DNA of 64,000 nucleotides from Rhodospirillaceae bacterium (GTDB taxonomy: Bacteria; Pseudomonadota; Alphaproteobacteria; Reyranellales; Reyranellaceae): positions 1-64,000 of the forward strand of contig WOUR01000022.1 of assembly GCA_009772935.1 (NCBI GenBank). The letters run 5' to 3'. Below the pieces are notes generated by a model, which did not search any database, was not told the DNA's origin, and was given only the letters and a program-made list of their open reading frames with translations. Position 1 is the stretch's first letter. Each line of letters opens with the position of its first letter. Made by a program: the position numbers and the translations under genes. Below are positions 1 to 64,000 of the stretch, in pieces.

Positions 1-121
1 CATCCATGCTGGCCTCCAAACCAGTGGATAGCTTGAATCAGATTCTCGACCGATTGGGAATCCCAAACGATTCTTTCCAACAGAGATACGCCCTAGAGGC
101 ACATTCGCCCCCGGCCGATCA
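1..121 (-). other. Left-edge upstream region of a gene outside the window
   Basis: No complete gene lies here. The stretch is visibly less GC-rich than the rest of the window. It holds a short inverted repeat, TTGGGA-A-TCCCAA, at 54-66. Read on the minus strand, a GGAGG (complement of 13-17) is followed five bases later by ATG at 7-5, so a gene may begin here and run off the left edge. The different composition and the palindrome would fit the end of an insertion element, but nothing in 121 bases proves it. Confidence 0.3.
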
Positions 122-982
122 TCACCCCATGCCCAAGAGCCGCCGCAGCGCGCCTTCGAGAGTCACGGTACCCCGGCGCAACTCGCCACCCGCGGGAAAG
201 TCCAGGCGTCCGGCATTGATCGCCTCGTCGAGATCCGCGAGCTTTTCCGCATAGTCGGCGCCGAGGCCTGCCGCCACCAGCGCCGCCACCGACTGCTGGC
301 GCGACGACGGAACTGCCGTCACCGGCTTGCCCAGCAGACGCGACAGGACCGCCGCTGCATCGCGCGCCGAACAGGGCGCCGGGCCCGCCAGATCGACGAT
401 GCGCGTGCCCGGTCGCGGCTCGAACATCAGATCCGCCGCAACACGGCCGACGTCCAACGCCGACACCGCCTCGTGGCGTTCGTCGAGGTCGGGCTTGCCC
501 GAAGGCAGCACGCCTGCGTCGCGCGCCACCGGCAGCACACCCGCCCAGTTCTCCAGGAACTCGCCAGGGCGCAGAAAAACGAGCGACGGTGCGGCCCCGG
601 CAAGGGCCGCCTCGAAGTCGTGCAGCACCTGCACGATGCCGTTGCCCTCGCCGAGATGGGCGCCGACCGACGACAGCGCCACGACGTGCGGCACGCAGGC
701 CGTGCGAACGGCGTCGGCGATCGACCGCGCCATGACGTGCGATTCAGCCACCACGTCCCGCGCCTGGTACGGCGGTACCAGCATCACGAAGGCGGCCTCC
801 GCCCCGGAGAAAGCCGCGGCGAGGCTCTCCGTCTCCGACGCGTCGCCGCGGACGATCTCCACGCCGGCCCCCTGCGCACGCGCCGGATCGCGCGCGACCG
901 CGCGCAAGGCAGCACCACGCTGCTTCAGGGCCTCGAGCGCTGCGCCACCGACCTTGCCGGTGGCTCCCATGATGACGAACAT
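122..982 (-). CDS. NmrA-like NAD(P)-binding oxidoreductase
   Basis: A 286-residue atypical short-chain dehydrogenase of the NmrA/NAD(P)H-binding family. A Rossmann signature, GATGKVG, occupies residues 6-12, followed by the strand-helix pattern with an acidic strand end (RGDASE) typical of this group. The SDR Tyr-x-x-x-Lys pair is not evident, as in NmrA-like redox sensors and quinone-type reductases such as QorB. The ATG at 982 is preceded by GGAGG at a good distance; a TTG twelve bases upstream is less likely. The gene is divergent from an HxlR regulator, an arrangement common for HxlR-controlled quinone or aldehyde stress genes, so control by that neighbour is a reasonable inference. The substrate is unknown. 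Confidence 0.85.
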   Translation of the reverse strand: MFVIMGATGKVGGAALEALKQRGAALRAVARDPARAQGAGVEIVRGDASETESLAAAFSGAEAAFVMLVPPYQARDVVAESHVMARSIADAVRTACVPHVVALSSVGAHLGEGNGIVQVLHDFEAALAGAAPSLVFLRPGEFLENWAGVLPVARDAGVLPSGKPDLDERHEAVSALDVGRVAADLMFEPRPGTRIVDLAGPAPCSARDAAAVLSRLLGKPVTAVPSSRQQSVAALVAAGLGADYAEKLADLDEAINAGRLDFPAGGELRRGTVTLEGALRRLLGMG

Positions 983-1020
983 TGCGACCTCCAAGGTTGT
1001 GGGGCCGCCCTAGCATCCCG

Positions 1021-1039
1021 GTACACTTTCCATAAGTAC
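1021..1039. promoter_or_regulatory. Candidate HxlR operator and promoter
   Basis: Between the divergent NmrA-like and HxlR genes, GTAC at 1021-1024 and GTAC at 1036-1039 flank an imperfect inverted repeat with ACTT and AAGT half-sites. This resembles the spaced TACT/AGTA half-sites bound by HxlR/YodB proteins. A TATACT hexamer at 1050-1055 could be a -10 box for the regulator, placing the repeat over the -35 region. This is inferred from pattern and position only. Confidence 0.4.
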
Positions 1040-1087
1040 GCACATTTTTTATACTAGGTATCAGTCATGGATTTGGAGGCGCGCGCG

Positions 1088-1441
1088 ATGACCGAGACCA
1101 AGGCTCCCTGGTGTCCGGTGACGGCGACGGTCGAGGTGATCGGCGGACGCTGGAAATCGACGATCCTGTACCACCTGAAGGACCGGCCGCGACGCTTCAA
1201 CGAACTGCGGCGCCTCGTTCCGGGCATCACGCAGCGCATGCTGACCTTGCAGCTTCGCGCACTGGAGGAGGATGGAATCGTGTCGCGCAAGGTGCTCAAC
1301 ACCGTGCCGCCGCACGTCGAGTATTCGTTCACGAAGAAGGGCTTGAGCCTCGGCCCCATCCTCGACGCGATGGAGGAATGGGGCGAGACGCACCGTCCGC
1401 GCAAGCGGGGACAGGCGGAGTGCCGCGCGCAGGCGCGCTAG
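1088..1441 (+). CDS. HxlR-family transcriptional regulator
   Basis: A 117-residue winged-helix regulator. It shows the HxlR pattern: a conserved Cys9 followed by Pro, then the IGGRWKSTIL helix, the recognition region (RFNELRRLVPGITQRML) and the wing, ending in a short C-terminal dimerisation helix. The ATG at 1088 has GGAGG at 1075-1079, about eight bases upstream, so it is preferred over an ATG at 1067 that precedes that site. In related proteins the N-terminal Cys senses quinones, aldehydes or oxidants by thiol modification. Its divergent partner is probably its target. It ends in a CTAG tetramer shared with the stop codon of the convergent cupin gene. Confidence 0.9.
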   Translation: MTETKAPWCPVTATVEVIGGRWKSTILYHLKDRPRRFNELRRLVPGITQRMLTLQLRALEEDGIVSRKVLNTVPPHVEYSFTKKGLSLGPILDAMEEWGETHRPRKRGQAECRAQAR

Positions 1442-1986
1442 TTGGCGCCGGCCGTCGCGCTTTCGATGGTGATGGCCTTGCCGGCCGCCATGTCGAACTT
1501 GAGACGGCGCACGTAGTCGAGATCGCGGCCGGTGACGCGTACGAAGCGGCTGCCATCGGGATAGTCGATGGCGTGGATCGCCCCGACGTCATAGACACCC
1601 GCATGGCCGGGCTCGAGCCTATAGGTCTTCACCTTCTCGAGCTTGGCGTCGCCCGCGTCCGTGCCGCCGTCGACGCGCTTGTACTCGCTCATGTCGGTGT
1701 ACATCACCGCCTGGCCATAGACTGCCCACGAGGCGCCATGATCGTGGGGCGGGCTCTTGTGCGGCTTGGGATTGCAGTGCGCCAGGACGACGAAGCCGAG
1801 GTCCTTGTCCTCGTAGAGCTTGCGCGTGCCGAGCGGCGCGGCAGGCCCCACGGCTTCCTCGACAAAGGACGGGTTGGCCAGCAGCTTCTCCAGCAGCACG
1901 CGAACCCGTTCGCGGCCGGTGGGACCCTCATGCGTCTTGAGCGCAGCCTGCGCGTCCTTGACGAACGCATCGAGTGTGTAGGTCAT
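1438..1986 (-). CDS. Cupin protein, cysteine-dioxygenase-like
   Basis: A 182-residue small beta-barrel protein related to cysteine dioxygenase-type thiol dioxygenases. The metal-site pattern is PPHDHGASWAVYGQ near residue 80, with a further His in GAIHAIDYPDGS near residue 140. Together these resemble the two or three His ligands of the mononuclear iron site. The specific sulfur substrate cannot be told; mercapto-acid dioxygenases and uncharacterised CDO-like proteins share this layout. It starts at 1986 behind a GGAGG-like site. The stop codon overlaps the HxlR stop in a shared CTAG. It is oriented in line with the upstream acyl-CoA dehydrogenase gene, with a gap of about 58 bases. Confidence 0.7.
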   Translation of the reverse strand: MTYTLDAFVKDAQAALKTHEGPTGRERVRVLLEKLLANPSFVEEAVGPAAPLGTRKLYEDKDLGFVVLAHCNPKPHKSPPHDHGASWAVYGQAVMYTDMSEYKRVDGGTDAGDAKLEKVKTYRLEPGHAGVYDVGAIHAIDYPDGSRFVRVTGRDLDYVRRLKFDMAAGKAITIESATAGAN

Positions 1987-2044
1987 GCGGCGGCTCCCTC
2001 CTCCAATGGCAGGCGGAAATGATCCGCCTGCCTGTCGCTCCCTG

Positions 2045-3205
2045 TCAACGGCCGCCGAAGATGCGGCGGGCGATCACCATGCGATGGACCTCGGACGGGC
2101 CCTCGTAGACCCGCATGGTGCGCACCTTCTGCGCCATGATCGACAGCGGCAGTTCCTGCGTCACGCCCATGGCGCCGAACGCCTGCTGGGCATGGTCGAT
2201 CACTTCGCTCGCCATCTCGGTCGCATAGACCTTGATCATCGAGGCCTCCATGCGCACGTCGCGTCCCTCGTCCTGCTTGACCGCCGCGTCCATCACCATC
2301 AGGCGGCAGGCATGCAGCTTCATCGCCGCATCGGCCACCCACCACTGGACGGCCTGACGGTCGGCCAACTTCTCGCCGAAGGTGACCCGCTGGCTGGCAT
2401 GCTCGACCAGCATGTCGAGCGCACGCTGCGCCATGCCCACGCACCACGAGCCCATCTGCAGGCGGCGCACGGTGAGGCGCAGCTGCATGGGCGCGAAGCC
2501 CGCACCGATGCGGCCCAGCACCTGCGTCTCGGGCACGCGGCAATCCTCGAACACGACCTCGTAGGTGCGCTGGCCGGCCAGCATCGGGATGGCGCGGGCC
2601 ACGACGAGACCCGGCGTGCCCTTGTCGATCAGGAACGCGGTGATGCCGCCGCGGGCGCCGAGGTTGGGATCGGTCACCGCCATGGCGATGGTGAAATCGG
2701 CCTTGGCGATGCGGCTGATCCAGATCTTGCGACCGTTGATCACCCAGTCGTTGCCGTCCTTCACCGCCCGGGTCTTCATGCCGGCCGGATCGCCGCCGGC
2801 ACCGGGCTCGGAAATGGCGATCGCCGAGCTGGTCTCGCCCGCGGCGTAGGGTTCGAGGTACTTCTTGCGCTGCTCGGGACTCGCGGTCGCCAGCAGCATG
2901 TGCAGGTTGGGCGAGTCGGGCGGGAAGGTGAAGGGCACGCAAGTGTAGCCCAGCTCCTCGTTGACCCCGACCAGGGCCACGGCCGGCAGGTTGGCGCCGC
3001 CGACTTCCTCGGGCACGTCGAGCGCCCACAGGCCGAGGTCCTTGCACTGCTTGAAGAGCTTGGCGTTCTCGTCGTCCGACAGCGACGCCTGCTGGCCCGA
3101 CGCGAACCGGTCGAGCACGTTCTTCTCGAGCGGCATCAGTTCGTTGCGCACGAATTTCTTCACGAGATCGCGCAGCATCTGATGTTCTTCGTTGACCTGG
3201 TACAT
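2045..3205 (-). CDS. Acyl-CoA dehydrogenase
   Basis: A 386-residue flavoprotein of the acyl-CoA dehydrogenase family, which oxidises an acyl-CoA to the 2-enoyl-CoA and passes electrons to ETF. It has the N-terminal helical domain, the middle beta domain with AIAISEPGAGGDPAG (near residue 130) and the W-I-S-R flavin-contact segment, and the C-terminal helical domain ending in VYEGPSEVHRMVIARRIFG. The Glu in YEGPSE is in the position of the usual catalytic base. Length is normal. The ATG at 3205 has AGGAGGAG immediately upstream. The cupin gene follows in the same direction. Chain-length specificity cannot be read from the sequence. Confidence 0.93.
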   Translation of the reverse strand: MYQVNEEHQMLRDLVKKFVRNELMPLEKNVLDRFASGQQASLSDDENAKLFKQCKDLGLWALDVPEEVGGANLPAVALVGVNEELGYTCVPFTFPPDSPNLHMLLATASPEQRKKYLEPYAAGETSSAIAISEPGAGGDPAGMKTRAVKDGNDWVINGRKIWISRIAKADFTIAMAVTDPNLGARGGITAFLIDKGTPGLVVARAIPMLAGQRTYEVVFEDCRVPETQVLGRIGAGFAPMQLRLTVRRLQMGSWCVGMAQRALDMLVEHASQRVTFGEKLADRQAVQWWVADAAMKLHACRLMVMDAAVKQDEGRDVRMEASMIKVYATEMASEVIDHAQQAFGAMGVTQELPLSIMAQKVRTMRVYEGPSEVHRMVIARRIFGGR

Positions 3206-3225
3206 AGCAGCTCCTCCTGATTCGA

Positions 3226-4245
3226 TTACGTCGGCTTTCCGATACCCTTGTTGACGAAGTCGAGCGTGTAGGCCCGGGCCACGTCGAGCCCCTTCGGCAG
3301 CACCTCGACATCGACCATCGACTGATAGAAACCCCGCCAGCGCGCATCCGTCATGGCGCCGATTCCGCCCTGCAATGCATCCCCCGACATCACGATGCCG
3401 CGCTCGTTCATCACTTTGATCGCATACTCGATACGATCATCCGTCTGTTCCGGATTGGCCTTCTTGATGAGCGCATTGGCGGCCTCGATGGCGGGGCCAC
3501 CCTTGAGATACTGCGCCCAGCCTTCGAGTGTCGCGTCCACGAACCGCTGGATGAGGTCGCGCTTCTCGCCGGCCAGCTTGCGCGAGATGGCGATGGTGGT
3601 CTGGTAGGCGCTGAAGCCAGCATCGGCAATCAGCAGGAAGGGCGGCATGCGGCCGATTGCCTTCGAGATCGAATAAGGCTCCGACGAGATGAAGCCCTGC
3701 TGCACGACGTTCCTGTCGGCGAGGAACGGCGCCATGTTGAACGTGTAGGGCCTGAGCTGCTCGTCGCGCAGCCCGAACTTCTTGCGGAGATACGGCCAGT
3801 AGGTGACGCGCCCGCCGCTGCCGATCAGCAGGGTGCGGCCCTTGAGGTCCTCGAAGCCGTCGAAGCCGGTATCCGGGTGGCCGATCAGGACCTGCGGATC
3901 CTTCTGGAAGATCGAGGCGATGGTGAAGAAGGGCGCATCCTCCCGCACGTAGGTGAACGCCTCGAAGCTGTTCGACATGGTCATGTCGACACGCCCCGTC
4001 AGCAGCAGCTGGCCGATGTTCAGGCTCGGCCCGCCCTGGCGGATGTCGCACTCGATTCCGGCCTTGCGGTAGAGGCCGGCGGCAACCGCCTGGTAGTACC
4101 CGCCATGTTCGGCCTGGGCACGCCAGTCGGTCTGGAAGACGAGCCTGTCGAGCGTCTGCGCACGTGCCGGTCGCGCCAGCGGCAGCAGGAGCGGCACGGC
4201 GGCAATGCCGAACGCGGCGCGACGGGTGAGGCGATAGGCGGTCAT
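3226..4245 (-). CDS. ABC transporter substrate-binding protein, NMT1/THI5-like
   Basis: A 339-residue periplasmic binding protein of the NMT1/SsuA/THI5 superfamily. The N-terminus carries TRRAAFG at residues 7-13 followed by a hydrophobic stretch and ARAQ, which looks like a twin-arginine signal peptide. The body (VFQTDWRAQAEHGGYYQAVAAG) is typical of binding proteins for pyrimidine precursors, sulfonates or aromatic acids. Its start codon overlaps the stop of the YdcF-like gene (ATGA at 4242-4245), so translation is probably coupled. No permease or ATPase gene is adjacent, so the transporter partner must be encoded elsewhere. The ligand is unknown. Confidence 0.85.
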   Translation of the reverse strand: MTAYRLTRRAAFGIAAVPLLLPLARPARAQTLDRLVFQTDWRAQAEHGGYYQAVAAGLYRKAGIECDIRQGGPSLNIGQLLLTGRVDMTMSNSFEAFTYVREDAPFFTIASIFQKDPQVLIGHPDTGFDGFEDLKGRTLLIGSGGRVTYWPYLRKKFGLRDEQLRPYTFNMAPFLADRNVVQQGFISSEPYSISKAIGRMPPFLLIADAGFSAYQTTIAISRKLAGEKRDLIQRFVDATLEGWAQYLKGGPAIEAANALIKKANPEQTDDRIEYAIKVMNERGIVMSGDALQGGIGAMTDARWRGFYQSMVDVEVLPKGLDVARAYTLDFVNKGIGKPT

Positions 4246-5030
4246 GGCGCGAGACTGTCTCCCCGGCGGTCGAAATTGAGCGCCACCAGCTCCTTGATCG
4301 CCAGGTTCGATTCGGCCAGCCCGTCAACGGAAGGCAGCCAGGCATCCCACCAGGCGATCGCGTCGTTGGGCACGCTCCAGTCGACGCCGAAGATCGCAAA
4401 ATTGAGGCCGCCCCGGCTGGCGAGCCTGGCGGCCCGTGGCACATGGAAGGCCGACGTGATGATCGCCACCCTTCCCTCCTTCACGAATTCCCGCACGTTG
4501 CGGATGTTCTCGATCGTATTCAGCGCCTTGCCCTCGGAGACGATCGCCTCGCTGGGCACGCCGAGGTCGAGCAGGAAGCGCCGCATCGCTTCGGCCTCGG
4601 TGGTTGCCGGCCCGCCCTGCTGTTCGATGAACGATCCACCGCTGACGATGATCCGCGGCGCGGCGCCCGACTTGAACATCCGGGCCGCCTGCCAGAGGCG
4701 ATCGGAAGCATCGGTCAGTTCGGGCTCCGTCGTATAGGGCGGGGCGGCGGGCGCGATGCTGCCGCCCAGCACGACGATGGCGTCGTAGCAGCACGACTGA
4801 TTGCCGGCCACGAGCTTGCGGGCTTTCTCCTCGAGCTGCCGGTTGAGCAGGCCGGCCACCGGCGGGAAGGACAGGATGAGAGTCTGCAGGAGCGCCAGAC
4901 CAAACGGCACGGCGGCGAGCCGCCGCCAGCCGACCGTGCGCAGAAGCAGCCACAACACGACGCCGATCGCCAGAGAGGCTGGCGGCAGCATCAGGGTGGC
5001 GAGGATCTTGAGGATGACGAAGGTGTTCAT
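4242..5030 (-). CDS. YdcF/ElyC (DUF218) membrane protein
   Basis: A 262-residue protein with two N-terminal hydrophobic segments (residues 8-30 and 38-58) followed by a DUF218 domain. Diagnostic pieces are YDAIVVLGGS, RIIVSGGS, TTEAEAMRRFLLDLGVP and NTIENIRNVREF, then ITSAFHVPRA. Family members include E. coli ElyC and SanA, linked to envelope or peptidoglycan maintenance; the biochemical activity is unsettled. The start at 5030 is the first ATG of the frame. It lies immediately upstream of, and overlaps by four bases, the binding-protein gene, an unusual pairing whose meaning is not evident. Confidence 0.85.
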   Translation of the reverse strand: MNTFVILKILATLMLPPASLAIGVVLWLLLRTVGWRRLAAVPFGLALLQTLILSFPPVAGLLNRQLEEKARKLVAGNQSCCYDAIVVLGGSIAPAAPPYTTEPELTDASDRLWQAARMFKSGAAPRIIVSGGSFIEQQGGPATTEAEAMRRFLLDLGVPSEAIVSEGKALNTIENIRNVREFVKEGRVAIITSAFHVPRAARLASRGGLNFAIFGVDWSVPNDAIAWWDAWLPSVDGLAESNLAIKELVALNFDRRGDSLAP

Positions 5031-5138
5031 GCCGGTCTGCGTCGCGCTCCGACTATACTAGGGCAAAGCGCCGGCAAGCCCCCTCAAAGGATTGCGACGA
5101 TGTCGCTGTGCGGTGATGGCAGCCCTGCTGAAGCGGCA

Positions 5139-5178
5139 CAAAAAGAAGGGCGGGCCCGGCTTGCGCCGGAATCCGCCC
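5139..5178 (-). terminator. Rho-independent terminator of the HU gene
   Basis: On the minus strand, 24 bases past the HU stop codon, GGGCGG (complement of 5173-5178) pairs with CCGCCC (complement of 5148-5153). An inner CCGGC/GCCGG pair closes a TTGC-type loop. A T-rich run, TTCTTTTT (complement of 5139-5147), follows directly. This is a classic intrinsic terminator. Confidence 0.8.
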
Positions 5179-5201
5179 AATCTTGACCCGTCGTAAACGA
5201 C

Positions 5202-5501
5202 TTAGATCGCTTCCTTGAGGTCCTTCGCGACGCGGAAGGTAACCTTCTTGGACGCCTTGATCTTGATCGCTTCGCCGGTGGCGGGGTTGCGGCCCATGCG
5301 CGCCGGACGAGCCTTGACCTGAAGGATGCCGAGGCCCGTGATGCGGACCTTGTTGCCCTTCTTCAGGTGACGGACGACCAGGCCGACGAACTCGTCGAGA
5401 GCACCGGTCGCGTCCTTCTTGGTCATGCCCGTCTTCTCGGCCAGCTCTGCGGCAACCTTGGAAAGCGGAACGGTGGGAATAGTGGTGGGTTTGGTAGCCA
5501 T
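5202..5501 (-). CDS. HU-family DNA-binding protein
   Basis: A 99-residue nucleoid protein of the HU/IHF family. It has the helix-turn-helix-like N-terminal dimer core (KVAAELAEKTGMTKKDATGAL) and the DNA-binding arm with the GRNPATGEAIKIKASKKVTFR signature near residues 68-88. It is slightly longer than typical HU because of an N-terminal tail (ATKPTTIPTVP). The ATG at 5501 is chosen because the family domain begins just after it; longer in-frame extensions add non-homologous sequence. A clear intrinsic terminator follows. It is divergent from the thioesterase gene. Confidence 0.95.
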   Translation of the reverse strand: MATKPTTIPTVPLSKVAAELAEKTGMTKKDATGALDEFVGLVVRHLKKGNKVRITGLGILQVKARPARMGRNPATGEAIKIKASKKVTFRVAKDLKEAI

Positions 5502-5684
5502 GGTTGAGGGGTCCCTTACATTTTTGGTTCGCCAACGTTCCTGACGCCCCAGGGCACCGTTGACGGCGCCAAGGTTATCCACGAATCGATCCCCCGCAAG
5601 CCCGGAATGCACGGAAAATGTCGATTTTTGGGGCTTTTTAGGCCATCAGGGGCAGTCATCCACAGATTGCAGAGAGCGTTTAGC

Positions 5685-6581
5685 GTGTCGAGCCCCCGCC
5701 TGATCCCGACTTTCAGCACCGCCGTGAACACCTGGCAGTGCGACGAAAACAACCATCTCAACGTTCAATTCTACACCGAATTCGCCCACGAGGCGTCGGC
5801 GAGCCTGCTGGCAAACCTGGGCTTCGGCCCTCGCGCCCAGCGCGCCGCCGGCGTGATTACGAGGGCAGGCGACGATCATGTCCGCTACCTGCGCGAGTTC
5901 CGCGTGGTCGAGCCGGTCGAGGTTCACTCCGCTCCGGTCGACGTCGGCGAGCGCGATCTCGTCGCCTATCACGAAGTGCGCAACCCGGCGAAGAACGAGG
6001 TCGCCGCCACCGTTCGCCGGCGCATCGTCTGCGACGGGCCCTGGCCTGCCGATTTCCGCGCCCGGGCCGAAGCCGCCTGCGTCGCACTGCCCGAGGCGGC
6101 CCGGCCGCGCAGCGTCGGCAAGCTGTCCCTGCCCGATCTGCATCTCTCCCAGGCGGCGTCGGTCGGCCTGATCGAAGTCGGCCGCACGCAGATCACGCCC
6201 GATGAATGCGACGAGCGCGGCGACTTCCTGCCACGCCATCATTTCGGTCGTTACTCCGATGGCGCGCCGGTCCTGTGGAATCACCTCGGTTTCGACCGGG
6301 CCGCGATGCAGGAACGGCAGGAAGGGTCGGTCGTGGTCGAGATGCTGAACCACTATCGTCGTCCGCTACAGGCCGGCGACCTCGCCGTGGTGACGAGCGG
6401 ACTCGCGACCTTCACCGACAAGACGATCACCTTCACGCACTTCCTGTTCGAGGCGGAGACCGGCACGCTTGCTGCTTGTGCGGAGGCCGTCGGCATGAAG
6501 TTCGACCAGAAGATCCGCAAGATCATGACATTCCCGCCCGAGGATCGTGCGCGCATGGAGGCGCGTCGCCTCAGGCTCTGA
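5685..6581 (+). CDS. Double-hotdog acyl-CoA thioesterase-like protein
   Basis: A 298-residue protein (GTG start at 5685) made of two hotdog-fold units. Both contain a motif like the acidic 4-hydroxybenzoyl-CoA thioesterase active site: CDENNHLNVQFYTEF near residue 20 and CDERGDFLPRHHFGRY near residue 175. The first Asp of each is in the position of the catalytic acid. The GTG has AGAGAG upstream; an in-frame ATG at 5607 would add 26 residues with no family resemblance and would lie under the HU promoter. It is followed by the AtzG-like/amidase pair with an 11-base gap, so co-transcription is likely. Substrate unknown. Confidence 0.75.
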   Translation: MSSPRLIPTFSTAVNTWQCDENNHLNVQFYTEFAHEASASLLANLGFGPRAQRAAGVITRAGDDHVRYLREFRVVEPVEVHSAPVDVGERDLVAYHEVRNPAKNEVAATVRRRIVCDGPWPADFRARAEAACVALPEAARPRSVGKLSLPDLHLSQAASVGLIEVGRTQITPDECDERGDFLPRHHFGRYSDGAPVLWNHLGFDRAAMQERQEGSVVVEMLNHYRRPLQAGDLAVVTSGLATFTDKTITFTHFLFEAETGTLAACAEAVGMKFDQKIRKIMTFPPEDRARMEARRLRL

Positions 6582-6591
6582 GGAGCAGGCA

Positions 6592-6792
6592 ATGGACGAG
6601 AAGACGAAGACCGCCGCCGGCATCGCCGCAGGCTTGCAGGGCATGGAGTACGACGAGAAGCGGCTGGCCGAACTGGCAGCCGAGGTCGAGATCCTGAACG
6701 ATGCGGTGCGCAAGGCAGCCGCCGCACACCTCACCTTCGACGACGATCCGGCGGCCTTCGCCAGCATCATGGCGAAGGAAGCCCGCTCGTGA
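6592..6792 (+). CDS. AtzG-like small amidase partner (DUF4089 type)
   Basis: A 66-residue acidic helical protein. AGGAG at 6581-6585 precedes the ATG. The sequence GLQGMEYDEKRLAELAAEVEILNDAVRKAA resembles the small DUF4089/AtzG proteins, relatives of the GatC subunit that wrap around and stabilise amidases such as AtzE. The last four bases overlap the GTG start of the amidase (GTGA), which supports coupled translation and a heteromeric complex. The assignment rests on size, context and helical pattern more than on strong motifs. Confidence 0.65.
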   Translation: MDEKTKTAAGIAAGLQGMEYDEKRLAELAAEVEILNDAVRKAAAAHLTFDDDPAAFASIMAKEARS

Positions 6793-8210
6793 AGAACGAA
6801 GATCTCGCGCTCGAGGATCTCACCGCGATCGCCGATGCGATTGCGGCGCGGCGCATCACCTCGGTTGAAGCGACCGAAGCCTGCTTGGCCCGCATCGAGG
6901 CCTGGCAGCCGCGCACCAACGCCTTCCTGCGTGTCTACAGGGAGAAGGCGCTGGCGCAGGCGAAGGCGATGGATGCCGAACTCGCCGCCGGCAGGCATCG
7001 CGGGCCGCTGCACGGCGTGCCGATGGCGCACAAGGACATGTACTACCGCAAGGGCGAACTCTCGACCGGGGGCAGTGCGATCCGCCGCGACTGGGTGGCG
7101 CCGGTGACGGCGACGGTGCTGGGCAAGCTCGATGTCGCCGGCGTCGTCGAGCTGGGCTTCCTCAACATGGCGGAGTTCGCCGCCGGCCCGACAGGCCACA
7201 ACGTCCATCACGGCCATTGCCGCAATCCGTGGGACGCGAACCGGGTGACCGGCGGCAGTTCCAGCGGCTCGGGCGCTTCGGTCGCGGCGCGCATGGTCTA
7301 CGGTGCGCTGGGCTCGGATACCGGCGGCTCGATCCGCCTTCCCGCCGCGGCCTGCGGCGTGGTCGGCATGAAGGCGACCTACGGCCGCGTCAGCCGCGCC
7401 GGCGCGGTCGCGCGTTCGTGGAGCCTCGACCATGTCGGGCCGCTGACGCGCACCGTGCGCGACAATGCCCGCATGCTTTCGGTCATCGCCGGCCACGACC
7501 CCGACGATTCCACGACCAGCGAGAAACCCGTCCCCGACTACGAGGCGCTGCTCGACGGCAGCGTTGCCGGTCTACGCATCGGCCTCGCCCTGCCGAAGGA
7601 TGGGCTCGCTCCACTAGAGGCAGGGATCGGCGCCGCCGTCCAGGCGGCCGCCGACACGCTGGGCCGACTCGGCGCGAAGGTTTCGACGGTCACCCTGCCT
7701 GACTTCACCGCGCTCTATCGCGCGGCCGAAGTCATGGTGAAATGCGAGGCAGCCGCCATGCACCGGCCGTGGATGGAGAAGACGCCGGAGCTCTACGCCA
7801 ACCAGGTGCGCACGCGCATGGAGGCGGGGTTCTTCATACCGGCGACTCAATACATCGACGCACTACGGCTGCGCGCCCACTTCGTGAAGGAGTTCCTGTC
7901 GACGGCGATGGACGGCGTCGATGCCGTGCTGCTGCCGGCCATCCCCTTTCCGCTGCCTACGATCGAGGAAACGGACACCGAGACCAAGGGCGGCCCGGCC
8001 GTGCTGAAGATGGTGGCGGGCTTCACCGGCCTCACCCGGCCGTTCAACACGCTCGGCATCCCGGCGCTGTCGGTGCCGTGCGGCTTCGACGGGAATGGTG
8101 CCCCGATCGGGATGCAGCTGGTCGGCCGGCCGTTCGACGAGGCGATGCTTTACCGCATCGGCCACGCCTATCAGGGCGCGACCGATCATCATCTGAAGGT
8201 GCCGGTGTAG
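6789..8210 (+). CDS. Amidase (amidase-signature family)
   Basis: A 473-residue amidase-signature hydrolase. The Ser-cisSer-Lys triad can be placed: Lys82 in MAHKDMYY, the cis-Ser at Ser157 in TGGSSSGSGAS and the nucleophile Ser181 in GSDTGGSIR. Length and order match AtzE/GatA-type enzymes that hydrolyse amides or biurets. The GTG start at 6789 overlaps the stop of the small AtzG-like gene, which points to a two-subunit enzyme. It is convergent with the aldehyde dehydrogenase gene, and the short junction is filled by two copies of a dispersed palindrome. The true substrate is unknown. Confidence 0.93.
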   Translation: MKNEDLALEDLTAIADAIAARRITSVEATEACLARIEAWQPRTNAFLRVYREKALAQAKAMDAELAAGRHRGPLHGVPMAHKDMYYRKGELSTGGSAIRRDWVAPVTATVLGKLDVAGVVELGFLNMAEFAAGPTGHNVHHGHCRNPWDANRVTGGSSSGSGASVAARMVYGALGSDTGGSIRLPAAACGVVGMKATYGRVSRAGAVARSWSLDHVGPLTRTVRDNARMLSVIAGHDPDDSTTSEKPVPDYEALLDGSVAGLRIGLALPKDGLAPLEAGIGAAVQAAADTLGRLGAKVSTVTLPDFTALYRAAEVMVKCEAAAMHRPWMEKTPELYANQVRTRMEAGFFIPATQYIDALRLRAHFVKEFLSTAMDGVDAVLLPAIPFPLPTIEETDTETKGGPAVLKMVAGFTGLTRPFNTLGIPALSVPCGFDGNGAPIGMQLVGRPFDEAMLYRIGHAYQGATDHHLKVPV

Positions 8211-8217
8211 CTGGGGG

Positions 8218-8237
8218 CGCGCCACTCCAGTGGCGCG
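8218..8237. repeat. Dispersed palindrome, copy 1
   Basis: Perfect 9-bp inverted arms CGCGCCACT and AGTGGCGCG around a CC centre. It lies eight bases after the amidase stop codon, in the convergent gap before the aldehyde dehydrogenase. It is the reverse complement of the core of copies 2 and 3. Copies 1 and 2 can therefore also pair with each other to form one longer stem around a purine-rich loop at about 8238-8252. Confidence 0.8.
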
Positions 8238-8250
8238 TTCAAGAGGAGAA

Positions 8251-8274
8251 GACGCGCCACTGGAGTGGCGCGTC
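8251..8274. repeat. Dispersed palindrome, copy 2
   Basis: Perfect 11-bp inverted arms GACGCGCCACT (8251-8261) and AGTGGCGCGTC (8264-8274) around GG. It overlaps the stop codon of the aldehyde dehydrogenase (8275-8273), so its outer edge is coding. It shares the core GCGCCACT-GG-AGTGGCGC with the copy at 18162-18189. Confidence 0.8.
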
Positions 8275-9775
8275 AGACCGCCAGATTCACCGTCACGCTC
8301 TTGCGCTGCGTGAAGCTGTCGAGCATGCCCTCCAGCGAGAACTCGCGGCCGAGGCCGCTCTGCTTGTAGCCGCCGTAGGACATGCCCGGTGTCTGGCCAC
8401 CGCCCTGGTTGACCTGCACCCAGCCCGATTCTATCGCATGCGCGGCGCGCAGGCCTTTGCCGATGTCGTGCGTCCAGACATAGGCCGCGAGGCCGTAGTG
8501 GCTGTCGTTGGCCATGCGGATCGCCTCGGCCTCGTCGCTCCAGCGGATCGCCACCAGCACCGGTCCGAAGATCTCCTCTCGGGCGAGACGCCAGTCGTTG
8601 GACCGGTCGGCGAACACGGTCGGCATGGTGAAGTAGCCTTCGCTCAGCGGTCCGGTCTTGGGCGGCAGGCCGCCGAACACCAGCTTGGCGTCGGAACGAT
8701 CGAGCCCGTCCTGCACGTACTTGCAGACCTTGGTGTACTGCTTGTTGTTGATGATGGTGCCGATGTCGCTCGCCTCGTCGAGCGGATCGCCGATCTTGAG
8801 CGCGGTCGTCTTCTTCTCGAGCTTCTTCAGGAAGCTGTCGAAGATGTCCTCGTGCAGGAACATGCGCGAGCCGGCCGTGCAGCTCTGGCTCTGGCGGGTG
8901 AAGCGCATGGCGTTGATGATGCCGTCGACCGCCCAATCCTCGTCGGCATCGGGATAGACGATCGAGGGGCTCTTACCGCCCAGTTCGAGCGAGACCGGCA
9001 CGATGCGTTCGGCAGCGGCTCGCATGATCACCTTGCCGACCTCGGTCGAGCCGGTGAAGGAGAGCTTGCGGATCTTGGGGTGATTGGCGAGCGGGCCGCC
9101 GCATTCCTGGCCGTAGCCGGTCAGCACGTTCAGCACGCCCGGCGGCAGGAATTCCTGGCAGATGTCGGCCATCAGCAGCACGCCCATTGGCGCGTCCTCG
9201 GCCGCCTTCATCACCAGCACATTGCCGGCGCACAAAGCGGGCGCGATCTTGAGCGCGCCGAGCATGACAGGCGCGTTCCACGGAATGATGGCGCCGACGA
9301 TGCCGATCGGCTCACGGCGGGTATAGGAGAGGACGTGCTCGCCCAGCGGCACGGTCTCGCCCTTGAGCTCCGAGCCGAGCCCGCCGAAATAGCGGAAGAT
9401 GTCGGCGGCCAGCTTGGCCTCGCCGCGCGCCTGGGTGCGCAGCGCGTTGCCGGTTTCGAGCGCGATGGTGCGCGCCATCTCTTCGCTGCGGGCCTCGAGC
9501 ACCTCGGCGATCTTGAGCAGGATCTTGCCACGCTCGCGCGGGACCACGTTCTTCCAGGCGGGGAACGCCTTTTCCGCCGCCTCGACCGCCGCATCGACGT
9601 CCGCTTCCGCGGCGCGCGGCACTTCGGCCACGGCCGTGCGCTTGCCGGGATTCTCGATGGTGATGCGCGCACCGGACGCGCTCTCGACCCACTTGCCGCC
9701 GATCAGCATGCCCTTGGGCTTGTAGGTGTTGGCCGGCTGGGCCTGGGTCTTCAGTTCGGCAGTGGCGGTCGACAT
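8273..9775 (-). CDS. NAD(P)-dependent aldehyde dehydrogenase
   Basis: A 500-residue aldehyde dehydrogenase that oxidises an aldehyde to the acid. The catalytic Glu264 is in VSLELGGKSP and the nucleophile Cys299 in QSQSCTAGSR; the IIPWNAP and FTGST cofactor-site motifs are present. The substrate could be betaine-type, aromatic or aliphatic. The ATG at 9775 has GGAGG at 9786-9782; an upstream in-frame extension of 21 residues is not family-like. A terminator-like hairpin sits between the upstream VOC gene and this ribosome-binding site, so expression probably depends on readthrough or on a promoter very close to the hairpin. Its 3' end runs into a dispersed palindrome. Confidence 0.93.
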   Translation of the reverse strand: MSTATAELKTQAQPANTYKPKGMLIGGKWVESASGARITIENPGKRTAVAEVPRAAEADVDAAVEAAEKAFPAWKNVVPRERGKILLKIAEVLEARSEEMARTIALETGNALRTQARGEAKLAADIFRYFGGLGSELKGETVPLGEHVLSYTRREPIGIVGAIIPWNAPVMLGALKIAPALCAGNVLVMKAAEDAPMGVLLMADICQEFLPPGVLNVLTGYGQECGGPLANHPKIRKLSFTGSTEVGKVIMRAAAERIVPVSLELGGKSPSIVYPDADEDWAVDGIINAMRFTRQSQSCTAGSRMFLHEDIFDSFLKKLEKKTTALKIGDPLDEASDIGTIINNKQYTKVCKYVQDGLDRSDAKLVFGGLPPKTGPLSEGYFTMPTVFADRSNDWRLAREEIFGPVLVAIRWSDEAEAIRMANDSHYGLAAYVWTHDIGKGLRAAHAIESGWVQVNQGGGQTPGMSYGGYKQSGLGREFSLEGMLDSFTQRKSVTVNLAV

Positions 9776-9796
9776 TGGCGGTCCTCCGGGATCCAG

Positions 9797-9820
9797 AAAA
9801 ACGGGCCGGAGTTTGGCCCG
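9797..9820 (-). terminator. Intrinsic terminator or attenuator upstream of the aldehyde dehydrogenase
   Basis: On the minus strand CGGGCC (complement of 9815-9820) pairs with GGCCCG (complement of 9802-9807) over a 7-base loop, followed by TTTTT (complement of 9801-9797). It ends about ten bases before the GGAGG of the aldehyde dehydrogenase. It may end the VOC transcript or act as a leader attenuator. Confidence 0.65.
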
Positions 9821-9854
9821 CAGGGCGCTGCGCCACAAGCAGAACGACCCGTCC

Positions 9855-10310
9855 CTAGGCCCTCTTCTTCGAGGATTTGCGCTTCCGCTTTGCGGCCATC
9901 TCGCCGTACTTCATGCCTTCGAGTTTCAATCCGTCGGGATCGAGGAAGAATACGGCGTAATAGTCATCGTAGTACTCCCCGGCCGGATCGACGATCCGCA
10001 CGTCCTGCCCTTCCAGGTAACCCTGCAGCGCGTCGACATCCCGCCTGCTGCGCAGCTGGAATGCATAATGATGCAGGCCGACATCGCCAATGCGATGCTT
10101 CTTTCGCCCGTCGGCGGGCGCAATCCAGTAGCGGGTCTTGCCGTTGGTCCAGCCGATGGTCGAGGGATATTCGTCGGATATCTCGAAGCCGAGAAAGGCG
10201 AAAAGCCCGCCATAGAAGGCCTTCGACTTCTCGTAGTCCCTGACCCGGATGGAGATGTGATCGATGCCCACGACGCGGGAGACGGACGCAGACTTCTTGG
10301 AACGGGCCAT
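9855..10310 (-). CDS. VOC (glyoxalase/bleomycin-resistance) superfamily protein
   Basis: A 151-residue vicinal-oxygen-chelate protein. It has two beta-alpha-beta-beta-beta half modules: VVGIDHISIRVRDYEKSKAFYGGLFAFLGFE and DVGLHHYAFQLRSRRDVDALQGYL. Putative metal-site residues are His in DHISI, His in LHHYAF and Glu in LEGMKYGE near the C-terminus. A basic tail (KRKRKSSKKRA) is unusual. The ATG at 10310 has GGAGG upstream. The biochemical role is not evident; glyoxalase-like, dioxygenase-like and binding-protein members all share this fold. It is divergent from an amino-acid-type binding protein gene. Confidence 0.85.
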   Translation of the reverse strand: MARSKKSASVSRVVGIDHISIRVRDYEKSKAFYGGLFAFLGFEISDEYPSTIGWTNGKTRYWIAPADGRKKHRIGDVGLHHYAFQLRSRRDVDALQGYLEGQDVRIVDPAGEYYDDYYAVFFLDPDGLKLEGMKYGEMAAKRKRKSSKKRA

Positions 10311-10386
10311 GGCCACCTCCGGATTTCCAGTGGTCACAACGGGCCGAATATCGGATTGTTTCGCCCTCATTCGATAGAGGGACGAG

Positions 10387-11235
10387 ATGAAGCGACTCCT
10401 GAGCGGACTTGCGTTGACCCTGGGCTTCCTGGCCGCCGGCGGCGCCTGGGCCGGCACCTTGGACGACGTCGCCAAGAACGGCGTGATCCGCGGCGGCTTC
10501 CGCGAGAACGCCCATCCCTTCGCCTACAAGGGCGCGAACGGCAAGCCCTCCGGCTTCATGGTGCAGCTTTGCGAGGCCGTGGCAGGGGACATCGCCAAGC
10601 AGCTGAAGCTGCCCGGCCTAAAGCTCGAATTCGTGCCCGTGACGACCGAGAACCGCCTCGACATGATCAAGCAGGGCAAGATCGACCTGCTGTGCGATTC
10701 GCTCACGGAGACGCTCGACCGCCGCGCTGTCGTCGATTTCTCCATCACCACCTTCGTCGACGGCACGAGCTTCGCCATCCGCAACGACGGCCCGCGTGAC
10801 CTGCAGGAGTTGGCGGGCAAGAAGGTCGGCGCGGTTGCCGGCACGCTGACCGAGGAGGAACTGCGCAAGGCGCTGGCCTCCATTCACGTCAACGCCACCA
10901 TCGTCCCCTTTACCGACTTCACCGCGGCCATGACGGCGCTGGAGAAGGGCGAGATCTCGGCCTACTTCGCCGGTGGCGCTATGCTCACCGCGATGATCAA
11001 GGACCACAAGGACGCGGCGAAGATCCTGCTGGCCAACACCTACCTCAGTCTCGAGCCCTTCGCGCTCGCCATGAAGCTGGGCGAAGGCCCATTCCGCCTC
11101 GCCGTCGACCGCGCGCTCAGCCACATCTACCGGTCGGGCCAGATCGCCACGATCTTCGGCGACGTATTCGGCAAGAATGCGCGGCCGACGCAGCAACTGC
11201 AGACGCTCTACATGATCGCGACCTTGCCGGAGTGA
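10387..11235 (+). CDS. ABC transporter substrate-binding protein, amino-acid type (SBP_bac_3)
   Basis: A 282-residue family 3 solute-binding protein with a clear signal peptide (LTLGFLAAGGAWAG). The family 3 opening is VIRGGFRENAHPFAYKGANGKPSGFMVQLCEAVAGDIAKQL. TENRLDMIKQGKIDLLCDSLTET and FSITTFVDGTSFAI follow. Such proteins usually bind polar amino acids or related organic acids. No permease or ATPase gene is next to it. The downstream luciferase-like gene either overlaps its stop (GTG at 11232) or starts 23 bases later. It could be an uncoupled receptor or serve a distant transporter. Confidence 0.9.
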   Translation: MKRLLSGLALTLGFLAAGGAWAGTLDDVAKNGVIRGGFRENAHPFAYKGANGKPSGFMVQLCEAVAGDIAKQLKLPGLKLEFVPVTTENRLDMIKQGKIDLLCDSLTETLDRRAVVDFSITTFVDGTSFAIRNDGPRDLQELAGKKVGAVAGTLTEEELRKALASIHVNATIVPFTDFTAAMTALEKGEISAYFAGGAMLTAMIKDHKDAAKILLANTYLSLEPFALAMKLGEGPFRLAVDRALSHIYRSGQIATIFGDVFGKNARPTQQLQTLYMIATLPE

Positions 11236-11258
11236 CCACAAGGGCCCATCTCCCTCCC

Positions 11259-12278
11259 ATGTCGCGTCCCTTCCGCCTTTCCGTCCTCGACCAGTCGATC
11301 GCCGTTTCCGGCCGGCCTCAGGACCAGTCGATCCGCAACACCGTGGCCCTGGCGCGGCACTGCGAAGTGCTGGGCTACGACCGCTTCTGGGTATCGGAGC
11401 ATCACAACCATCCGACCATCGTCGGCACCGCGCCCGAGATCGTGATGGCCGCGATCGCCGCCACGACCGAGCGCATCCGGATCGGCAGCGCGGGAATCAT
11501 GCTGCCGCACTATTCGCCGTTAAAAGTGGCCGAAGTCTTCCGCGTGCTCGAGGCGCTGGCGCCGGGCCGCATCGACATGGGCCTAGGCCGCGCCCCGGGA
11601 TCGGACGGCCGCACCGCCTTCGCGCTCAATCCCGCGGCCAACGAACGGCCCGAGCATTTTCCCGCCGACGTGCGCGACCTGATCGCGTGGGTCCATAACG
11701 AACCGCTGGTCGAACGCCATCCCTTCGCGACGGTGAAGGCCTTTCCGCAAAGTCCGACCGCACCCGAGGTCTGGATCCTGGGCAGCTCCGATTACGGCGC
11801 GCAGGTCGCGGCCCTGTTCGGCCTGCCCTACTGCTATGCTTGGTTCTTCAGTGACGGCGCCGGCGGCGAGCGCGCCATCGACCTCTACAAGCGGACCTAT
11901 CGTCCGAGCGCCCGCCATCCCGAGCCGCAGTCCGCCCTCTGCGTCTGGGCGCTGGCCGCCGACACGATGGAGAAGGCGCAGTATCACTTCACGTCGCGCG
12001 CGCTGAGCCGCATCAACCGCGACAAGAACATCCTGGGCCCGCTGCTGACGCCCGACGAGGCCGCGCAGGCGCCCCTCACCGCCTACGAGGCGGCGAAGAT
12101 GGAACAGTTCCGCAAGGACTCCTTCGTCGGCACCGGCCCCGAAGTGGCGGCGCGCATCACCGAATTGAAGGAACGTGTCGGTGTCGACGAGATGGCCGTC
12201 GTCACCTGGACCCACGACGAGCAGGTCCGCCGCGACAGCTACACCGAACTGGCCAAGGCCTACGGCTTCGCGCCGTAG
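11259..12278 (+). CDS. LLM-class flavin-dependent oxidoreductase
   Basis: A 339-residue luciferase-like monooxygenase of the MsnO8/YhbW type. Diagnostic segments are LSVLDQSIAV at the N-terminus, YDRFWVSEHHNHPTIVGTAPEI, IRIGSAGIMLPHYSPLKVAE and PGRIDMGLGRAPGSD, together forming the FMN/F420-type TIM barrel. The ATG at 11259 is chosen because family proteins begin close to this point. A GTG at 11232 overlapping the preceding stop codon is possible and would give nine more residues. It probably shares a transcript with the binding-protein gene upstream. The substrate is unknown. Confidence 0.9.
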   Translation: MSRPFRLSVLDQSIAVSGRPQDQSIRNTVALARHCEVLGYDRFWVSEHHNHPTIVGTAPEIVMAAIAATTERIRIGSAGIMLPHYSPLKVAEVFRVLEALAPGRIDMGLGRAPGSDGRTAFALNPAANERPEHFPADVRDLIAWVHNEPLVERHPFATVKAFPQSPTAPEVWILGSSDYGAQVAALFGLPYCYAWFFSDGAGGERAIDLYKRTYRPSARHPEPQSALCVWALAADTMEKAQYHFTSRALSRINRDKNILGPLLTPDEAAQAPLTAYEAAKMEQFRKDSFVGTGPEVAARITELKERVGVDEMAVVTWTHDEQVRRDSYTELAKAYGFAP

Positions 12279-12294
12279 GCCCTGGCACGGATTG

Positions 12295-12876
12295 TCAGCG
12301 TGGCTCGGTCCAGCTTTCCGAGAAGGCCAGTGCCGAGGTGCTGAAGGGGCGGCCTTCGCGTTCGCGGGGCCACGGCTTGCCGCGGGCCTGCTGGCCGTTG
12401 AGCGTCAGGCGGCCGGAGAGCGCCGGGACCAGCACGGTGCAGACGCCGTAGGGGCGCGGGTTCGGCTCCTTGTTGGGCTCGGTGTGGATCAGCAGCGGGT
12501 CGCCGATATCGTGCCAGGTGAGCGCGATCTCGGCGTCGGCGGCCGACACGTACTCGGTCCAGAAATAGCGCGGGTCGCCCGACTTGCTGAAATCGGCGTC
12601 TATCACCGGGATCGACAGATCCTTCAGCTCGGGGTTGAGCATGCCCTGCACGGTCTGCTGCAGCCAGCGCGCCATGGCGATATTGTCGGAATAAATCCGC
12701 CAGTGGCCGTGCGTCAGCTCGCTCTTGAGGTAGAGCACATGCCCCGGACCGGCCGGGCAGAACAGGATCCGCCAGTAGCTGGCGTCGGTCGAATTGGGAT
12801 CGCCGTCCTTCTCGCTGAGACGAAGGAACGGGTTCTCGCCGGTCAGGACGACGCGATGCGGGTCAGCGACGCTCAT
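12295..12876 (-). CDS. Hypothetical protein, 193 residues
   Basis: I do not recognise this family. The protein is soluble-looking, with no signal peptide or membrane segment. It is rich in beta-type segments and aromatic residues (SYWRILFCPAGPGHVLYLKSELTHGHWRIYSDN, then a Trp-rich middle). One Cys sits near residue 41 and scattered His residues lack an obvious metal motif. Codon use matches its neighbours, which supports a real gene. The ATG at 12876 is preceded by a GGAGAAG-like site. It is convergent with the luciferase-like gene with only 16 bases between them. A strong hairpin lies about 45 bases upstream of its start. Confidence 0.7.
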   Translation of the reverse strand: MSVADPHRVVLTGENPFLRLSEKDGDPNSTDASYWRILFCPAGPGHVLYLKSELTHGHWRIYSDNIAMARWLQQTVQGMLNPELKDLSIPVIDADFSKSGDPRYFWTEYVSAADAEIALTWHDIGDPLLIHTEPNKEPNPRPYGVCTVLVPALSGRLTLNGQQARGKPWPREREGRPFSTSALAFSESWTEPR

Positions 12877-12921
12877 CTTCTCTCCTCTTGTGCTTCTGTC
12901 GAGGTGCGCAACCGCGATACC

Positions 12922-12946
12922 GGCTGGGCATTCACGATGCCCAGCC
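12922..12946. repeat. Strong intergenic hairpin
   Basis: Perfect 10-bp arms GGCTGGGCAT (12922-12931) and ATGCCCAGCC (12937-12946) around a 5-base loop, in the gap between the hydroxyacid dehydrogenase and the hypothetical gene (both minus strand). There is no T-run on either strand. It may be a transcript 3'-end stabiliser or a factor-dependent stop. A weaker GAGGACG/CGTCCTC hairpin lies at 12981-12998. Confidence 0.6.
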
Positions 12947-13017
12947 TAGCAGGAGGTCTCGCATGGGCGAAGCGCAACAAGAGGACGACGGCGTCCTCCC
13001 CGAGCCGCAGGCTCTGA

Positions 13018-13986
13018 CTACAGAACTTGGTTGCGGAGTGTGGTCTCGCCCCGCCACAGCCGGTCGAGGTTCTCGATCAGGATGTCGATGACGTTGTCTT
13101 CGTAGGCGCGTGTCTCGCCCGCGGTGTGCGGGGTGACGAAGACATTCGGCAACGTCCAAAGTGGCGATGCCGCCGGCAGCGGCTCCTCCGCGGTGACGTC
13201 GAGCGCCGCCGCCCAGATCTTGTTGCCTTCCATCGTGGCGATGAGCGCCGCTTCGTCGGCGACCTTGCCGCGCGCGACGTTCACGAAGACCGAGGAGGGC
13301 TTCATCGCCGCAAAAGCCGCTGCGCTCATCAGCCCGGTCGTCTCGGGTGTGAGCGCGCAGGTCAGCGCCACGATGTCGGCCTGCGGGACCAGCTTCACCA
13401 GATCGCCCATGCCATGGATCTCGTCGGCGCCGTTGGCGCCCGCCTTCGGGTCGCGCCGGATGCCGATCACCTTCATGTCGAAGGCCCTGGCGAGCTTGGC
13501 GAGATGGCTGCCGATGCGGCCCATGCCGACGATCAGCAGCGTCTTGCCGCCCAGCTCGTCCTCGCGCTGGGTGAGATCGCCCAGCATGCCGCGCCACACC
13601 TTCTTGTGCTGGTTGTCGCGGGCCTCGGGCAGACGGCGGAAGACGGCGAGGATCAGAGCCAGCGCATGTTCGGCCACGGCACGGGCGTTGACGCCGGCCG
13701 CGCTCGCCAGGCGGATCCCCTTGGCGCCCAGCATTTCCTTGGAATACTGGTCCATGCCGGAGCTGATGGACTGGACGAACTTCAGCTTGGTGGCGTGCGG
13801 GATGATGTCGTTCTTCCACATGCCCGACACCGAGACGACATCGGCCTCGCCGACCCTCTGCACGAACTCGTCGTAGCTGCGCACCTGGAAGCTGTTGATG
13901 CCGGTATTCCGGGCGTCGAACCGGGCCTTCATCTGGTATGCCGCATGCGCGAAGCAGATTGTCAGCTTATCTCTCGTCGGAAACAT
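13018..13986 (-). CDS. D-2-hydroxyacid dehydrogenase family protein
   Basis: A 322-residue NAD-dependent D-isomer-specific 2-hydroxyacid dehydrogenase. The Rossmann motif is VGMGRIGSH near residue 148. The catalytic Arg is in NVARGKV, the Glu in TAEEPLP and the His in VTPHTAG, all in the right order. The ATG at 13986 has GGGGGAG upstream, which is better supported than an ATG six codons earlier. The gene is divergent from the HpaI-type aldolase, which makes or splits 2-oxo acids, so the two could act on related metabolites. The substrate is unknown. Confidence 0.9.
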   Translation of the reverse strand: MFPTRDKLTICFAHAAYQMKARFDARNTGINSFQVRSYDEFVQRVGEADVVSVSGMWKNDIIPHATKLKFVQSISSGMDQYSKEMLGAKGIRLASAAGVNARAVAEHALALILAVFRRLPEARDNQHKKVWRGMLGDLTQREDELGGKTLLIVGMGRIGSHLAKLARAFDMKVIGIRRDPKAGANGADEIHGMGDLVKLVPQADIVALTCALTPETTGLMSAAAFAAMKPSSVFVNVARGKVADEAALIATMEGNKIWAAALDVTAEEPLPAASPLWTLPNVFVTPHTAGETRAYEDNVIDILIENLDRLWRGETTLRNQVL

Positions 13987-14044
13987 GGAACTCCCCCTGC
14001 ACAAGGTGCCACACTAGCCCGAACGACGACCCTGGGGGAACAAG

Positions 14045-14893
14045 ATGAGCCGCAATCCGCTTCGCGAACGCCTGAACGAGGGCAAGCCCACTCTCGGCAC
14101 GCACATCCTGTCGGCCTGGCCGACGCTGGTCGAGCTGATCGGCCATTCCAAACAATACGACTATGTGGAATTCACCGCCGAGTACGCGCCCTTCACCATG
14201 CACGACCTCGACAATCTCGGCCGCTCCTTCGAGCTGATGGGCATGTCGGGCATGATCAAGATCGAGCAGACCCAGTACACGCACCAGGCCATGCGGGCGA
14301 TCGGCTCGGGCTTCCAGAGCGTGCTGTTCGCCGACATCCGCTCGGTCGAGGACGCCAAGGCCGCGGTCGACGCGGTGCGAGCCGAGACGACGATGGCGCA
14401 GGGCGCGCGCGGCCGCGGACGCCTCGGCGTCGGCATGCGGCGCGACGTCGGCACGGTCCGCACCGGCGGCACCCCGGCTTACGTCGACGCGCTGAACGAG
14501 GTCGTGATCGCCATCATGGTCGAGAAGAAATCCTGCGTGGACGATCTCGACCGTATCCTCGACGTGCCCGGCCTCGACATGGTGCAGTTCGGCGCCTCGG
14601 ACTTCTCTATGAGCATCGGCAAGACCGGCCAGTACAACGATCCGGACGTGCTCGCTGCCGAGAAGAAGACGATCGAGACTGCCCTGAAGAAAGGCCTGCA
14701 TCCACGGGTAGAGCTGCGCGATCCCAGCCAGGCGGCCAAGTATCTCGACATGGGTGTGAAGCACTATTGCATCGGCTGGGATGTCCGCATCCTCGCCGAC
14801 TGGTGGGATGCCAAGGGCGCCGAGATGCGAGGCCTGCTGGGTGGCGGCGCCGCCGCTTCGGCCAAGGCGCCCGCGAAGACCGGCAATTACTGA
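14045..14893 (+). CDS. HpcH/HpaI-type aldolase
   Basis: A 282-residue class II pyruvate aldolase of the HpcH/HpaI family. Supporting segments are EGKPTLGTHILSAWPTLVELIGHSKQYDYVEFTAEYAPF, the metal and carbonyl site pattern around SVEDAKAAVDAVR, and IMVEKKSCVDDLDRILDVPGLDMVQFGASDFSMSIG, which contains the conserved Glu and Asp ligand region. A cluster of small and basic residues (GARGRGRLG) lies in the middle. Such enzymes cleave 4-hydroxy-2-oxo acids to pyruvate and an aldehyde. GGGGGAAC precedes the ATG. The gene is closely followed (8 bases) by oligopeptidase B, with which it probably shares a transcript. Confidence 0.88.
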   Translation: MSRNPLRERLNEGKPTLGTHILSAWPTLVELIGHSKQYDYVEFTAEYAPFTMHDLDNLGRSFELMGMSGMIKIEQTQYTHQAMRAIGSGFQSVLFADIRSVEDAKAAVDAVRAETTMAQGARGRGRLGVGMRRDVGTVRTGGTPAYVDALNEVVIAIMVEKKSCVDDLDRILDVPGLDMVQFGASDFSMSIGKTGQYNDPDVLAAEKKTIETALKKGLHPRVELRDPSQAAKYLDMGVKHYCIGWDVRILADWWDAKGAEMRGLLGGGAAASAKAPAKTGNY

Positions 14894-14901
14894 GCGCCGG
14901 C

Positions 14902-16986
14902 ATGAAGCCTCCAATCGCGCAGCGACGGCCGTCGCAGCGACTCCTGCACGGCGTCACGGTCACGGACGATTATGCCTGGCTGAAGGACGACAAGTGGCAG
15001 GAGGTGCTGCGCGATCCGTCGCTGCTCGATCCCAACATCCGCGCCTATCTGGAAGCCGAGAACGCGTACGCCGAGGAGAGGCTCGGACCGACGAAGGAAC
15101 TGCAGAAGGTGCTGGTCGCCGAGATGCGCGGCCGCATCAAGGAGGACGATGCCGGCGTGCCGACGCCCGACGGACCGTTTTCCTATCTCTGGAAATTCCG
15201 CGAGGGCGGCCAGCATCAGCAGATCGGCCGCACGCCACGCGACGGCGGCGATATGCAGACGATCCTCGACGGCGATGCGCTTGCCAGACAGTCGACCTAT
15301 TTCAAGTTCGGCGGCACGCGGCATTCGCCCGACCATCGCCTCGAGGCTTGGAGCGCCGATCTGCGCGGCTCGGAATACTTCACCCTGCGCGTCCGGCGCT
15401 GGGACACGGCAGAGGACCTGCCCGACATCCTGACGGAGACGAGCGGCAGCGTCGTCTGGGGACGCGACTCCTCGTTCTTCTTCTACGTCCGGGTCGACGA
15501 GAATCATCGTCCGCTGAAAGTCTATCGGCACGTTCTGGGCAAGGCGCAGGACGATGACGTGCTGGTCTACGAGGAAAAGGATATCGGCTGGTTCACCCGC
15601 ATCCACGAAAGCGCCAGCGGGCGCTTCTGCATCGTGTCGGGCGGGGATCACGACACGACGGAAGAGCGGCTGATCGATCTCGCCTCGCCCGATGCACAGC
15701 CGCGGCTGATCGCGGCCCGCGAAAAAGGCGTGCGCTACAGCGTGACCGATCGTGGCGACGAGTTGTTCATCCTCACCAACGAGGGTGGCGCCATCGATTT
15801 CAGGATCGCAACCGCGCCGCTCGCGGCACCGCATCGCGCGAACTGGCAGGAGTTGGTGCCCCATCGGCCGGGCACCTACATCCTCGACATCGAACTCTTC
15901 GCTGGCCATCTAGCGCGCCTGGAGCGCGCCAATGCCCTGCCCTCGATCGTGATCCGCGATCTCGCGACCGGAGACGAGCACGCGATCGCCTTCGACGAAG
16001 CCGCCTACGCGCTTGACATGTCGGGCGGGTACGAATTCGACACCACGACGTTACGCTTCGTCTATTCGTCGATGAAGACGCCGTCGGAGGTCTACGACTA
16101 CGACATGGCGACCCGGCAGCGGACCTTGCGCAAGCGCCAGGCGATTCCCTCCGGCCACGACCCTGCCGACTATGTCACGACGCGCATCACGGCAACGGCA
16201 CACGACGGCGCCGAGGTGCGGGTTTCGATCCTGCATCGCCGCGACCTGGTGCGCGACGGCAGCGCCCCGCTGCTGCTCTACGGCTACGGCTCCTACGGCA
16301 TGTCGATGCCGGCTTCCTTCTCGGCCAACCGCCTGTCCCTGGTGGACCGCGGCTTCGTCTATGCCATCGCCCATGTCCGCGGTGGCTCCGATCAGGGATG
16401 GTCGTGGTACCTGGACGGCAAGCGCGAGAAGAAGACCAACACGTTCGACGATTTCGTGGCGGCCGGTCACGCCCTGATCCAAGCCGGGTACACATCGGCC
16501 GGACGCATCGTGGGCCAGGGCGGCAGCGCCGGCGGCATGTTGATGGGCGCGGTCGCCAACCGGGCCCCCAACCTCTTCGCCGGCATCATCGCCGAGGTGC
16601 CGTTCGTCGACGTGCTCGCGACCATGCTCGATGAGACGCTGCCGCTCACCCCACCGGAATGGCCTGAGTGGGGCAATCCGATCACCGACGCGGCAGCCTT
16701 CAATCACATCCGCTCCTACTCGCCCTACGACAATGTGACGGCGCAGTCCTATCCGGCGATCCTGGCAATGGCGGGCCTGACCGATCCGCGCGTGACCTAT
16801 TGGGAGCCCGCCAAGTGGGTGGCCCGGCTGCGCGCCACCATGACGGGCGGCGGGCCGGTTATCCTGCACACCAATATGGGTGCGGGTCATGGCGGCGCCT
16901 CGGGCCGGTTCTCCCGCCTCGACGAGGTGGCGATCACCTACGCCTTCGCGCTGGATACGGTCGGCCTTGCAGGAGCCAAGCCATGA
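14902..16986 (+). CDS. ptrB: Oligopeptidase B (S9A prolyl-oligopeptidase family)
   Basis: A 694-residue serine peptidase that cuts short peptides after basic residues. An N-terminal beta-propeller (about residues 1-410) begins with VTVTDDYAWLKD; it is followed by an alpha/beta hydrolase domain. Catalytic residues can be placed: Ser in GQGGSAGG (near 540), Asp in GLTDPRV (near 632) and His in GAGHGGASGR (near 664). Length fits the family. The ATG at 14902 follows the aldolase stop by eight bases. The gene overlaps the next gene by four bases (ATGA). Cytoplasmic location is expected, as no signal peptide is present. The specificity assignment to type B is from family resemblance. Confidence 0.92.
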   Translation: MKPPIAQRRPSQRLLHGVTVTDDYAWLKDDKWQEVLRDPSLLDPNIRAYLEAENAYAEERLGPTKELQKVLVAEMRGRIKEDDAGVPTPDGPFSYLWKFREGGQHQQIGRTPRDGGDMQTILDGDALARQSTYFKFGGTRHSPDHRLEAWSADLRGSEYFTLRVRRWDTAEDLPDILTETSGSVVWGRDSSFFFYVRVDENHRPLKVYRHVLGKAQDDDVLVYEEKDIGWFTRIHESASGRFCIVSGGDHDTTEERLIDLASPDAQPRLIAAREKGVRYSVTDRGDELFILTNEGGAIDFRIATAPLAAPHRANWQELVPHRPGTYILDIELFAGHLARLERANALPSIVIRDLATGDEHAIAFDEAAYALDMSGGYEFDTTTLRFVYSSMKTPSEVYDYDMATRQRTLRKRQAIPSGHDPADYVTTRITATAHDGAEVRVSILHRRDLVRDGSAPLLLYGYGSYGMSMPASFSANRLSLVDRGFVYAIAHVRGGSDQGWSWYLDGKREKKTNTFDDFVAAGHALIQAGYTSAGRIVGQGGSAGGMLMGAVANRAPNLFAGIIAEVPFVDVLATMLDETLPLTPPEWPEWGNPITDAAAFNHIRSYSPYDNVTAQSYPAILAMAGLTDPRVTYWEPAKWVARLRATMTGGGPVILHTNMGAGHGGASGRFSRLDEVAITYAFALDTVGLAGAKP

Positions 16987-18146
16987 AGACACGCATCGAC
17001 GCTCTCCTGAGCGAGGCCGTACAACGGGGCGACGTGCCCGGCGTCGCGGCGGTCGCTACCGACGCAAGCGGCACGAGCTACGCTGGCGGCTTCGGACAGG
17101 CTGTGCTGGGTCAGGACGGAGACATGACACCCGACACCGTCGTGTGGATCGCCTCCATGACCAAGGCCATCACCGGCGCCGTGGCGATGCAGCAGGTCGA
17201 GCGTGGCGCGCTGAAGCTCGATGCGCCGGCCAAGGAGGTGATTCCCTATCTCGGCGAGGTTCAGGTGCTGGAAGGGTTCGATGCTGCGGGCCATCCCCGC
17301 CTGCGCAGGCCCGCGCGCGATATTACCCTTCGTCACCTGCTGACGCATACGGCGGGCTTCGGCTACGACATCTGGCACCCCGAGATCCTGCGGTATCGCG
17401 AGGCCATGGACGTGCCGACCATCGGCACCGGCCTCGACAAGTCGCTGACGACACCCCTGTTGTTCGACCCTGGCGCGCGCTGGCAGTACGGGATCGGCAT
17501 CGACTGGGCCGGCAAGATGGTCGAGGCCGTTACGGGACGGAAGCTCGGCCACGTGATGCAGGACGAGTTGTTCGGCCCGCTCGGCATGGGCAGCACCGGC
17601 TTCCGCCTCACGCCGGCGATGCGCGCCCGCATGGCCCGTGTCCATCACCGCAAGGAAGACGGCACCCTGGTCGCGGACCTGAAGCGAGAGGTCCCACAGG
17701 AGCCCGAATTTGAGGCGGGCGGCGGCGGCCTCTACTCGACGGCCAACGACTACCTGAGGTTCGTGCGCATGGTGCTCGATGGCGGCAAGTCGGCGCGCGG
17801 CGAGGTCGTGATGAAGCCCGCGACTGTCGACGCGATGGCGACCAACGCCATGGGCGACTCGACGGTCTCTGTGCTCAAGACCGTGATGCCGGCTTTATCC
17901 AACGATGCGGAGTTCTTCCCCGGTGTCACCAAGCAGTGGGGCCTGAGCTTCCTGATCAACAACGAGGAAGCGCCGACCGGCCGCTCGGCGGGCAGCCTCT
18001 CCTGGGCGGGCCTGCCCAACACCTACTACTGGATCGACCGCAAGAAGCGCATGGGCGGCGTCTACATGACCCAGATCCTGCCGTTCGCCGACGTGAAGTC
18101 GCTGCCGCTGTTCTACGCCTTCGAAAGTGCGACTTACGGGCGTTAG
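16983..18146 (+). CDS. Serine hydrolase, beta-lactamase/EstB family
   Basis: A 387-residue class C beta-lactamase-fold hydrolase. The nucleophile motif is S-M-T-K in WIASMTKAITG near residue 58. The second motif is a Tyr in WQYGIGIDW, as in EstB-type esterases rather than the Tyr-x-Asn of true AmpC enzymes. WGLSFLIN and a GSLSWAG segment near the C-terminus take the place of the KTG motif. It lacks a signal peptide, which argues for a cytoplasmic esterase or peptidase rather than a periplasmic lactamase. Its start overlaps the stop of oligopeptidase B. It is convergent with the cyclase gene, and a dispersed palindrome fills the gap. Confidence 0.9.
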   Translation: MKTRIDALLSEAVQRGDVPGVAAVATDASGTSYAGGFGQAVLGQDGDMTPDTVVWIASMTKAITGAVAMQQVERGALKLDAPAKEVIPYLGEVQVLEGFDAAGHPRLRRPARDITLRHLLTHTAGFGYDIWHPEILRYREAMDVPTIGTGLDKSLTTPLLFDPGARWQYGIGIDWAGKMVEAVTGRKLGHVMQDELFGPLGMGSTGFRLTPAMRARMARVHHRKEDGTLVADLKREVPQEPEFEAGGGGLYSTANDYLRFVRMVLDGGKSARGEVVMKPATVDAMATNAMGDSTVSVLKTVMPALSNDAEFFPGVTKQWGLSFLINNEEAPTGRSAGSLSWAGLPNTYYWIDRKKRMGGVYMTQILPFADVKSLPLFYAFESATYGR

Positions 18147-18161
18147 TCGAAGTGCCTCTTT

Positions 18162-18189
18162 GGAGCGCGCCACTGGAGTGGCGCGCTCC
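18162..18189. repeat. Dispersed palindrome, copy 3
   Basis: Perfect 13-bp inverted arms, GGAGCGCGCCACT (18162-18174) and AGTGGCGCGCTCC (18177-18189), around GG. It lies 15 bases after the serine hydrolase stop codon and 17 bases before the stop of the convergent cyclase gene. Its core is identical to copy 2 at 8251-8274. Confidence 0.85.
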
Positions 18190-18206
18190 GTTACGTCGTT
18201 CTCGCT

Positions 18207-19427
18207 TCAGCCTGCGAGCCCAAACAGCTCCGTCTCCTCGCGGACGCCACGCAGTCGGTGGCGGCCGAGCGAGACCAGCCGGTCGCGGCTCGCGGTCGCC
18301 GCCTCGGCGAAGGCCTGCGACATCAGCAGCGCCTGGCCGAGCGGCTCGCACAACGCCTCGATGCGCGAGGCCTCGTTCACAGCCGGGCCGATCACCGTGA
18401 AGTCGAGCCGCGTGTCGGAGCCGACATTGCCGTAGAGCACGCGGCCAATATGCAGGGAGATGTCGAGCGACGTGACACGCTGGCCGGCGTTGCGCCGTTC
18501 GATGTTCAGTGCCTCGACGCGCGCCAGCACCTCCTCCGCCGCCGACAGCGCCGCAGCACAGACCTCGGCACGATCATCGAGGACTACCGCGAAGGCCGCG
18601 AGCATCCCGTCACCCATGAATTTCAGCACTTCGCCGTCGCGCGTGACGACAGGCTGGACCATACAGTTGAAGTAGTCGTCGAGCAGCGCGATCAGCTCAC
18701 GGCCGGGCATCGTATCCGCGAGCGCGGTGAACCCCCTGAGGTCGGTGAAGAGCACCACGGCCTCGACGCTCTGTACCTCGCCGCGCAGCACGGTGCCGGA
18801 GAGGACGCGGCTCGCCGGATCGTTGCCGAGATAAGCGGCGAGCAGGCCGTGGCCGATACCCCGCAGGCTGATGGCCTTCACGGCGAGGGCGAAGATCGGC
18901 ACCACCTCGCGCAGGAAGGCGACATCCCCGTCGCGAAAGCCGTCGCGCCGGTCGGTCGAAGCGGAGACGATGAGCCCCAGTCGCTCCGAATGATCGACTT
19001 CGGTCAGGCTGCCGACCTGTAGCGCCAGTTCACCGAACGACTGGACCCAACCGATCCATCCGGTCAGCCCGGCGGCACGCAGCTCCTCGAACACAGGGAC
19101 GCCGGCCAGATCGTCGGCCCCATCGAGGCGGCGAAGCTGCTCGGTGATGCCGTCGCGCAGCATCACTGCGAAAGGGCTGCTCCGAATCTCCGTCGAATCG
19201 ATCTCGGAATGGACGAACTCGAAATGCCGCCCGACACCTTCGCCTGGGTCCCAGATCAGACTGCGTGCCCGAATCATCGGATGGAGCGTATTCGTACCGA
19301 CGAACAGGCGCTCGATCCTCAAACCTGCTTCATTCAAGCGTCGGCCGAAGCCGTTGACCAGCTCCTCCAGCGGGATGTTGCGCAGGCCGGCCTGCGCCAG
19401 CCAGACCGCGAGGTCTGTCGACGTCAC
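18207..19427 (-). CDS. Class III adenylate/guanylate cyclase
   Basis: A 406-residue protein with an N-terminal sensor-like region (residues 1-200, no clear membrane segment) and a C-terminal class III nucleotide cyclase domain. Metal-binding Asp229 is in VVLFTDLRGFTAL and Asp273 in FMGDGMLAAFA; the transition-state Asn/Arg motif is in VIGPAVNEASRIE. The product is probably cAMP, though the purine-selecting residues cannot be judged with certainty here. The N-terminal part resembles that of other alphaproteobacterial cyclases of unknown input. GTG at 19427 is the best start; it lies 15 bases after the deacetylase stop codon, so co-expression with the deacetylase is likely. Confidence 0.9.
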   Translation of the reverse strand: MTSTDLAVWLAQAGLRNIPLEELVNGFGRRLNEAGLRIERLFVGTNTLHPMIRARSLIWDPGEGVGRHFEFVHSEIDSTEIRSSPFAVMLRDGITEQLRRLDGADDLAGVPVFEELRAAGLTGWIGWVQSFGELALQVGSLTEVDHSERLGLIVSASTDRRDGFRDGDVAFLREVVPIFALAVKAISLRGIGHGLLAAYLGNDPASRVLSGTVLRGEVQSVEAVVLFTDLRGFTALADTMPGRELIALLDDYFNCMVQPVVTRDGEVLKFMGDGMLAAFAVVLDDRAEVCAAALSAAEEVLARVEALNIERRNAGQRVTSLDISLHIGRVLYGNVGSDTRLDFTVIGPAVNEASRIEALCEPLGQALLMSQAFAEAATASRDRLVSLGRHRLRGVREETELFGLAG

Positions 19428-19442
19428 GGCGTCACCGCGACG

Positions 19443-20354
19443 TCACGCCGGCAGCGTCATCGTGCCCGCCGGCAACGCGGCGCAATGGTCGTAGATGTCG
19501 CTCGGCCGCGTGAACCAGATCTTGTCCTTCTGCGGATGATTGGCGATGTGCGACAGCGCCTCGCGCAGCGCCCGCAGGCGATAGGGCTGGCCCACGATCA
19601 TCGTGTGGAGCGCAATGCCACAGACCAGCGGCTGCTTCGCCGACTGACGCAGCAGCTCCTCGAATTGGCCGATGATCATGTCGCGGAACTCCTCGGCGCT
19701 GTGATGGCGCACCAGGACCTGCGGACTGTCGTTGACCTCGATCGGATAGGGGATGCTCATCAACGGGCCCGAGCGCGTCTTCATCCAGATCGGTTGGTCG
19801 TCGTTCGGCCAGTCCATCAGGAAGTCGTAGCCGGTCTCCTTGAGCAGATCAGGCGTGACGCGGGTCGAGGCCATCCACGGCGCCATCCAGCCGCGCGGCC
19901 GCCGGCCCGACACCTTCTCGATCGAGTCGCCGATCTCCTGCAGGAAGCGCTTCTCGTCGGCCTCCCACATGCCCCCGTGGCGCTCGGCATTGGTGCGGCC
20001 ATGGCCGATGAACTCGTCGCCGCGCGCCTTCAGCGCGTCGACGATCTGCGGCGCATAGTCGAACACCGTGGTGTTGATGAGGTGCGCGGCGGGCAGGTTG
20101 AGCTCGTCGAACATCTCGAGCAGACGCCACACGCCGACCCGGTTTCCATAGTCGCGCCACGCGAAGGTGCGCGGATCGGGCGGCGGATTGGCGACGGTCA
20201 GCAGATGCCCCTCGCCGGCGCCGAAGGCGAAATGCTCGATGTTGAGGCCGAGATAGACCGCGAGCCGCTTTCCCTCGGGCCAGGAATAGTCCTTGCGCTC
20301 GGTGATCGGCGAATAGGGATAGCGGTCGTGATACGGCAGCCTGATCGTGTGCAT
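19443..20354 (-). CDS. Polysaccharide deacetylase-fold protein (PuuE/allantoinase-like)
   Basis: A 303-residue NodB-fold protein close to the PuuE-like group, which includes metal-independent or cyclic-amide-cleaving members. Typical pieces are KRLAVYLGLNIEHFAFG, RDYGNRVGVWRLLEMFDELNLPAAHLINT, GDEFIGHGRTNAER and GRRPRGWMAPWMA. The usual NodB Asp-Asp pair is not conserved (NIEHF at that position), as in uric-acid-pathway homologues. Substrate unknown; the neighbours (PhyH, SDR) suggest breakdown of a small organic compound. Starts at 20354 with AGAGGTAGGA upstream, two bases after the PhyH stop codon. Confidence 0.85.
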   Translation of the reverse strand: MHTIRLPYHDRYPYSPITERKDYSWPEGKRLAVYLGLNIEHFAFGAGEGHLLTVANPPPDPRTFAWRDYGNRVGVWRLLEMFDELNLPAAHLINTTVFDYAPQIVDALKARGDEFIGHGRTNAERHGGMWEADEKRFLQEIGDSIEKVSGRRPRGWMAPWMASTRVTPDLLKETGYDFLMDWPNDDQPIWMKTRSGPLMSIPYPIEVNDSPQVLVRHHSAEEFRDMIIGQFEELLRQSAKQPLVCGIALHTMIVGQPYRLRALREALSHIANHPQKDKIWFTRPSDIYDHCAALPAGTMTLPA

Positions 20355-20356
20355 TC

Positions 20357-21199
20357 CTACCTCTTGACGACCGCAACCTTGTTGTCGGTCTGCTCGGTAT
20401 TCATTCGTCGGAACCTGTCCACCGCCTCGGCATGGAAGGCGCGCTCTTCGGGGCCGGCCTCCTGCAGCGGACGCCGCTCGTCGTCGAAATGGCCGTATCT
20501 GTCCTCGCCGCGTACCAGCATGGCGGTGACGCGGGTCGGCGAGGTGCAGCGCGCCGAGGTCGGGATGTAGCTGATGCCAAGACCGATGCGCCGGTCGTTC
20601 GAGCGGTTGGGCCGCGAATTGTGCACGAGATGGGTATGGTGCATCGAGAACTGGCCGGCTTTCACGGGCATGAAGGCCGTCCGGCTGCGGTCGAAGTCGC
20701 CCGCCAGCTCCTGGCCACGCGACAGCAGGTTCTCGGGATCCTGCATCTCCGCATGCGGCAGCTGGCCGAGCTTGTGCGACCCGGGCACGACCTCCATGCA
20801 GCCCGCCTCGATCGGCGCATCACTCAAGGCCACCCAGGCCGTGACGTGGCAGGCTGGCTCCAGTGCAAAATAGGTCGCATCCTGGTGCCAGCTGACATAG
20901 GCGCCGGAGCCGGCATCCTTGGGCCAGACGCTGAGGTGGAAGAGGCGGATGTCCGGGCCGATCAGGTCCTCGACCGCGTCGAGCACCTCGGGGGAATGCA
21001 CGATCTCGTCGACCCAGGGGAACAGCAGGTGCGGCTTGAAGTTGTGGCCGCGCGTCAGCTTCTGGCCCTGGGCGCGCTCGAAGGCCTCGAGCCGCTCGCG
21101 CCAGGCCCGCGTCCGCTCGGTCGAGAAGGCGTCGACCGGGCAGACATAACCGTCGCGCTCATAGGCGGCGACCTGCTCAGGGGTAAGCTTCTTCGGCAT
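20357..21199 (-). CDS. Phytanoyl-CoA dioxygenase (PhyH) family protein
   Basis: A 280-residue Fe(II)/2-oxoglutarate oxygenase of the PhyH family. The iron site is visible: His and Asp in SWHQDATYF near residue 120 and a distal His in HHTHLVHNSRPNRS near residue 200, followed by the Arg that binds 2-oxoglutarate. The ATG at 21199 directly follows the SDR stop (one base between), so the start and coupling are well supported. Such enzymes hydroxylate acyl-CoAs or small amines and betaines; ectoine hydroxylase-type and carnitine-type substrates cannot be ruled in or out. Confidence 0.92.
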   Translation of the reverse strand: MPKKLTPEQVAAYERDGYVCPVDAFSTERTRAWRERLEAFERAQGQKLTRGHNFKPHLLFPWVDEIVHSPEVLDAVEDLIGPDIRLFHLSVWPKDAGSGAYVSWHQDATYFALEPACHVTAWVALSDAPIEAGCMEVVPGSHKLGQLPHAEMQDPENLLSRGQELAGDFDRSRTAFMPVKAGQFSMHHTHLVHNSRPNRSNDRRIGLGISYIPTSARCTSPTRVTAMLVRGEDRYGHFDDERRPLQEAGPEERAFHAEAVDRFRRMNTEQTDNKVAVVKR

Positions 21200-21200
21200 G

Positions 21201-21953
21201 TCAGTGCGCCGTCCAGCCGCCGTCGACGAACAGCAGCGAGCCCGTGGTGAAGGAGGAATCGGATGAGGCGAGGAACAGCGCTGCCTTGGCAACTTCTTCC
21301 GGCTGGCCGATACGGCCCATCGGATGACGCACCTTCCAGAAGGCGCGGGCCGCCTCGGGATCGGGCTGGCGCTTCAGCGAGCGCGCCGGCATCGGCGTGT
21401 CGATCACGCCGGGCATCAGCGCGTTGATGCGGATGCCCTGGGCCGCATGATCGACCGCCACCGTCTTGGTGAACGACACGATCGCGCCCTTGGAGGCGAT
21501 GTAGGCCACGTTGGTGCCGAGGCTCGACTGCGCGAGCTGCGAACCCAGGGTGACGATGGCGCCGGACTTGGCCGCGATCATCGGCTGGATGGCGTGATGG
21601 ACCCACAGGAAAGTGCCCTTCACGTTGATCGCGAAGGTGCGGTCCCAGGTCGCCTCGTCGACCTTGTCGACCGTGCCTCCGAACGAGGCGCCGGCCGCCG
21701 TCACCAGCACGTCGAGGCGGCCCCATTTCTCCAGGACCTTTGCCACGCCGGCACGTGCCTGGTCGTTGCTGCTGACGTCGGCCGGGATCACGAGAGTCTC
21801 GCCGCCGATCTCGGCAGCGACTTTCGCCAACCCCGCTTCGTCGAGATCGACGAGTGCGACCTTAGCGCCTTCGGTTGCGAACAGACGGGCGGTCGCGGCG
21901 CCGATGCCCGACGCAGCCCCGGTGACGACAGCGACCTGATTACTGAGCTTCAT
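21201..21953 (-). CDS. Short-chain dehydrogenase/reductase
   Basis: A 250-residue classical SDR. The cofactor motif is TGAASGIG (residues 11-18) with Asp at the end of the second strand (LVDLDE), suggesting NAD preference. The NNAG-type motif is replaced by TAAGAS. The active site has Ser in GSQLAQSS and Tyr/Lys in YIASKGA. The C-terminal end is SFTTGSLLFVDGGWTAH. The start at 21953 (MKLSNQVAVV) fits the family; an ATG seven codons earlier is possible. It leads a tight run with PhyH, the deacetylase and the cyclase. The oxidised alcohol is unknown. Confidence 0.92.
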   Translation of the reverse strand: MKLSNQVAVVTGAASGIGAATARLFATEGAKVALVDLDEAGLAKVAAEIGGETLVIPADVSSNDQARAGVAKVLEKWGRLDVLVTAAGASFGGTVDKVDEATWDRTFAINVKGTFLWVHHAIQPMIAAKSGAIVTLGSQLAQSSLGTNVAYIASKGAIVSFTKTVAVDHAAQGIRINALMPGVIDTPMPARSLKRQPDPEAARAFWKVRHPMGRIGQPEEVAKAALFLASSDSSFTTGSLLFVDGGWTAH

Positions 21954-21993
21954 GGTGGAAGAGTAGCCCGCCATGCCGTCTCTTGTCAGCGCG

Positions 21994-22755
21994 TCAACGC
22001 GGTCGCTTGCGCAACGGACGTTTGCTCTGCGCGCGACGCGCCAGCATGTTCAGGCCCTCGACCAGTCCGGAGAACGCCATCGCGGCGTAGATGTAGCCCT
22101 TGGGGACGTGCATGCCCATGCCGTCGGCGATCAGGGTCATGCCAATCATCAGCAGGAAGCCCAGCGCCAGCATGACGATGGTCGGATTGTTGCCGATGAA
22201 CCTGGCCAGGCTGTCAGCAGCTGCAAGCATCAGGCCAACTGCCACGACCACGGCGATCACCATGATCGGGATATGGTCGGTCATGCCGACGGCCGTGATG
22301 ATGCTGTCGAGCGAGAATACGAGGTCGAGAATCAGGATCTGACCGATCACGCCGACGACCGTGACACTTGCGGCGCCGCCGACCGACACTTCCTTCTCCT
22401 CATGGTCGGCCACGACATGGTCATGAATCTCGCTGGTCGCCTTGTAGATCAGGAAGAGGCCGCCGCCGATTAGGATAAGGTCGCGCCAGGAAAATCCATG
22501 GCCCAACAGTGAAAAGAGCGGCGAGGTGAGCTGGACGATGAAGGCGACGCTGCCCAGCAGGGCAAGCCGCAGGAACACGGCCAGCCCGATACCGATGCGC
22601 CGGGCGCCGGACCGCTTCTCCTCGGGCAGCTTGTTGGTCAGGATGGAGATGAAGATCAGGTTGTCTATGCCCAGCACGACTTCCATGACGATCAGGGTCG
22701 CCAGCGCGGCCCAGGCTTGCGGGTCGCCGACGAGGATGAGCAGTTCGTCCATCAT
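21994..22755 (-). CDS. TerC-family integral membrane protein
   Basis: A 253-residue membrane protein with about seven hydrophobic helices. TerC hallmarks are [15 protein letters not shown] and [15 protein letters not shown], where the Asp residues lie within membrane helices, as in exporters of Mn2+ and other cations. A cytosolic loop with His and acidic residues ([14 protein letters not shown]) lies mid-protein. The start is uncertain: ATG at 22755, 22752 or 22773 all fit. Metal export or tellurite-type resistance is known for the family; the ion here is not determined. It is divergent from the MFS carrier. Confidence 0.9.
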
Positions 22756-22832
22756 CCCACCACCATAGGTCATTGCTGGTTCCCGCCAAGAGACCTTTAT
22801 TTTGCACGGCCGAGCCGGTAAGCCCGCAACCG

Positions 22833-24071
22833 ATGCCATCGTCCGCCGTTTCGTCGCGGCCCACTCCCGACAAACTTCCCCCTGCCGCCCCCACGATCGC
22901 CATCGTGCTGCTGTCGGTCGCCGCCTTCGCGTCCGCCGCCAACATGCGGGTGATCGACCCGTTGCTGGTGCAACTCTCCGCCGCGTTCGGGGTCACCGTC
23001 GGCGCGGCCTCGATTGCCGCCACCGCCTTCCTGTTCGCCAACGGCGTCTTCGTTCTGGTGCACGGCCCGTTCGGCGACCGCTACGGCAAGATGCCGGTCG
23101 TAGCCATCGCCTGCGTCGGCGCCGCCCTCTGCTGCATGCTGAGCGCCCTGTCGGCTTCGCTGGAGATGCTTACCCTGGCGCGTTTCCTGACGGGCGTGAC
23201 CGGCTCGGCGATCATTCCGCTCGCCATCGCCTGGGTCGGCGACAATGTGAGCTACGAGAAGCGGCAGGCGACACTCGCCCGTTTCCTCACCGGCCAGACA
23301 CTCGGCCTGATGACCGGATCGGCGCTGGGCGGGGCCCTCGGCGACTGGCTGGGCTGGCGTTCGGTCTTCTGGGTCCTGGCGGGGATCTATGTCCTGGCCG
23401 GCGGCGCGCTGTTCGCCGTCATGCGCGCCCGGCCCGACATCGCCCGTCCGGGTGAGCGGGCGGCGGGCTCGATGATCGGCCAGATGGTCCGCGTCATTCG
23501 GCGTCCGTGGGCGATGACCGTGATCCTGGTCGTGGCGCTGGAGGGCGGCGTCTTCTGGGGCGCCTTCACCTTCGTCGGCGCCGACCTGCACCAGCGCTTC
23601 GGCCTGGGCTTCGCCGCCATCGGACTGGCGGTCGCGGCCTTCGGGGCCGGCGGCTTCCTCTACGTGATGGTCGCGCACCACCTTGTGCGCATCCTGGGCG
23701 AGCGTGGCCTCTGCACCTGGGGCGGCACGGGGCTGGGCATCGCCTTCGCCGTCATGGCGCTGGCGCCGAACGCGGAGGTCGAGTTCGCCGCCATCGTCCT
23801 GTCGGGCGTGTCCTTCTACATGCTGCACAACACGCTGCAGACCAACGGCACGCAGATGGCGCCGGAAGCCCGCGGCGCCGGCATGGCGCTGTTCGCGTTG
23901 TGCCTGTTCGTCGGCCAGGCGATCGGCGTGCCCATCGCGGCACCGATCGTCGACCGCTGGGGTGCGCCACCCGTGTTCTGGGCGGCCGCGATCGTGCTGC
24001 CGCTGCTGGCCTTCTGGTTCTCTGCCGCGATCGGGCGACGCGCTCAGTTGACCGGCGAAACCCGGAACTGA
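22833..24071 (+). CDS. MFS transporter
   Basis: A 412-residue major facilitator with about twelve hydrophobic helices. The MFS loop 2-3 motif appears as [12 protein letters not shown] near residue 85, and a second half follows after a central hydrophilic loop ([14 protein letters not shown]). The general shape is that of a DHA1-type drug or metabolite exporter of the AraJ/Bcr sort. The ATG at 22833 is used; a longer form would start upstream. The last 28 bases overlap the 3' end of the convergent aldo/keto reductase gene. Transported compound unknown. Confidence 0.9.
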
Positions 24072-25024
24072 TAGGGCGCCTCGAGCTCCTTGCACTCTTC
24101 AGGCGTGAGCGAGATCTCGGTCGACTCGGCGGCCGACGTCAGCTGATCGAGATCGGTGGCGCCGATGATGGGCGACCCCAAGTAGGGCTTGTGCAGCAGC
24201 CAGGCGAGCGCCGCCTGGGCCGGCGTGCAACCCTTCCCGCTGGCGATCTTCTTCAGTCGCTCGACGATCTCCCAGTCGCAATCGCGATAGGTGCCGTCCT
24301 TCACGACCGTATCGTTCTTCGCGCGCTCGGTGGTGCCGCCGCCGTCCCTGCTGCGGTTGCCCGCCAGGAAGCCGCGCGCCAGCGGCGAATAGGGGATCAG
24401 ACCAACGCCCTGCTCGTGGCAGAGCCGGTTCATCTCATGCTCCTCCTCGCGCTGGATCAGGTTGTAGAGATTCTGCATGGCAATCGGCCGGGCGTAGCCC
24501 TTCCAGTCGGCGATCATGATCATCTGGGCGAACTTGTAGGCCGGCATGGTCGAACCGCCGATGTACCGCACCTTGCCGGAGCGCACGATCTGGTCGAGCG
24601 AGTACATGGTCTCCTCGATCGGCGTGTGCGGGTCGAGGCGATGGACCTGGTAGACGTCGATATAGTCGGTCTGCAGGCGCTTCAGCTGGGCGTCGACCGA
24701 GGCCATCAGGTGCTTGCGGCCGGTGCCGACGTCGTTCTGGTTCTCGCTCATGCGGATGCCGACCTTGGTCGACAGCACGAAGTCCTCGCGCTTCGCCATC
24801 TTCATGAGGGTCGCGCCCATGATCTCCTCGGAGCGGCCGAAATTGTAGGTGTCGGCGGTGTCGAAGAAGGTGATGCCGACGTCGAGCGCGCGCTTGAAAT
24901 AGGCAGGAGCCTCCGACTCGTCGAATTTGCCCCAGCCGCGCCGGCCCTTGGCGCCCCAGGAATTCCCGCCGAGACAGATCCGGCTGACGATCAGGCCCGA
25001 TCGGCCGAGCGGTCCATACTTCAT
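24044..25024 (-). CDS. Aldo/keto reductase
   Basis: A 326-residue NADPH-dependent (beta/alpha)8 oxidoreductase. The tetrad can be seen: Asp and Tyr in FFDTADTYNFGRSEEIMG, Lys in STKVGI and His in VYQVHRLDP. GQ/SPLARGFLAG and GSPIIGATDLDQL mark the cofactor end. Length fits the family of YajO/Tas-type reductases. The ATG at 25024 has a GGGGG site upstream. Its 3' end overlaps the convergent MFS gene by 28 bases. The gene follows a PGDH-like gene and an Lrp regulator in the same direction. Substrate unknown. Confidence 0.93.
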   Translation of the reverse strand: MKYGPLGRSGLIVSRICLGGNSWGAKGRRGWGKFDESEAPAYFKRALDVGITFFDTADTYNFGRSEEIMGATLMKMAKREDFVLSTKVGIRMSENQNDVGTGRKHLMASVDAQLKRLQTDYIDVYQVHRLDPHTPIEETMYSLDQIVRSGKVRYIGGSTMPAYKFAQMIMIADWKGYARPIAMQNLYNLIQREEEHEMNRLCHEQGVGLIPYSPLARGFLAGNRSRDGGGTTERAKNDTVVKDGTYRDCDWEIVERLKKIASGKGCTPAQAALAWLLHKPYLGSPIIGATDLDQLTSAAESTEISLTPEECKELEAPYQFRVSPVN

Positions 25025-25102
25025 CGATACCCCCTCGAAAAACCGCGGCACCGGTCGCCTTCGACCGATGCCGCATGTCCAGGCTCCGACTGTGCGGGCT
25101 TC

Positions 25103-26098
25103 CTAGCCGAGCACTTCCTTGTTCACGCAGTTCGCGGCGTTGGGCTTTCCGTCGAACACGCTCAGGATGTTCTCGATGGCGGTGACGGCCATGCGGTCGC
25201 TCGCCTCCTTGGTGACACCCGCCATGTGCGGGCTGAAGATAACGTTCTCCAGGGTGAACAGCTTGTTCGCCGGATCCGGCGGCTCCTTGTCGAGCACGTC
25301 GAGACCGGCGCCGCGCAGCTTGCCGGTGCTCAACGCCTCGTAGAGCGCATCCTCGTTCACGATGCCGCCGCGCGCGGTGTTGACCAGGAAGGCGCCGGGC
25401 TTCATGAGGCCCAGTGTCTCCTTGTTGAACATGTTGATCGTTTCGGGCGCCTTCGGGCAATGCACCGACACGAAATCGACCTTGGGCAGGATCGCCTTGA
25501 GATCGGTCACCTTGGTGGCGCCAGCCTTCTGGATGTCGGCCTCGGAGATGTTCGGATCGAGGACGAAGACTTCCATGTCGAAGGCGACGCAGCGTTTCAC
25601 CGTGCGCGAGCCGATGCGGCCCATGCCGACGACCAGGATGGTCTTGCCCGAGAGATCGGCCGGCAGGTCGGAGAGGCGCTGGCCCCAGCCCTTCTCGCGC
25701 ACGAACCGGTCGTACTTCTTCACCAGGCGCGCCGAGGCGAGCAGCATGTACATCGCGTGCTCGGCAACCGAGACCGAGTTGGCGATACCGGTCGTCATCA
25801 GCGGGATCTTGCGCTTGTTCAGCGCCGGAATCTCGACCGCATCGAAGCCGACCCCGAGACGCGCAACCACCATCATGCCGGGCGCCGCGTCGAGCTCGGC
25901 CTGACGGAATGGGGTAGCACCGAGGGTCACGGCATTGGCATCCGCGAGCTTCGGGTGCAGCGACGGCACCGTGTCGTCGGTCAGGATCTCGTAGTCGACA
26001 TCGTCGCGCGCCTTGAGGACGTCGATTCCCGCCTCCGGCATGCGGCCGACGATCAGCACCTTCTTGCGATTCTTGCCTGTTTTCGGGCCCGTATTCAT
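25103..26098 (-). CDS. D-3-phosphoglycerate dehydrogenase-like hydroxyacid dehydrogenase
   Basis: A 331-residue D-2-hydroxyacid dehydrogenase without the C-terminal ACT or ASB domains of full SerA. The NAD motif is VVGMGRIGSR near residue 155. Catalytic Arg is in NTARGGI, Glu in LDKEPPDP and His in FSPHMAG. The PGDH-type sequence (ARLGVGFDAVEIPALNKRKIPLMTTGIANSVSVAEHAM) points to this clade, but glyoxylate- or hydroxypyruvate-type substrates are equally possible. ATG at 26098 has GGGGA upstream. It lies between the Lrp-type regulator and the aldo/keto reductase, both of which read the same way. Confidence 0.9.
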   Translation of the reverse strand: MNTGPKTGKNRKKVLIVGRMPEAGIDVLKARDDVDYEILTDDTVPSLHPKLADANAVTLGATPFRQAELDAAPGMMVVARLGVGFDAVEIPALNKRKIPLMTTGIANSVSVAEHAMYMLLASARLVKKYDRFVREKGWGQRLSDLPADLSGKTILVVGMGRIGSRTVKRCVAFDMEVFVLDPNISEADIQKAGATKVTDLKAILPKVDFVSVHCPKAPETINMFNKETLGLMKPGAFLVNTARGGIVNEDALYEALSTGKLRGAGLDVLDKEPPDPANKLFTLENVIFSPHMAGVTKEASDRMAVTAIENILSVFDGKPNAANCVNKEVLG

Positions 26099-26173
26099 CG
26101 TTTCCCCTGCGATCTTGTCATGCAAACGGGCGCGATCCTAAGGCCGGCCGACGCGGGAGGCCAGAGCCAGCAA

Positions 26174-26653
26174 CTAGGGCAGGTAGTTCAACGGCAACCG
26201 CGTGGTGGACTTGATCTCCTCCATGGCGAACATCGAGGTCACGTCGGACAGCTCGATCTTGGCGATCAGGCGCTTGTAGAAGGCGTCGTAGGCCTCGATG
26301 TCTGGCAACGCGAGCCGGATCAGGTAGTCGATTTCGCCACTCATGCGATAGCAGTCCATGACCTCGGGGAACGAGGCGATGGCCTTGGCGAAACGGGTCA
26401 GCCACTGGGCACTGTGCTGCGCCGTGCGTACCGCCACGAAGACGGTGACGTGCGCATTGACGGCCTTGCGGTCGAGCAGCGCCACGCGCGACCGCACGAT
26501 GCCCTCCTCCTGCAGGCGGTTGATGCGCCGCCAGCACGGCGTCGTCGACAGGCCGACGCGTTTGGCGACCTCGGCCAGCGGCATGTCGGCATTGTCCTGG
26601 AGGCAATCCAGAATCTTCTTGTCGAAGGAATCCAGTGTGAATTTTCCGGCCAT
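26174..26653 (-). CDS. Lrp/AsnC-family transcriptional regulator
   Basis: A 159-residue feast/famine regulator. The N-terminal helix-turn-helix is FDKKILDCLQDNADMPLAEVAKRVGLSTTPCWRRINRLQEEGIV, and the C-terminal RAM effector domain covers residues 65-150 with VFVAVRT, YRMSGEIDYLIRLALPDIEAYDAFYKRLI and a final hydrophobic strand. It starts at 26653, divergent from a small DUF6356 gene, and reads toward the PGDH-like and aldo/keto reductase genes, which it may control. Amino acids are the usual ligands; the one sensed here is not known. Confidence 0.95.
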   Translation of the reverse strand: MAGKFTLDSFDKKILDCLQDNADMPLAEVAKRVGLSTTPCWRRINRLQEEGIVRSRVALLDRKAVNAHVTVFVAVRTAQHSAQWLTRFAKAIASFPEVMDCYRMSGEIDYLIRLALPDIEAYDAFYKRLIAKIELSDVTSMFAMEEIKSTTRLPLNYLP

Positions 26654-26744
26654 AGACCTTCCCGAGGAATTACATGCTCAACTTTGGCGGCACCGGCGCA
26701 AAGGTAGCAAGCTGTTTCCGTCCCCGGCCGGTACAATTGCCTTC

Positions 26745-26993
26745 ATGATCCGCCGCTTCACCGAACATCCCGCCTCGGTCAACGAGACCTACTTCCAGCA
26801 CATGGGCATGGCCTTCGGCTTCGGCGCCAGGATGCTGATTGGCTCGCTCGCCTGTTTCGTGCACGGTATCCTCCCATGGGTATGCCTGACCCGCGGCAGC
26901 GACACGATCCGCACGCTCCACCACCGCATGGTGAGCCATCGCGTGGTGCGTCCGGCAAAGGACGAGGCCGCGGCCGTCGCAGCGGGCGACTAG
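26745..26993 (+). CDS. Small DUF6356-like protein
   Basis: An 82-residue protein with the pattern FTEHPASVNETYFQHMGMAFGFGARMLIGSLACFVHGILPWVC. This resembles the small alphaproteobacterial DUF6356 group, which carries a conserved N-terminal HPASVxETY box followed by one or two hydrophobic segments ending in a His-x-x-hydrophobic-Pro turn. It is probably a membrane protein with unknown function. The start at 26745 is the first ATG compatible with the motif. It is divergent from the Lrp gene. Confidence 0.7.
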   Translation: MIRRFTEHPASVNETYFQHMGMAFGFGARMLIGSLACFVHGILPWVCLTRGSDTIRTLHHRMVSHRVVRPAKDEAAAVAAGD

Positions 26994-27308
26994 CCGAGCC
27001 CCTCGGGCTTTCATAGCCCTAAGTCCCTCTCGTCACGGCGAACTGCCTGGCAATCCCTCCGCGCGCTGGCATCCCCTGCGCGCATTTCGTCGTGGTTCCG
27101 GCCGCCGGCGATCGCGGAAACTTCTTTAAATATACCCCGCCGCGGCGCCCCGCCCCGTCATCTTATTTATTTTCGCGCCCCCTATGGCGCTCGACGCCGG
27201 CGACCTATGTCATGAGGTGAGGGTGCCCGGGACGCCCTCCACAGAAGCGCAACCCCTTCCCGACGTGCTACGTTTTTGCGGGGAAGCGAACAGAAGCGGA
27301 GGCTGCAA
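26994..27308 (+). other. Intergenic region upstream of the HPF-like gene
   Basis: About 315 bases without a convincing gene. Just after the DUF6356 stop, AGCCC-ctc-GGGCT (26997-27009) followed by TTTC is a weak terminator candidate. An AT-rich patch around 27119-27172, unusual in this GC-rich window, is the most likely place for the promoter of the HPF-like gene. I could not assign -35 and -10 boxes with confidence. Confidence 0.5.
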
Positions 27309-27692
27309 ATGGAAACACCGGTACGCATCAGCTATCAGGGGGGCACGCCGAGCGAAGCGCTGAATACGCTGATCTCCGAACATATCGAGACGCTCGAGAA
27401 GCTCTATGGCCGGCTGACTTCCTGCCAGGTGGTCGTGCAGGTCCCGGACCGGCATCACCGCACGAGCAGCCTCTTCAGCGTGAACATCCACATCGCCCTG
27501 CCCGGCCATATCGACGTGAACATCGACCATACGTCGCATGACGATGAGCGGTTCGCCGATCCGACCTTCGCGGTGAATGATGCGTTCCGGCGCGCCAAGC
27601 GCCAGATCAAGGAACGGGCGCGCAAGCAGCGGGGCGAGGTGAAGAACCTGCACGAGCGGGTGGACCGGACCTTGGACCGGCCCGAGCCCTAA
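27309..27692 (+). CDS. HPF/RaiA-family ribosome-associated factor
   Basis: A 127-residue protein related to hibernation promoting factor and RaiA. It shows VRISYQGGTPSEALNTLISEHIETLEKLYGRLTSCQVVVQVPDRHHR, an HPF-type beta-alpha-beta fold with helix 1 following the first strand. A second half (FSVNIHIALPGHIDVNIDHTSHDDERFADPTFAVNDAFRRAKRQIKERARKQ) is rich in basic residues. Typical HPF short forms are about 100 residues; this is a slightly longer single-domain form. GGAGG upstream supports the ATG at 27309. It may dimerise or stall ribosomes in stationary phase. Its stop (TAA) overlaps the stop of the convergent DsbA-like gene in CTAA. Confidence 0.8.
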   Translation: METPVRISYQGGTPSEALNTLISEHIETLEKLYGRLTSCQVVVQVPDRHHRTSSLFSVNIHIALPGHIDVNIDHTSHDDERFADPTFAVNDAFRRAKRQIKERARKQRGEVKNLHERVDRTLDRPEP

Positions 27693-28297
27693 CGGCGGCG
27701 CGGCACGCCTTTTTCGTCGAGTCTTTCTCTCAGGAGAAAGACTCGATCGCCGCCCCAGAAGATTTCGCCGTCGAGGACGAAGCTCGGGACACCGAAAATG
27801 CCCGAGGCTTCAGCTTCGTCACGGAGCGAGTCGTGCCAGGCTCCCCCTCCGCCGTCGAGGAAGGCGGCAAAGCCGGGTGGTGCGCCCGCTAGTTCGAGGA
27901 CAGCACCGACGGCTTCCACGCTTTCGGGATCGAGATCGCGACGCCAGAAGCGGTCGAAGGCGAGATCGTTGTAGGCGCGGAAGACGCCATGCTGCTGGGC
28001 GTAGAGCATCGCGGTGTTGATCGCGCGCGCATAGTAGATCTTCTTCGGCCCCATCAGGGTCAGGCCCTGCTTGTTGGCGAAACGCCTCGCATCCATGTAG
28101 GCGTAGCGCACGCGCCGCCAGTGATGCGGATCGCGTTGCTCGACCGAGCCCTGGAACGAGGCGATATCGAGCGTATAGGGCCGCCAGTCGAGGTCGATGT
28201 CGTAGTCGGCTTCCAGCTCATAGGCCCACGCCTTCGCGACGAAGGCGTAGGGGCTGACGTAGTCGCTCCAGAGTACGACCTTCGCGCGCTCGGTCAC
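27689..28297 (-). CDS. DsbA-fold 2-hydroxychromene-2-carboxylate isomerase-like protein
   Basis: A 202-residue thioredoxin-fold protein related to 2-hydroxychromene-2-carboxylate isomerase and kappa-class GST. The N-terminal site has VLWSDYVSPYAF, with a Ser in place of the Cys used by DsbA. The C-terminal SGIFGVPSFVLDGEIFWGGDRV matches the family's cis-Pro loop. The GTG start at 28297 overlaps the stop of the upstream membrane-protein gene (GTGA, 28294-28297), so coupling is likely. The last codons form a strong hairpin facing the HPF-like gene. Likely a glutathione-dependent isomerase; substrate unknown. Confidence 0.85.
   Translation of the reverse strand: MTERAKVVLWSDYVSPYAFVAKAWAYELEADYDIDLDWRPYTLDIASFQGSVEQRDPHHWRRVRYAYMDARRFANKQGLTLMGPKKIYYARAINTAMLYAQQHGVFRAYNDLAFDRFWRRDLDPESVEAVGAVLELAGAPPGFAAFLDGGGGAWHDSLRDEAEASGIFGVPSFVLDGEIFWGGDRVFLLRERLDEKGVPRRR
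27717..27746. repeat. Strong hairpin inside the DsbA-like gene, downstream of the HPF-like gene
   Basis: Perfect 13-bp arms TCGAGTCTTTCTC (27717-27729) and GAGAAAGACTCGA (27734-27746) around a 4-base loop. It begins 24 bases past the HPF-like stop codon on the plus strand. It also lies in the last codons of the convergent DsbA-like gene. It may end or protect the HPF mRNA. Confidence 0.7.
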
Positions 28298-28827
28298 GGC
28301 GTGCGCCGCTCCCGACGCCACAGCCACCAGAAGACGCCGCCGACCGCGACGACCATCAGCGTCCCCACCATGAGCAGCATGGCCGAATCCTGGATCCACG
28401 CCACCGCGGGCACCGACAAAGCGAGAAACAGGCCCACCAGGCAGATGCGCCAGACCCGAGCATGGACACCCGCCACGAAGGTGCCGAGCGCCAGCAGGAT
28501 CAGGAGCGCGAGGCTGGTCGCGTTGTCGTTCACCACGCCGCGCACCTCGGGCAGGAACATCAGCCACATCGCCGCCAGGAAGGCGAGCCAATGGAGTGCC
28601 TGCGTCACGATGAGCCGCAGATGATCGGCCGTCTTGTCGACCTCCCGCCACCCCGACATCACGCAGGCGAGGCCGTAGATCGGCGCCAACACCATCCAGT
28701 AGGCATAGGTCGTTGGCCCACGAAATCCGGTCAGGATGATGCCCCCGACCGCCAGGGCCAGCATCGCCACATAGGGCAGCTCGCGAACCAGCCAGTGCCG
28801 GCTGGCGCCGTCGCCGGCGGTGCTCAC
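28294..28827 (-). CDS. Small integral membrane protein, unknown family
   Basis: A 177-residue protein with about five hydrophobic segments (around residues 17-33, 40-52, 76-92, 105-125 and 155-172). The C-terminus is WWLWRRERRTP. I do not recognise a named family. The GTG start at 28827 overlaps the preceding amidohydrolase stop (GTGA), and its own stop overlaps the DsbA-like start, so it is translationally tied into a four-gene run with the alpha/beta hydrolase, M20 hydrolase and DsbA-like gene. No catalytic or transport motif is apparent. Confidence 0.75.
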   Translation of the reverse strand: MSTAGDGASRHWLVRELPYVAMLALAVGGIILTGFRGPTTYAYWMVLAPIYGLACVMSGWREVDKTADHLRLIVTQALHWLAFLAAMWLMFLPEVRGVVNDNATSLALLILLALGTFVAGVHARVWRICLVGLFLALSVPAVAWIQDSAMLLMVGTLMVVAVGGVFWWLWRRERRTP

Positions 28828-29999
28828 CGCGCGTCCTTCGCCAGCCGCTTCTCGACCACGCGCGCCCACAGGGTCGAGCCCAGCGTGAGCGCCTCGTCGT
28901 TGAAGTCGTAGCTGGGATTGTGGACCTCGCAGCCACCCTCGCCGCCACCGTTGCCGATGTTGATGAAGGCGCCCGGGACCTGCTCGAGCATGTAGGAGAA
29001 GTCCTCGGAGGCCATCACGAACGGACCTTCGCGGTTCATGTTCTCCGGTCCCACGATCTCGGCCGCCACGTCGGCGATGAACTTCACCGCGTCCTTGTCG
29101 TTCACGAGCGGCGGGAAGGCGATGCGGACGTCGGCCTTGGCGCTGCCACCCAGGGTCGCGGCGATGCCGCTGGAGATGGTTTCGATGCGCTCCTTGATCA
29201 GCGCCATCGTCTCCTTCCGGAAGGCACGGATCGTGCCGCGCAGAACGGCCTCCTGCGGGATCACGTTGTAGGCGTCGCCCGAGTGCATCTGCGTGACCGA
29301 GATCACCGCCGAATCGAGCGGCGCCACGTTGCGCGACACGACGCTCTGCAGCGCCGAGATGATCTGGGTGGCGATGATCACCGGATCGATGCCGGCCTCG
29401 GGACGCGCACCGTGCGCGCCCTTGCCGGTGATGTGGATGTCGAACAGGCCGCCGCCCGCCATCTGCGGGCCCGAGCGGATGGCGAATTTGCCGACGTCGA
29501 GCTTCGGCCTGTTGTGCATCCCGAAGATGATCTCGCAGGGAAACTTCTGGAACAGCCCGTCCTTGACCATGGCCTCGGCGCCGCCCCTGCCCTCCTCGGC
29601 CGGCTGGAAGATGAGGTGCACCGTGCCGTCGAAGTTGCGGGTCGCGGCGAGATACTTGGCGGCGCCCAGCAGCATCGCGGTATGGCCGTCATGGCCACAG
29701 GCGTGCATGCGGCCCTTGTGCGTGCTGCGGTGGTCGAAGGTGTTGAGCTCGTCCATCGGCAGCGCGTCCATGTCGGCGCGCAGGCCGATGGCACGCGGAT
29801 TGTTGCCGACGCGGATGGTGCCAACGACACCTGTCTTGCCGATGCCCGTCGTGACCTCGCAGCCCCACTCCTTCAGCTTCTGCGCCACGATGGTGCTGGT
29901 CCGCTCCTCCTCGAAGCCCAGTTCCGGATGGGCGTGGATGTCGCGCCGGATGGCGGTCAACTCGGCGGCGGCGGCGGCGATCAGCGGTTCGATCTTCAT
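28824..29999 (-). CDS. M20-family amidohydrolase
   Basis: A 391-residue metal-dependent amidohydrolase of the M20D type (hippurate hydrolase/IAA-amino acid hydrolase-like). Metal and catalytic motifs are MHACGHDGHTAMLLGAAKYL near residue 98 and QPAEEGRGGAEAMV near residue 134. The C-terminal dimerisation domain contains KGAHGARPEAGIDP. Full length for the family. The ATG at 29999 sits five bases after the alpha/beta hydrolase stop. Likely to cleave N-acyl amino acids; the acyl group is unknown. Confidence 0.93.
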   Translation of the reverse strand: MKIEPLIAAAAAELTAIRRDIHAHPELGFEEERTSTIVAQKLKEWGCEVTTGIGKTGVVGTIRVGNNPRAIGLRADMDALPMDELNTFDHRSTHKGRMHACGHDGHTAMLLGAAKYLAATRNFDGTVHLIFQPAEEGRGGAEAMVKDGLFQKFPCEIIFGMHNRPKLDVGKFAIRSGPQMAGGGLFDIHITGKGAHGARPEAGIDPVIIATQIISALQSVVSRNVAPLDSAVISVTQMHSGDAYNVIPQEAVLRGTIRAFRKETMALIKERIETISSGIAATLGGSAKADVRIAFPPLVNDKDAVKFIADVAAEIVGPENMNREGPFVMASEDFSYMLEQVPGAFINIGNGGGEGGCEVHNPSYDFNDEALTLGSTLWARVVEKRLAKDAR

Positions 30000-30004
30000 G
30001 GCGG

Positions 30005-30799
30005 TCAGGACTCCGATAGAAAGGCGGTCATTACACGACGAAACTCCGCGCCGTGCACGTTCGGATATGCATGGCCGCCGTCCGGCAGCACATAGGCGCG
30101 CGCGCCCGGGATCAGGCGCACCAGCTCCTCGGTGAAATAGAGCGGCGTCACCGTGTCGTCACGGGCGCAGACGGCCAGGGTGCGTGCCGTCACCTTTTGC
30201 AGCTGCTCGCGCCGGTCATGGGCCACGATGGCGGCGATGCGCGACAGGACGATCTCGGGAACCGGTATGGTCTCCAGCGCCTTCGCCTCGGCGGCCACGA
30301 GGGCCGCATCGTGGTCCCGCACCCAGGCCGGTGTATTCAGCGCCAACGCGCTCGATTTCAGATAGGCCGCCGGTCCCAGCTCGCGCAGCATCAGCGAGCG
30401 CACCTCGAACAGGCGGCGGAAGAACGCGTCGGTCTTCGCCCAGGTGGCGCTCAGCACCAGCCGGTCGATCCGGCCGGGATGGTCGATCGCGAGGATCTGC
30501 CCCATCGCCCCGCCGGTCGAGTGACCGCACCAATGAACCCTGTCGTAGCCAAGCCCCTCGATGAGCTGCAGCGCATCGTCGGCCATTTGCTCGACGCTGT
30601 AGTCGATCCTCGACAGGCTGCTGCGCGCGGTGCCGCGATGATCGTGCACGACGACGGTGAAATTCTTCGCGAGCTCGGACACGTTGTCGCCCCACCAGCG
30701 GCCGTCTCCGCCAAGGCCAGCGACGAGAAACAGCGCGGGGCCGGCGCCATGGACCTCGTAATAGAGTTCGGCGCCGTCGCGCAGCTTGAACAGGGCCAT
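30005..30799 (-). CDS. Alpha/beta hydrolase
   Basis: A 264-residue alpha/beta hydrolase. The oxyanion segment is LVAGLGGDGRWW, the nucleophile elbow is GHSTGG with Ser near residue 95, an Asp is in CARDDTVTP and the His in DGGHAYP. Cap region residues 120-190 are helical. The general pattern is that of a haloperoxidase, enol-lactonase or PcaD-type enzyme. GAGGAGA precedes the ATG at 30799. It heads the four-gene run with M20, membrane protein and DsbA-like genes. The substrate is unknown. Confidence 0.9.
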   Translation of the reverse strand: MALFKLRDGAELYYEVHGAGPALFLVAGLGGDGRWWGDNVSELAKNFTVVVHDHRGTARSSLSRIDYSVEQMADDALQLIEGLGYDRVHWCGHSTGGAMGQILAIDHPGRIDRLVLSATWAKTDAFFRRLFEVRSLMLRELGPAAYLKSSALALNTPAWVRDHDAALVAAEAKALETIPVPEIVLSRIAAIVAHDRREQLQKVTARTLAVCARDDTVTPLYFTEELVRLIPGARAYVLPDGGHAYPNVHGAEFRRVMTAFLSES

Positions 30800-30848
30800 T
30801 CCGTCTCCTCGGCGATTTGCTATGGTCGGCCCAGGAGGAAAGCGCACC

Positions 30849-31199
30849 ATGAAGCGCCTGTCGATTCTTGCGTTGATCCTGATCGGAAGCTGCGCTCCAA
30901 AGGAGCAGCCATTGACCACCACGATTCCGCGGCCGGCGCCCGACGAGGCGACGCCGTCCGGGATCGCGTATCTCTGCGAGGGTCGCAAGGAAGTGGCCGT
31001 CGTCTACGCCAAGAACCGCGCCTCAGTGACGTTGGGCGACCGCACTTGGCGCATGGAATACCAGGGCGGCAACCCGGGCTTCCGCTACGCCGATTCCTCG
31101 ACCGAATGGTCTGGCCCCGCCAATGCCGGCACGCTCAAGGCGCTGAGCGGCGGCTCGCCGCTGGCCACCAACTGCCAGCCGCTGCGCCGCACGACCTAG
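30849..31199 (+). CDS. MliC-type lipoprotein
   Basis: A 116-residue lipoprotein. The lipobox IGSC places the lipidated Cys at residue 15. The mature part has YLCEGRKEVAVVYAKNRASVTLG, the MliC/PliC pattern of a C-type lysozyme inhibitor, with GFRYADSSTEWSG in the position of the family's conserved SGxRY segment. Cysteines are Cys43 and a C-terminal Cys likely forming a disulfide. AGGAGG precedes the ATG at 30849. Family members inhibit c-type lysozyme in the periplasm or at the outer membrane; activity here is inferred. It is convergent with argC, two bases between stop codons. Confidence 0.75.
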   Translation: MKRLSILALILIGSCAPKEQPLTTTIPRPAPDEATPSGIAYLCEGRKEVAVVYAKNRASVTLGDRTWRMEYQGGNPGFRYADSSTEWSGPANAGTLKALSGGSPLATNCQPLRRTT

Positions 31200-31201
31200 G
31201 A

Positions 31202-32179
31202 TCACGGCCAGACCGGCATACCGTCCAGCCCCGCGGTTTCCGGCAGGCCGCAGATCAGGTTCGCATTCTGCACCGCCTGCCCGGCGGCTCCCTTGCCGAG
31301 ATTGTCGACGACACCCAACGCGATCACCAGGTTGCGTTCCGGATCGGCCGCATAGCTGACGAACGCGAGGTTCGAGCCGGTCGCCCACTTGGTCTGCGGC
31401 GGCCTGTCGGTCACGCGGACGAACGGCCGCCCGGCGTAGAAGCGCCGGGCCGCGTCCAGGCACTGGCCCGTGGTGGCGCCACCACGGCAATAGATGGTGG
31501 CGAGCACGCCGCGCGTCATCGGCACCAGGTGTGGTGTGAACACCAGGCCGTCGGCGCTGCCGCCGCTCAGCCGCTCGATCGTCCTGGCCATCTCCGGCAT
31601 GTGGGTGTGCTTCAGCAGGCCGTAGGGCACCAGGTTCTCGTTGCTCTCGGCATAGCCGAACCGGCTGTCGGCGCCACCCCGGCCGGCGCCGGAAATGCCG
31701 GTCTTGGCGTCGATCACGATGTTGCCGGGCTCGATCAACCCGTTGGCCAGCAGGGGCGCCAGCGCGGTCAGGGTCGCCGCGGGGAAGCAGCCCGGATTGG
31801 CGACGCGTGTCTTGCCCTCGATCTCGGCCGGCCAGACATCGGCGAGACCATACGCCCACCCTTCGACGTAGCGGTGGTCGCCGCCGATATCGACGATCTT
31901 CACGTCCTTCGGAACGCGCGCCAGCGCCTCCGCCGAGGCGCCCGTGGGCAAGGACGCGAACAGCACGTCGAGCTTCGGCAGGGTCGCCGGATCCCACTTC
32001 GCGATCACCAGATCGGCCAATTGAACGGGCAGGCCGGGGAAGCGGTCCATCAAGCGGCTGCCGGCGCTGCCCTCGCCGGCGGCGTAGACCAGATCGAAAG
32101 ACGGATGGCTCGCGACCAGGCGCAACGCCTCGCCGCCGCCGAAGCCGCTGATTCCAACGATACCGACTCGAATGCTCAT
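31202..32179 (-). CDS. argC: N-acetyl-gamma-glutamyl-phosphate reductase
   Basis: A 325-residue enzyme for the third step of arginine synthesis, reducing N-acetylglutamyl phosphate with NADPH. The Rossmann motif is GISGFGGGEALRL; the catalytic Cys131 is in ANPGCFPAATLTAL; the later His is in KHTHMPEM. Length and order match the type 2 (shorter) ArgC form, which runs about 310-325 residues. The ATG at 32179 follows a terminator-like hairpin and a possible leader peptide. No other arg genes are in the window. Confidence 0.95.
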   Translation of the reverse strand: MSIRVGIVGISGFGGGEALRLVASHPSFDLVYAAGEGSAGSRLMDRFPGLPVQLADLVIAKWDPATLPKLDVLFASLPTGASAEALARVPKDVKIVDIGGDHRYVEGWAYGLADVWPAEIEGKTRVANPGCFPAATLTALAPLLANGLIEPGNIVIDAKTGISGAGRGGADSRFGYAESNENLVPYGLLKHTHMPEMARTIERLSGGSADGLVFTPHLVPMTRGVLATIYCRGGATTGQCLDAARRFYAGRPFVRVTDRPPQTKWATGSNLAFVSYAADPERNLVIALGVVDNLGKGAAGQAVQNANLICGLPETAGLDGMPVWP

Positions 32180-32204
32180 GACGATGTCCTCTTTGGTTCG
32201 GGCA

Positions 32205-32239
32205 AAAGAAAACCCCCGGAGCCGAGGGCTGCGGGGGTT
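32205..32239 (-). terminator. Terminator-like hairpin upstream of argC
   Basis: On the minus strand AACCCCCG (complement of 32239-32232) pairs with CGGGGGTT (complement of 32218-32211). An inner AGCC/GGCT pair adds to the stem, and TTTTCTTTT follows. It ends about 25 bases before the argC start. It may be the terminator of the cyd operon or a transcription attenuator of argC. Confidence 0.7.
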
Positions 32240-32367
32240 CAGGAACGGGCCGGAACGTGTCCGGTCGGTGGGGCCTCAAAGTGACCCATTACCCACACCG
32301 ACGAACGCAGACCGGCGCGCAGCACGAAGAGCCGCCGCTGGAATACAGGGGCGTCGGCGTCGGTCAT
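32239..32367 (-). CDS. Possible argC leader peptide, 42 residues
   Basis: A short ORF upstream of argC, starting ATG at 32367 and ending TGA at 32241-32239, exactly at the base of the terminator hairpin. It has five Arg codons, including an Arg-Arg pair at residues 11-12 and Arg17, Arg21 and Arg41. That would suit translation-coupled control of an arginine gene, but the ribosome-binding site (AGGAA, 13 bases from the start) is poor and the anti-terminator pairing is not shown. It could be a chance ORF. No function beyond regulation is proposed. Confidence 0.3.
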   Translation of the reverse strand: MTDADAPVFQRRLFVLRAGLRSSVWVMGHFEAPPTGHVPARS

Positions 32368-32449
32368 GAAGGGTTTCGTTCCTGAACATGCTGCTCGACA
32401 CTGTCGCCGCGCACGGTACGCGTCAAGGGCAATGTCCGCCAGCCGGCTG

Positions 32450-32551
32450 CTACTTCAACCAGAGCTTGATGGCGTAACCGACCAGCGCCGTGACCCCGAC
32501 GCCGCCAGCCCACAGGCCCACGAACCACAGCCACTGACGCGGGCCCGGCAT
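32450..32551 (-). CDS. DUF2474-like small subunit of the cytochrome bd oxidase
   Basis: A 33-residue peptide beginning with an ATG one base after the cydB stop codon. The sequence is a single membrane helix, WLWFVGLWAGGVGVTALVGYA, followed by a basic end (IKLWLK). This resembles the short DUF2474 proteins encoded after cydB in cyanide-insensitive-type bd oxidases, which play the role that CydX has in E. coli. The position, size and topology support it strongly, though similarity over 33 residues is limited. Confidence 0.7.
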   Translation of the reverse strand: MPGPRQWLWFVGLWAGGVGVTALVGYAIKLWLK

Positions 32552-32552
32552 C

Positions 32553-33554
32553 TCAGTGATAGCCCTCGTGACCGGTCTTGCCGCGGAACACCCAGTAGGA
32601 AAAGCCGGTATAGGCCAGGATGATCGGCACGATCACAAGGACACCGGGCAGCATGAACTTCAGGCTGTCGTCGGGCGCGGCAGCATCCCAGATCGAGACC
32701 GAGGGCGGCACCACGTACGGATAGAGGCTGATGCCGAGGCCGGCGAGTCCCAGGCCGAACAGCGCGAGCGCCATCAGGAAGGGCGTGTAGTGGTGCCCGC
32801 GGCGCAGGCTCCAGAACAGCACGAACGTCACGATCGCCACCAGCAGCGGCACCTGGGCCGTGAACAGGACCTGCGGCCAGGCGAACCAGCGCATCCAGTA
32901 GGCGTCGCGCAGGAAGGGAGTCGCGGCACTCACCGCCGCCATCGCCACGATCGTCGCGATACCCAGGCGAAAGGCCAGGCGATGGCAACGCTCCTGGAGT
33001 GCCCCTTCGCTCTTCATCACCAGCCAGGTCGAACCCAGCAGCGCATAGCCGCAGACGAGACTGACGCCCACCAACAGGCTGAACGGCGTCAGCCAGTCGA
33101 ACCAGCCACCGGCATAGGTGCGGTTCTGGACGGCGATTCCCTGCAGCAGCGCGCCCAGGGTGATGCCCTGCGCCAGCGCCGCGACGATCGAGCCGCCTGT
33201 GAACGCCACGTCCCAGAGAGGGCGATGCTGTGGATCGCGCCAGCGGAACTCGAAGGCCACGCCGCGGAAGACCAGCGCCAGCAGCATGGCGATGATGGGC
33301 GCATAGAGCGCCGAGAGGATCATGCCATAGGCCAGCGGGAAGGCCGCCAGCAGCCCGCCCCCGCCCATCACCAGCCACGTTTCATTGCCGTCCCACACCG
33401 GCGCCACCGAATTCATGGCGCTGTCGCGCTCGCGGCCGACCGGCAGGAGCGGAAACAGGATTCCGACGCCGAGGTCGAACCCGTCCATGACGACATAGGC
33501 CAGGATGGCGAAGGCGATGATGAAGGCGAAGAACATCGGAAGGTCGAACGGCAT
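32553..33554 (-). CDS. cydB: Cytochrome bd ubiquinol oxidase subunit II
   Basis: A 333-residue membrane protein with about eight or nine hydrophobic helices. The N-terminal pattern is ILAYVVMDGFDLGVGILFPLLP, followed by NSVAPVWDGNETWLVMGGGGLLAAFP, which is diagnostic of CydB. It forms the heterodimer partner of CydA. The start at 33554 is two bases after the CydA stop. It is followed one base after its stop codon by a 33-residue DUF2474-like ORF. No cydC/cydD assembly genes are in the window. Confidence 0.95.
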   Translation of the reverse strand: MPFDLPMFFAFIIAFAILAYVVMDGFDLGVGILFPLLPVGRERDSAMNSVAPVWDGNETWLVMGGGGLLAAFPLAYGMILSALYAPIIAMLLALVFRGVAFEFRWRDPQHRPLWDVAFTGGSIVAALAQGITLGALLQGIAVQNRTYAGGWFDWLTPFSLLVGVSLVCGYALLGSTWLVMKSEGALQERCHRLAFRLGIATIVAMAAVSAATPFLRDAYWMRWFAWPQVLFTAQVPLLVAIVTFVLFWSLRRGHHYTPFLMALALFGLGLAGLGISLYPYVVPPSVSIWDAAAPDDSLKFMLPGVLVIVPIILAYTGFSYWVFRGKTGHEGYH

Positions 33555-33556
33555 GA

Positions 33557-34975
33557 TCAGGCCTCCTTGCCGGTCGTGAGCGACTCGGCCACCGCCGGGG
33601 CGGGCGTGATGCCCGCGGCCCGCACCGGCTGGTCGCGCCGCGGCCCCTCCTCGCCGCGATGCGGTGGATGGGACATGAGCTTCAGGATGTAATAGGTGCC
33701 CGCGCCGAAGGCGAAGAAGTAGACGATGACGAAGGCCATCAGCGACGCCCCGACGGCGGGGGCATCCAGCGCGGAGGCCGAATCGACTGTTCGCAGCAGG
33801 CCGTACACGGTGTAGGGCTGGCGCCCGACTTCCGTCGTCACCCATCCCGCGATGACGGCGACGAAGCCCGCCGGCCCCATCACCAGGGCGAAACGATGCA
33901 GCAGCGGCCAGTCGTAGAGGCGCTTGCGCACGCGCGCGAGCAGGCTGAACGCCGCCAGCAAAAGCATCAACATGCCCATGCCGACCATGATCCGGAACGC
34001 CCAGAACACGACGGGCACCGGCGGCCAGTCCTTGCGGTCGACCGTGTCGAGCCCCTTGAGCGGCGCATCCCACGAATGCTTGAGGATCAGCGACGAAGCC
34101 TTGGGAATCTCGAGCGCGAACAGGTTCTTGCCCGCCGCCTCGTCGGGCCAGCCGAACAGCACCAGCGGCGCACCGTCGGGGTGGCTCTGGAAGTGGCCTT
34201 CCATGGCCATGACCTTCACGGGCTGGTGTTCCAGCGTGTTCAAACCATGCTGGTCGCCGGCAAAAATCTGCAGCGGCGCCACGACGGTGATCATGCCCAT
34301 CGCCATCGAGAACATCACGCGCGCGCCTTCATTGCCGCGCTCGCGCAGCAGATGCCACGCTCCGACCGCGCCCACCACGAGCGCCGTTGTGAGGTAGGCG
34401 CCGAAAACCGTGTGCACCAGCCTGTACGGGAAAGAGGGGTTGAAGATGATCGCCCACCAGTCCGCCGGCACGAACTGGCCACCCGCATTGATCGCGTAAC
34501 CGGCCGGCGTCTGCATCCAGCTGTTGGCGGAAAGGATCCAGAAGGCCGAGATGAAGGTGCCGATCGCAACGGCGAGGGTCGCCGCGAAATGCAGCCCCTT
34601 GCCCACGCGGTTCATGCCGAACAGCATGACGCCGAGGAAGCCCGCCTCGAGGAAGAACGCCGTCAGCACCTCGTAGGCCATCAGCGGTCCGATCACCGGC
34701 CCCGCTTTGTCGGAGAAGACCGACCAGTTGGTGCCGAACTGATAGGACATGACGATGCCCGACACGACGCCCATGCCGAAGGCGAGCGCGAAGATCTTCA
34801 GCCAGTACTTGAAGAGGTCGAGATAGACCTGGCGACCCGTCCACAGCCACAGGCCCTCGAGCACGGCGAGATAGCTCGCTAGGCCGATCGAGAAGGACGG
34901 GAAGATGAAGTGGAACGAGACGGTGAAGGCGAACTGCAGTCTGGCGAGGAAGATGGCGTCCAGTCCCTCGAACAT
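33557..34975 (-). CDS. cydA: Cytochrome bd ubiquinol oxidase subunit I
   Basis: A 472-residue heme-binding quinol oxidase subunit. Heme-ligand His22 is in SFHFIFP and the Q-loop has the short form. Other marks are the GRQPY signature (VTTEVGRQPYTVYG near residue 385), MGVVSGIVMSYQFGTNW and FWILSANSWMQTPAGYAI. The short Q-loop and length resemble the cyanide-insensitive CioA group. The ATG at 34975 has GGGAG upstream, and a GTG at 34978 is less well placed. It lies seven or so bases after the MocR gene. The enzyme reduces oxygen with quinol at low oxygen tension. Confidence 0.95.
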   Translation of the reverse strand: MFEGLDAIFLARLQFAFTVSFHFIFPSFSIGLASYLAVLEGLWLWTGRQVYLDLFKYWLKIFALAFGMGVVSGIVMSYQFGTNWSVFSDKAGPVIGPLMAYEVLTAFFLEAGFLGVMLFGMNRVGKGLHFAATLAVAIGTFISAFWILSANSWMQTPAGYAINAGGQFVPADWWAIIFNPSFPYRLVHTVFGAYLTTALVVGAVGAWHLLRERGNEGARVMFSMAMGMITVVAPLQIFAGDQHGLNTLEHQPVKVMAMEGHFQSHPDGAPLVLFGWPDEAAGKNLFALEIPKASSLILKHSWDAPLKGLDTVDRKDWPPVPVVFWAFRIMVGMGMLMLLLAAFSLLARVRKRLYDWPLLHRFALVMGPAGFVAVIAGWVTTEVGRQPYTVYGLLRTVDSASALDAPAVGASLMAFVIVYFFAFGAGTYYILKLMSHPPHRGEEGPRRDQPVRAAGITPAPAVAESLTTGKEA

Positions 34976-34985
34976 CACGTTCTCC

Positions 34986-36359
34986 CTAGACGATGCGCGA
35001 CGCGTAAGCGGGCGACTTCAATGCGACGACCAGCACGTCCAGCGCCGCCACCAGTTCCGCGCGGCTTCGCGCCGCGCCCAGCGCGATGCGGATGGCGTGT
35101 TCCGGTTCGCCATCGACGCTGAAGCTGTCGCTCGTGACCACGGCAAGCCCCTGTCGCTGAACGTGCGCCGCAAATTCCGCGCGGGTCCAGGTGGCCGGCA
35201 GCTTCAGCCACACGTGGAGCCCCCTGGAGTGAGCTGCGTAGCTCTGGCCCGACAGCGCCTTGATCGCCAGCCCCTGTCTTGCCGCAGCCTCCGTCGCGAC
35301 GGCCGACACGATGGCGTCGGCGGTGCCGTCAGCAAACCAGCGCGAGACCAGCGCAACCATAAGCGGCGCCGGCATCTGCGACACCGTGCGCAAGGCATTG
35401 GCAATCCTCGACGCAGCCGCACGATCAGGCGCCAGTACATGGGCGACGCGCAACCCAGGCGCCATGCACTTCGAGAGCGTCATTGCGAGATAACTGCGCT
35501 CGGGAATGAGCATCGCAATCGGCAGAGCCTTCGGGTCGAAATTTCCATAGGCGTCGTCCTCGATCAGGATCAGATCGTAACGACGAATGGCTGCCGCAAG
35601 CTCCCCGCGACGTTCTGGAGCGATCGTCGCGGTCGTCGGATTGTGAATCGTCGGCATCAGATAGACCGCCTTTGGAGCGTGCAGGCGGCAAGCTTCGGCG
35701 AGCGCCTGCGGGTCCATGCCCTCGCCGTCCGACGCCACACCGACGAGGTGCACGCCGAGCGATGCGGCGGCCGATCTGAAGCCCGGATAGGTGAGCCGGT
35801 CCGTCAGCACGACGTCGCCGGGCCGCGTCACTGCGAGCAGCAGCGCAATCAGCGCGCTCTGGGTGCCGGGGGAGATGACGAGCCGGTCCGCCTCGACCGT
35901 GGGAACGCGCCGCCGCAGCCATTCGGCGGCAATGCCGCGGTCGACCGCGCTGCCACCGGCCTGCTGGTAGCTCAGGAGATCGGAGAAACCATGATCGCGC
36001 TGCAGGGCCGTCAGCCCCCGCATGATGCGACCCTCGAGATCGGCTTCGATGGGCGATGGCGGCAGGTTCATCGACAGGTCGACATCGATGCCGGCCGCGG
36101 CACGGGCGGCCGGCCGTGTTCGGTTTTCCGCGACGAAAGTTCCTTGCCCCACCTTCGCATCGGTGAGGCCGCGGCGGCGCGCCTCGTTGTAGGCGCGCGT
36201 CACCGTCGTCAGGTCGACGTTCAAGGTCCTGGCGAGGGCCCGATGGGTCGGCAGCCGCTGCCCGCGATGCAGTCGACCTGAGGCGATGTCGCGCTCGAGC
36301 GCCTCGACAATGCCCTCGTAGACCGGCCCGCCCGTCTCGAGTGTAGGGCTCCAATCCAT
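34986..36359 (-). CDS. MocR-type PLP-dependent transcriptional regulator
   Basis: A 457-residue GntR/MocR protein. The N-terminal winged helix (residues 15-80: VYEGIVEALERDIASGRLHRGQRLPTHRALARTLNVDLTTVTRAYNEARRRGLT) is GntR type. An aminotransferase class I domain follows, with the PLP lysine in LSKCMAPGLRV and substrate-site motif IEDDAYGNFD. AGGAG precedes the ATG at 36359. It lies directly upstream of cydA (about ten bases), so it is the first gene of that transcript or is read through to it. MocR proteins bind DNA in response to PLP or amino acids; linkage to cyd genes is unusual. Confidence 0.93.
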   Translation of the reverse strand: MDWSPTLETGGPVYEGIVEALERDIASGRLHRGQRLPTHRALARTLNVDLTTVTRAYNEARRRGLTDAKVGQGTFVAENRTRPAARAAAGIDVDLSMNLPPSPIEADLEGRIMRGLTALQRDHGFSDLLSYQQAGGSAVDRGIAAEWLRRRVPTVEADRLVISPGTQSALIALLLAVTRPGDVVLTDRLTYPGFRSAAASLGVHLVGVASDGEGMDPQALAEACRLHAPKAVYLMPTIHNPTTATIAPERRGELAAAIRRYDLILIEDDAYGNFDPKALPIAMLIPERSYLAMTLSKCMAPGLRVAHVLAPDRAAASRIANALRTVSQMPAPLMVALVSRWFADGTADAIVSAVATEAAARQGLAIKALSGQSYAAHSRGLHVWLKLPATWTRAEFAAHVQRQGLAVVTSDSFSVDGEPEHAIRIALGAARSRAELVAALDVLVVALKSPAYASRIV

Positions 36360-36410
36360 ACAATATCGCTCCTTGTTCTTGAATGTATGGCTAATCGTAT
36401 GGATATACAA
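36356..36410. promoter_or_regulatory. Repeat cluster between MocR and DUF983 genes
   Basis: Several related half-sites lie in the 74-base divergent gap and the MocR start: CCATACA (36356-36362), TGTATGG (36384-36390), CGTATGG (36396-36402) and TATACAA (36404-36410). The first two form an inverted repeat and the second and third a direct repeat 12 bases apart. This is the sort of arrangement MocR dimers bind, so autoregulation is plausible. Confidence 0.4.
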
Positions 36411-36433
36411 GCCGACGATCGATGGAGGACCTG

Positions 36434-36820
36434 ATGGCGGAGAAGGGCGGACTTTATCTTCTGCGGGGCATGCGCGGACGCTGCCCTGCCTGTGGCGAGG
36501 GCAAGCTGTTCCGCGCCTTCGTGAAGGTCGCCGATCGTTGCCCGGCCTGCGGCGAGGACCTGCACCATCATCGCGCCGACGACTTCCCGGCCTACCTGAC
36601 GATCTTCCTGGTCGGCCATCTGGTCGTACCGCTGGCGATGTATGTCGAGATCGCCTACCAGCCGTCCTACTGGTTCCACACCGCCGTCTGGGCGCCGCTG
36701 GTGATCGTCCTGTCGATCGGCCTGCTTCAGCCAATCAAGGGCATGATCGTCGCGCTGCAGTGGCATATGGGCATGCATGGCTTCGCCGCGGCGAAGCAGG
36801 CCCGCGCCGAATACTGTTAG
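36434..36820 (+). CDS. DUF983 membrane zinc-ribbon protein
   Basis: A 128-residue protein of the DUF983 family. Two Cys pairs, GRCPACGEGKLFRAF and DRCPACGEDLHHHRADDFPAY, form a zinc-ribbon-like unit, followed by two hydrophobic segments (residues 57-75 and 85-105). The ATG at 36434 has GGAGG at 36425-36429; an ATG at 36422 is less likely. Family members are often linked to cytochrome oxidase or heme genes in alphaproteobacteria. The gene is divergent from the MocR-cydAB group, which would fit such a link, but no function is proven. It is convergent with the asparaginase gene. Confidence 0.85.
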   Translation: MAEKGGLYLLRGMRGRCPACGEGKLFRAFVKVADRCPACGEDLHHHRADDFPAYLTIFLVGHLVVPLAMYVEIAYQPSYWFHTAVWAPLVIVLSIGLLQPIKGMIVALQWHMGMHGFAAAKQARAEYC

Positions 36821-36829
36821 CCGCCCCTC

Positions 36830-37849
36830 TTAGCCGAAAACGTCGAAGACTTCGGCGATCGCCGATCGATCGAGGCCGGCGCGCAGGCAAGTCTGGAGCA
36901 GCACACGCGCCTTCAGCGGATTGAGGCGGCCGCCCCAGATGAGGCCGGCCTTGCGCAGGGCGATCTCCGAACTCGGGCCACCATAGGTCTGCCGCAGCAG
37001 CGGCCCGCCGCCGGCGCGCGGCGACACGACGGTCGGAATGATCTCGGCCAGTTGTCCCACCAGCGAGGCGACGCGTTCGGGAACGTGACCGCCGCCCATC
37101 GCGCCGACGACAACGCCGCGATAGCCGAGCTGGTCGCGATGATCGACCATCGCCTCGAGAATGTACCCCGGCTCGTCGAGCCCGAGCCACAGCAGCGCCA
37201 CCGGCTGCTCCCGCCCCTCAGGTGCTCCGCCCAACCGCTTGCGGGCGGCTTCGACCGGCGCACGAACCGGCAGCGACAGCGGCACGACTCTCTCCTCGAC
37301 CAGCACCGCGAGCGGGCCGGTCTGCGGCGAGGCGAAGGCATTGAGCCGCGTCGGATGGATCTTCAGCACGTCGGACGCCGCGTAAATCTCGTCCAGCATC
37401 ACGACAACGACGCCCAGCGCCTTCGCGTGCACCTTCACCCAGCCATCGCAGGCGACGCGCACGGCAGCGAGAAGATTGCCCGGACCGTCCGGCGAGGTGA
37501 GCGCGGGATTGCGCATCGCCGCCGTCACGATGACCGGGATGTCGCGCTCGACCAGCAGGTCGAGCAGGAAGCTCGTCTCCTCCAGCGTGTCGGTGCCCTG
37601 CGTCACCACAACGCCATCGACGTCGAGGCTCATGATCTTCTGCGCGAGCGCATGGATCTGGTCGAAGGACAGCGAATGGCTGCCGACCCTCGACACCGTC
37701 TCCGCGCGAATGTCGGCGAGCCTGGCCAGCAGCGGAACGGCCGCGACGAGATCGTCGGCGCCCAGGCCCATTTGCATCGCGCCGGAAGCATCCGGTGCCG
37801 TCGCGATGGTGCCGCCGAGGGCCAGGATGTGGATGCGCGGAAGGGTCAT
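36830..37849 (-). CDS. L-asparaginase
   Basis: A 339-residue type I/II bacterial asparaginase. Active-site Thr motifs are LALGGTIATAPD (residues 6-17) and VVTQGTDTLEETSF, with the Thr-Asp-Thr pair plus Lys in the DGPGNLLAAVRVA region. The C-terminal domain is LIWGGRLNPLKARVLLQ. Length fits the family. There is no signal peptide, so the enzyme is cytoplasmic. The ATG at 37849 overlaps the stop of the Tat-type gene upstream (ATGA), implying coupling. The true substrate could be asparagine or a related amide such as one made by the linked hydantoinase B. Confidence 0.9.
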   Translation of the reverse strand: MTLPRIHILALGGTIATAPDASGAMQMGLGADDLVAAVPLLARLADIRAETVSRVGSHSLSFDQIHALAQKIMSLDVDGVVVTQGTDTLEETSFLLDLLVERDIPVIVTAAMRNPALTSPDGPGNLLAAVRVACDGWVKVHAKALGVVVVMLDEIYAASDVLKIHPTRLNAFASPQTGPLAVLVEERVVPLSLPVRAPVEAARKRLGGAPEGREQPVALLWLGLDEPGYILEAMVDHRDQLGYRGVVVGAMGGGHVPERVASLVGQLAEIIPTVVSPRAGGGPLLRQTYGGPSSEIALRKAGLIWGGRLNPLKARVLLQTCLRAGLDRSAIAEVFDVFG

Positions 37850-38373
37850 GACAGGAGCCTCAGGGAACGAAAGAAACGCTCGGCCTCGGGCGCGCGCATC
37901 GCATCGGCCGGCGCGAGATAGCCGAGCGAGACATAGCGGCTGCCTTTCAGCAGGACGAGCTGGCGCAGCGCATTGCCAGCGGCGAGCGGGCCGACCGATT
38001 CGACCGCCGGTGCACCCTGCACCGTCTTCCAGTCGATGCCGGTCCACTTGCCCCCGGCCAGGCGCTGCGCGCGGTCGTCGAGTGCCGACTGAAGATTGAG
38101 TTTCGGTTGCCGCACGTCGACGTCGGCGGGAAAGAGTGCACTCTGCGCCACGAACGAGAGTCGCCGATACTCGAGACTGTAGGAGTGATAGACGAAGGGC
38201 GTGCCGCCGGCCGACACCGTGTCCAGCACCTTGTAGACCGGCGCGCCCGGCATCTCGACGAAGAACGACTTGTCGGCCCCTTCGACCGGAAACCAGGAAG
38301 CCGATTGCGCCGCGGCATCGGCCGCGAGCAGAATCACCGGCAGGGCGAGGAACGAGCGTCGAGAGGCGCTCAT
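37846..38373 (-). CDS. Tat-exported protein of unknown family
   Basis: A 175-residue protein. The N-terminus has SRRSFL at residues 4-9 followed by a hydrophobic run and DAAAQS, a credible twin-arginine signal. The mature part (SWFPVEGADKSFFVEMPGAPVYKVLDTV) resembles small periplasmic proteins with an anti-sigma-like or DUF-type fold, but I do not recognise the family. The start overlaps the hydantoinase B stop codon, and its stop overlaps the asparaginase start, so it is embedded in that operon. Export of a protein between two cytoplasmic enzymes is odd. Confidence 0.75.
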   Translation of the reverse strand: MSASRRSFLALPVILLAADAAAQSASWFPVEGADKSFFVEMPGAPVYKVLDTVSAGGTPFVYHSYSLEYRRLSFVAQSALFPADVDVRQPKLNLQSALDDRAQRLAGGKWTGIDWKTVQGAPAVESVGPLAAGNALRQLVLLKGSRYVSLGYLAPADAMRAPEAERFFRSLRLLS

Positions 38374-40067
38374 TCGGCGGCCTGCGCCGGGCCGAACTTC
38401 TCGCGCGCTTCCGCCGCGCTGTAGTAGCCGCGCGCCACATCGCGTGCGACCGCCTCGGTGCTGCGCTTCGCGGGATCGCCGAAGCCGCCGCCGCCCGGCG
38501 TCGAAACGCGCACCACGTCGCCAACACCGATCTCGATGTCCTGGTCCTTGGAGATATGCGGTGGGTGATAGGCCTTGCCGCCCTGGTCGATCTGCACCGT
38601 ATTGGTGCCGCCGGCGCCGCCGCCCAGCACGCCCTGCGGACCGGTACGGCCATGGTCCATCACCATCGAGACGCGGGCCTCGCCGCGCCGCAGCTTGATG
38701 GCATAGTTGATGCCGAAGCCGCCGCGGAACTCGCCGGCGCCGCCGGACCCCTCGCGCAGGGAGAACTCCTCGAACAGTACGGGATAGAACTGCTCCAGCA
38801 CCTCGACCGGCGGCATCTTGGAAATGCCGATGGTCGAGCAACCGTTGCTCAAGCCGTCGCCGCCCTGAAAGCCGCCATAGCCGCCGCCAGTGAACAGATA
38901 CATGATGTAGTTGCGCTTGCGCTCCGGATCGTAGCCGCCGATGCCCAGGTTGCCGGAAGTTCCCGCGGGCGCCGCGAACAGCAGGTCGGGAATGGCCTTG
39001 GTCAGCGCCGCGAACACCGCCTCGGCGATGCGCTGGCTCACCTCGGCCGCGCAGCCCGACACCGGCCGCGGATACTTCGCATACAGGAAGGTTCCCTCGG
39101 GCTCGACGATGCGCAGCGGCTCGAAGGTACCGGCATTGATCGGCACTTCGGGAAAGACGTGCTTCACCGCAAGATAGATCGCCGACTTGGTCGTTGCGAT
39201 CACGCTGTTCATCGGACCGCGGCACGGCGGGCTCGATCCGGTCATGTCGAAGGTGAGCTCGTCGCCCTTCTTCGTGATCTTCATCTTGATCGTGAGCGGC
39301 TCGTCGACGACGCCGTCGCTGTCGACCTGCGATGTGCCTTCATAGATCCCGTCGGGAATGTCGGCGATCTTGGCGCGCATCTGCCGTTCGGCACGGTGGC
39401 GCATCTCCGCGATCGCGGAACGCACCACGTCAGCGCCGTAGCGGTCGATCAGCTCCGTGAGCCGCACCTCGCCCGTGGTCAGCGCCGCGGCCTGCGCCTT
39501 GATGTCGCCAATGCGCTGATCGGCGATACGGATGTTGGACATGATGATGGACAGGATTTCCTGGTCCATCTCGCCCTTCTTGAAGAACTTCACCGGCGGC
39601 AGGCGCAATCCCTCCTGCTCCACCTCGGTGGCACTGGCGGAGAAGCCGCCCGGCACCATGCCCCCGACATCGGGCCAGTGACCGGTATTGGCCAGCCAGG
39701 CGAACAGCTCGCCCCTGTAGAAGAACGGCTTCACGAAGCGCACGTCCATCAGATGGGTGCCGCCGAGATAAGGATCGTTGACGATGAACACGTCGCCCGG
39801 ATCGACCTTGCCGGCATAGTGCGTCTTCACCCGCTCGATCACGGCGCGGGTGGAAAACTGCATGGTGCCGACAAAGACCGGCAGGCCGAGCTCGCCCTGG
39901 GCGATCAGCGAGCCGTCGACGGTGTCGTAGATGCCGTCGGAGCGGTCCATGCCCTCCGAGATCACCGGCGAGAAGGCGGCGCGCACGAAGGCCAGGTCCA
40001 TCTCGTTGCAGACCTGGACCAGGCCGTTCTGGATGACTGTCAAGGTGACGGGATCGAGGTTCGACAT
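38370..40067 (-). CDS. Hydantoinase B/oxoprolinase family protein
   Basis: A 565-residue protein of the HyuB family, the B subunit of N-methylhydantoinase and of the C-terminal part of 5-oxoprolinase. Signature stretches are LTVIQNGLVQVCNEMDLAFVRAAFSPVISEGMDRSDGIYD, HYAGKVDPGDVFIVNDPYLGGTHLMDV and a Gly-rich GGGAGGTNTVQIDQGG near the C-terminus. The ATG at 40067 is eight codons into the frame. HyuB normally works with an ATP-binding HyuA, but no HyuA is next to it. The gene is divergent from a xanthine dehydrogenase-type large subunit. Confidence 0.92.
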   Translation of the reverse strand: MSNLDPVTLTVIQNGLVQVCNEMDLAFVRAAFSPVISEGMDRSDGIYDTVDGSLIAQGELGLPVFVGTMQFSTRAVIERVKTHYAGKVDPGDVFIVNDPYLGGTHLMDVRFVKPFFYRGELFAWLANTGHWPDVGGMVPGGFSASATEVEQEGLRLPPVKFFKKGEMDQEILSIIMSNIRIADQRIGDIKAQAAALTTGEVRLTELIDRYGADVVRSAIAEMRHRAERQMRAKIADIPDGIYEGTSQVDSDGVVDEPLTIKMKITKKGDELTFDMTGSSPPCRGPMNSVIATTKSAIYLAVKHVFPEVPINAGTFEPLRIVEPEGTFLYAKYPRPVSGCAAEVSQRIAEAVFAALTKAIPDLLFAAPAGTSGNLGIGGYDPERKRNYIMYLFTGGGYGGFQGGDGLSNGCSTIGISKMPPVEVLEQFYPVLFEEFSLREGSGGAGEFRGGFGINYAIKLRRGEARVSMVMDHGRTGPQGVLGGGAGGTNTVQIDQGGKAYHPPHISKDQDIEIGVGDVVRVSTPGGGGFGDPAKRSTEAVARDVARGYYSAAEAREKFGPAQAAE

Positions 40068-40146
40068 GTCCGAATCACTAGCACAGCCCATGCCTCACTG
40101 CGCTATGATGGCGTTCAAATCCCCCACTTTTCGAAGCGGAATACCC

Positions 40147-42483
40147 ATGAACGCGCCCCTCGATGCGGACAATCTCGATTTGATGAAATTCGGCGTCGGC
40201 CAGCCGGTGCCGCGCCAGGAAGACCCGACCCTGCTGCAGGGCCAAGGCCGCTACACCGACGATCTCAACCTCCCCGGCCAGGCCTATGCCGTGATGGTCC
40301 GCAGTCAGGTGGCGCACGGGCTGCTCAAGGGCATCGACGCTGAGGAAGCGCGCGGCATGCCGGGTGTGCTCGGGATCTGGACCGGCGCGGACCTCAACGC
40401 CGCCGGTTACGGTGCGCTGAAGACGGTGATGATGGTGCCCAACCGCGACGGCTCGCAGATGAAAACGCCGACGCGATACTCGCTCGCCACCGACAAGGTG
40501 CGCTTCGTCGGCGATCCGGTGGCCTTCGTCGTCGCCGAGACCCAGGCGCAGGCCCGGGACGCGGCCGAAGCGGTCGTGCTCGACATCGAAGCGCTGCCCG
40601 CCGTGACCGAGGCGCGCGCGGCCGCACAGCCCGGCGCGCCGACCGTGTTCGACGACGTGCCGGACAATGTCTGCGCCGACTTCCAGTTCGGCGACAGTGC
40701 AAAGGTCGCCGACGCCTTCGCCAATGCCGCACACGTGACGAAGCTGCATCTCGTCAGCAATCGCATCGTCGTCTGTGCCATGGAGCCGCGCACGGCGATC
40801 GGCCACTACGACAAGGACACGGATCGCTCGACACTCTATGCCGGCTGCCAGGGCGTGTTCGGCCTGAAGAACCAGATGGCCGCCCTGCTCGGCATCAAGC
40901 CGGCGCAGATGCGCGTGGTCACCGGAAACGTCGGCGGCTCCTTCGGCATGAAGGGCTCGCCCTACCCGGAATATGCCGGTCTCTTCCATGCCTCGAAGAT
41001 CCTCGACCGTCCGGTGAAGTGGACCGACGACCGGTCGGGCAGCTTCCTCAGCGACCAGCACGGGCGCGACCACGATTTCGACGCCGAGCTGGCCCTCGAC
41101 AAGGACGGCACCTTCCTTGCGGTGCGCCTCAAGGGTTACGCCAATCTCGGCGCCTATCTCTCGAACGTCGGCGCGGCCATGGGCGCGCTGGGCGTCTCGC
41201 GCAATCTCCCCGCGGTCTACCGCACGCCGTTGATCGAGGTGCAGACCAAGGTGGCCTTCACCCATACCTCGCCGATCGGCGCCTATCGTGGCGCTGGCCG
41301 GCCCGAGGCCAACTATTTCATGGAACGCCTGATCACCACCGCCGCGCGCGAGATGGGGATCGACCAGATGGAGATGCGCCGCCGCAACCACATCAAACCC
41401 GAGGAGATGCCCTACAAGACCGCGTCGGGCACGGTCTACGACAGCGGCGAGTTCACCGTGCTGCTCGACAAGGCGCTGGAACTGGCAGACGTGGCGGGCT
41501 TCGCCGCCCGCAAGCAGGAGAGCGCCAGCCGCGGCAAGCTGCGCGGGCTCGGCATCGGCGACTATCTCGAAGTGACGGCGCCGCCCACGAACGAGATGGG
41601 CGGGCTGCGCTTCGAGGATAATGGTGACGTCACGATCATCACCGGCACGCTGGACTACGGCCAGGGCCACTGGTCGGCCTTCGCCCAGGTCCTCACGACG
41701 AAGCTCGGCATCCCGTTCCACCGGATCAAGCTGAAGCAGGGTGACAGCGACCTGCTGATCGCCGGCGGCGGCACCGGCGGCTCCAAGTCGATCATGGCGT
41801 CGGGCGCGGCCATCATGGAAGCCTCGGACAAGGTGATCGAGAAAGGCAAGGAGATCGCGGGCGTCGCGCTCGAAGCCTCGCCCGCCGACATCGAGTTCAA
41901 GCTGGGCCGCTTCGAGATCGTCGGCACGGACCGCGGCATCGGCATCCTGGAACTGGCGAGCAAACTGCGCAGCGGCATGAAGCTGCCCGAGGGCGTGCCC
42001 ACGACGCTCGACGTCAGCCACGTCCACGAGGCGGCGCCGTCGGCCTTTCCCAACGGCACCCACGTGGCCGAGGTCGAGATCGATCCCGACACCGGCCATG
42101 TCGAGGTCGTGAAGTACACGATGGTCGGCGACTTCGGGACGGTCATCAATCCGCTGCTGGTCGAGGGCCAGAGCCATGGCGGCGTGGTCCAGGGCATCAG
42201 CCAGGCGATCTTCGAGCATGTCGTCTACAGCGAGGAAGGCCAGCCGCTGACCGGCAGCTTCACCGACTACGCGATCCCACGGGCGGGCGACGCCCCGTCC
42301 TTCAAGATCGACTATCACTCGGTGCCGGCCAAGACGAACGTGCTGGGCGCCAAGGGCTGCGGCGAGGCCGGCTGCGCGGGCTCCCTGCCCTCGGTGATGA
42401 ACGCCATCTCCGACGCGCTGGGCGGCAAGCACATCAACATGCCGGCGACGCCCGAGCGCGTGTGGGAGGCGCTGAACGACTGA
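40147..42483 (+). CDS. Xanthine dehydrogenase-family molybdopterin-binding subunit
   Basis: A 778-residue molybdenum hydroxylase large subunit. Domain marks are VGQPVPRQEDPTLLQGQGRYTDD at the start, GNVGGSFGMKGSPYPEY in the middle, SPIGAYRGAGRPEANYFMERL as the cofactor-loop motif, and KGCGEAGCAG with the catalytic Glu near the C-terminus. The family includes CO dehydrogenase (CoxL), aldehyde, quinoline and nicotinate oxidoreductases; the AYRGAGRPE form is not the CoxL AYRCSFR form. No iron-sulfur or FAD subunit gene is adjacent, so partners must be encoded elsewhere or the protein is a stand-alone form. The ATG is at 40147. Confidence 0.9.
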   Translation: MNAPLDADNLDLMKFGVGQPVPRQEDPTLLQGQGRYTDDLNLPGQAYAVMVRSQVAHGLLKGIDAEEARGMPGVLGIWTGADLNAAGYGALKTVMMVPNRDGSQMKTPTRYSLATDKVRFVGDPVAFVVAETQAQARDAAEAVVLDIEALPAVTEARAAAQPGAPTVFDDVPDNVCADFQFGDSAKVADAFANAAHVTKLHLVSNRIVVCAMEPRTAIGHYDKDTDRSTLYAGCQGVFGLKNQMAALLGIKPAQMRVVTGNVGGSFGMKGSPYPEYAGLFHASKILDRPVKWTDDRSGSFLSDQHGRDHDFDAELALDKDGTFLAVRLKGYANLGAYLSNVGAAMGALGVSRNLPAVYRTPLIEVQTKVAFTHTSPIGAYRGAGRPEANYFMERLITTAAREMGIDQMEMRRRNHIKPEEMPYKTASGTVYDSGEFTVLLDKALELADVAGFAARKQESASRGKLRGLGIGDYLEVTAPPTNEMGGLRFEDNGDVTIITGTLDYGQGHWSAFAQVLTTKLGIPFHRIKLKQGDSDLLIAGGGTGGSKSIMASGAAIMEASDKVIEKGKEIAGVALEASPADIEFKLGRFEIVGTDRGIGILELASKLRSGMKLPEGVPTTLDVSHVHEAAPSAFPNGTHVAEVEIDPDTGHVEVVKYTMVGDFGTVINPLLVEGQSHGGVVQGISQAIFEHVVYSEEGQPLTGSFTDYAIPRAGDAPSFKIDYHSVPAKTNVLGAKGCGEAGCAGSLPSVMNAISDALGGKHINMPATPERVWEALND

Positions 42484-42545
42484 CCGAATGGCGAGGACGC
42501 CGCCCCATTGGAGGAGCGCCGTCGATCGGCTATAGGCGGGCTTCA

Positions 42546-43799
42546 ATGAAGCAAAAGCGTTTCTGGTTCTGGGGCGTTTTCGCGACCCTGCTCGTGGCGG
42601 TCACGGTGGCTGGGCTCGAACTGCTCAGCTCCTTCGTCGTGCCCGCGTGGCCGGCGCGCGATTTGCGGCCGATCGAGGTGTCCAATGCCGCCGTCGCGAG
42701 CACGCTCAGTGGCGCACAGTCGGTCCCGACCTATAACAGCTGGGGCCTGCGTGACCGCGAGCATCCGTCCCAGAAGCCGACCGGAGTCTCCCGCACCGTC
42801 CTGGTCGGCGACAGCTTCCTCGAAGGCGCCTTCGTCGAAAAGTCGATCGGCGCGCGACTCGAGGAAATCTGGCAGGCTGAGGGCCACCGCGACTGGGAGG
42901 TGATGAGCCTCGGCATCTCGGCAACGGGACCGCCGCAGTACTATTACCGCATCCGCAACATCGCCCTGTCGCTGCAACCCGATGCGCTCGTGCTGATGTT
43001 CTATTCCGGCAACGACTTCGTGTCGGATGCCCTGTCACCGTGGCGCATCCCGCCCCCTATCGCCGAACGCCCGCAGCCGTCATGGCTCGGGGCGGTGGCG
43101 CCCCGCCTCACCTGGCTGCTGGTCAACCGGCTCGGACTTTCCGAGTTCGGGCGGGCGAACAAGTCTGCGACCGACGAGGCGAAGGAAATAATGAAGAAGC
43201 CGCGCGCCGAGCGTCTCGACGCCATGGTCCGGCTCGTCAAGACCCACTACTACCCGGACAAAGACGAGAAGGTGATTCGCGAGATCCTGTCGCGCGGCGG
43301 CGACGCGTTCTGGGATCGACTCGAACCGCGCGACCGGGACGAGGAGTATCTCCAGGCCTGGTGGCTCGCCAGCATGGTCGATTGGGAAACCGCCACCTGG
43401 ACGGTGCCGGTCACGCCGGCCGAGATCGAGCAAACGTTGAACAGGGAGCAGGTCGCTGCGACCCTGACCTGGCTGATGGGCGCCCGCGACCTGGCGCGCG
43501 AACGCGGCATCAAGTTCCTGGTCGCGCTGATACCGGTGGGCGTGGTGGATCCGGGCTACGCCGAATTCTGGAGGCCGTGGCCGCGCTACATGAGTTATCC
43601 CAGGCAGGGCGAGGCCAAGCATCGCCTGTTGCGCGCCGGGCTGGAGGCGCAGGGTGTGACAGTCGTCGACCTCGAGGACGACCTCAGGGGTGTGCGGGGA
43701 ACCTACCGCGTCTCCGACGGCCATTGGACCGAACTCGGCACCGAGATCGCCGCCAAGCGCCTTGCGGCGGCGCTCGCCACGTTGCGAGAAGCTCGCTAG
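42546..43799 (+). CDS. SGNH-type hydrolase, membrane-anchored
   Basis: A 417-residue protein with one N-terminal hydrophobic segment (residues 7-28) and an extracytoplasmic SGNH domain. The nucleophile motif is LVGDSFLEGAF near residue 98, a further block is LGISATGPPQYYYRI, an Asn is in YSGNDF, and the Asp/His pair is in SDGHWTELGT near residue 393. The layout resembles AlgX/AlgJ-like acetyltransferases, though plain esterase activity is equally possible. The ATG at 42546 follows the molybdenum enzyme by about 60 bases. A decayed TPR fragment follows it directly. Confidence 0.8.
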   Translation: MKQKRFWFWGVFATLLVAVTVAGLELLSSFVVPAWPARDLRPIEVSNAAVASTLSGAQSVPTYNSWGLRDREHPSQKPTGVSRTVLVGDSFLEGAFVEKSIGARLEEIWQAEGHRDWEVMSLGISATGPPQYYYRIRNIALSLQPDALVLMFYSGNDFVSDALSPWRIPPPIAERPQPSWLGAVAPRLTWLLVNRLGLSEFGRANKSATDEAKEIMKKPRAERLDAMVRLVKTHYYPDKDEKVIREILSRGGDAFWDRLEPRDRDEEYLQAWWLASMVDWETATWTVPVTPAEIEQTLNREQVAATLTWLMGARDLARERGIKFLVALIPVGVVDPGYAEFWRPWPRYMSYPRQGEAKHRLLRAGLEAQGVTVVDLEDDLRGVRGTYRVSDGHWTELGTEIAAKRLAAALATLREAR

Positions 43800-43800
43800 A

Positions 43801-43954
43801 GCCTCCCGCCTCCGGGGGCTCGGCGACATCGCGCGTCGGTTCCGAGCATGAGAAAGTCCGCGCGCGCCACGAGGAGGCTTTGGCCCCCTATCGCAAGGCA
43901 GGCCAGAGGCCGAACGAGGCCCTATGCCTCGACAGGCTGAAGTCGCTGCGCTAA
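43801..43954 (+). pseudogene. Decayed TPR-repeat gene remnant
   Basis: Between the SGNH and FAD genes, two reading frames together give a recognisable tetratricopeptide repeat. Frame one from 43801 reads RLRGLGDIARR. The next frame, from about 43841, reads SEHEKVRARHEEALAPYRKAG and then QRPNEALCLDRLKSLR before a stop at 43952-43954. This matches the CLxxLGDIA-RARYEEALPLYRxxGD-GEANCLxxL repeat of long TPR proteins, with a frameshift near 43835-43841. No start codon or larger intact repeat block is present, so this is a relic. Confidence 0.6.
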
Positions 43955-43963
43955 CCCGGCGCG

Positions 43964-45376
43964 GTGACTTCCGCGACATCTCCCGACGTCGCCATCCTGG
44001 GCTATGGTCCGGTTGGCGCGCTGCTGGCGAACCTGCTGGGCCAGGCCGGGCTGTCGGTCGCCGTGCACGAGCGCGACACGGCGATCCATGCGCTGCCGCG
44101 CGCGGTGCATTTCGACGGCGAGGTGATGCGGATCTTCCAGTCGGTCGGGCTGGCGGAGAAAATCGCCGCAAGGACGCGAACCTCGTCGAAGGGCATGCAT
44201 TTCGTCAATGCCGACGGCCAAACCTTGATGGTTCGGCGCGGCATCAACGGACCAGGGCCGCACGGCTGGGCGGGCAACTGGTATTTTCACCAACCGGAGC
44301 TCGAAGAGATCCTGCGTGCCGGCGTCGCGCGCTTCCCGAACGTGACGGTCCATCTCGGTCGCGAGATCGCCGACCTGGGCGAGCTAGACGCCCGCTACAT
44401 CGTCGGGTGCGACGGCGCGCGTTCGCTGGTGCGCCGCGCGATCGGCAGCCGGCAGGGCGACCTCGGCCTGCACCAGCCGTGGCTGGTGGTCGACCTGCTG
44501 TGCAATCCCGACTCGCCGCGGGTGAAGGCGCTGCCCGACCATACCGTCCAGCTCTGCGATCCGGCGCGGCCGATGACGGTCGTGCATGTCGGCGGCGTGC
44601 GGCACCGCTGGGAGATCATGCTGATGCCGGGCGACGATCCGGACCGAATGGCCGACCCGGACATATTCTGGCCGATGATGGCGCGCTGGGTCGGGCCCGA
44701 CGACGCACGAATCGAGCGCGCTGCCGTGTACACCTTCCATTCTGTCGTGCAGGAGGGCTGGCGCCGGGGAAAGCTGCTGCTGGCTGGGGATGCCTGTCAC
44801 CAGACGCCGCCCTTCCTCGGCCAGGGCATGTGCGCGGGGATGCGCGACGCCAGCAACCTCGCCTGGAAGCTCACCGCCGTGCTGCGCGAGGACGCCACCG
44901 AGGCGCTGCTCGACACCTACGAGAGCGAGCGCCTGCCGCATGTCCGCGCCTTCATCGAGCTCGCGGTGAAGCTCGGCGCCGTGCTCCAGGAGACCGATCC
45001 AGCTGCCGCCGCCGCGCGTGACGCGCGTTTCGCTGCCGGTGCGCAGATGTTCGACTTCCCGCAACCGCAACTCGGGCGGGGCTGCCGCACCGACGCGCCG
45101 CCGCCTGTCGGCACGATCTTCCCGCAGCCGCGTCTCGCCGACGGACGGCTGATGGACGAGGTCATCGGCCAGCGCTTCGCCATCGTGGGTGACGCCGAGA
45201 TCCTCGCGGACCTTGATACCTCAGCCGCCCTGCTGCCGGGCGTTGCAGCCGACTGGCTGGCACACCACGGTTCACGCGCTGCGATTCTGCGCCCGGATCG
45301 CTACGTTTTCGCTCTCGCCGATGACCGCGCGGCTTTGGAAACACACAATCGATCCGCCATGAATTGGAGAGGATGA
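43964..45376 (+). CDS. FAD-dependent monooxygenase, MhpA-like
   Basis: A 470-residue class A flavoprotein hydroxylase. The FAD motif is ILGYGPVGALLANLLGQAG near residue 12, the DG motif is VGCDGARSLVRRAIG near residue 147, and the GD motif is LLLAGDACHQTPPFLGQGMCAGMRDASNLAWKL near residue 270. The closest known group is 3-(3-hydroxyphenyl)propionate hydroxylase (MhpA). It is somewhat shorter than typical MhpA. A GTG at 43964 is the likely start, with a weak upstream site. No ring-cleavage genes are in the window, so the aromatic substrate is open. It is convergent with the DUF35 gene. Confidence 0.9.
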   Translation: MTSATSPDVAILGYGPVGALLANLLGQAGLSVAVHERDTAIHALPRAVHFDGEVMRIFQSVGLAEKIAARTRTSSKGMHFVNADGQTLMVRRGINGPGPHGWAGNWYFHQPELEEILRAGVARFPNVTVHLGREIADLGELDARYIVGCDGARSLVRRAIGSRQGDLGLHQPWLVVDLLCNPDSPRVKALPDHTVQLCDPARPMTVVHVGGVRHRWEIMLMPGDDPDRMADPDIFWPMMARWVGPDDARIERAAVYTFHSVVQEGWRRGKLLLAGDACHQTPPFLGQGMCAGMRDASNLAWKLTAVLREDATEALLDTYESERLPHVRAFIELAVKLGAVLQETDPAAAAARDARFAAGAQMFDFPQPQLGRGCRTDAPPPVGTIFPQPRLADGRLMDEVIGQRFAIVGDAEILADLDTSAALLPGVAADWLAHHGSRAAILRPDRYVFALADDRAALETHNRSAMNWRG

Positions 45377-45464
45377 TCCGTCGACCGTTGCAGGCTTGGC
45401 CGCGCATGCCGTCCGGCTGACGACAGTCACCATCGCCGAGCTCCACTTCATAGGCTCGTTCGAT

Positions 45465-45490
45465 GCGGGAGGCTCGCCGGAGCCTCCCGC
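45465..45490. terminator. Bidirectional hairpin between convergent genes
   Basis: Perfect 11-bp arms GCGGGAGGCTC (45465-45475) and GAGCCTCCCGC (45480-45490) around a GCCG loop, in the 123-base gap where the MhpA-like and DUF35 genes converge. There is no T-run on either strand, so it is probably a factor-dependent or bidirectional end. Confidence 0.6.
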
Positions 45491-45499
45491 CAAGGAACG

Positions 45500-45895
45500 T
45501 CAGGCCGGTGTGAACATCGGCAGCGGCGGGCCGCCGTCGGTCGGCTTGAAAACCACCGTCACCGCCTGATCGCACTTCAGCTTGTCGAGGTCGCAGTCGA
45601 CGATGTTGGTCAGCATCCGCGGGCCCTCGGCCAGGGTGACGTAGCCGATCGCATAGGGCACCGGCGCGCGGCGCATCACGCTGTAGGAATAGATCGTGCC
45701 CTTGCCCGACGCTTCGACCCATTCGGTCTTGTCGCTGAAGCAGAACGGGCAGATCGTGCGCGGATAGTGGTGCGCCTGGCCGCAGCTCGTGCACTTGCGC
45801 ACCAGCAGCTTGCCCTTGCCGGCGGCGTCCCAGTAGGCCTGCGTCTCTTCGCTGACGGCGGGAGGCGGCAGCTTGCGTTCCTTGGTCTCGGCCAT
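45500..45895 (-). CDS. DUF35 OB-fold zinc-ribbon acyl-CoA-associated protein
   Basis: A 131-residue protein of the DUF35/ChsH2 type. A rubredoxin-like zinc ribbon, RKCTSCGQAHHYPRTICPFCFSD (residues 33-55), is followed by an OB-fold with GTIYSYSVMRRAPVPYAIGYVTL. Such proteins bind the acyl-CoA and assist thiolase-fold or hydratase-fold partners; in actinobacteria they pair with Ltp2-type aldolases in steroid side-chain loss. The start at 45895 is three bases after the stop of the thiolase gene, which strongly supports a joint complex. Confidence 0.92.
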   Translation of the reverse strand: MAETKERKLPPPAVSEETQAYWDAAGKGKLLVRKCTSCGQAHHYPRTICPFCFSDKTEWVEASGKGTIYSYSVMRRAPVPYAIGYVTLAEGPRMLTNIVDCDLDKLKCDQAVTVVFKPTDGGPPLPMFTPA

Positions 45896-45898
45896 GGT

Positions 45899-47071
45899 CT
45901 ACTCTCTCTCCAGAATGACGGTAGCGCTGCCGTGACGCAGGCCGAGCGAACCGCCCGTGCCGTGCGCAATCGCCAGATCGCAGTTCTTCACCTGCACCTT
46001 CGGATGCGCTTCGCCGCGCAATTGACGCACAGCCTCCAGCACCTTGGTGAGGCCGCCCCGGTTGGCGGGATGGTTATTGCACAGGCCACCGCCGTCGGTG
46101 TTGAACGGCAGCTTGCCGATACCCGAGATCAGGTTGCCGTCGGCCACGAACGCGCCGCCCTTGCCTTTCTCGCAGAAACCCAGATCTTCGAGCTGCATCA
46201 GCACCGTGATGGTGAAGCTGTCGTAGATCGAGGCGTACTTCATGTCGGACGGCTTGACGCCCGCCTCGGCAAAGGCCGCCGCGCCGGTGAAGCGCGCGCC
46301 CGAGTAGGTGAGATCGACCTTGCCGCCCATCTGCGTCTTGATGAACTCCGACGCCCCCAGCAGCTTGACCTTCGGCCGCTTGAGATTGGCCGCGATCTCG
46401 GGCGCCACGACGACGATGGCGCCGCCGCCGTCGGTGATGACGCAGCAGTCGAGACGATGCAGCGGATCGGAGATCATCGGCGAGTTCACGACCTCCTCGA
46501 CCGTGACCACGTCCTTCAGCAGCGCATGCGGATTGTATTGCGCGTGATGCGAGGCCGCGACCTTGATCCAGGCGAGCTGCTCGGAGGTCGTGCCGAACTC
46601 GTACATGTGACGCATAGCGCAGTTGGCGTACATGTTCACGACCGTCGGGCCGTAGGGGAATTCGAACGGATCGTCGGGCGTCGGCGTGCCGCCGCGGCTG
46701 CGCGGCACGGTACCGGTCGCCATGCCCTCGGCGCGGGGCCGGCCGGCCAGGGTGATCAGGGCCACCTTGCACTTGCCCGAGGCGATCGCCTCGGCGGCGT
46801 GGCCGACATGGAGCACGTAGGACGAGCCGCCGGTATCGGTCGAATCGACGTGACGGACCTTCAGCCCCATGTACTCGACCATGGACATCGGGCCGAGGCC
46901 CGGCGCATCGCCGGCGCAGAAGTAGCCGTCGACGTCGTCCTTGGTCAGACCCGCATCCTCCAGCGCCCCCTTGGCGCACTGCGCATGGATCTGGGCCAGC
47001 GAGATATCCTTCGCGAGCCGCGTCGGATGCTCATAGATTCCAGCGATATAGGCCTTGCCCTTGATGCTCAT
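45899..47071 (-). CDS. Thiolase-fold protein, SCP-x/Ltp2-like
   Basis: A 390-residue thiolase-superfamily protein of the acetyl-CoA acetyltransferase/lipid-transfer type. The domain begins KAYIAGIYEHPTRLAKDISLAQIHAQCAKGALEDAGL. Where thiolases carry the acylated Cys, the sequence reads DSTDTGGSSYVLHVGHAAEAI, with no Cys, so ordinary thiolysis is unlikely. A C-terminal LCNNHPANRGGLT and IAHGTGGSLGLRHGSATVIL complete the fold. The loss of the nucleophile and the adjacent DUF35 gene fit an Ltp2-like aldolase or an acyl-CoA-processing enzyme. ATG at 47071. Confidence 0.88.
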   Translation of the reverse strand: MSIKGKAYIAGIYEHPTRLAKDISLAQIHAQCAKGALEDAGLTKDDVDGYFCAGDAPGLGPMSMVEYMGLKVRHVDSTDTGGSSYVLHVGHAAEAIASGKCKVALITLAGRPRAEGMATGTVPRSRGGTPTPDDPFEFPYGPTVVNMYANCAMRHMYEFGTTSEQLAWIKVAASHHAQYNPHALLKDVVTVEEVVNSPMISDPLHRLDCCVITDGGGAIVVVAPEIAANLKRPKVKLLGASEFIKTQMGGKVDLTYSGARFTGAAAFAEAGVKPSDMKYASIYDSFTITVLMQLEDLGFCEKGKGGAFVADGNLISGIGKLPFNTDGGGLCNNHPANRGGLTKVLEAVRQLRGEAHPKVQVKNCDLAIAHGTGGSLGLRHGSATVILERE

Positions 47072-47132
47072 CGGCGAGCCATCCCCCTTGTCGATTGTGC
47101 AGCGCACATGGTGGGGGATCGGAGCCTCACAG

Positions 47133-47148
47133 GAAAGTGCGCACTTTC
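47133..47148. promoter_or_regulatory. Palindromic operator candidate
   Basis: A perfect 16-bp palindrome, GAAAGTGCGCACTTTC, in the 128-base gap between the divergent thiolase/DUF35 operon (start 47071) and the MBL gene (start 47200). Its size and symmetry are typical of TetR- or GntR-type operators; no regulator gene is adjacent. Confidence 0.5.
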
Positions 47149-47199
47149 GCAGCGAAGAACGATGGTAGGCTGTGCGAAACAAACGGGGAGCAACGCCAC

Positions 47200-48012
47200 A
47201 TGGTCTTCCGACTTCTTCTCGTAACTCTGGCGGCGGTCGTTTCCATTGCGGGTGCCGCGCAGGCCCAGGGCAAGGCCGAGCTTCTCTGGTACAGCCAGGC
47301 CGCCTTCAAGCTTACGACCCAGAGCGGCAAGGTGATCATGATCGACCCCTGGATCATGGGCGCCACGAAAATCCCGCCGGAGCTGAAGGACCTCGACAAG
47401 ATCGGCAAGGTTGACCTGATCCTGGTAACCCATGGCCACGGCGATCACCTGGGCGACGCGCTGGAGATCTCCAAAAAGAACAACGTGCCGATCTGGGCGC
47501 CGGCCGGCCTCAATCAGACCCTGACCACGCTCGGCCTGATGCCCGCCAACCTCGTGCCGCGCATGAGCAAGGGCGGCACCATCGAGCCCTTCCCGGGCGT
47601 CAAGATCACCATGGTCCATGCCGACCATTCCTCGGAGATGATCCTGAAGGACCCGGCCACCGGCAAGGACACGAGCTTCGCGGCCGGCGAGCCCTGCGGC
47701 TTCATCATCGAGCTGGAGAACGGCTTCAAGATCTACCACATGGGCGATACTGGCCTGTTCGGCGACATGAAGCTGATCGGCGAATACTACAAGCCCGATC
47801 TCGTGCTGATCCCGATCGGCGGCCACTATGTGATGGATCCGAAGGCCGCCGCCTATGCCACCAAGGAGCTGATCAAGCCCAAGATGGCCTGGCCCATGCA
47901 CTATGCCAGCAACCCGTTCCTCCGGGGCACGCCGGCCGAATACAAGGCGGCGATGGGCCAGACCTCGATCGAGGTGATCGAGGCCGTGCCCGGCACCAGA
48001 AAGCAGTTCTAG
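47200..48012 (+). CDS. Exported metal-dependent hydrolase, MBL fold (UPF0173-like)
   Basis: A 270-residue metallo-beta-lactamase-fold protein with a signal peptide (LLLVTLAAVVSIAGAAQAQ). The metal motif is LVTHGHGDHLGDA near residue 87. Others are MVHADHSSEM near residue 140, YHMGDTGLFGDM near residue 185 and WPMHYASNPF near residue 236. The pattern resembles the UPF0173/YtkL family. An N-terminal export signal is not usual there. GGGGAG lies upstream of the ATG at 47200. Its stop (TAG) overlaps the stop of the convergent methyltransferase in CTAG. Confidence 0.88.
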   Translation: MVFRLLLVTLAAVVSIAGAAQAQGKAELLWYSQAAFKLTTQSGKVIMIDPWIMGATKIPPELKDLDKIGKVDLILVTHGHGDHLGDALEISKKNNVPIWAPAGLNQTLTTLGLMPANLVPRMSKGGTIEPFPGVKITMVHADHSSEMILKDPATGKDTSFAAGEPCGFIIELENGFKIYHMGDTGLFGDMKLIGEYYKPDLVLIPIGGHYVMDPKAAAYATKELIKPKMAWPMHYASNPFLRGTPAEYKAAMGQTSIEVIEAVPGTRKQF

Positions 48013-48587
48013 TCGCTTCGTTCGAGGACGGCTTCCCATACCGACTTGGGTCGATCATATCGGTCGATCACCTTCTCCTCGATGGCGAGAATGCGCCAGC
48101 CATGGGCAAACAGACGATCGAGGGCTTCCCGGTCGAAGAAGCGCTTGGGTGCGCCGTCGACGAGATAGAAATCCTTTTCGATTTCCGGATGGCCGCTGGC
48201 GCCAAAATGGTGATCGTTGGTCGAGTTGAGACGGCACAGCAGCACGCCTTCGGGCCGCAGGACCTCGTGCAGTCGTGAGGCCAGTGCGTTGGTCGCCGAC
48301 CAGGTGAAGTAGTGCAGCGACAGGCTGGCAACGACGACACCGATGCTGCCCTCAGCAGGCGGAAACGGGGCGCGGATATCCTGGCAATGAACTTGAGCGG
48401 ACGGCACGCGCTCCTGCGCACGTGCGACCGCTTCGGGTGACAGGTCGATCGCGACGACGCGATGCCCCGCGGCGGCGAGCGCCGCGGTGTCGCGTCCACC
48501 ACCACATCCCAGCTCCAGCACTGGCTGCCCCGCTGCCCGCTCGGCAAGGAGCGGCAGCCAGCGCGCGAGCCATTGATCGCCCGCCAA
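48009..48587 (-). CDS. Class I SAM-dependent methyltransferase
   Basis: A 192-residue methyltransferase. The SAM-binding motif I is VLELGCGGGRDTAAL near residue 23. The acidic end of strand 2 is VVAIDLSPEAV, motif II/III is around DIRAPFPPAEGSIGVVVASLSLHYF, and the C-terminal domain ends RYDRPKSVWEAVLE. Length fits TehB-like proteins. The TTG at 48587 seems to be the start, because no in-frame ATG is well placed; it lies three bases past the stop of the upstream luciferase-like gene. The methyl acceptor is unknown. Confidence 0.85.
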   Translation of the reverse strand: MAGDQWLARWLPLLAERAAGQPVLELGCGGGRDTAALAAAGHRVVAIDLSPEAVARAQERVPSAQVHCQDIRAPFPPAEGSIGVVVASLSLHYFTWSATNALASRLHEVLRPEGVLLCRLNSTNDHHFGASGHPEIEKDFYLVDGAPKRFFDREALDRLFAHGWRILAIEEKVIDRYDRPKSVWEAVLERSD

Positions 48588-48590
48588 GCG

Positions 48591-49805
48591 TCAGTCGCCC
48601 GCTACGTCCCGCGCGCCGGGCGTGCGGGCGCGGAATTCCTCCGGCGCCTCGCGGCCGGCGTCGGTGAATGCCTTCTTCACGGCGGCGACGTTGGGGCCGA
48701 AGATGCCCTTGCGGTTGTCCTTGGCCCACTGGTTCGAGTTGACGATCGTGTCGAGCGAACCCTGGAAGCGCGGCATCACGTAGCGCGCGAACAGCTCATA
48801 GGAGCGCAGGGTCTGCTCGCGCGTCGCCCATTCGTGGGCGCGGAACAGGACGCCGCCGAAGCCACCGTTGGAAAAGCCGAGGAGCCGCTCGATGCCCTTG
48901 GCGACCGTATCCGGACTGCCGACCAGGGTCGTGCCCATCTTGACGCCGTCGCGCAGCGGATCGTCGGCGCGGCCTGGCGGGCGGCCGAGCGTGTCCTCGA
49001 AATAGGTCATGGTCTCGCGGCGCTCGCCTGCATGGACCTCGCGCAATGCCTGCTCGTCGTCCTCCGTCACATGGCAGTTCACTACCACCCGCCACTTGCT
49101 GCGATCTGCCGTCTTGCCGTGCTTGGCCGCCGTCTCCTCGTAGATGCCCCACTGCTTGCCGAGCATCTCCGGTCCGCCCGGGATGCCGGCGCCGATCGAC
49201 AGGACGCCCAGCCCGTGCTTGCCGGCCGCGATCATGCCCGACGGGGTGATGGTGCTGGCGCAGGCGATCGGGAAGTGCGGGTAGCTGTAGGGCGCGAGAT
49301 GGAGCCGCGCCTCCTTCAGCTCGAACCAGTCGGTCTTCATGGTGACCGGCTCCTTGCATTCGAGCAGGCGCATGATCGCCTCCAGCGCCTCCTCCATGCG
49401 CGGCCGCTGGGTCGAGGGATCGATGCCCATCATGTAGGCGTCCGACGGCAGCGCGCCGGGACCGCAGCCCAGCATCGTGCGGCCACGAGACATGTGGTCG
49501 AGCTGCACGAAGCGGTTCGCGACCATCAGCGGATGGTGATAGGGCAGGCTGGTCACGCCCGAGCCGAGCCGGATGTAGCGCGTGCGCTCGATGGCGGCGG
49601 CGATGAAGACTTCCGGAGAGGCGATGGTCTCCCAGCCGGCCGAATGATGCTCGCCGATCCAGGCTTCGTCGTAACCCAGCTCGTCGATCCACTCGATCAG
49701 CTCCATGTCGCGCGCCATCGAGAGTGTAGGGTTCTCGCCGACGCGATGGAACGGCGCCAGGAAGATGCCGAACGTAAGTCCCTTGTGATTACCGGTCTGT
49801 GCCAT
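48591..49805 (-). CDS. LLM-class flavin-dependent oxidoreductase
   Basis: A 404-residue bacterial-luciferase-family oxidoreductase. Its signature stretches are TFGIFLAPFHRVGENPTLSMARDMELIEWIDELGYDEAWIGEHHSAGW, YIRLGSGVTSLPYHHPLMVANRFVQLDHMSRGRTMLGCGPGALPSDAYMMGIDP, and a C-terminal region with LGFSNGGFGGVLFRAHEWAT. GGAGG precedes the ATG. It resembles the nitrilotriacetate-type and limonene-type subfamilies in layout but the substrate is unknown. It lies upstream of the TTG-started methyltransferase and is divergent from the long catabolic run. Confidence 0.92.
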   Translation of the reverse strand: MAQTGNHKGLTFGIFLAPFHRVGENPTLSMARDMELIEWIDELGYDEAWIGEHHSAGWETIASPEVFIAAAIERTRYIRLGSGVTSLPYHHPLMVANRFVQLDHMSRGRTMLGCGPGALPSDAYMMGIDPSTQRPRMEEALEAIMRLLECKEPVTMKTDWFELKEARLHLAPYSYPHFPIACASTITPSGMIAAGKHGLGVLSIGAGIPGGPEMLGKQWGIYEETAAKHGKTADRSKWRVVVNCHVTEDDEQALREVHAGERRETMTYFEDTLGRPPGRADDPLRDGVKMGTTLVGSPDTVAKGIERLLGFSNGGFGGVLFRAHEWATREQTLRSYELFARYVMPRFQGSLDTIVNSNQWAKDNRKGIFGPNVAAVKKAFTDAGREAPEEFRARTPGARDVAGD

Positions 49806-49882
49806 TGAAGTCCTCCGTCACGCGCGACGGTAGCATGCGCGCGGCGTTGACCGCAGCACCGGCTTGCGCAGATCATCGCGCC

Positions 49883-52150
49883 ATGATCGAGACTTCTCCC
49901 CTGCCGCTGGCACGCTTCAGGATCGTCGAGGTGAACGACGCGAATGTGCCTCTCTGCCTGCGTTTGGCAACATCGCTTGCGGCGAAGATCGTGGCCGATC
50001 TCGGCGCCGACGTGCTCAAGATCGAACCGCCTGAGGGCGATCCGGTGCGTCGTGCCCCGCCTTTGCTGCCGCAGGGCGGAAGCGCACTGTTCCAGTTCCT
50101 CAACACGTCGAAACGCTTCCTCACTCTCGATCTCGCGAGCGAATCCGGCCGCGCGACGCTGGCCGGTCTGGTCGAGGACGCCGACGCCGTACTATTCGAA
50201 GAGCCGGCTTCGGTCGCGTCGATGCTGCGTGCCGGAAAGGCCGCCCCCATCGAGATCGCCGCCTTCCCGGTCGAGATGGATGCCGCCCGACGGCCTGTCA
50301 GCGAACTGACGATCCAGGCGCTGGGCGGGTTGATGCACATGATCGGCGAGCCCGCACGCCAGCCGTTGAAGCTCGGCGGCCACCAGGCTTCCTATCCGGC
50401 GGGCCTCACCGCCTTCACCGGCCTCATGTCTGCGCTCGCCGCCCGCGACGCGGGCCGCCACGCGCTTTCGGTGCGGGTCTCGCTGGCCGAGGTGATGCAG
50501 TGGGTGAACTGGAAGGCCGCCTCCGGGGCCGCCGCCTCCGGCGTCTCGCCCGGCCGCGAGGGAAAGAACTCGGAGTTCCAGGTGCTTCCCTGCCGCGACG
50601 GGTATGTCGCCGTCGTCTACACCCTGACCCAATGGCCAGCGACGCGCGCTCTGGTCGGCAATCCCCGGCTCGACGATCCAAAATTCAGCACACGTGCCGG
50701 TCGGCGACAGAACATCGCCGAACTCTATGCGGCGCTCGCGCCGTGGTTCGCCGACAAGACGCGCGAGGAGATCCAGAAGACGGCGCAGGCCAGGGGCGTG
50801 CCGTTCGGTCCGATCTTCTCGCCGGCCGAGTTGCTGCGGACCGAGCAATATGTGGCACGAGGTTTCCTCGCCGATACGAGGCATCCGACGGAAGGCACGC
50901 TGCGCCTGCCGCAGCTGCCGGTGCAGTGGAACGGCCGGTCGTTCGCACCTCGCTCGGCACCGGAGCTATCGATGCCCCCTCCGTCGCGGATCACCGCGAC
51001 ACCTCCCCATTTAAATGGGGAGGGGAAAGAACGTCCCCTCGCCGGCATCCGCGTGCTCGACTTCGGACTGCTGACGGCCGGCGCGAACACTTCTGCGATG
51101 CTGGCTGATCTGGGTGCCGACGTGATCAAGATCGAATCCGGCGCCTATCTCGATCCGTTCCGGGTCGTCGGCAAGATCGACAATGACGACGGCTGGTGGA
51201 ACCGCTCGCCGCAGTTCCGCTTCACCAACCGCAACAAGCGCGGGCTGGCGCTGAACCTGAAGGATCCCGAGGGCCAGCGCGTGATCCGCGAGTTGGCCGC
51301 GAAGTGCGACGTCGTCGTAGAGAATTTCCGCCGCGGTGTGCTCGATCGCGCGGGGCTCGGTTACAAGGATCTGAGCGCCATCAACCCGCGCCTGGTGTTC
51401 GCCGCCATTTCCAGCCAGGGCGACACGGGGCCCGAGCGCATGAACGTCTCGTTCGGCAGCACGCTCGATGCCACCTCGGGCATCGCCTCGCTCACCGGCT
51501 ACGAAGGCGAGGGACCGCGCATTTCCGGCATGGACGTGAACTATCCCGACCAGATCGTGTCGCTGTTCGCGACCGGCATCGTCATTGCCGCCGTCACCGA
51601 AGCGCGCCGCACCGGCAAGGGCGCTTTCCTCGACTTCTCCCAGCGCGAGGTCGCCTCGTTCACCCTGGGCGAGGAAATCCTCGCCGCTTCGGCCGATCCC
51701 GCGCACCTGCTCGCGCCGCGCGGCAACGGCGAACCCGGCGTGGCGCAGCAGGACGCCTACCGTTGCGCCGACGGCAAATGGCTGGCCGTCACGCTCGAAG
51801 AAGCCGATTCATCGATGGAAGCCTTCTGTGCGGGCAAGGATCGAGACACCACCCTGGGGGTGCTGCTCGGCAAGGGCATTGCCGCCGCGCCCTGCCTCGA
51901 TGGCAACGACCTTTTGCGCGATGCCAGATTGCAGGGCGTCACGCTGGTCCGCGACGAGAACGGCGGTCTCGTGAAGGGCCTGCCCTACCGGCTCGACGGC
52001 AAGGGCCTCGCAATTGAGCGGCCCGCCCCCGATCTCGGCCAGCACACCGACGAGGTACTGCGCGAACTGCTGGGCTACGACGAGGCCCGCTTGAAGCAAT
52101 TGAACGACAGCGGCGTGACGTCGACCACGCCCACCATCGGAGAGGTTTGA
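49883..52150 (+). CDS. Tandem family III (CaiB/BaiF) CoA-transferase
   Basis: A 755-residue fusion of two family III CoA-transferase domains. The N-terminal unit is about residues 10-360 and the C-terminal unit about 385-755; each has the DLGADVLKIE segment. In the second unit the catalytic Asp lies in VNYPDQIVS (Asp556). In the first, the matching position is Ser170 in GGHQASYPAG, so it is probably not catalytic. The linker (about 374-381, PPHLNGEG) is encoded by a 22-bp palindrome. The ATG at 49883 is the likely start. It is followed after three bases by the nitronate-monooxygenase-like gene. The CoA acceptor is unknown. Confidence 0.9.
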   Translation: MIETSPLPLARFRIVEVNDANVPLCLRLATSLAAKIVADLGADVLKIEPPEGDPVRRAPPLLPQGGSALFQFLNTSKRFLTLDLASESGRATLAGLVEDADAVLFEEPASVASMLRAGKAAPIEIAAFPVEMDAARRPVSELTIQALGGLMHMIGEPARQPLKLGGHQASYPAGLTAFTGLMSALAARDAGRHALSVRVSLAEVMQWVNWKAASGAAASGVSPGREGKNSEFQVLPCRDGYVAVVYTLTQWPATRALVGNPRLDDPKFSTRAGRRQNIAELYAALAPWFADKTREEIQKTAQARGVPFGPIFSPAELLRTEQYVARGFLADTRHPTEGTLRLPQLPVQWNGRSFAPRSAPELSMPPPSRITATPPHLNGEGKERPLAGIRVLDFGLLTAGANTSAMLADLGADVIKIESGAYLDPFRVVGKIDNDDGWWNRSPQFRFTNRNKRGLALNLKDPEGQRVIRELAAKCDVVVENFRRGVLDRAGLGYKDLSAINPRLVFAAISSQGDTGPERMNVSFGSTLDATSGIASLTGYEGEGPRISGMDVNYPDQIVSLFATGIVIAAVTEARRTGKGAFLDFSQREVASFTLGEEILAASADPAHLLAPRGNGEPGVAQQDAYRCADGKWLAVTLEEADSSMEAFCAGKDRDTTLGVLLGKGIAAAPCLDGNDLLRDARLQGVTLVRDENGGLVKGLPYRLDGKGLAIERPAPDLGQHTDEVLRELLGYDEARLKQLNDSGVTSTTPTIGEV
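51002..51023 (+). repeat. 22-bp perfect palindrome within the CoA-transferase linker
   Basis: CCTCCCCATTT (51002-51012) and its exact complement AAATGGGGAGG (51013-51023). It encodes Pro-Pro-His-Leu-Asn-Gly-Glu at residues 374-380 of the fused enzyme, between the two domains. Palindromes of this kind are common as intergenic elements in alphaproteobacteria; here it is in frame within a gene. Confidence 0.8.
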
Positions 52151-52153
52151 TCC

Positions 52154-53134
52154 ATGCCGCGCGCCGAAGTGCACAAGTTGATGGAGCGCATGGCGATCCC
52201 CGCCATCGCCGCGCCCATGTTCCTGGTCTCCAATCCAGCGCTGACGCTGGCCTGCTGCGGCGAGGGGCTGATGGGCAGCTTCCCCGCCCATGGCACGCGC
52301 AGCCGCGAGGAGTTCCAGGCCTGGCTCGACGAGATGGTCGAGGGCATGAAGCGCCTGGAGGATGCCGGCAAGAAGCCCGCGCCCTGGGCCGTGAACCTCG
52401 TCGTCCATGCCTCGAACACGCGCTATCCCGGCGATCTGGAGCTGGTCGAGAAGTACAAGGTGCCGGTGGTGCTCACCTCGAAGGGTGCACCGGGCGATGC
52501 CATCAAGCGCATCCATGACTGGGGCGCCGTCGCCCTCCATGACATCGCCAACCGGCGTCATGCCGAGAAGGCGCTGGAAGCCGGCGTCGATGGCGTGATC
52601 GCCGTGGCGGGCGGTGCCGGCGGCCATACCGGCACCATCAATCCCTTCGCGCTGATGAACGAGGTGCGCCAGCTGGGCGACGGCTTCGCGGTGGTGCTGG
52701 CCGGCGGCCAGACGACGGGCCGCGACGTGCTGGCGGCCGAGGCGATGGGCGCAGACCTCGCCTATATCGGCACGCGCTTCATCGCGACCCAGGAGGCGAT
52801 GGCGGCGCAGGCGCACAAGGACATGATCCTGGGCACGCGGGCGACCGACGTCTTCCTCACCGCCTCGATCGACGGCGCGCCCGCCAACTGGCTGACGCCC
52901 AGCCTGCTGGCCGCCGGCATCGACCTCGACGTGCTGCGCACCACCCTGCCCGGCAAGATCGTCGCGGCAGCGGAGAACAGGAAGCGCTGGAAGGACATCT
53001 ACACGGCCGGTCACGGCGTCGGGAACATCGACGACGTCCCCGCCGCCGCCGACCTCGTCCGGCGCCTCGTCAGCCAGTATCGCGAGGCGAAGGCTGAAAT
53101 GGCGCGCACGCTTGCCGGTCGCGCCGCGGCGTAG
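52154..53134 (+). CDS. Nitronate monooxygenase-like flavin oxidoreductase
   Basis: A 326-residue FMN-binding TIM-barrel protein of the NMO/enoyl-ACP-reductase (FabK-like) superfamily. Supporting pieces are MAIPAIAAPMFLVSNPALTLACCGEGLMGSFPA, AVAGGAGGHTGTINPFALMNEVRQ with the catalytic-type His, and VLAGGQTTGRDVLAAEAMGADLAYIGTRFIATQEA for phosphate binding. The ATG at 52154 is three bases after the stop of the CoA-transferase, indicating an operon. The role (nitronate oxidation, or a double-bond reduction of a CoA ester) is not resolved. Confidence 0.9.
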   Translation: MPRAEVHKLMERMAIPAIAAPMFLVSNPALTLACCGEGLMGSFPAHGTRSREEFQAWLDEMVEGMKRLEDAGKKPAPWAVNLVVHASNTRYPGDLELVEKYKVPVVLTSKGAPGDAIKRIHDWGAVALHDIANRRHAEKALEAGVDGVIAVAGGAGGHTGTINPFALMNEVRQLGDGFAVVLAGGQTTGRDVLAAEAMGADLAYIGTRFIATQEAMAAQAHKDMILGTRATDVFLTASIDGAPANWLTPSLLAAGIDLDVLRTTLPGKIVAAAENRKRWKDIYTAGHGVGNIDDVPAAADLVRRLVSQYREAKAEMARTLAGRAAA

Positions 53135-53191
53135 ACGGTGGGCGCCCCCCTGCTCTAGGTTTCGGCTCCAGAGTTTCGAGGGGGTATCCGC

Positions 53192-54304
<1,113 letters not shown>

Positions 54305-54318
54305 CGCGGGAGGGAAAA

Positions 54319-55200
54319 TTGGCCGTCAGAGCCATCGGAAACGCCACGATCGAGAAAGTCGAGGAGATCTGCGGACCGGGTTTCAAGCCCGGCCGCATGT
54401 TTCCGAAGTTCGACCAGGAAGCCTTCGACGCCCAGAAAAGCTGGATGGTGCCGGAGCACGTGCAGGAGGGCAGCGACCGGCTGATCGGCTCGGTCCATAC
54501 CTGGGTCGTCAAGACACCCAGTCACACAATCCTGATCGACACCTGCCTCGGCAATCACAAGCAGCGCCACAATCCCGGCTGGAGCGGCCTCAACACGCCA
54601 TTCCTCGACCGGCTCAAGGCCTGCGGCTGCCCCGCGGAATCCGTCGACTTCGTGATGTGCACGCACCTGCATGTCGACCATGTCGGCTGGAACACCAAGC
54701 TCGAGAATGGGCGCTGGGTGCCGACTTTCCCCAATGCGAAGTATCTCTTCGCCAAACGCGAATACGTGCACTGGGAGAGCGAACGCAAAGCGCAGGGTGA
54801 AGGCAAGGTTAACGACGGCTCGTTCGACGATTCGGTGCTGCCCATCGTCGAAGCCGGCAAGGCGGTGATGATCGAGAGCGACCATCAACCCGACCCGCTG
54901 CTCACCATCAGGGACTATCCCGGCCACACGCCGGGCTCGATCGCGATCAACCTGAAGGACCAGGGCAAGCAGGCCTGCTTCTCGGGCGACATCATGCATC
55001 ACCCGATCCAGGTCTATCACCCCGACTGGTCGAGCCAGTTCTGCTGGGACCAGGCGATGTCGGCGGTCTCTCGCCGCAAGCTCCTGGAGGACTGTGTCGA
55101 GAGCAACGCGCTTCTCTGCCCCGCCCATTTTCCCGGCGCCAACGCGGGCTACGTCAAGCCCGAGGGCAACTCCTTCCGCATCGAGTGGGACCGGCCATGA
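54319..55200 (+). CDS. MBL-fold metallo-hydrolase
   Basis: A 293-residue metallo-beta-lactamase-fold hydrolase. The metal motif is CTHLHVDHVGWNTK near residue 115; later ligands are in YPGHTPGSIAIN near residue 203, CFSGDIMHHP near residue 220 and LCPAHFPGANAG near residue 265. The start is a TTG at 54319 with GGGAGGG seven to eleven bases upstream; the next ATG would truncate the fold. Many relatives are lactonases or quorum-signal or thioester hydrolases. It lies between a class III alcohol dehydrogenase and an SMP-30-type gene with an ATGA overlap to the latter. Confidence 0.85.
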   Translation: MAVRAIGNATIEKVEEICGPGFKPGRMFPKFDQEAFDAQKSWMVPEHVQEGSDRLIGSVHTWVVKTPSHTILIDTCLGNHKQRHNPGWSGLNTPFLDRLKACGCPAESVDFVMCTHLHVDHVGWNTKLENGRWVPTFPNAKYLFAKREYVHWESERKAQGEGKVNDGSFDDSVLPIVEAGKAVMIESDHQPDPLLTIRDYPGHTPGSIAINLKDQGKQACFSGDIMHHPIQVYHPDWSSQFCWDQAMSAVSRRKLLEDCVESNALLCPAHFPGANAGYVKPEGNSFRIEWDRP

Positions 55201-56036
55201 AGCTCGAACCGCTGCTCGACGGCCTATCCTTCGGTGAAGGCCCGCGCTGGCGGGACGACCGGCTCTATTTCTCCGACTTCTACGTCCATCAGGTGCGGAC
55301 CGTCGACGAGAGCGGCAAGGCCGAGACGATCGTCGAGGTGCCGGGCCGCCCCTCGGGCCTGGGCTGGCGGCCGGACGGCACGATGCTGATCGTCAGCATG
55401 ACCGACCGCCGTCTGATGCGCTTCGCGGGCGGCAAGCTGACCGTAGAGGCCGAGTTGGGCGCGATCGCGACCGGCCTGTGCAACGACATGGTCGTCGATG
55501 CCAAGGGCCGCGCCTATGTCGGCAACTTCGGCTTCGATCGGCACGCCGGGGAGAAGCCGCGCGCCGCCGTGCTGGCCCGGGTCGATCCCGATGGCTCGGT
55601 TCATGCCGCCGCCGGCGAGCTGATGTTCCCCAACGGCACCGTCATCACGCCCGACGGCAGGACGATGATCATCGGCGAAACCTTCGCCAAGCGACTTACG
55701 ACCTTCGACATCGCAGACGACGGCACCCTCTCCAACCGGCGCATCTGGGCGGAGACGCCGAACTGCAACCCCGACGGCATCTGTCTCGATGCCGAGGGTG
55801 GCATCTGGGTGACCGGCGCCTTCACGCACCACATGATCCGCGTCTTCGAAGGCGGTCGGGTCACGCACGACCTCGATCTGGGCGAACGCGCGGCCTATGC
55901 CTGTATGCTGGGCGGCAAGGACCGCCGCACGCTCTTTGTCGTCACCAACAGCGGAAGCGGCCCGGCCATTGCCGCCAAGAAGGACGGCCGCATCGAGACG
56001 GTGCGCGTCGACGTGCCCGGCGCCGGCCTGCCCTAG
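55197..56036 (+). CDS. SMP-30/gluconolactonase family protein
   Basis: A 279-residue six-bladed propeller lactonase. Metal-site residues are Glu in SFGEGPRWR (residue 14 region), Asn in TGLCNDMVVD and Asp in NPDGICLDAEGG, which match the calcium or zinc ligands of regucalcin-type enzymes. The ATG at 55197 overlaps the preceding MBL stop (ATGA). It probably hydrolyses a sugar or other lactone made by a dehydrogenase of the same run, but the lactone is unknown. The gene is followed after nine bases by an SDR. Confidence 0.92.
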   Translation: MKLEPLLDGLSFGEGPRWRDDRLYFSDFYVHQVRTVDESGKAETIVEVPGRPSGLGWRPDGTMLIVSMTDRRLMRFAGGKLTVEAELGAIATGLCNDMVVDAKGRAYVGNFGFDRHAGEKPRAAVLARVDPDGSVHAAAGELMFPNGTVITPDGRTMIIGETFAKRLTTFDIADDGTLSNRRIWAETPNCNPDGICLDAEGGIWVTGAFTHHMIRVFEGGRVTHDLDLGERAAYACMLGGKDRRTLFVVTNSGSGPAIAAKKDGRIETVRVDVPGAGLP

Positions 56037-56045
56037 GAGGAATAT

Positions 56046-56867
56046 GTGAAAGGTCCAGAGGACGATGCCGGGCTGGCCGGCAAGGTGGCGATCATTTCCG
56101 GGGGCGGCGCCGTCGGCGACGGCATCGGCAACGGACGCGCCGCGGCGATCCTGCTGGCCCGCGCCGGCACCCGCGTGCTGGTGGCCGACCGTGACCTCAA
56201 GCTCGCGCAACGCACCGTCGAAATGATACAGGCCGAGGGCGGCCTGCATGCCGCGGCCCATGCCGGCGACATGACGCAGGAGATCGAGTGCAAGCGGCTG
56301 GTCGATGCGGCGGTCGATCGCTGGGGACGGCTCGACTTTCTCGACAACAATATCGGTATCGGCAGCCGCGGCTCGGTCGTCGAAGAGAAGCCCGAGGAGT
56401 TTCGTCGCGTGATGCAGCTCAACGTCGAGACGATGTTCCTGCTTTCCAAGCATGCGATCCCGGCCATGATCAAGACTGCCAAGGGCGGCTCGATCGTCAA
56501 CATCTCCTCGATCTCGGCACTGCGACCGCGCGGCCTCACGACCTATACGACCTCCAAGGCCGCCGTCATCGGCCTCACCCAGGCGATGGCGGTCGACCAT
56601 GGCCGCGACGGCATCCGCGTCAATTGCATCTGTCCCGGGCCAGTCTATACGCCGATGGTCTATGCCCGCGGCAACGGAATGAGCGAGGCCGCGCGCACCC
56701 AACGCGCGAAAGCCTCCGTCCTCAAGACCGAGGGCACGGGCTGGGACGTCGGACACGCCGTGCGTTTCCTGCTGAGCAATCATGCCCGCTACATCACCGG
56801 CCATGTCCTCGTCGTCGATGGCGGCGTGACCTTGCAGGGCCCGGAGCGCGATTCACAGGATCACTGA
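56046..56867 (+). CDS. Short-chain dehydrogenase/reductase
   Basis: A 273-residue classical SDR. The cofactor motif is SGGGAVGDGIGNGRA, unusual because of the inserted VGDG between the glycines. The NNxG motif is DNNIGIG; the active site has Ser in NISSISALRP and Tyr/Lys in YTTSKAA. Its start is a GTG at 56046 with AGGAGGA upstream, since the ATG two bases earlier is out of frame. It is paired in this run with a second SDR that has the same inserted N-terminal pattern (see 57444). Confidence 0.92.
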   Translation: MKGPEDDAGLAGKVAIISGGGAVGDGIGNGRAAAILLARAGTRVLVADRDLKLAQRTVEMIQAEGGLHAAAHAGDMTQEIECKRLVDAAVDRWGRLDFLDNNIGIGSRGSVVEEKPEEFRRVMQLNVETMFLLSKHAIPAMIKTAKGGSIVNISSISALRPRGLTTYTTSKAAVIGLTQAMAVDHGRDGIRVNCICPGPVYTPMVYARGNGMSEAARTQRAKASVLKTEGTGWDVGHAVRFLLSNHARYITGHVLVVDGGVTLQGPERDSQDH

Positions 56868-56889
56868 ACAATAGGGAGAAACAACCAAG

Positions 56890-57444
56890 ATGGCCCGACT
56901 GCCCTACCTCGAGCCCGACCAGGTTGCGCCCGAGTATCGCGACATGCTCAAGCGCAACACCAACCTGCACAAGCTACTGGTCAACTCGCCCGACATGGCG
57001 CGAGCCTTCAGCGGGCTGGGCGGCTACATCCGCTTCAAGAGCAAGCTCGATCCCCGCCTGCGGGAACTGGCCATCCTGCAGGTCGGCTGGCTGGAGAAGT
57101 CGGAATACGAATTCACCCACCATGTGAAGATCGGCAAGGAATTCGGCGTCACTGACGACGACATCCAGGCCCTTATGGCCGAGACCGAGGGCAGGCCCTC
57201 GAAGCTCGAGCCGCTCGCGAAGGCGATCCTCAGGGGTGCGCGCGAGATGGTGAAGGACCTGGGCATGTCCGACGCCACCTTCGCCGAGATCAAGAAGGAG
57301 CTGTCCGACGAGCACATGACGGACCTGGTGCTCACCATTGCCTTCTACTGCGCCGTCGTCCGCGTGCTCGCCACGATGCAGATCGACAACGAGCCTCAGT
57401 ACAAGGAAGTGCTCAAGCAATTCCCGATCCCGGGAGTGAAGTGA
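56890..57444 (+). CDS. Carboxymuconolactone decarboxylase (AhpD-like) family protein
   Basis: A 184-residue helical protein of the CMD/AhpD superfamily. The hallmark is the ELAILQVGWLEKSEYEFTHHVKIGKEFGVTDDDIQAL segment, which in AhpD carries a CxxC but here has EFTHH instead, so peroxidatic thiol chemistry is unlikely. The typical C-terminal helix LVLTIAFYCAVVRVLATMQID is present. GGGAG precedes the ATG at 56890. Its stop shares bases with the start of the next SDR (TGATG). Function in this cluster is unknown; many such proteins accompany SDRs in aromatic or lactone catabolism. Confidence 0.88.
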   Translation: MARLPYLEPDQVAPEYRDMLKRNTNLHKLLVNSPDMARAFSGLGGYIRFKSKLDPRLRELAILQVGWLEKSEYEFTHHVKIGKEFGVTDDDIQALMAETEGRPSKLEPLAKAILRGAREMVKDLGMSDATFAEIKKELSDEHMTDLVLTIAFYCAVVRVLATMQIDNEPQYKEVLKQFPIPGVK

Positions 57445-58244
57445 TGCGCCTGAAAGATCGAGTCGCCATTGTCGTGGGCGCCGGACAGAGCCCCGGCGAA
57501 GGCATTGGCAACGGCCGTGCCACCGCCCTCACCTTTGCGCGCGAGGGCGCCAAGGTCCTCTGCGTCGATCACAATCTCCAGTCGGCAAAGGAAACCGTCG
57601 AGATGATCGGCGCCAACCAGGGCACGGCGGTCGCCTTCAAGGCCGACGTGACCCAGGGTGCCGACCTCAAGGCCATGGTCGACGAGACGCATGCGCGCTG
57701 GGGCCGGGTCGACATCCTGCACAACAATGTCGGCGTCTCGCTGTCGGGCGGCGATGCCGAACTGCTCGACATCACCGAGGACGCCTTCGATCGCTGCACC
57801 GCGATCAATCTCAAGAGCTGCATCTTCGCCGCCAAGCACGTGCTGCCGATCATGCGCCAGCAGCAGAGCGGCGTGATCATCAACATCTCGTCGATGGCCG
57901 TCATCACCACCTATCCCTATGTCGCCTACAAGGCGACCAAGGCAGCGATGGTGTCCTTCACCGAACAGCTGGCCTATCAGAACGCGCAATACGGCATCCG
58001 CGCCAACGTGATCCTGCCCGGGCTGATGAACACGCCCATGGCGGTCGACACGCGCGCGCGTACGTTCAAGAAGAGCCGCGCCGAGGTCGAAGCCGAACGC
58101 GATTCCAAGGTGCCGCTGCGCAAGAAAATGGGTACCGGCTGGGACGTCGCCAATGCCGCCCTCTTCCTGGCCTCCGACGAGGCGAGCTTCATCACCGGCG
58201 TCACCCTGCCGGTCGATGGCGGCGCCAGCGTGCGGCGCGGCTAG
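57444..58244 (+). CDS. Short-chain dehydrogenase/reductase
   Basis: A 266-residue SDR. The cofactor motif, VVGAGQSPGEGIGNGRA, has an extended loop like that of the 56046 gene, and an Asp ends strand 2 (CVDHN). The NNVG motif is HNNVGVS; Ser is in NISSMAVIT and Tyr/Lys in YKATKAA. The ATG at 57444 overlaps the preceding stop codon (TGATG). It is close in sequence layout to the SDR at 56046, suggesting a duplication or joint substrate class. Confidence 0.93.
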   Translation: MRLKDRVAIVVGAGQSPGEGIGNGRATALTFAREGAKVLCVDHNLQSAKETVEMIGANQGTAVAFKADVTQGADLKAMVDETHARWGRVDILHNNVGVSLSGGDAELLDITEDAFDRCTAINLKSCIFAAKHVLPIMRQQQSGVIINISSMAVITTYPYVAYKATKAAMVSFTEQLAYQNAQYGIRANVILPGLMNTPMAVDTRARTFKKSRAEVEAERDSKVPLRKKMGTGWDVANAALFLASDEASFITGVTLPVDGGASVRRG

Positions 58245-58271
58245 GGCACGATCCTTGCGTCGGGCGGTGCC

Positions 58272-59030
58272 ATGAACCGACTTGCCGGCAAGACCGCCCT
58301 CATCACCGGTGCCTCCTCGGGCATCGGCCGTGCCATCGCCAAGAAATTCCACGCGGAAGGGGCGACACTTCTGCTGATGGACATCACCGAGTCCGTGGTC
58401 GAAGGCGGCGAGCCGACGCACAGGATCCTGAATGTGCCCTTCTTCCAGGGTGACGTGTCGAAGGAGGAGGATGTCGAGGAAGCGGCGCGCCGGGCTGCCC
58501 TGCCAACTGGCCGGCTCGACATCGTGGTCAACGACGCCGCCATCCGCTCGGCGAAGAAGCTCACCGACACGGGCCTGGAGGAATGGAACCGGGTGATGGA
58601 GGTGAACGTCACCGGCGTCTTCCTGATGTGCCGGGCCGCCGTGCGCCGGATGCTGACGCAGGAGATCCGCAACGAGGCGCGCGGGCGCATCGTCAACATC
58701 TCCTCGCAGCACGGCATGATTTCCTCGCCGGAGGATTTCTCCTACGGCGTCTCGAAGTCGGCGGTGGTCTACATGACCCGCCAGATCGCCTCGGACTACG
58801 GCCGCGACAGCATCATCTGCAACGCCGTGGCGCCGGGCAAGATTCTCACCGGCAAGACGGGGCGCGCGATCGAGCCCCGCTGGATCGACTATTCCCATGC
58901 CCGCACGCCGCTGCCGCGCCTCGGCCGCTCCGAGGACGTTGCCAATGCCGCCCTGTTCCTCGCCTCCGACGAGGCGACGTTCATCACCGGCGAGAATTTG
59001 ATGGTCGACGGCGGCTGGATGGCGAACTGA
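58272..59030 (+). CDS. Short-chain dehydrogenase/reductase
   Basis: A 252-residue SDR. The cofactor motif is ITGASSGIGRAIAKKF, NNAG-type DAAIRS, Ser in NISSQHG and Tyr/Lys in YGVSKSAVVYM. C-terminal ITGENLMVDGGWMAN is standard. It lies 27 bases after the preceding SDR and is the last gene in the run. Its 3' end overlaps the convergent LysR gene by 47 bases. A strong hairpin at 59050-59100 may end its transcript. Confidence 0.92.
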   Translation: MNRLAGKTALITGASSGIGRAIAKKFHAEGATLLLMDITESVVEGGEPTHRILNVPFFQGDVSKEEDVEEAARRAALPTGRLDIVVNDAAIRSAKKLTDTGLEEWNRVMEVNVTGVFLMCRAAVRRMLTQEIRNEARGRIVNISSQHGMISSPEDFSYGVSKSAVVYMTRQIASDYGRDSIICNAVAPGKILTGKTGRAIEPRWIDYSHARTPLPRLGRSEDVANAALFLASDEATFITGENLMVDGGWMAN

Positions 59031-59895
59031 CCGGCAGCAGGCCAACCAGCACCTGAAGGAAGGCATGTACGAGTCGCGCCTTCTGCCGTTCCTTCAGGTG
59101 CACGACATGGGCGTAGGTATAGATCTCGGCATCCGCGATCGGCAGGGGCCGGATGCGCGCATCGGGAATGAACTCCGCCTCCGACACCACGCCCAAGCCA
59201 ATCCCCTTGGCCACCGCCTCGCGGATCGATTCGCGACTGCCGATTTCCATGACGACCTTGGGCCGCACGTTAGCGTCCCGCATCGCCTGGTCGAAGGCGC
59301 GGCGCGTCGTCGATCCTGCTTCGCGCACGATCAGTCGTTGCCCCTCCATATCGCGCGCGCGGATGCTGCGCCGCTGCGCGAAGGGATGATCGATGGGACA
59401 GAAGGCGATGACCCGGTGGCGGCGGTAGGGAATTGCGACCAGCCGCGGATCGGGATCGACGTGGGCCAGCACCGCGACGTCGGTCCGGTAGTCGAGCAGG
59501 TCGCGCAGCGTGTCGCGCGAATTGCCAACGGTGACCGACACGTAGAGGCCGGGATGGCGGGCGTTGAAGGCCGCGAGCATGTCTGTCACGTGATATGGAC
59601 CTACGGCGCCGACGCGCAGATGGCCGGTCTTGAGGCCTCGCGTCTCGTTGAGATAGTCGGCGGCCTCCTTCTCGTCGGCGAACAGGCGGCGCGTGATGTC
59701 CAGCAGGCCGCCGCCGGTCTCGGTGAGCTCAATTCGGCGGCCGCGTCGTACAAACAGCTCGACGCCAAATTCCTGCTCCAGCGACTTCACCTGTGTGGTG
59801 ATGGTGGGCTGGCTCACACCCAACTCTCGCGCGGCGGCGGTGAAGCTCAACCGCTGCGCCACGGCATGGAACGAGCGGAGCTGGGTGTGCCTCAT
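58984..59895 (-). CDS. LysR-family transcriptional regulator
   Basis: A 303-residue LysR regulator. The winged HTH is LRSFHAVAQRLSFTAAARELGVSQPTITTQVKSLEQEFGVELFVRRGRRIELTETG (residues 6-61), and the effector domain covers 90-290. The ATG at 59895 begins the canonical MRHTQLRSFH; a longer frame upstream is not family-like. It is divergent from the iron alcohol dehydrogenase/phnDCE operon, with a symmetrical operator candidate at 59903-59923. Its 3' end overlaps the SDR by 47 bases and contains a strong hairpin. It resembles the CysB/CbbR-type layout but its effector is unknown; a phosphonate-related molecule is a reasonable guess. Confidence 0.95.
   Translation of the reverse strand: MRHTQLRSFHAVAQRLSFTAAARELGVSQPTITTQVKSLEQEFGVELFVRRGRRIELTETGGGLLDITRRLFADEKEAADYLNETRGLKTGHLRVGAVGPYHVTDMLAAFNARHPGLYVSVTVGNSRDTLRDLLDYRTDVAVLAHVDPDPRLVAIPYRRHRVIAFCPIDHPFAQRRSIRARDMEGQRLIVREAGSTTRRAFDQAMRDANVRPKVVMEIGSRESIREAVAKGIGLGVVSEAEFIPDARIRPLPIADAEIYTYAHVVHLKERQKARLVHAFLQVLVGLLPVSSPSSRRRPSNSRR
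59050..59100. repeat. Strong hairpin inside the LysR gene, downstream of the SDR
   Basis: Perfect 12-bp arms CACCTGAAGGAA (59050-59061) and TTCCTTCAGGTG (59089-59100); an inner GGCA/TGCC pair with one bulge extends the stem. It begins 20 bases after the plus-strand SDR stop codon but lies within the last codons of the LysR gene. It may end the plus-strand catabolic transcript. Confidence 0.65.
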
Positions 59896-59902
59896 ATTGA
59901 TT

Positions 59903-59923
59903 TTCTCAATGCCAGTTTGAGAA
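59903..59923. promoter_or_regulatory. LysR-type operator candidate
   Basis: TTCTCAA (59903-59909) and TTGAGAA (59917-59923) are perfect 7-bp inverted arms with a 7-base spacer, in the 118-base divergent gap between LysR and the iron alcohol dehydrogenase. The size fits a T-N11-A LysR box, with T at 59907 region and A across the dyad. The position near the LysR start supports autoregulation. Confidence 0.55.
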
Positions 59924-60013
59924 TGTTTGAATTGGATAAATGTGAGCAGCGACCGGAGGATTGTCAAAAGGACGACAAGTCCAAAGCCAGTGAGCCATGG
60001 GAGTGACGCGCGG

Positions 60014-61126
60014 ATGTGGCGCTACCGGAATCCGGTCGACGTGAAGTTCGGCGCCGGCGTCTTCGAGACGCTGGGCAAGGTGCTGGCGGGCCGGGCCTAT
60101 TGTCTCGTCACCTACGACGACGCCAATGGCGGTGGGGTCTTCGCCGAGTTCGCGCGGCGCGTCGTGGCCCAGGCCGGCGCGCCCGCGGTGACGGTGAGTA
60201 ACATTGGCCCCAATCCCGATTTCACCGGCCTTACCCAGTCCTGCCAGACCTACGCATCGTCAGCCCGCCCCGTCGAGGCGATCGTGGCGCTGGGCGGCGG
60301 CTCGGTTATGGACGCCGCCAAGGTGCTGGCTGCCGCAAGGGGCGACTTCGAAACGGTGCGCCGTCACCTGGAGACCGGCAAGGACGGTGACGCGCTCGGT
60401 CGCACGCCGATCATCGCCATTCCCACGACGGCCGGCACCGGCAGCGAAGTCACCTCCTGGGCCACGGTTTGGGACACAGGCGCGATGAAGAAGTATTCGC
60501 TGGCCCGCGAGTCGCTCTATCCCGAGGCGGCGCTGGTCGATCCGCTGCTCACGCTCGGCCTGCCGCGCGCCATCACGATCAGCACCGGCCTCGATGCGCT
60601 CAGCCACGCGCTGGAAAGCACCTGGAACGTCAACGCCAACCCTGTATCGAGTTCGCTGGCCGAGGTTGCCGCACGGGAAGTGATCGAGGCCCTGCCGCTG
60701 CTGGCAGACGATCTCACGAACGAAGCGCTGCGCACGCGGCTGGCGCGCGCCAGTCTGTTCGCGGGCCTCGCCTTCTCCAACACCCGCACCGCGCTCGCCC
60801 ATTCGCTGTCCTATCACCTGACCTTGCACCATGGCGTTCCGCACGGCATCGCCTGCTCGTTCAGCCTGCCGATGGTGATGCGCGCCGTCGCCGGCTGCGA
60901 CGCGGCCTGCGATGCCTCATTGCGGCGCATCTTCGGCGACGACCTGGTTGCCGGCGCCGCGTGCCTCGAGACCTTCCTGAAGAAACTCGGTATCTCGCCC
61001 GATGCCACGGCACACGGCATCGCCGCCCGCGACTGGTCGCGTCTCGTCGACGACGCGCTGGCGGGCGACCGGGGACGCAACTTCATCGGACGCCGGGAGG
61101 CGCTGTTGGCCGAAATGGCCGCTTAG
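60014..61126 (+). CDS. Iron-containing alcohol dehydrogenase, phosphonate-associated type
   Basis: A 370-residue group III alcohol dehydrogenase. The cofactor segment is VALGGGSVMDAAK and TTAGTGSEVTSWATVWD; iron ligands are Asp in AALVDPLLT and His in GLDALSHALES, LAHSLSYH and HGVPHGIACS. Sequence and neighbourhood match the phosphonate-metabolism-associated iron alcohol dehydrogenase group, whose members reduce phosphonoacetaldehyde or act on 2-hydroxyethylphosphonate-type compounds. The ATG at 60014 matches the family start. It heads a run with phnD, phnC and phnE, 33 bases upstream of phnD. No C-P lyase or phosphonatase gene is in the window. Confidence 0.85.
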   Translation: MWRYRNPVDVKFGAGVFETLGKVLAGRAYCLVTYDDANGGGVFAEFARRVVAQAGAPAVTVSNIGPNPDFTGLTQSCQTYASSARPVEAIVALGGGSVMDAAKVLAAARGDFETVRRHLETGKDGDALGRTPIIAIPTTAGTGSEVTSWATVWDTGAMKKYSLARESLYPEAALVDPLLTLGLPRAITISTGLDALSHALESTWNVNANPVSSSLAEVAAREVIEALPLLADDLTNEALRTRLARASLFAGLAFSNTRTALAHSLSYHLTLHHGVPHGIACSFSLPMVMRAVAGCDAACDASLRRIFGDDLVAGAACLETFLKKLGISPDATAHGIAARDWSRLVDDALAGDRGRNFIGRREALLAEMAA

Positions 61127-61159
61127 TCAGTCAATAAAAAGTAAACATGGAGGAAACGA

Positions 61160-62035
61160 ATGACCAGGATGACGCGTCGCGATCTCGGGCTTTTCACCGC
61201 GGGTTCGCTGCTGGCCGGCGGAACCGTCGCCACCGCCCGGGCCCAGCAGATCCTCAAGGTCGGCCTGATCCCCTCCGAGGATTCGCGGGCAATGCTCGCC
61301 CAGAGCAAGGACATCCTCGACTCGGTCGAGAAGAATTCCGGGATGAAGGTCCAGGGCTTCGTCGCCACCGACTATAACGGCGTCATCGAGGCCCTGCGCG
61401 CCAAGCACCTCGACATCGCCTATCTCGGACCCTTCTCCTACGTGCTCGCCACCACCGTGACGCCGGTCGAGGCCTTCGCGATCGCCGAGACCGCCAAGGC
61501 CGGCCGCACCTACTATCACTCCAAGATCATCGCCCTGAAATCGAGCGGCATCAAAACCCTCGCCGATCTCAAGGGCAGGAACTTCGCCTTCGTCGATCCT
61601 GCCTCGACCTCGGGCTATGCCTTCCCGCTGGCGGGCCTGCTCAAGGCCGGCATCGAACCCAAGCGCGACTTCAAGACCGTGCTGTTCACCGGCGCGCACG
61701 ATGCCAATGCGCTGGCCGTCGCCAACGGCAAGGTCGATGCCGCGACCATCGCCGACCGCATCCTCGATGCCGCCATTGCCAAGGGCCACATCAAGGCCGA
61801 CCAGATCCAGGTCGTGTGGGAGTCCGCACCGATCCCGGAATCGCCGATGGTGTGGCGCAAGGACCTCTCACCTGAAACCAAGGCCAAGGTGAAGGCCGCC
61901 TTCCTGTCGATCAAGGACCTCAACTGGTCCGACCAGGGCAAGCTGAACGGCTTCAAGGAAACCAACGATCAGGCCTACGACATCGTTCGCGAGACCGCCA
62001 GGCTCGCGAACATCGATCTCAAGAAGCAGAAGTAG
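61160..62035 (+). CDS. phnD: Phosphonate ABC transporter substrate-binding protein
   Basis: A 291-residue periplasmic binding protein of the PhnD family. The N-terminus TRRDLGL (residues 5-11), hydrophobic run and ARAQ make a twin-arginine signal. The mature protein has ILKVGLIPSEDSRAMLAQSKDIL, GFVATDYNGVIEALRAKHLDIAYLGPFSYV and FVDPASTSGYAFPLAGLLKAGI, which correspond to the PhnD binding cleft segments. GAGGAAACG precedes the ATG. It is in an operon with phnC and phnE. Its ligand is probably a phosphonate or phosphite-type molecule; 2-aminoethylphosphonate cannot be confirmed. Confidence 0.93.
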   Translation: MTRMTRRDLGLFTAGSLLAGGTVATARAQQILKVGLIPSEDSRAMLAQSKDILDSVEKNSGMKVQGFVATDYNGVIEALRAKHLDIAYLGPFSYVLATTVTPVEAFAIAETAKAGRTYYHSKIIALKSSGIKTLADLKGRNFAFVDPASTSGYAFPLAGLLKAGIEPKRDFKTVLFTGAHDANALAVANGKVDAATIADRILDAAIAKGHIKADQIQVVWESAPIPESPMVWRKDLSPETKAKVKAAFLSIKDLNWSDQGKLNGFKETNDQAYDIVRETARLANIDLKKQK

Positions 62036-62063
62036 CCCAGGCCCGAACCAGGGAGATCGACCG

Positions 62064-62906
62064 ATGATCGAAATCCGCGGCCTCGCCAAATCCTATGGCG
62101 ACCACCAGGCGCTGCAGGATGTAAGCCTCTCGATCCGGCCCGGCGAGTTCGTCGTCGTGCTGGGACCGTCGGGTGCCGGCAAGTCTACCCTGCTGCGCTG
62201 CATAAACCGGCTGATCGAGCCGACAGCCGGGGACATTGTGGTCGACGGCACGTCGCTGTCGTCCAATCGCCGCGACCTGCGCCTGCTCCGGCGCAACGTC
62301 GCGATGATTTTCCAGCAGCACAATCTGGTCAAACGCCTGAGCGTGCTGAAGAACGTGCTGGTCGGCCGTATGGCCGATCTCTCGCCAATCCTCAGCACCC
62401 TGCAGCTCTTTCCCGAAGCCGACGTGAAGATCGCCCTGCATTGCCTGGAACAGGTTGCGATGTCCCACAAGGCCCGCAATCGCGCTGACGCGCTGTCAGG
62501 TGGCGAGCAACAACGGGTCGGCATCGCCCGCGCGCTGGCCCAGCAGCCCAAGTTCATGCTGGCCGACGAGCCGGTGGCCAGCCTCGACCCCAAGACCTCG
62601 CGCACCGTGCTCAATTACCTGAAGAAGAGCTGCAAGGACTCCAACATCGCGGTGCTCTGCAATCTCCACCAGATCGACTATGCGCTGGAGTTCGCTGAGC
62701 GGGTGGTGGGCCTGTCAGCGGGCCGGGTCGTCTATGACGGCCCGCCGGCCGGCGTCAGCGGCGACGTGATCCGCAGCATCTATCCCGGCCTCGACGATCC
62801 CAATGTGCTCGATGCCGCGCAGCGTCTCACCGAACGCCGCCGCGCCGCAGCGGAAGCCGAGATCGCCCTGGCGATGTCCGCCGCCTCCGTCGAAGAGAGG
62901 GCCTGA
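62064..62906 (+). CDS. phnC: Phosphonate ABC transporter ATP-binding protein
   Basis: A 280-residue ABC ATPase. Walker A is GPSGAGKST (residues 34-42), the Q-loop is in MIFQQHNL, the signature is LSGGEQQRVGIARAL, Walker B is FMLADEPVASLD and the switch His is in NLHQIDYALEFAERVVGL. The C-terminal PPAGVSGDVIRSIYPG matches PhnC proteins. It lies 28 bases after phnD and two bases before the phnE GTG start, forming a complete importer with them. Confidence 0.95.
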   Translation: MIEIRGLAKSYGDHQALQDVSLSIRPGEFVVVLGPSGAGKSTLLRCINRLIEPTAGDIVVDGTSLSSNRRDLRLLRRNVAMIFQQHNLVKRLSVLKNVLVGRMADLSPILSTLQLFPEADVKIALHCLEQVAMSHKARNRADALSGGEQQRVGIARALAQQPKFMLADEPVASLDPKTSRTVLNYLKKSCKDSNIAVLCNLHQIDYALEFAERVVGLSAGRVVYDGPPAGVSGDVIRSIYPGLDDPNVLDAAQRLTERRRAAAEAEIALAMSAASVEERA

Positions 62907-62908
62907 CA

Positions 62909-63703
62909 GTGTCCCTGCAGTTCGTTGTCAACAGACCGCGCGGCCCGCTCGGCTGGTGGATCATGGTCCCGATCGGGGGCCTCACGGTCGCGGCCCTCTG
63001 GTGGTCGGCCGTCGGCACGCGCCTCAGCATATCGGGCTTCATCGACGGCCTGCCGTGGATCGGCGACTTCATCGGCCGCATGCTGCCGCCCAACTTCGCT
63101 TTCATGCAGAAGCTGGTGCAGCCCGCCATCGAGACCGTGCAGATCGCGCTGTGGGGCACCTTGCTCGGCATCGTGCTTGCTCTGCCGGTCTGCTTCTTCG
63201 CCGCCCGGAACCTCTCGCCCCACGCTTGGGTATTCCACGGGCTGCGTCAGGTGCTGAACGTGATGCGCGGCATCAACGAGATCATCCTGGCCCTGATCTT
63301 CGTCGCCGCGGTCGGCCTGGGTCCCTTCGCCGGTGTGCTTGCGATCGCGCTGCACGGTGCCGGCATGCTCGGCAAGTTCTTCGCCGAGGCGATCGAGGAG
63401 ATCGACGAGGGCCCACTGGATGCGCTGCGCGCCGCCGGCGCAGGCTCCCTGCAGCGCATCGTGTTCGGTGTGCTGCCGCAGGTCCTGCCTGCCTGGATCG
63501 GTGTCGTGCTTTATCGCTTCGAAACCAACATCCGCGTATCGACAGTGCTGGGCATGGTCGGTGCGGGCGGCATCGGCTTCGAGCTGATCAGCTCGATGAA
63601 ACTGTTCGCCTACGAGGACACGGCGGCCTGTGTCATCGTCATCCTGGTCCTGGTGCTCGCCGCCGACCTCATGTCTTCGAAACTGCGTGCCATGATCCGA
63701 TAG
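62909..63703 (+). CDS. phnE: Phosphonate ABC transporter permease
   Basis: A 264-residue permease. A GTG start at 62909 is two bases after the phnC stop codon. About six hydrophobic segments are visible, with the EAA loop as EAIEEIDEGPLDALRAAGAGSLQRIVFGVLP near residue 165. RFETNIRVSTVLGMVGAGGIGFEL is typical of PhnE. It completes the phnD-phnC-phnE importer. The gene set is not followed by the phn C-P lyase genes in this window. Confidence 0.94.
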   Translation: MSLQFVVNRPRGPLGWWIMVPIGGLTVAALWWSAVGTRLSISGFIDGLPWIGDFIGRMLPPNFAFMQKLVQPAIETVQIALWGTLLGIVLALPVCFFAARNLSPHAWVFHGLRQVLNVMRGINEIILALIFVAAVGLGPFAGVLAIALHGAGMLGKFFAEAIEEIDEGPLDALRAAGAGSLQRIVFGVLPQVLPAWIGVVLYRFETNIRVSTVLGMVGAGGIGFELISSMKLFAYEDTAACVIVILVLVLAADLMSSKLRAMIR

Positions 63704-63789
63704 GAGAATTCGCCAGCCGGACGGGCGCTCTCGACGGGGGCACGGCACCGCGTCATCCTCTCTGCAACGGGGTATGGGAGGAAGACAAC

Positions 63790-64000
63790 ATGCGGCTATC
63801 GATCGGACTTCTCGGTGTCGTGGCGGCGCTCGGCCTGTCGGCTGGACCTGCGCTCGCGCAGAAGAGCGGTGGCACCCTCAAGATGTACATCGCGGACAAT
63901 CCGCCCAGCACCTCGATCCACGAGGAAGCGACGACCTCGACGGTCGTGCCCTTCATGGGGCTCTACAACAACCTCGTCGTGTTCGATCAGCAGATCCCGC
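63790..64000 (+). CDS. Peptide-type ABC substrate-binding protein (truncated by window end)
   Basis: The first 70 residues of a family 5 (SBP_bac_5/DppA-OppA-type) binding protein. A signal peptide (SIGLLGVVAALGLSAGPALAQ) is followed by KSGGTLKMYIADNPPSTSIHEEATTSTVVPFMGLYNNLVVFDQQ, the typical family 5 opening. The ATG at 63790 is preceded by GGGAGGAAG. The gene runs off the right edge. It begins 86 bases after phnE; whether it belongs to the phosphonate run or starts a separate transporter operon cannot be seen. Confidence 0.9.
   Translation, partial: MRLSIGLLGVVAALGLSAGPALAQKSGGTLKMYIADNPPSTSIHEEATTSTVVPFMGLYNNLVVFDQQIP

Follow-up and report, generated by a model that had tools for sequence, protein, structure and literature searches.

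A short inverted-repeat element as the probable agent of a CoA-transferase gene fusion in Reyranella

Introduction

How does a perfect palindrome come to lie in frame between the two units of a CoA-transferase? The question is raised by a gene in the 64,000 nt stretch of DNA analysed here (contig WOUR01000022.1, positions 1 to 64,000), which is referred to as the window and comes from a genome of Reyranella, a genus of soil and water bacteria. An earlier reading made from the DNA letters (the sequence-only reading) had offered two explanations, namely that the palindrome joined two formerly separate genes or that it entered an existing linker without breaking the frame. The features of the locus are as follows.

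49883-52150, + strand: fused gene, 755 aa, with two CaiB/BaiF-type CoA-transferase units (open frame; PF02515; orthologous fused frames in other Reyranella).
49883-50932, + strand: unit 1, residues 1-350, encoded separately in most congeners (own ORF in split genomes; alignments to 4ed9 and 10uh; homologue motif).
50933-51034, + strand: linker, residues 351-384, 102 nt here (junction comparison; pLDDT <50 at residues 362-382).
50972-51028, + strand: remnant (right part) of an element of ~130 bp (matches ATGACCCCTCCGTCGCGGATGACCGCGACACCTCCCCATTTGAATGGGGAGG of congener linkers; RNA fold; exact ends inferred from other copies).
50972-50974, + strand: in-frame ATG, residue 364, 6 nt after GGAG, candidate internal start for unit 2 (sequence read).
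50983-51000, + strand: inner hairpin of the element, GTCGCGG-ATCA-CCGCGAC (palindrome scan; near-identical hairpin in the L022, L023 and L033 linkers).
51002-51023, + strand: terminal palindrome CCTCCCCATTTAAATGGGGAGG, encoding PPHLNGE (sequence read, pattern and genome searches).
51035-52147, + strand: unit 2, residues 385-755, a separate gene in most congeners, with the catalytic-Asp motif NYPDQ.

A palindrome between two CoA-transferase units

The fused ORF (49883-52150) starts at the ATG at 49883. CoA_transf_3 (PF02515) was the only Pfam family found in the 755-aa protein (E 3e-139, three stretches), which places it among the class III (CaiB/BaiF) CoA-transferases. The two units resemble each other, with 28 % identity over 208 columns. 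The catalytic Asp of the class is present in unit 2 (NYPDQ) and absent from unit 1, where a Ser occupies its position in alignments to 4ed9 and 10uh and the motif is YPAG (YPAG, YAAG or YPGG among homologues). Unit 1 is probably non-catalytic, because this Ser aligns with the catalytic Asp. None of the aligned homologues has the Asp in unit 1 (49883-50932), which suggests that the ancestral pair was a heteromer of a catalytic and a non-catalytic subunit resembling BbsEF.

In the AlphaFold model of the whole protein (pTM 0.83), residues 362-382 have pLDDT <50 and lie between two folded units. The best structural match of the model was BbsEF (succinyl-CoA:(R)-benzylsuccinate CoA-transferase, PDB 9fn0), and the Asp of unit 2 has an Asp of 9fn0_B as its counterpart in the alignment. 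BbsEF likewise combines two subunits of the class III CoA-transferase type, of which one has the catalytic Asp and the other apparently lacks it; unlike the Reyranella protein, it consists of two separate chains, and its sequence identity to that protein is below 30 %. With NYPDQ in unit 2, Ser and YPAG in unit 1 and a two-subunit enzyme as the best structural match, the enzyme is likely to be a heteromer in which one subunit is catalytic and the other is not. Distant two-unit CaiB proteins (~30 % identity, frames of 720-960 aa) are also found elsewhere in the genus (G058:C11:22976-24823, G052:C74:22632-24329), and CaiB pairs may have become fused on more than one occasion without help from the element described below.

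Direct reading of the sequence confirmed that 51002-51023 is a perfect 22-bp palindrome, CCTCCCCATTTAAATGGGGAGG. Codon 374 begins at 51002, and 51002-51022 encodes PPHLNGE (residues 374-380) in frame. Both this and the position of the palindrome between two CoA-transferase units of a 755-residue protein are as the sequence-only reading had claimed. When up to 3 mismatches were allowed, the pattern was found once in the window, with 0 expected from shuffles. A genome search for further copies of the 22-mer had been suggested; the exact 22-mer CCTCCCCATTTAAATGGGGAGG proved to be unique in the 6.0-Mb genome of the window, but the family to which it belongs is present in many copies. Palindromes of the form CCTCCCC-N-GGGGAGG (N, loop) occupy 41 sites in this genome versus 4 for a reversed control, and a pattern search for the AT-core form gave 12 occurrences versus 0 for the control. 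The palindrome is thus real and not a product of chance. Among 190 sampled genomes of the class, the AT-core form was found in two, one of which is the window's genome, and in this sample it is therefore close to genus-specific. The second hairpin, at 50983-51000, was overlooked in the earlier reading. It belongs to the same element remnant, and the palindrome is hence only one part of the inserted sequence.

Split and fused states of the locus

Orthologues were sought in 65 Reyranella genomes and in sister genera. The two units are encoded by separate genes in 42 of the 58 scorable genomes, all outgroups among them, and are fused in the other 16, which include one contig that starts inside the element and was scored by hand (L096, = L028). 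All sampled sister-genus homologues with both units (L081-L085, L141) are split, and the flanking genes are syntenic between the two states. Split junctions are short and have the units in different frames, typically ...GAGCTCGCGGCATGAGC..., in which the TGA of unit 1 overlaps the ATG of unit 2; a few have a GTG start or a small gap in place of the ATGA. Fused junctions are 102-180 nt long, and all are stop-free multiples of 3, the frame being kept at each of the eight lengths found (102, 105, 114, 120, 153, 171, 174 and 180 nt). Close relatives with a complete element have a linker of 174 nt, and that of the window's genome is 72 nt shorter. Rather than one palindrome-free linker common to all homologues and a 22-mer found nowhere else, which the sequence-only reading had named as the outcome that would count against it, the comparison revealed separate genes in related genomes, split homologues with no such linker and a multi-copy family.

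Both units are under purifying selection, with dN/dS of about 0.12 (0.125 for unit 1 and 0.112 for unit 2 among fused genomes; 0.17 in split genomes). An assembly artefact is an unlikely source of the fusion, because it recurs in independent assemblies, including that of the cultured strain R. aquatilis KCTC 52223. Reyranella soli NBRC 108950, by comparison, has the split state. One metagenome bin (G039) contains both fused (L035) and split (L071) copies on low-coverage contigs and is probably a mixture of two species.

The inverted-repeat element of Reyranella

In most fused genomes the linker is an inverted repeat of ~130 bp, laid out as CCTCCCCATTCAAATGGGGAGG, inner hairpin, CGGAGGGGTC, variable centre, GACCCCTCCG, second inner hairpin and CCTCCCCATTTGAATGGGGAGG. 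The window's genome retains roughly the right part, comprising the hairpin at 50983-51000 and the palindrome at 51002-51023. RNA folding gave z -4.1 for this remnant (50968-51030), and -94.3 kcal/mol with z -12.9 for one complete element. One linker (L019/L133) is too degenerate for the palindrome to be recognised and another (L061/L119) has diverged.

Copies of the element number in the tens per genome, and matches were found in 62 of the 65 Reyranella genomes; the copy numbers were obtained by pattern and BLAST searches and should be taken as minimum values. At least 44 further full-length copies, of 106-138 bp and with variable inner hairpins, were recovered from the window's genome and its congeners, in a sample that was chosen by BLAST, is incomplete and includes a few orthologous sites. 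According to a codon-usage gene caller, 31 of these 44 non-linker copies are intergenic, 13 overlap the end of a gene and none has coding sequence on both sides. We note that the terminal GGGGAGG often lies a few bases 5' of an ATG (e.g. L174, L207, L212) and could serve the next gene as a Shine-Dalgarno sequence. There was no Rfam match within the window. A plasmid or phage origin was rejected, as searches of plasmids with the element and of phages with the locus gave no match.

Probable fusion by insertion at a gene overlap

Insertion of the ~130-bp element at the gene overlap very probably fused the two CoA-transferase genes and supplied the linker. The split state is found in the outgroups and most genomes and the element lies at the same junction in most fused linkers, which argues that the insertion erased the stop/start overlap. 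Of the two explanations first offered, the joining of formerly separate genes is hence the one that is supported.

The ancestral locus would have been a class III CoA-transferase subunit pair encoded by two genes that overlapped by a few bases. On landing in this overlap, the element would have deleted or shifted both the upstream gene's stop codon and the downstream gene's start codon. As the element is open in the needed frame, ribosomes would then read across it, and the product would presumably be a single, active polypeptide with a disordered linker rich in Pro, Ser, Gly and Glu (PPHSNGE...PPHLNGE). Later in-frame deletions would have caused the linker to decay, which in the window's genome would account for the loss of 72 nt and the retention of the right part of the element. 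Covalent tying of the subunits would be tolerated, because they probably work as a heteromer with the catalytic Asp in unit 2 and not in unit 1. No stop is left between the units in the fused frame, so that unit 1 alone cannot be produced by normal termination; free unit 2 could be made in the window's genome from the candidate start at 50972.

The number of events has to be inferred from the distribution of the two states and of the element versions. A five-gene tree of 59 rows requires 6 changes of state, no fewer than 5 of which are imposed by branches with good support, and an AU test rejected the descent of all fused genomes from a single origin (p 2.7e-35). The fused genomes fall in the window's clade, at L103, at L100 and in a clade of five (L019, L020, L021, L051, L061). 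Because split L089 and L091 lie inside the window's clade and fused L100 within a split clade, one insertion passed on by vertical descent alone does not explain the pattern, and exchange or repeated insertion has to be invoked as well. Different versions of the element in the fused genomes point to at least two insertions at the junction, with allele exchange probably explaining the remaining pattern.

There is about an even chance that the element inserted just once, in the window's lineage, and that homologous exchange of the short junction then carried it to other species, with no further insertions; this concerns the number of events, not the mechanism of fusion. Nine linkers, including L033 (= L100, G057; from another clade) and L035 (= L103), have the left inner stem CCCTCG..CGAGGG, with a single change in one or two of them. 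Elsewhere this stem makes up ~8 % of inner stems, which favours common descent of the nine linkers with transfer of the junction into L033. In BLAST, the L033 linker is 89 % identical to the query, closer than any non-linker copy. Recombination probably gave the split genomes inside the fused clade their split junction back. A hint of this, though not proof, comes from split L089, where the opening 120 nt of unit 2 most resemble split lineages and the remainder mostly matches the fused sisters of L089. Precise excision was rejected for the split genomes of this clade as incompatible with the junction bases. Against a single insertion stands the clade of five, whose linkers have other inner hairpins and partly CG-core palindromes, making a second insertion there likely.

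Alternatives to fusion by insertion fare less well. The palindrome might function mainly as an RNA hairpin, a terminator or a binding site, its coding being incidental. The predicted RNA structure is very stable, and other copies are intergenic and often directly 5' of a start codon, but in the fused alleles L018, L019 and L021 hairpins are broken or deleted and the frame is nonetheless kept; we regard this reading as improbable. It is very unlikely that the two units were fused beforehand and that the element then moved into an existing linker, in the way that Rickettsia palindromic elements invade genes: the distant two-unit CaiB proteins of the genus indicate that fused forms can arise without the element, but every outgroup is split and no fused orthologue with an ordinary short linker was found, all linkers being long and mostly recognisable as the element. 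An older fusion in Reyranella, undone by precise loss of the element in the split genomes, is equally hard to credit, for although split L089, L091 and L095 adjoin or sit inside the fused clade, the outgroups are split, and split junctions keep a conserved GAGCTCGCGGCATGAGC-type overlap whose bases are gone from fused alleles, so that excision alone cannot restore them.

Comparison with known repeat families

Rickettsia palindromic elements (RPEs; Ogata et al. 2000) are palindromic repeats of 100-150 bp that are found between genes and also translated in frame within proteins, where they insert inside single genes and extend them (PMC2229807, PMC10969869). The Reyranella element is similar in size (106-138 bp in 44 copies) and in its stable stem-loop (-94.3 kcal/mol). 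However, many RPE copies are in frame inside coding genes, whereas none of the 44 non-linker copies of the Reyranella element is inside a gene, and the Reyranella insert joins two genes instead of extending one. RPEs are used here as an analogy, with no claim of kinship. In-frame inserts of palindromes have been described in Rickettsia; the novelty here lies in the repeated joining of two genes by an insert of this type, and a literature search of partial scope found no case in which a palindromic insert had joined two overlapping genes and both states survived.

The bacterial MITEs ERIC, YPAL and NEMIS are small, non-autonomous inverted repeats whose open frames have become fused to genes (PMC2229807). 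MITE-ORF fusions are known from enterobacteria and Neisseria (PMC2229807, PMC10969869, PMC3733652), and the reported cases are mostly added peptides or new small ORFs (PMC2229807). Like MITEs, the Reyranella element is short and multi-copy (tens per genome), and several copies have the terminal inverted repeats CTTTCCTCCCC...GGGGAGGAAAG. As to its presumed mode of movement, no target-site duplication was evident when filled and empty sites were compared at two junctions, where divergence is high, and a search for a partner transposase, confined to the Y1_Tnp family, found none.

GTAG/CGTC-tagged REPs and their dimers are head-to-head palindrome pairs of alphaproteobacteria, mostly intergenic and in some cases intragenic, and CGTC REPs have stems of 8-9 bp that begin with AT and a CCA tail (PMC3733652). 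The Reyranella element is also a mostly intergenic head-to-head palindrome pair in an alphaproteobacterial genus but, unlike CGTC REPs, ends in CCTCCCC/GGGGAGG. A Y1-type transposase is present in 33 of 65 congeners; none was found in the window's genome (G000), and no CTCCCC palindrome lies near the Y1 loci of congeners at the six loci examined. A Y1 transposase (RAYT) was therefore rejected as mobiliser for the window's genome.

A second junction and wider implications

A second junction lies ~23 kb beyond the CoA-transferase locus and outside the window (G000 contig C1:74272-74513 and downstream; loci L261-L290). Its genes, named from their sequences by eye, are a hydantoinase A/B-like pair, and in many congeners they retain the ancestral ATGA overlap. 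The element is present at this junction in three congeners. The window's genome and some ten others have another repeat there, CCTCATCCTGAGG...CCTCAGGGTGAGG; at this site the insertions separated the genes and did not fuse them. Given insertions at a second ATGA overlap, overlaps of co-translated genes may be common landing sites. We tentatively propose, at somewhat less than even confidence, that small palindromic repeats recurrently insert at the few-base overlaps of co-translated genes, providing a natural route to fusion with a ready-made flexible linker, and that this process fused the CoA-transferase locus two or more times in a single genus.

The locus offers a bacterial gene fusion for which the states before and after are preserved in dozens of related genomes and the fusing agent is still recognisable. 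A repeat that is supposedly intergenic can turn two coupled subunits into a single chain and, as orthologous split and fused enzymes exist in cultured strains, one can measure how covalent linkage affects subunit balance and activity.
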